Made by a program: the position numbers and the translations under genes. From the NCBI GenBank assembly GCA_002887195.1, contig PJAB01001628.1, positions 1-13,196 on the forward strand: a stretch of 13,196 nt of DNA, in the 5' to 3' direction. Source of the DNA: Chrysochromulina parva (taxonomy: Eukaryota > Haptophyta > Prymnesiales > Chrysochromulinaceae). This document shows, in pieces, positions 1 through 13,196 of the stretch (position 1 is the first letter of the stretch; every line of letters starts with the position of its first letter). Under the pieces are notes generated by a model. The model worked only from the letters and a program-made list of their open reading frames with translations, searched no databases and was not told where the DNA came from.

Positions 1-155
1 CAATCAGACTGATGAGGGAGGCAATCAGACTGATGAGGGAGGCAATCAGGCTGATGAGGGAGGCAATCAGACTGATGAGGGAGGCAATCAAATTGATGAG
101 GGGGCAATCAGACTGATGAGGGAGGCAATCAGACTGATGAGGGAGGTAATCAGGG
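1..155. repeat. 21-bp minisatellite array, about seven units
   Basis: The unit is CTGATGAGGGAGGCAATCAG plus A or G. Units are nearly identical; one unit (85-104) is 20 bp with A-for-C and T changes. Each unit has complementary ends, CTGAT and ATCAG. The array continues past the window edge. Confidence 0.95.
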
Positions 156-181
156 CTCATCAGAGCGGCTCCAAGACTCAC
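1..181 (-). other. Intron 7, 5' part only
   Basis: It begins at a consensus GTGAGT donor (bases 181-176) after HFER, phase 1. The rest of the visible sequence is the 21-bp minisatellite running to the window edge. The acceptor and next exon are outside the window. Confidence 0.75.
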
Positions 182-3100
182 GCTCGAAGTGGTCGCGCTG
201 CAAGCTCAGCTCGATCTCAAACTCGGCCCGCCGTCGCGCGAGCTCCATCTCGAAGGCGGCGCGCTCCGACGAGCCGAACGCCACGGGCGCACCGCCCGAG
301 CTGCCCGAGACGGCGCCCGCCGAGCTGCCCGAGACGGCGCCCGCTGAGCTGATCCTTGCCGACGAGCTGCCCAAGACGGCGCCCGAGCCGCTCGGCGTCG
401 GCGGCGGCGTGTTCGGCGGCGGCGCGCGGCGCGGGGGTGGCTGCGGCGGCGGCAGATCAGCATCGTAGTACGCCGCCGCAAGATCCGCAAGGCTGGGCGT
501 CGTGTTGGGCGGCGGGGAGCGCTGCCCCTCCCGCTGCCCACGCGCGTGCTCAGCACGGCGCTCCTGCCGTTGCAGCTCGAGGCGCTGCATCTCGATCCGA
601 TCTCGTTCGGCGCGCCGAGATTCAATCTCGTCCCGGCGCCGAGATTCAATCTCGTCCCGGCGGCGCGCTTCGTCACGCCGGCGCTGCTCGAGGGCGAGGC
701 GCCGCTCGGCGGCCTCGCGCTCGGCGAGCTGGCGACGCACCTGATGAGGGAGGCAATCAGACTGATGAGGGAGGCAATCAGACTGATGAGGGAGGCAATC
801 AGACTGATGAGGGAGGCACTCAGACTGATGAGGGCGGCAATCAGGGCTCATCAGACCTGATGAGGGCGGCAATCAGGGCTCATCAGCCTCACCTCATCGG
901 CGGCGTCCATTTCGTCAATGAGCCTCTCGATTTGGGTCTGGCTGAGCAGATGGGCGAGGAGCGCGGAGGAGAGGCTGGGCGAGGCTGTGGGGCTGTGGGG
1001 ACTCGTGCCTCGAGGGCCGCTGCTGCGGCTGCTGCCCTGAGGACCATCGCTGCTGCCGCCGTCTTCGACGACGCCCTCGGCCTCGCCGTCAGTCCGCAGA
1101 GCCGAGATCGTAGCTCGGATGCGCTCGCGCGCCGTCGCGGTGATCGGCTCTTCAACGGCCGCCCACAACAGCGCGGGCGGCGCCGCTCGCGCCACGTCAA
1201 GCAGGAACCAATCGAGCGCCATCGTGAGCGTCGCACGGTCGAGCCCGCATGCAAACCGCGCCCGGGACGACGCGCACCCGCCGCGTGAACGAGCCCCCCA
1301 CGCCTCGCTCGGGACGGCGCTCGGTACGGCGCTCGGTACGGCGCTCGGTACGGCGCTCGGCACGAGGGCGTTGCACTGGGCGTACAGGCGTGAAGGGAGT
1401 AGGGAGGACAGTCGCGGCGGCTGCTCGCGCAGCTCGAGTCCCTCGAGATTTCCCCACAGCTCGAAACCCAGCAATGAGCGAAGCAGAAGCACGCCAGGCG
1501 CTCGCGACGACGCCGAGGCAGGCGCGCCGTTCCCCTCACCGCCGCTCCCCTCACCGCCGCCGCCGCTCCCCTCGCCGCGGACCGATTCCGTGTCGGCCTC
1601 GCGGAGCGATGGAGCCGCCCGCGGACTTGCCACAGCCGCTGCCACAGCCGTGGAACCGTCGCGAAGGCGCTCGTGACGGCGCTCGTGCTCGTGACGGCGC
1701 TCGAGCTCATCTGTGAGGAAGGTCCATCCATAGCTCCCGCCATCTGGGCGCGTCGTCGTGATCAGCACAAGCCGGCGTGCCCGCTCGACCGTCTCGTGGT
1801 AGCTGCTGCCCAACACGGCGTCGCCTCGGCTCATCCGATGCCATGCCTGTGCACAGCGCAGCGCGACCCACACGAGCCATTCCCAGTGATCGGCATCGGT
1901 GAGGCCGACGGGGCTCGTGCTGGTAGCGCGGCGTCGCTGCTCATCCAAGCGTGTCGCCGGACGCTGTCGAGTGCTCGGGATGGCGCTCGGGCGCGTCGAG
2001 GACGAGGCAGCGAAGGAGGAGGCGGAGGCGGCATCGGGGGCGGCGGTGGCGCCGCGGACAACGGCGCTGCTGCTGCTGCTCGCGGCGGAGGTGTGAACGT
2101 TGGAGGTGTGAACGGCGGAGGTGTGAGGACGACCAAGATGGTCCGCATTTGGGTCGGTGGGCGTGGCGGCGGTTTCGTCAAGCGCCAGAGGACGCTCGAA
2201 GATCTCCGCCACGAGATTCCACACACTCTCATCACCGTCGGCCTCGTCGAACGCTCCGCCACCCCCGCCGCCGCTCCCGCCAGTGGCAGTGCCGCTCCCT
2301 CGAGCTCCACTGCCGCCGCCGGCCGTGCCCCGTGCCTCTGCTTGCCTCTGATTGCCTCGAGCCTCTTCGGCCGCCGCCACCGCATCGGCATCCGCCCACA
2401 CGAGGCATGCCTTGAAGCAGCGCCTCGCACGCGATCGAGCGCTCTCGAGCCCGGCGAGGCCGGAGTCGAGTAGGGGCGCGAAGAGCGACGCGAGCGACGG
2501 ATGCACGCAATGGGCGCTGCAGTGTCGGAGGAGCAGTGCAGTGGTCCGGGGCGCTGCGGCGGGCTCTGGCAGCACGAGCAGCAGCTCCTTATCATGCGCG
2601 AGCTGCCAGGTGCACCGCGCGTCGAGCACGAGCGTCGCCGCACGACCACGTGCAGCGGAGGGGACGGGTAACTCCCAGCGCCGCGGAGGGAGCGCGCCGC
2701 GCAGGGCGAGCGCGAGCACAGCCTTATAGCATGCAAGCAGCTCCCGACTCGGAGTCCGACAGGTGTGAATGTGAATGTGCTCCCGACTCGGAGTCCGACA
2801 GGTGCGGCTGTCGATCAAGCGCTGCGGCGCCACAGAGGCCCCCGAGGCGAGGTCCTCCTCCTCGTCGTCGTCGGACTGGTCGTCATCGTCGGACAAGTGA
2901 GGCAAGTGAAGCGCGTCGTCGTGCGCGTCGTCGTTCGCCTCGGCGGCGGTGCGATCGGGCGGCGAGGGGTTGCCCAAGACGACGCCCTCGTGCACCTCAA
3001 GCACCCAAGGCAGCACACTCCCCAGCATCATCTCAAGGGGCGTCGGGTAAGGGAGCGGTGGAGAGAGCACGGCCAGAGGTGCGGTGCGCGCCGAGCCGCC

Positions 3101-5894
3101 GCGGCCGCTCCCGCCGCCGCCGCTGTCCGATCGCTTCGCAGTGCCGTTCAGGCAACACGCCTCGATACACGAGAGTGCCGAGCTGCATGCATCGGGATCG
3201 GTGCATGCGTCGGGATCGGTGCATACGTCGGGATCGTGCGCCTCGGGCCGGGCGCTGCGCTCAAGGCATTCTCTCACGTGGTCCTCGAGGGCGATGATGG
3301 AGCCGGCCGCACTACCGACTTGCTGGAGCGTGGTCCACAGCTCGAGGGCACCTGGGTCGCCGAGCTCGCCTGCATGCAATCAGGGAGGCAATCAGAGCGC
3401 AATCAGAGCGCAATCAGAGCGCAATCAGAGTGCATCTGGGTCGCTGAGCTCGCCTGCACTCCACACGCAGCGCTCAAACGGAAAGAAGCGCGCGCCCAGC
3501 CACATGCCGCCCGCACTGCACACGCGAGGCCACGTGTCCTCTCCGAAGCTCAAGCCGCTCGGGCGGGGGCTGAGCGCCGTGCTGAGCGCCCCGATGCTCA
3601 GGCGCTCGAGCAGCGTGCTCACGCGCGCAGCGAGGGGAGTGGGCGTGGGCGCCGAGTTGGGCACCATCCAGTTGTGCGGCGCCCTGATCAGATCCGCGCG
3701 GCGCTCAACATGGCGCGTCATGCTCGGTGTGCCCAGCTCGGCGCGTCTGTCCCGTTGCTTCTCCTCGTCCTCGTCCTCCTCGTCGTCCTCCTCCGTCTCC
3801 TCACCCACGCCGCCACCCTCGCCCTCGCCGCCACCCTCGCCGCGCTCGGCACGCACGAGGAGGGCGCGCGAGAGGCGCGTATACAGCAGCCGCGCACAGT
3901 CCGCAGGCTCAAAGCGATGAGTGAAGCCGAGCAAGAGCGACAGCACCTCCCATGTTGCCTGATGAGGGAGGCAATCAGACTGATGAGGGAGGCAATCAGA
4001 CGGCAAGCAGGAGCGACAGCACCTCCCATTCACATTCACAAGGCAGGAGCGACAGCACCTCCCATGTCGCCTCCTCCGCTGCAGCCACGCAAGTGTCGCT
4101 CTCGTCCGCCTCCGCCGCCGCCGCCGCCTCCTCGTCCGCCTCCGCCTCCTCGTCGTCGTCATCTTCGTCGGTTAGCCGCTCGCCCTCCACCGCAGCGTCC
4201 TCCTGGGCGCTCATCGCGTCCTCCTGGGCGCTCATCGCGTCCTCGTGGGCGCTCGACTCGTCCGAATCGCTCACGACGGCGCGCCCCTCCCGCCCACCGT
4301 CCCTCTGCCCATCGCCCCTCTGCGTCGGCCGCGCCGTGTCGGGCAGCTCCTTCAGACGAAGCATGCCGAGGTGCTCCTCAAGCAGCGAGCGTGTGCAATG
4401 GTACTCGGGGTGGCGTAACGGCAATCCACAGTGGAAGAGCAGCTCGTCCACGTACCTAATTAGGGAGGCGCTCGCAATCAAATAGGGGCCATCAAGGACG
4501 ATCAGGGGACCATCCGGTCCTAGCAGGGCACAGTACCGAGGAGAGCACACCCTCGAGAGCGCGCGGCGCCGTCGTGGGCGCCCAAGACGACGCCCCTCAA
4601 CGTCCGGCGCGTCGAGCAACGCCACGTACGGCAGCGCCGAGTCCTGTAGCGTGCTCCGCAGCAGCGGCACCAACTGCCCCATGCGCTCCTCGTACAAGCG
4701 CAGCAGCGTGGCGAGCGCCTCGAGAGTAGCGCCGTCCCGAGCGGCGCGCGCCTCGCCCACGTGGGCCAGCAGCTCGCCCGCCAATGCCTCCAAGGTGGCT
4801 CCGACGGTGCTTCGCTCCGCATCGGCGCGCGGGAAGGTGACGCCAAAGGCGAGCACCATCGCCAGCTCCCAATGCACCCGCGCCGCCCACGACGACGCGA
4901 CCGACGGCGGGAGCACGAGCGTGTGTTTCGTGCCGCCCGAGTGCTTTCGACGAACCCCGAGCATGCAAGGGAGGGCCACGTGGAGTCTCGTCACGTCACG
5001 GCTGCTCACGACGCGACCGTCGGCGACCGGCAGCGCCACGGCAGCGCCCGCGGGTAGCAGCTCGCTCAGTCCGTTCGGGTGGCCCAGCGAGACCGCGTAA
5101 CGGAACGCGTCCCACCTGATGAGGGAGGCAATCAGACTGATGAGGAGGGAGGCAATCACGTAACGGAACGCGTCCCACCATGTCTGCGGGTCGGCCGTCG
5201 CGCACAGACCGAAACGGAAGCACACGCGCAGCTGATGCTGCAGCTCCACCTGATGAGGGAGGCAATCAGACTGATGAGGGAGGTAATCAGTCATCACGCA
5301 CAGGATCGGCCCGCGCGTGTCTTGACGAAGGGAGGCAATCAGACTGATGAGGGAGGCAATCAGACTGATGAGGGAGGCAATCAGACTGATGAGGGAGGCA
5401 ATCAGGCTGATGAGGGAGGCAATCAGGCTGATGCTGCAGCTCCACCGAGGTCGCATCTCGAATGCCCAAGAAGGCGAGTAGGGGAAGCAGCCCGTCCACC
5501 CCATCCAACCGCTCAAGGTCGAAGCGCGGCACGATGCGCTCCGCCAGGCGCATCACAGCCGCCCCGTGCGCGAGCAACGAGGGCGAGAAGCCCAAGCACA
5601 GCGGCACGCCGTCGGACGAGTGCCGTCGGAGTGTCGATGATCCGAGGACGGGGAAGATGCGCAGCGGAGGCGGCGCGGCGGCGGCCGCCGCCGCCGCCGC
5701 CGCAGCCGCCGCGGCCGCCTTGGAGGAAGTGGACACGTCAGCGGCCTTGGGGGAGGTGGACACGTCAGCGGCCTTGGGAGAGTCGATCTCGCGCATGAGG
5801 AGATCGAGCGCATCTGGCATGAGCAGATCGGCCCAGCGCATGAGCAGATCGTGATCGAGATCGTGCGCATCGGCGGCGCTCGAATGGTTTCGCC

Positions 5895-5929
<35 letters not shown>

Positions 5930-8900
5930 TCTCTCGCCGCCTCCCTCGCGACGAGCGCCGCGACGGGCACCGCCCCGATGAGCGCCGTGATGAGCAGGCG
6001 GAGTGGCGCGTGCCTCGCCTGCGTGCCGAGGCGTTGGCATGCGGCGTACTCGGCGGCCAAAAAGCGCCAGACGGCCACAATGACCTCCTCCTCCGACCGC
6101 GCCGTGTCGGGCACATCCTTTCCAGCCGGCGGAGCGACGGGCGCCGTATCGAGCGGTGCGCCCTCCACATCGTCGTCCAGAACGCGCCCGCCACGGCGCT
6201 TCTGCTCCTTGACCTTCTGCAGCGGCGCCAAGCCCAGCTGCCTCGACCTCGCCGCCGCCGCCGCCGCCGCCGCCTTGCGCGGATTCTCAACGTACGTCTC
6301 GAAATTGGGGATCCATACGGTGTCGTCATCCCACGAGGATGCCGAAGAGGAGGGCGCCTTCGCCTTGGTCACTCCGAGCGCCGTTCCGGGCGTGTGCTTC
6401 GGTTGTGTCTTGGTGAGCCTCGCACGAGAGCCTCGCACGAGAGCCTCGCCCTCGCCCAATACGGCGCCCTCGCCCTCGCCCACACCGGCTACATCCTCGC
6501 CATCCTCGTCATCGGCGTCGACGACGTGGCCGCCGCGCGGCGCACCACCGCCGCGGTCGGCGCCGTATTGGGCGCCGGCACGCCCCCCCCCGCCGCTGCG
6601 CCCCCCCCCGCCGCCGCTGCCCTCGGCCCGCGACGCACGCTCCAGGACGAGCCGCAGGCAGTCGAGCACGAGGCTCAGCGGGCAAGGCTCAAGGCAGCAC
6701 TCCAAGCCCATCTCAGCCACTGCCGACGGCAGTGCGAACTGCTTCGCCCCGCCGCTCACCCGTCGCAACACCGAATTGGGGACCAGAGACGCAGGCAGGT
6801 GGGCGGGGCGCAGCACCGCCTGCTTTCGCGGCACGCGCTCGGGCGGATCCTCCGTCGGGATGCGCAAGTAGGCGCTCGTCTCGCGATGGAGCGCCGTCGC
6901 GAGCGTGTGCCACTTGCGCCCGCCGCCGCTGCGCGTCTCCTTGCGCACGCTGTCCAGTTAGGGGAGGCGATCAGAGGTCATTAGACGTCATTCGAGGCCA
7001 TCAGAGGTCATCAGAGGCCATCAGAAGTCATCAGAAATCATCAGAGGCCATCAGAAGTCATCACCTGTCCATTTCGGGCAGGTAGACGGGGAAGGCGTCC
7101 TCGCCCAAGATAGGATCAGACAGGATTGCATGCACGAAGAGCTTTGGGATGCGCCCAAGGAGCACGTGGTTCGCGCTGTGGGAATCGGACACGTCCTGGC
7201 GGCTCGCGACCAACTCAAAATCCGCATGCATGCCGAAGCCGAAGCCGGCCGCCGTCACGGGCAGATACGCGAAGACCATCTCGCCTTCGGCCGAGCGTAC
7301 CGGCACGCCTTCGGCGCTCACTGGGAACGCGAGCGCAATCGTCGTGGTGGCCGCCGTCGGCGTCGTCGTGGGCGCGGCTGATGCGCCCCCCGTGCTCCCA
7401 TTCACAGCCGTGCTCCCATTCACACCCGACGACCAGACCGCGCCCGCGGCGGCTGCCGTGGCAGCCCGGTGCTTGTGGAGTGTGTACTTGTGGAGGCGGT
7501 AGTGACGGCGGACGGTACTCACGGCGCCGGCGGTGCTTTGGACGCTCTCGATGATGGTGCATTGGGTGAGGCGGTGGCGCACGACGTGAAGCCCCTTGAG
7601 GACGCCGACACCAAGGCCGCCGACGCCGCTGCTCCCTCCATCGGCGCCCAGTACGGCGCTGCTCCCTCCGGCCCCCGCCGCTGCTGCCGCGTCCTCGTGG
7701 GCGCCGATCGGCACTGCAGCCACGTCGCCGCCGAAGGCCTCGGGGGCCTCCCCGCGGTCAAAGATGAGCGTTTGCTCCATGCGATGTTCGGTGATGGTGG
7801 CACCGAGCATCGATCCGAGCGTCGTGCCGAGCGTCGCTGCCGCGCTAGCCGTCGTGTCGCTCGACGCCGCCGCCGCCTCGCCACCACCTCCCTGTGACGA
7901 CACCGTCTCTGACGAAATCTCGCCACCACCTACCTGTTCTGTCGCATGGGGGGCGCTCGCCAAGCCAGTCGAGCGCCGTGTCAAGCGCGCCGCCGTCTCT
8001 GACGAACCCTTCGCTGCCGGAACGGACACGAAGGTGACCTTCTCCAGATGCTTAAGGAAAGCGAGCGCGAGCCCGTCGAAGCTCAGGTCGCGCAGCAGGT
8101 CGAGCCCGCGCACACGTGCCGCAAAGGGACAGACGAGGAGCGTGCCTGTGCGCGCGACGCGAGGGTAGAGAGCGTCCTCGCCCCCAGCCACGAGGACGTC
8201 GCCGGCGGCGGCGGGACCAGCCGCGCTCACGACGGCGCCGTCGCGAGCATGACGAGCGCTGTCGTGAGCGGACGGTCCGAGCACCCTGTGCAACAGATCG
8301 TGATGACGCGCCGGCACGAGCGTCTCGGGCCGCTCCACCCACGAGGGCACGATGTACCCAAAGACGCCGTGGGTCGCGGTGTCGAAGCAGAAGCGAAAGG
8401 GGGGCGAGAGGACCATGGGTCGATCGGTGATCTGGAAGACCGACTTGAATCCAATGCCCTTGCGCCCGATCTTGCCGCTACCCGCCGCTTTGCTCGACTC
8501 GCCCACCTGGCACATGGCATACAGGTCCTTGGGCTGGAAGCCGCGCTCGTTGTGGTAGGCGACGAGGGCCTCTGGTGAGCATTCGATCCGAAGCTCTCGC
8601 ACAGCGCGCGTGCGGCGCCCACCGGCCTTGGCGCTCGAGACGGCGCTTCCGCCTGCCTTGGCCTCTGCCTCCGCCTCCGCCTCCGCCTCCGCCTCCTCCC
8701 CCCCGTCCTCCTCTCCCCCGTCCTCATCCTCGAAGGTGCAGTCGTCGGCGTTCTGTATCACCTCAAACAAGAGCCGCGTCGAGGCCGAGTAGATTTGTGA
8801 CGACAGAGTCCGCAGCGAGTTGACGATCGTTCGCTTATTCTCGTGCCAGCATGCCAGCTGCGCAGCGCCCATGCCCGTCTCGTCCGGCAGCTTCAGCCTC

Positions 8901-9675
8901 TCCAGAGCCTCCACGACGCGGCGCCCCGCCGCCGCCTGCCCGCGCCCAAGCACCGAGTGGAACAGAGAGGGGTCCGTCGACGCCGTTGGAGCGCCGTCTC
9001 GGGCGCCGTCGCGGGCGCCGTCTCGGGCCGTGGCAGCGGTGGCCTCCTCGTACGCCGCCGCGGCGCCGCCGCGATCGCCGGCGTCGCCATTCACCTTGCC
9101 GCCGGCGTTGGCGCCGCCACCGCCCGGGGTCAGCTCGGCGACTCCGCTCTTGGCGTCACCGCCGCCGCCGCCGCTGCCATCGCCGCCGCCGCCGCCCTCG
9201 CCGCCCCCGCCGCCGCCGCCGCCGCCGTCGGACGCGCGCGTGGGGCGAGCTTGGCGCCGATCGCTCCCAAGATCTCGCTCGAGCGCTTGCTGGCGCAGCC
9301 GCTCGAGCTCGTCGCCCTGCTGCGCGAGGAGCGCGCGCGCCTCGAAGTCCTCCTCGCGCAGCTGCACCATCTCCTCCGCGAGACGATCCTTCTCCGCCTC
9401 GAGCGCCTCGAGCGCCTCCGTCTGCCGCCGCAGCTCGAGCAGCAGATCGGCTCGCTCGAGGTGCTCGGAGGCGCCGCGGAGGGCGTCGAGCTCGATGCTC
9501 AGGTCGCGCACGAGCGCGCCCGGCTCGATGCCGCCCAGAAAGCTCCGGCGCAGGCTGCGCGCCTCCCACCCATGCACCGCCGCGATCGACTCCAGCCGGC
9601 GCTTGAGCGACTCGCGCTGGCCGAGGAGCTCCTCCCAGCTGACGAAGACGCCCTCGACGGGCTCGGCGATGCTGC

Positions 9676-9729
<54 letters not shown>

Positions 9730-9931
9730 GCTTGGGCAGCAGCCACTTGTCCCGCCCGCTCGGCTGCACCTCGTCCTTGAAGGCGTCCTCGTCCGCAAAA
9801 TGCTTGTGCTTGCCCCCCTTCTTGAGCCGCTCGCGAGGCAGCGGCTCAGGTTCGTCGTCGGCGGCGGCCAGCGTCACCTGCCGCAGCTTGCTCGCCTTGC
9901 TGCTCGTCTTCTTCTCGCGCCCGTGGTACAT
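1..9931 (-). CDS. Giant NO VEIN/sacsin-type GHKL ATPase-domain protein, seven exons, 3' end beyond window
   Basis: Inferred joins (minus strand): 9931-7065, 6949-5446, 5249-5179, 5115-4059, 3946-3454, 3369-893, 740-182, then off the window. This gives 9,028 coding bases, 3,009 codons without a stop. Residues about 360-955 form the recognisable part: LLFEVIQNADDC (E390, N394, D397: the GHKL N-box), HNERGF (461) where classical GHKL proteins have DxGxG, GKIGRKGIGFKSVF (486-499, the glycine-rich ATP lid), then FGYIVPSWVE and FAYLPVTAAGFGFGMHADF (887-905). These blocks and their order match the plant NO VEIN-like and sacsin-related ATPases as I remember them. A coiled coil precedes them at 145-218. 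Family members are large chaperone-like or developmental proteins; substrate and location here are unknown. The start at 9931 is preceded by GCCGCG; an upstream in-frame ATG at 10120 would add 63 residues. The C-terminal DUF3883 domain of NO VEIN proteins is not seen in the window. Confidence 0.88.
182..740 (-). other. Exon 7 of the GHKL ATPase gene: charged coiled-coil tail
   Basis: Codes VRRQLAEREAAERRLALEQR, two RRDEIES repeats and further Arg/Glu helices, then a Pro/Ser/Gly/Ala linker, then another charged helix ending HFER. Read in phase with exon 6 it gives a long charged coiled coil of the kind used for self-association; that role is inference. The exon ends at a GTGAGT donor, in codon phase 1, so the gene continues beyond the window. 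Confidence 0.8.
617..664. repeat. 24-bp in-frame exon repeat, two copies
   Basis: GAGATTCAATCTCGTCCCGG plus four bases, twice in tandem; codes RRDEIES twice in the coiled-coil tail. Period divisible by three. Confidence 0.85.
741..886. repeat. Minisatellite array in intron 6
   Basis: Four to five 21-bp units (CTGATGAGGGAGGCAATCAG plus A) are followed by two 30-bp variants (825-854, 857-886) in which GGCGGC replaces GGAGGC and CTCATCAG is added. One unit reads GGCACTCAG. Confidence 0.95.
741..892 (-). other. Intron 6 (152 nt, GT-AG) of 21- and 32-bp repeats
   Basis: The donor is GATGAG then GTGAGG; the acceptor is CATCAG then GTGCGT. Phase 0; the join reads DAADEVRRQLAERE and makes one continuous charged helix. 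The intron is almost wholly minisatellite, with two 30-bp units bearing 8-bp inverted ends beside the donor. No long exon duplication is seen here, only GGTG at both ends. Confidence 0.85.
1309..1361. repeat. 12-bp in-frame exon repeat
   Basis: ACGGCGCTCGGT repeated four to five times; codes PSAV repeats on the minus strand. Confidence 0.88.
2740..2804. repeat. 26-bp direct repeat with 13-bp filler in exon 6
   Basis: Copies at 2740-2765 and 2779-2804 are identical and separated by TGAATGTGAATGT. The period of 39 keeps the frame and codes TCRTPSREHIHIH then TCRTPSREL. Confidence 0.88.
3190..3237. repeat. 18-bp in-frame exon repeat, two to three copies
   Basis: TCGGGATCGGTGCATGCG type unit; codes the repeated CTDPDA on the minus strand. 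Confidence 0.85.
3370..3453 (-). other. Intron 5 (84 nt GC-AG, or 90 nt GT-AG)
   Basis: The 23-bp segments 3352-3374 and 3436-3458 differ at one base. The acceptor is GCATGCAG then GCGAGC. The matching donor inside the first copy is GTGCAG then GCGAGC, a GC-AG intron giving WSAGELGDPGALELW. A GT donor six bases upstream (3459) gives WSELGDPG instead. Both keep the frame; sequence alone does not decide. Confidence 0.7.
3376..3431. repeat. 11-bp tandem repeat in intron 5
   Basis: AATCAGAGCGC repeats about four times after a degenerate unit that contains GGGAGGCAATCAG. It shares the AATCAGA core with the 21-bp minisatellite. Confidence 0.9.
3454..3946 (-). other. Exon 5 of the GHKL ATPase gene
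   Basis: Codes VLSLLLGFTHRFEPADCARL through CVWSAG. It includes a Gly/Glu-rich acidic linker (GEGGGEGEGGG followed by many D and E) and then ordered sequence (HVERRADLIRAPHNWMVPN; LSFGEDTWPRVCSAGGMWLG). The 5' join to TWE restores the segment TWEVLSLLLGFT. The 3' join has two possible donors six bases apart, both in frame. Confidence 0.8.
3947..4058 (-). other. Intron 4 (112 nt, GT-AG) formed around a triplicated AGGT segment
   Basis: The 20-bp segment GAGCGACAGCACCTCCCATG (plus strand) lies at 3935-3954 and 4047-4066, with a third copy differing in its last base at 4011-4030. On the coding strand each copy holds GGGAG then GTGCTG, so AG then GT is present at both ends. Joining first to last copy gives ATWEVLSLLLGFT. 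Alternatives that also keep the frame are a donor at 4022 (adds 12 residues) and an acceptor at 3959 after CATCAG (adds 4). Confidence 0.82.
3959..4000. repeat. Two 21-bp minisatellite units in intron 4
   Basis: Two perfect copies of CTGATGAGGGAGGCAATCAG plus A, set between the duplicated exon segments. Confidence 0.93.
4059..5115 (-). other. Exon 4 of the GHKL ATPase gene
   Basis: Codes WDAFRYAVSLGHPNG through to EEATWE, residues to 1833. It contains well-folded-looking sequence (VALPCMLGVRRKHSGGTKH; LLRLYEERMGQLVPLLRS; RYVDELLFHCGLPLRHPEYH), then a Ser/Asp/Glu/Ala-rich acidic tail with three seven-residue repeats of the type SAQEDAM. A stop-free frame and biased composition support coding. 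No named domain. Confidence 0.83.
4196..4258. repeat. 21-bp in-frame exon repeat, three copies
   Basis: GCGTCCTCCTGGGCGCTCAT plus C, three times with two changes in the last copy; codes a repeated EDAMSAQ-type peptide in the acidic region of exon 4. Confidence 0.88.
5116..5158. repeat. Two minisatellite units in intron 3
   Basis: Two units; the second carries a GAG insertion (GATGAGGAGGGAGG). Together with the 21-bp exon copy this makes the intron exactly 63 nt. Confidence 0.92.
5116..5178 (-). other. Intron 3 (63 nt, GT-AG) with 21-bp exon duplication
   Basis: The donor is ATG then GTGGGA; the acceptor is CATCAG then GTGGGA. Bases 5096-5116 and 5159-5179 are identical. Removing one copy plus two repeat units restores TWWDAFRYAVSLG. 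The intron is 21 codons long and has no stop in the reading frame, so retention would add 21 residues (a repeat of ISLIASL type) without breaking the protein. Confidence 0.82.
5179..5249 (-). other. Exon 3 (71 nt) of the GHKL ATPase gene
   Basis: A short exon coding VELQHQLRVCFRFGLCATAD and ending in PQTW with a split tryptophan codon. Its first 19 bases are repeated at the start of the preceding intron, and the first bases of exon 4 are repeated at the start of the following intron. Both joins keep the frame: SVELQHQLRVCF across the first and TWWDAFRYAVSLG across the second. Confidence 0.8.
5250..5433. repeat. Minisatellite array in intron 2, split by unique sequence
   Basis: Two units at 5250-5290, about 35 bp of unrelated sequence (5291-5325), then about five units to 5433. 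The last units have G in place of A in the linker, as also seen at 43-63. Confidence 0.93.
5250..5445 (-). other. Intron 2 (196 nt, GT-AG) with 20-bp exon duplication and 21-bp minisatellite
   Basis: The donor is TCG then GTGGAG; the acceptor is CATCAG then GTGGAG. Plus-strand bases 5231-5250 and 5427-5446 are identical, so either end of the intron carries the same exon sequence. Splicing gives DATSVELQHQLRVCF in phase 0. The 3' splice site is the end of a minisatellite unit. Confidence 0.88.
5665..5720. repeat. GCC/GCG triplet tract coding poly-Ala
   Basis: Codes an uninterrupted alanine run of about 15 residues followed by prolines on the minus strand, next to two 27-bp repeats (about 5722-5780) that code KAADVSTSP. 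Confidence 0.85.
5896..5930. repeat. GCC triplet tract coding poly-Ala
   Basis: A run of GCC triplets read as about 11 alanines in exon 2 after REAAREA. Confidence 0.9.
6950..7064 (-). other. Intron 1 (115 nt, GT-AG)
   Basis: The donor is GACAG then GTGATG; the acceptor is CTAACTGGACAG then CGTGCG. CTAAC just before the acceptor fits a branch-point consensus. TGGACAG occurs at the end of exon 1 and again at the end of the intron. Phase 2; the join reads EMDSVRKETR. The intron body is a 10-bp tandem repeat. Confidence 0.85.
6970..7062. repeat. 10-bp tandem repeat in intron 1
   Basis: About nine units of CATCAGAGGT/C and CATCAGAAGT with point changes (ATTAGACG, ATTCGAGG at the left end). It shares CATCAGA with the other intron arrays. 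Confidence 0.92.
7396..7431. repeat. 18-bp in-frame exon repeat, two copies
   Basis: CCGTGCTCCCATTCACAG-like unit twice; codes VNGSTAVNGSTG on the minus strand in exon 1. Confidence 0.8.
9680..9727. repeat. GCC triplet tract coding Gly16
   Basis: Sixteen GCC triplets (GGC on the coding strand) code residues 69-84 of the ATPase-domain protein, flanked by KR and SSS. Confidence 0.95.
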
Positions 9932-10247
9932 CGCGGCGATCGCCTTCCCGAGGGGCCAAAGAGAAGCGAGAACCACCGACAGCGGCACGTGTGAAGCATC
10001 GTTGCAGAAACCAGCATGCAAGAGGGGGAAGGGGGGGAGGGGGGATTTTGTGGCGGGTGTTCGTTGAGCGCGGCAAAATACTGCCCGCGTGTAGGTGACT
10101 TGAATGAACCCACCAAACACACATCAGACTCGACCCATCCGCAGGGGCGCTCGCCTCGCCCCGTCCTCGGCCTCGGCAGCGAGTGTGACCGGGGCCGGCG
10201 GCGGCAAATCAGGCCGAGCAGAGGAGGGGTGTGAGGGCTTTCCTAAT
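9932..10247 (-). promoter_or_regulatory. Upstream region of the giant gene
   Basis: This 316-bp stretch between the stop at 10248 and the chosen ATG should hold the promoter and 5' leader of the giant gene. No TATA box is clear. It contains G runs on the plus strand (10024-10028, 10031-10037, 10039-10044, 10055-10057), a C-rich tract in the transcript sense. If the alternative ATG at 10120 is used, 189 bases of this region are coding. Confidence 0.4.
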
Positions 10248-11373
10248 TCACACCTCTTTCTTTATAAGGTGAAAAACCTTCGCCCCCGAGACGAATCCCA
10301 GCCAGTGCGGGTTGGCCGCCAAGGCGCCAACCTGCAACGTCCGGTATCAGGTAATAGGGAGGGAGTTATTTACCCGCAAACGCTGGCGCACGCTTCCCTG
10401 CATCTGCTGCGCGAACGTCACGAAGCCTGCGCCGTCTCTGACGCAGTTCTGCTCACCAACGCGCAGGTTCGAGCGCTGAGGAAATCACGGAGTCGATCTC
10501 GTTCATTTGGAGTCCGTGTAAGGGTCGTTGAATTTTTTGTCGTCATTGACAATGTCTCTGACGCAGTTCTGCTCACCAACGCGCAGGTCAAAATCTTCTT
10601 CTGATCCACTTGAAGACGCCACGCGCCTCGCCACGCGCCTCAGCGCAGCCATGTCCACCTCGAAGCCACCCAGTCCCGTCACCTTTGCCAGGTTGGGCTT
10701 CGAGCGCTGAGGAAATCACGGAGTCGATCTCGTTCATTTGGAGTCCGTGTAAGGGTCGTTGAATTTTTTGTCGTCATTGACAATGGCGTTCCAATGGGTC
10801 CGCCAACCGTTTGTCGAATATCCGGCAACCTCGTAGAGCTGGCCGTCGAGCGTCGTACTTGACTGTTGTGCGTTCGACGAAGCCCTTTGCCAGTGTCTCG
10901 AACATTTTGGCAAACTTCGAAGCCCTTTGCCAGTGTCTCGAACATTTTGGCAAACTTCGTATCGATGCGGCACGCTTCCCATGAGCTGGCGTTCAGACCA
11001 TTTGGCCTTCCTTTTTGACAGACAAACCCCCTTAGGTTTGTTTTTGAACGGGATGCGACGAGGAAGGAACCCGAGGTTGTGTGGCGAAGTAGCACCGCGG
11101 GCTCCGTCCCTTTGGCGTGGCCGCCCTTGGCTGCGGCAACCGACGTGCACTCGCCAAAGATGCGCGGCGCGACGGCCCCAACGACGTCCCAGACATTGAC
11201 ACCGTCCGCTGCTCCCGCTCCGAGTGCGGCCGACGCGATCTCGATCTCGCCCTCGGCGTTGGTGGACGCGGCGATCACGACGTTCTGGGCGGCGCAGGCG
11301 GCGGCGAACGCCCCGAGCAGGGCGTCTGTCGCGCGAGTTGTCGGATTGAACTTTCTCCAGTTTTTTTTTTTGA
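10248..11373 (-). CDS. Hypothetical protein, broken by duplications; exon model tentative
   Basis: I do not recognise the family. From a likely acceptor (CTCGCAG, exon from 11373) the frame reads NWRKFNPTTRATDALLGAFA, VIAASTNAEGEIEIASAALG, VNVWDVVGAVAPRIFGECTS, SFLVASRSKTNLRGFVCQKG and ASSWEACRIDTKFAKMFETL. A frame change is needed within or after a 40-bp tandem duplication (10878-10957). The next frame reads LYEVAGYSTNGWRTHWNAI. Treating 10707-10781 and 10476-10550 as copies of one 75-nt intron (GTCAATG to TTTCCTCAG) continues the frame through PNLAKVTGLGGFEVDMAALR and DLRVGEQNCVRDGAGFVTFA. A 42-nt segment (10332-10373, GTAAAT to TTGCAG) then leads to ANPHWLGFVSGAKVFHLIKK and a stop at 10248-10250. 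Upstream exons may lie in 11400-11860. It could equally be a decaying gene. Confidence 0.42.
10332..10373 (-). other. Candidate 42-nt intron
   Basis: GTAAATAAC donor after CGG, and GGACGTTGCAG acceptor. The join in phase 0 reads QRLRVGALAANPHWLGF. The length is very short for an intron; without it the protein ends seven codons further on. Confidence 0.35.
10434..10468. repeat. 35-bp direct repeat, left copy
   Basis: Identical to 10554-10588; the pair brackets the inserted 85-bp segment like a long target-site duplication. Codes LRVGEQNCVRD on the minus strand. Confidence 0.95.
10468..10554. repeat. 87-bp direct repeat, copy B
   Basis: Identical over 87 bases to 10699-10785. Its ends abut, sharing one base each, the 35-bp repeats 10434-10468 and 10554-10588. 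Confidence 0.97.
10476..10550 (-). other. Candidate 75-nt intron, copy B
   Basis: It begins GTCAATGACG and ends GATTTCCTCAG. It has in-frame stops, and its removal joins NCVRDI to RSNLRVGEQNCVRD in phase 0. It lies inside an 85-bp segment flanked by 35-bp direct repeats. The donor is weak; the acceptor is good. Confidence 0.45.
10554..10588. repeat. 35-bp direct repeat, right copy
   Basis: Partner of 10434-10468. Confidence 0.95.
10699..10785. repeat. 87-bp direct repeat, copy A
   Basis: The second exact copy, 231 bp from the first, without flanking direct repeats. Confidence 0.97.
10707..10781 (-). other. Candidate 75-nt intron, copy A
   Basis: Identical in sequence to the copy at 10476-10550. 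Removal joins HWNAI to RSKPNLAKV in phase 0. Unlike copy B it is not flanked by a direct repeat, so it may be the source copy. Confidence 0.45.
10878..10957. repeat. 40-bp tandem duplication, two perfect copies
   Basis: Two identical 40-bp units. The period is not divisible by three, so it shifts the frame within the segment coding TKFAKMFETLAKGF on the minus strand. Confidence 0.95.
11361..11371. repeat. T11 homopolymer
   Basis: Eleven T on the plus strand (A11 on the coding strand), immediately after the candidate acceptor CTCGCAG. Read as lysines in the hypothetical protein; prone to length error. Confidence 0.9.
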
Positions 11374-12032
11374 CTGCGAGGGAGGGTGCGAGGGGGTTGG
11401 TTGGAGTGGCAAGCGTGTTTGGTGCGGCAGGCGCGACATGGAGCGTGGAGGGGGGGCGGGGTGAGGATGGAGGAGACTGTGCGAGGCGCACCGCCGAGTT
11501 TGCCTGCGAGGGAAGGGCGCGAGGGAATGCACAAGGGCAAGCGTGAGCGGTGCCAGTTCTGCTTCGGTGCCCTCTCCACGATTTGGCCAATAGCAACCTC
11601 GTTGAATCTTGGCAGCGTCTGCGGCGTTGACGAGCGCGGCGGCGGCTGCGTCGGCGGCGGGGGCAGCGGCGTTGACGAGCGCGACGGCAGCGGCGTCTGC
11701 GACGGCGTCTGCGACGGCGTCTGCGTCGGCTGAAGCGGCCCGCGCGGCTGCGGCAGCGTCGTTGGCGTGCACGACGGCCGCTCCATGAACCGCGCGCTCC
11801 AAGCTTGAGCTACCTGAGCGCGGAGGCTACCTGAGCCGTCGTCGCCCTCTGCGCCCACACACCCTAGCGCCGTGGTGAGCGCTCACTGTGCATCGCACAA
11901 ACCGCCACCTACTTTCGAAGGATGACTACCACGACTTACGGCCGCCGCCCCGGGCCCAGGGCAGAAGCTCACGGCTGTGGCCAAGGTTGTGAATCTGGGC
12001 GAGGAGGTGGCACGCCGCGTCGCGCCGCGTCA
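11374..12032 (-). other. Ala-rich low-complexity stretch with possible exons and introns
   Basis: No gene can be fixed here. On the minus strand, 11802-11590 reads as an Ala-rich frame (NDAAAAARAASADADAVADA) containing a 12-bp tandem repeat (about 11696-11730). CTCAGGTAGC occurs twice 18 bp apart (about 11809-11838). A GTAAGT donor-like site lies near 11938, and pyrimidine-rich sequence precedes the acceptor-like CTCGCAG at 11374. It could be the 5' part of the hypothetical gene at 10248-11373. Confidence 0.3.
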
Positions 12033-12305
12033 TCATCCGTCGTCGGGACGCCGTTGACAAATTCGGCAGCCGGCCCGGCGCGGCAGCAGAGCGCCCCCGC
12101 TGTTTCCCATCGTTGCCGCTTTGATCACTTCAAGAAGCGCCGTGCGAAGGTCCATCGCTGATGGAGCGGAAAGCTTCAGCTCAATGCGCACATCGGCCCA
12201 GAGCAAAGTCTCCTTGGCCGCGTTGAAGAGCTGCTGTGCCGTGTACTCACAATTTTCGATGCCGAGTGAGTGCATCAGGAAGGCGCGCATGTCGCCGTCA
12301 GACAT
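12033..12305 (-). CDS. Hypothetical coding segment (MSDGDMRAFLMHSLG)
   Basis: A 90-codon frame from an ATG at 12305. The part MSDGDMRAFLMHSLGIENCE, AKETLLWADVRIELKL and AMDLRTALLEVIKA has the mixed hydrophobic and charged pattern of a folded protein, unlike the Arg/Pro/Ala shadows elsewhere. The frame stays open upstream of the ATG (PVIRPRVGM), so the segment may be an exon of a longer gene, perhaps joined to the one at 10248-11373. Its tail (LPRRAGCRICQRRPDDG) looks less natural and may be intronic. Family not recognised. Confidence 0.38.
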   Translation of the reverse strand: MSDGDMRAFLMHSLGIENCEYTAQQLFNAAKETLLWADVRIELKLSAPSAMDLRTALLEVIKAATMGNSGGALLPRRAGCRICQRRPDDG

Positions 12306-12307
12306 AC

Positions 12308-12543
12308 CGACACGCGGCCTTATGACGGGCGCCGGCGCCGCCGTCGCGGGCCTCCGCGGCTTCCATGACGAAGTCGTGCGCGCCCCCAGACTTCGTGCAA
12401 GAAATCACACAGGACACAGAGACATTCACTTTCACACCGCACTTCGTGTCCCAAACGTTGTCCGTGACAACGCGTGTGGAATGCCTTACCTTACCCCCTT
12501 GCGCGAAACATCGGGCTGTGTACCGCCCAAAGGACCGTAACAC
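12308..12543 (-). other. Possible exon in a second frame upstream of the MSDGDM segment
   Basis: The frame reads TRVVTDNVWDTKCGVKVNVS, VSCVISCTKSGGAHDFVMEA and stops at 12298 in a different frame from the downstream segment. GTAAGGTAAGG near 12490 and GTATGT at 12307-12302 are donor-like. No join I tried connects it in frame to the next segment. Confidence 0.25.
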
Positions 12544-13001
12544 CTAAAACGCGTTTCCGGTGGATTAGTGAAGTTTCGTTGGCAAGTTATGTGGATTCGG
12601 AAGGGGTCTTGTGTGATGTGTGGATTATTATGAATGTTAAAACGATTTTCACGCGGCCCAGAAGTGGGTGGTTCGAAAAAGAACGGAACGCAGGCCGTTA
12701 ATCGGCGCGGCGGGGGACGGGGGAAGGGGTTACCCGAAAAGTACCGATGGGACCGCTGTTAGCTGCGGCTGCAGGTGCAGCCACGGCGGCCAGGCACACG
12801 TGCGCGCCGCGGTGGCCGATGCCGTCTCTCCCTCGAGCAGCAATGTGACCCGTGACTTGGACTCCCTCCTTTGCCTTCCTACCTATTGCTATTCCCTCCC
12901 TCCCTTTGCCCTCCTATGCCCTCCTTTGACCCCCTTTCCCTTAGGAGGGGCCTGCCCTTTGCTCGTTTCTCTGTACTCACTCAGTTCTGCCGAAACGGCC
13001 A
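12544..13001. other. Region without a recognised gene
   Basis: The left part (12560-12670) is noticeably less GC-rich than the rest and could be a promoter region for minus-strand genes to the left. A 7-bp inverted repeat with a 2-base gap (12767-12782) can form a hairpin. The right part (12862-12952) is almost pure pyrimidine on the plus strand. No supported ORF. Confidence 0.5.
12862..12952. repeat. Pyrimidine-rich tract
   Basis: About 90 bases of CCCTCCTTTGCC-like degenerate units on the plus strand with few purines, just downstream of the membrane-protein stop at 13002. Confidence 0.8.
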
Positions 13002-13196
13002 TCACCTGTGCAAGCCTGGGGCCCGCGGGGCCTGGGCCTTCCTCCATCTCCGCAGGATGTCAACCATGAGCACGGTGATAATGGGAGATACCGACGCGCA
13101 GGCGAGCATGCCGAAGCCCTCCTCGGCGCCGACCGCCGTGGAGAAGCCGATGCCAGTGGAGAGCACAAATGGCACCGTCACGGGGCCCGTGGTCAC
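13002..13196 (-). CDS. DUF1538-like membrane protein, C-terminal part
   Basis: The frame enters from the right window edge and ends at the stop at 13002-13004. It reads VTTGPVTVPFVLSTGIGF, then GFGMLACASVSPIITVLMVD and a short basic tail (RRWRKAQAPRAPGLHR). TTGPVTVPF followed by a small-residue hydrophobic helix and GF-x-LA-x-ASV-x-PI is the pattern I recall for the end of DUF1538 repeats, multi-spanning membrane proteins of uncertain (possibly transport) function known from bacteria and some algae. At least two membrane segments are visible. The 5' part lies outside the window. An AG then GTGATG at the stop could be a donor, so the true end may differ. Confidence 0.68.
   Translation of the reverse strand: MTTGPVTVPFVLSTGIGFSTAVGAEEGFGMLACASVSPIITVLMVDILRRWRKAQAPRAPGLHR

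Follow-up and report, generated by a model that had tools for sequence, protein, structure and literature searches.

Two sequence-distinct families of short repeats occur in hundreds of copies in the 45-Mb genome of the haptophyte Chrysochromulina parva. They form the filler of inserts that appear to be spliced out as introns and that are often flanked by a duplicated stretch of exon (X) of 10-41 bp. The inserts are best read as a new variant of introner or break-repair intron gain, for which the mechanism is put forward as a proposal. With moderate confidence they are taken to be recent spliceosomal introns, born by insertion of intronic repeat filler at staggered breaks; the splicing, the recency, the break repair and the source of the filler are what we infer. 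The origin of introns is a long-standing question, and since the inserts carry a copied exon stretch and appear to be spliced out, new introns may arise here by an unusually visible route. The anatomy of the inserts points to a route other than DNA transposition, and the break-repair model of intron gain becomes testable on many cases within one species.

Repeat-Built Introns in a SACS-Domain Gene

The window, the whole 13,196-nt stretch of DNA that was analyzed, carries on its minus strand a gene with a SACS domain (exon 1 matches PF25794 in Pfam with 56.7 bits). The coding region, comprising the exons, introns 1-6 and an extra intron, lies at 182..9931 with the start codon at 9931, and the gene runs off the start of the contig. 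A model with seven introns yields one open frame of 3,009 amino acids without stops, and 16 proteins are related to the product. Neither Rfam families nor tRNAs were found in the window. Tandem Repeats Finder places 21-bp arrays at 1-153, 741-844, 3959-4001, 5250-5290 and 5329-5433, besides one array with a 10-bp unit (6970-7063) and one with an 11-bp unit (3376-3434). Read on the coding strand, the arrays of introns 2, 3, 4, 6 and 7 give CTGATTGCCTCCCTCATCAG with variants. The gene model and the repeat search thereby bear out an earlier note, which had placed the 21-bp unit in these five introns in a single orientation. Its further claim that the unit's end, CATCAG, serves as acceptor directly before exon GT in introns 2, 3 and 6 also agrees with the model; in intron 4 CATCAG is followed by GC, and the acceptors of introns 5 and 1 end in TGCAG and GGACAG.

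Direct exon duplications of 19-28 bp surround introns 2, 3, 4 and 5, and one of 7 bp surrounds intron 1 (all features on the minus strand). Intron 1 (6950..7064, 10-bp array) has a donor, GTGATG, that starts within the filler and an acceptor within the duplicated TGGACAG; the homologues P0003 and P0007 align over its junction with a one-residue gap close by. Intron 2 (5250..5445) takes its donor, GTGGAGC, from the left copy of a 19-bp duplication (left copy 5427..5445, right exon copy 5231..5249), ends in CATCAG, and is likewise spanned by both homologues. Contrary to the earlier description of intron 2 as filled by the unit, about 38 nt between its arrays (5291..5328) are unrelated to them. 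Examined as a possible trace of a parent locus, 34 letters of this foreign segment have no match elsewhere in the genome at up to 3 mismatches. Intron 3 (5116..5178, about two units of 21 bp, GT-AG) is placed by the gene model and by homologues, in which the peptide WWDSFRYAV or WWNAFRYAL occurs a single time; its 20-bp duplication lies at 5159..5178 (left) and 5096..5115 (right, exon).

Intron 4 (3959..4070, two units of 21 bp) was modeled as GC-AG, and a GT-AG intron at an inner duplication offset gives an identical protein; its duplication measures 28 bp with 2 mismatches (left copy 4043..4070, right exon copy 3931..3958). Intron 5 (3370..3453, 11-bp array), also modeled as GC-AG, is placed by the gene model and by P0007, which aligns on either side with gaps at the junction. 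The 27-bp duplication around it, with 2 differences, was spotted by eye (left copy 3432..3458, right copy 3348..3374). Intron 6 (741..892, 21-bp array, GT-AG) lacks a clear duplication, the best score in its flanks being 5. Intron 7 (1..181, 21-bp array) has the donor GAGC/GTGAGT (the slash marks the splice point) and an acceptor outside the contig. Altogether, P0007 aligns over the first five junctions, the fifth of them with gaps, and P0003 over the first three.

Besides the seven introns listed in the earlier note, an eighth had been overlooked at 4456..4536. This extra intron of 81 nt consists of decayed CTGAT-type filler ending in CTAATTAG/GTAC; it is in frame and stop-free, and its 27 residues are missing from P0003 and P0007. 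Its donor was moved one base by hand, to CTCG/GTACTG. The long exon duplication is absent from the earlier description of the introns.

Two Filler Families Across the Genome

The exact 20-mer of the family-1 unit has 525 copies in the genome, and the same 20-mer read backward, used as a control, has 0. The copies are not independent and part of them are tandem. GT directly follows 337 of the 525 (64%) and GC follows 71, some of these inside arrays, while GT follows 5.5% of 10,077 other CAGs in the fetched DNA. Of 65 pairs of fillers that share a locus, 60 point the same way, the pairs not being independent. These two figures, a proxy for whether the unit is randomly oriented or intergenic, lend weight to the suggestion that repeat-built, introner-like insertions bring their own 3′ splice site. 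The family is not restricted to the single gene in which it was noticed, as units with GT behind them are scattered over many contigs. Nor is there support for the array as the element: the T-linked 34-letter dimer has just 15 genome copies, 7 on the contig of the window and 5 on C1743, and arrays are the exception among unit copies. Gene-specific minisatellite invasion was rejected as a general rule, filler similarity being 0.081 within loci and 0.105 between them (59 fillers, permutation p 0.91).

The second family is distinct in sequence, with 278 exact genome copies of its unit; its filler consists of GCATGCAAGTGCTCACCACGGCGCC, a pyrimidine tract and CAG. Similar sequence thus recurs at unrelated sites, as expected of introners, and the printed site table gives a different X for each site. 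The family-1 unit has 0 matches in IMG/VR and 0 in GTDB contigs; either scan may leave out records of this genome or of a closely similar one. Family 2 has 1 match in IMG/VR (L082), which looks chimeric. Among 12 arbitrary stretches (18 kb), 3 duplications were found and just one was insert-like, which suggests that the inserts are clustered rather than present everywhere.

Exon Duplications at the Insert Borders

Around family-1 terminal units and close variants, the window included, a flank duplication was found at 48 of 78, versus 7 of 780 swapped flanks (Fisher 4e-50). For family 2 the figures are 13 of 19 versus 1 of 190 (Fisher 2e-15). The remaining 30 of 78 and 6 of 19 gave no duplication at the score threshold of 9, under which matches shorter than about 9 bp are not scorable. 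A freer, uncontrolled search of family 2 gave duplications scoring at least 9 in 25 of 29 cores; the figure of 13 of 19 is preferred. Swapped flanks replaced a first control, AG/G sites of the same loci, which was contaminated by other inserts (87 of 820 at a score of at least 10).

The duplications measure 10-41 bp, with a median of 23 in family 1 (n=40, after 8 tandem-like cases of the 48 were left out) and 20 in family 2 (n=13); two of 60 bp and one of 50 bp were set aside. Lengths of 12 bp or less account for 3 of 40 in family 1 and 0 of 13 in family 2, shorter matches not being scorable at the threshold of 9. For X of up to 45 bp, the two copies are identical at 23 of 50 inserts, and 48 differences were counted over 1,091 nt. 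An unanchored search of 40 unit-bearing stretches and the window (252 kb) returned 101 duplications at a spacing of 45-160, versus 3 at 1000-1115 and 3 at 2000-2115. Part of these 101, and of the 60 duplicated inserts considered below, resemble ordinary exon repeats (e.g., window 296, L033 3875 and L040 4481). At four loci (L019, L020, L029 and L044) units of X plus filler have been re-duplicated whole, in tandem.

Splice Sites and Protein-Level Support for Splicing

Among 60 CTGAT-type inserts with a duplication, AG/GT or AG/GC stands at the same offset in both copies of X on the sense strand in 34 and on the antisense strand in 16. It is found on the sense strand only in 29 inserts versus 11 on the antisense only (p 0.006); the sense strand of the other 26 of the 60 has no such pair. 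The splice point falls near the start of X in 11, in the middle in 10 and near the end in 13. The filler ends in ATC, ATCA or ATCAG in 8 of 11 inserts of the start class, 2 of 10 of the middle class and 1 of 13 of the end class, and because these endings differ between classes the filler has no fixed end. One filler type gives the acceptor, the donor or neither.

Removal of the inserts as introns appears probable from homologues and, in a selected set, from Pfam domains that cross the junctions. At L035, seven chosen of 44 homologues align over the junction, one gapless and six with a gap of a single residue next to it. Pfam was applied to 10 of 71 insert regions, hand-picked among the longest open frames: an above-cut-off family spans the junction in 7 (one weak), 1 has a below-cut-off match only, and 2 have none. 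Such alignments indicate that splicing would restore the protein; they do not show relatives without the intron. When the window gene was used to train a codon model, 37 of 51 duplicated inserts came out as sense and 14 as antisense to the flanking frame, a result of little weight as the model separates the strands poorly.

Proposed Origin and Alternatives

In the proposed mechanism, an exon would suffer a staggered break, or two nicks separated by 10 to 40 bases, which would be filled in and closed round a small stretch of low-complexity repeat DNA derived from introns. The filler would be copied from older introns and would be either of type 1 (units resembling CTGATGACCT, in many cases with CTGATTGCCTCCCTCATCAG at the close) or of type 2 (built on GCATGCAAGTGCTCACCACGGCGCC as above). 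Fill-in and closure would double X. With AG/GT or AG/GC at an equal offset in both copies, the spliceosome could excise one X along with the filler, which would bring back the original mRNA, and the insert would for that reason be tolerated as an intron. Judged from sequence, duplication and filler together may supply the missing splice site at many inserts, and the unit, read on the coding strand, resembles a ready-made 3′ splice site, with CTGAT, which we take to be a branch-point-like motif, a pyrimidine tract and CATCAG. A broader description is tentative: the inserts would form a terminus-free introner, in which bulk, repair-like stuffing of intron-derived satellite into staggered breaks duplicates 10-40 bp of exon. 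Intron sequence would then multiply without being a transposon, and splice sites would come from filler, target or both. The absence of fixed filler ends and the long, variable duplication agree with neither a DDE transposon nor a fixed-tail retroposon.

RNA-templated insertion is the alternative that survives best, although it is judged unlikely. Excised intron RNA would be reverse-transcribed at a nick, target-primed as in LINEs and SINEs, which would leave duplications of variable length and tie the copy to the 3′ end of the intron. The duplications are indeed long and variable (10-41 bp), the longest filler stretches common to family-1 loci mostly end at the 3′ AG (in a set selected by its 3′ unit), and the genome holds five above-cut-off RVT_1 matches, any link of such reverse transcriptase genes to the units being conjectural. 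A constant 3′ end was not found: among fillers of the middle and end classes, 3 of 23 stop at the 3′ end of the unit, and there is no fixed tail. With filler ends in these two classes mostly unanchored, 3′-anchored retroposition was rejected as the sole model. Conservation of the terminal unit at its 3′ end could equally stem from copying that starts at the 3′ end of intron RNA.

A non-autonomous DNA transposon whose termini are fixed, of the kind seen in the majority of introner families described, is disfavored and improbable. Repeated sequence in many introns, a target duplication and a splice site derived from it are shared with the introners of the Gozashti survey (PMC9860276). However, its earlier-described families have duplications of 3-9 bp (PMC9860276), against variable lengths of 10-41 bp here, and the filler ends differ between splice-point classes. 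The unit's internal inverted pair of 5 bp, CTGAT and ATCAG, does not lie at a constant element end.

Expansion of a minisatellite within old introns, without any insertion, has no better prospects and is doubted strongly. It would account for 21-bp and 10-bp units in tandem and for the tandem re-duplication at the four loci named above, and homologous proteins cannot tell whether relatives hold introns at these sites; it leaves unexplained the exon duplications and the recurrence of one terminal unit across many contigs. An assembly artefact or mixed bin, suggested by the 2,199 contigs and the chimeric look of L082, is very improbable given dozens of inserts with differing X, spliced frames that fit domains and homologues, and similar GC in the 12 arbitrary stretches.

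Comparison With Known Intron-Gain Systems

In fungal introner-like elements and in the introners of Micromonas and Aureococcus, introns multiply inside one genome, as they do here. In the titles and abstract openings of the literature searched, no minisatellite or satellite introner is described. Fungal introner-like elements lack TSDs and TIRs (PMC9860276), and Aureococcus introners have repeats and TIRs whose length is constant (PMC7789003). Direct repeats also border the repeated introns of the protist Amoebophrya; those are 3-5 nt long, with hairpin-capable inverted repeats of 8-20 nt and mostly non-canonical borders (PMC7789003), whereas borders here are mainly GT/GC-AG. In Daphnia pulex some neointrons have direct repeats on either side, which were put down to staggered double-strand breaks (PMC4202315). 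Here too an exon-end repeat recurs at the opposite intron end, but the 33 exon-derived repeats in Daphnia measure 4-12 bp (PMC4202315); the present ones are longer, and exact filler units occur in hundreds of copies. Border repeats of 4-30 bp were likewise taken as insertion scars by Rogers and Bendich (2025) in 213 introns across life, with no shared filler family named in the abstract (PMC11782384).

The majority of the introner families described so far agree with an origin by DNA transposition, and the introners of Gozashti et al. (2022) come from aquatic protists, including a Chrysochromulina MAG (PMC9860276). As here, related sequences make introns at many sites, and a splice site can be taken from the target duplication; unlike here, earlier-described families have TSDs of 3-9 bp, with 4 bp for the family presented from Chrysochromulina (PMC9860276). 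The low-complexity filler without fixed ends also sets the present inserts apart from those introners. That survey, the largest, discarded families with abundant short repeat motifs, and short-repeat-rich cases may therefore have been passed over (PMC9860276). Family 1 could have been missed in this way; family 2 is less repetitive. The mode of splice-site supply varies between families in the survey (PMC9860276), whereas acceptor-supplying, donor-supplying and neither-supplying inserts of one filler type occur here. These three modes of recruitment amount to a natural experiment on the requirements of a nascent intron.

The Unit in the Genome

Read on the coding strand, the unit is CTGATTGCCTCCCTCATCAG, with CTGAT followed by a pyrimidine stretch and then CATCAG; CTGAT is a candidate branch-point-like motif. 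Its exact 20-mer has 525 copies (235 + 290) in the scanned assembly (45.07 Mb in 2,199 contigs, the window being contig C1628), and a backwards-read control has none in the whole genome. The 20-mer is followed by GT in 337 copies and by GC in 71, part of the latter within arrays, while GT follows 5.5% of 10,077 other CAGs in the fetched DNA that served as control. The T-linked dimer of 34 letters that builds the window arrays occurs at 15 places, seven in the window and five on contig C1743, and the 62 units outside the window that were printed with flanks are, by eye, nearly all single, with a handful of exceptions. The usual form is therefore one terminal unit adjoining an exon.

Exon Duplications Around the Inserts

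In the units printed with flanks, the exon sequence after CATCAG often recurs at the intron start, so that repeat DNA (the filler) lies between two direct copies of an exon stretch (X). For the sample, 40 stretches surrounding the units listed first in contig order were taken; it is thus biased to the longest contigs as well as selected for the unit. Of 78 terminal units, a number that takes in close variants and the window, 48 have a duplication scoring at least 9, against 7 of 780 controls with flanks swapped between loci. With eight tandem-like cases removed (n = 40), X has a median of 23 bp and a range of 10–41 bp, two cases of 60 bp aside, and the whole predicted intron measures 57–160 nt (median 76). 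A search of the same DNA independent of the unit gave 101 duplications at intron-like spacing, part of which are not inserts, versus 3 and 3 at larger spacings. Target site duplications of introners described earlier are given as 3–9 bp, and the largest survey discarded families rich in short repeat motifs (PMC9860276); exon repeats at Daphnia neointrons are given as 4–12 bp (PMC4202315). The literature searched, which excluded preprints and many subscription papers, yielded no account of an introner that is built of a minisatellite or lacks fixed termini.

Among X copies of up to 45 bp in both families, 23 of 50 inserts have identical copies, with 48 differences in 1,091 positions overall; many inserts thus look young. 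At some loci whose copies differ (L055, L062 and L027), the left one matches a donor consensus (GTGCGT, GTATGC) better than its exon counterpart does, as though the donor had undergone improvement after insertion. Loci L032 and L034 show the opposite, with GC in the left copy and GT in the right. Twelve arbitrary stretches (18 kb) held three duplications, one of them insert-like, which indicates that inserts are concentrated in some genes; the GC content of these stretches is similar, and a mixed bin is therefore not evident.

Predicted Recruitment of Splice Sites

Candidate splice points were classed in 60 inserts that do not overlap, have CTGAT-type filler and carry an X of 15–40 bp. AG|GT or AG|GC stands at equal offset in both X copies in 34 of 60 on the sense strand and 16 of 60 on the antisense strand; part of the 26 inserts that lack it on the sense strand resemble exon repeats. 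With GT given priority, 11 of the 34 splice points lie at the start of X and 13 at its end, both defined as within 5 bases of the X edge, and the other 10 are in the middle. Start-class fillers supply all or most of the AG; in the middle class both sites come from X; in the end class the donor is often completed by the filler (e.g., GTGAGT or GTACGT). Eight of 11 start cases, 2 of 10 middle cases and 1 of 13 end cases have a filler whose 3′ end is that of the unit; the two middle ones (L011 3196 and window 3930) also have a GC point near the start, which makes a start assignment arguable. Of all the evidence against an element with fixed ends, these variable filler ends weigh most. One of the 26 inserts without the equal-offset site, L016 3064–3145, implies an intron of GA-AG type (CAG|GAACGTC), and a TPR domain is continuous across the junction.

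Domains and Homologues Across the Junctions

Ten regions with long open frames were hand-chosen for a Pfam test among 71 script-spliced insert regions. In seven, an above-cut-off family crosses the junction (UCH, TRM, Ank_2, Fn3-like, PDZ_1, TPR_12 and, weakly, Methyltransf_11); an Arm-repeat protein is crossed by below-cut-off alignments only, and the trigger factor and Aldedh regions have no Pfam alignment crossing the junction. A family match lies on the filler-given strand in all ten of this selected set, that strand alone having been scanned. Seven chosen homologues of the trigger factor (L035) align across its junction, one gapless and six with an adjacent one-residue gap. It has 44 relatives, the closest at 89%; those that rank highest among relatives with an organism name are from Haptolina ericina (64% over 80%) and then a Prymnesium sp. 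(58% over 70%), and the host is probably a prymnesialean haptophyte.

The main window gene occupies the minus strand between 9931 and the start of the contig. Its arrays, with the unit, orientation and acceptors described in the earlier note, were recovered by repeat calls and the gene model, in which removal of seven introns gives a single open frame of 3,009 aa; Pfam SACS is matched in exon 1. Two homologous proteins agree with the spliced-frame prediction: P0007 aligns over the first five junctions, with gaps at the fifth, and P0003 over the first three. Because both lack the 27 residues encoded at 4456–4536, this stretch is read as a predicted eighth intron, its end placed by hand. The gene has 16 related proteins, the closest of which covers 63% of exon 1 at 86% identity. 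The best labelled one, from the EukProt single-cell assembly COSAG02 (41%), is a less clear guide to the host than the trigger factor relatives. Its exons carry minisatellites of their own at 1306–1364, 4195–4254, 286–351 and 5717–5782 (12-, 21-, 24- and 27-bp units) and encode long alanine/glycine runs. Upstream of its start (10431–10800 and 10878–10959), blocks of about 85 bp recur by eye around 10470–10556 and 10700–10785, and a perfect 40-bp tandem pair is present.

Origin of the Inserts

A staggered break in an exon would take up filler, giving a long X duplication of variable length, and selection for splicing would then retain inserts as introns. This scheme fits the data, because the duplications are long and variable, fixed ends are absent, low-complexity filler is shared and orientation is common (60 of 65 within-locus filler pairs). 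RNA-templated insertion is a possible source as well: five RVT_1 matches exceed the cut-off in the genome, and different loci share filler stretches of up to 34 nt; those of family 1 mostly sit at the 3′ end, but the set was chosen by that end. Greater filler likeness within than between loci was not found in the filler comparison.

Whole X-plus-filler units of 64–67 bp stand two to four in tandem at L019, L020, L029 and L044, a pattern expected from simple unequal exchange; the first donor might be spliced to the last acceptor, or several sites might be used. At C1743:2765–2974, a 67-bp spacing of unit matches was seen, as spacing only.

A Second Family

Several inserts have another core, GCATGCAAGTGCTCACCACGGCGCC, with pyrimidines and CAG after it; this core has 278 exact genomic copies (157 + 121) and none when read backwards. 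Duplications flank 13 of 19 testable copies versus 1 of 190 swapped. X length is inversely related to filler length (Spearman −0.90, n = 13), so that total length is kept at 63–86 nt, as expected from a lower limit on intron size; family 1 shows a weak, non-significant relation (−0.22, p 0.17, n = 40). An IMG/VR contig with phage-like frames, L082, bears the second-family core and an acceptor in its terminal part (4240–4554) and is probably chimeric. Filler extends beyond the two families: at L041, about 2558–2725, an insert made of a (GTCAA)n microsatellite likewise lies between the copies of a 30-bp duplication.
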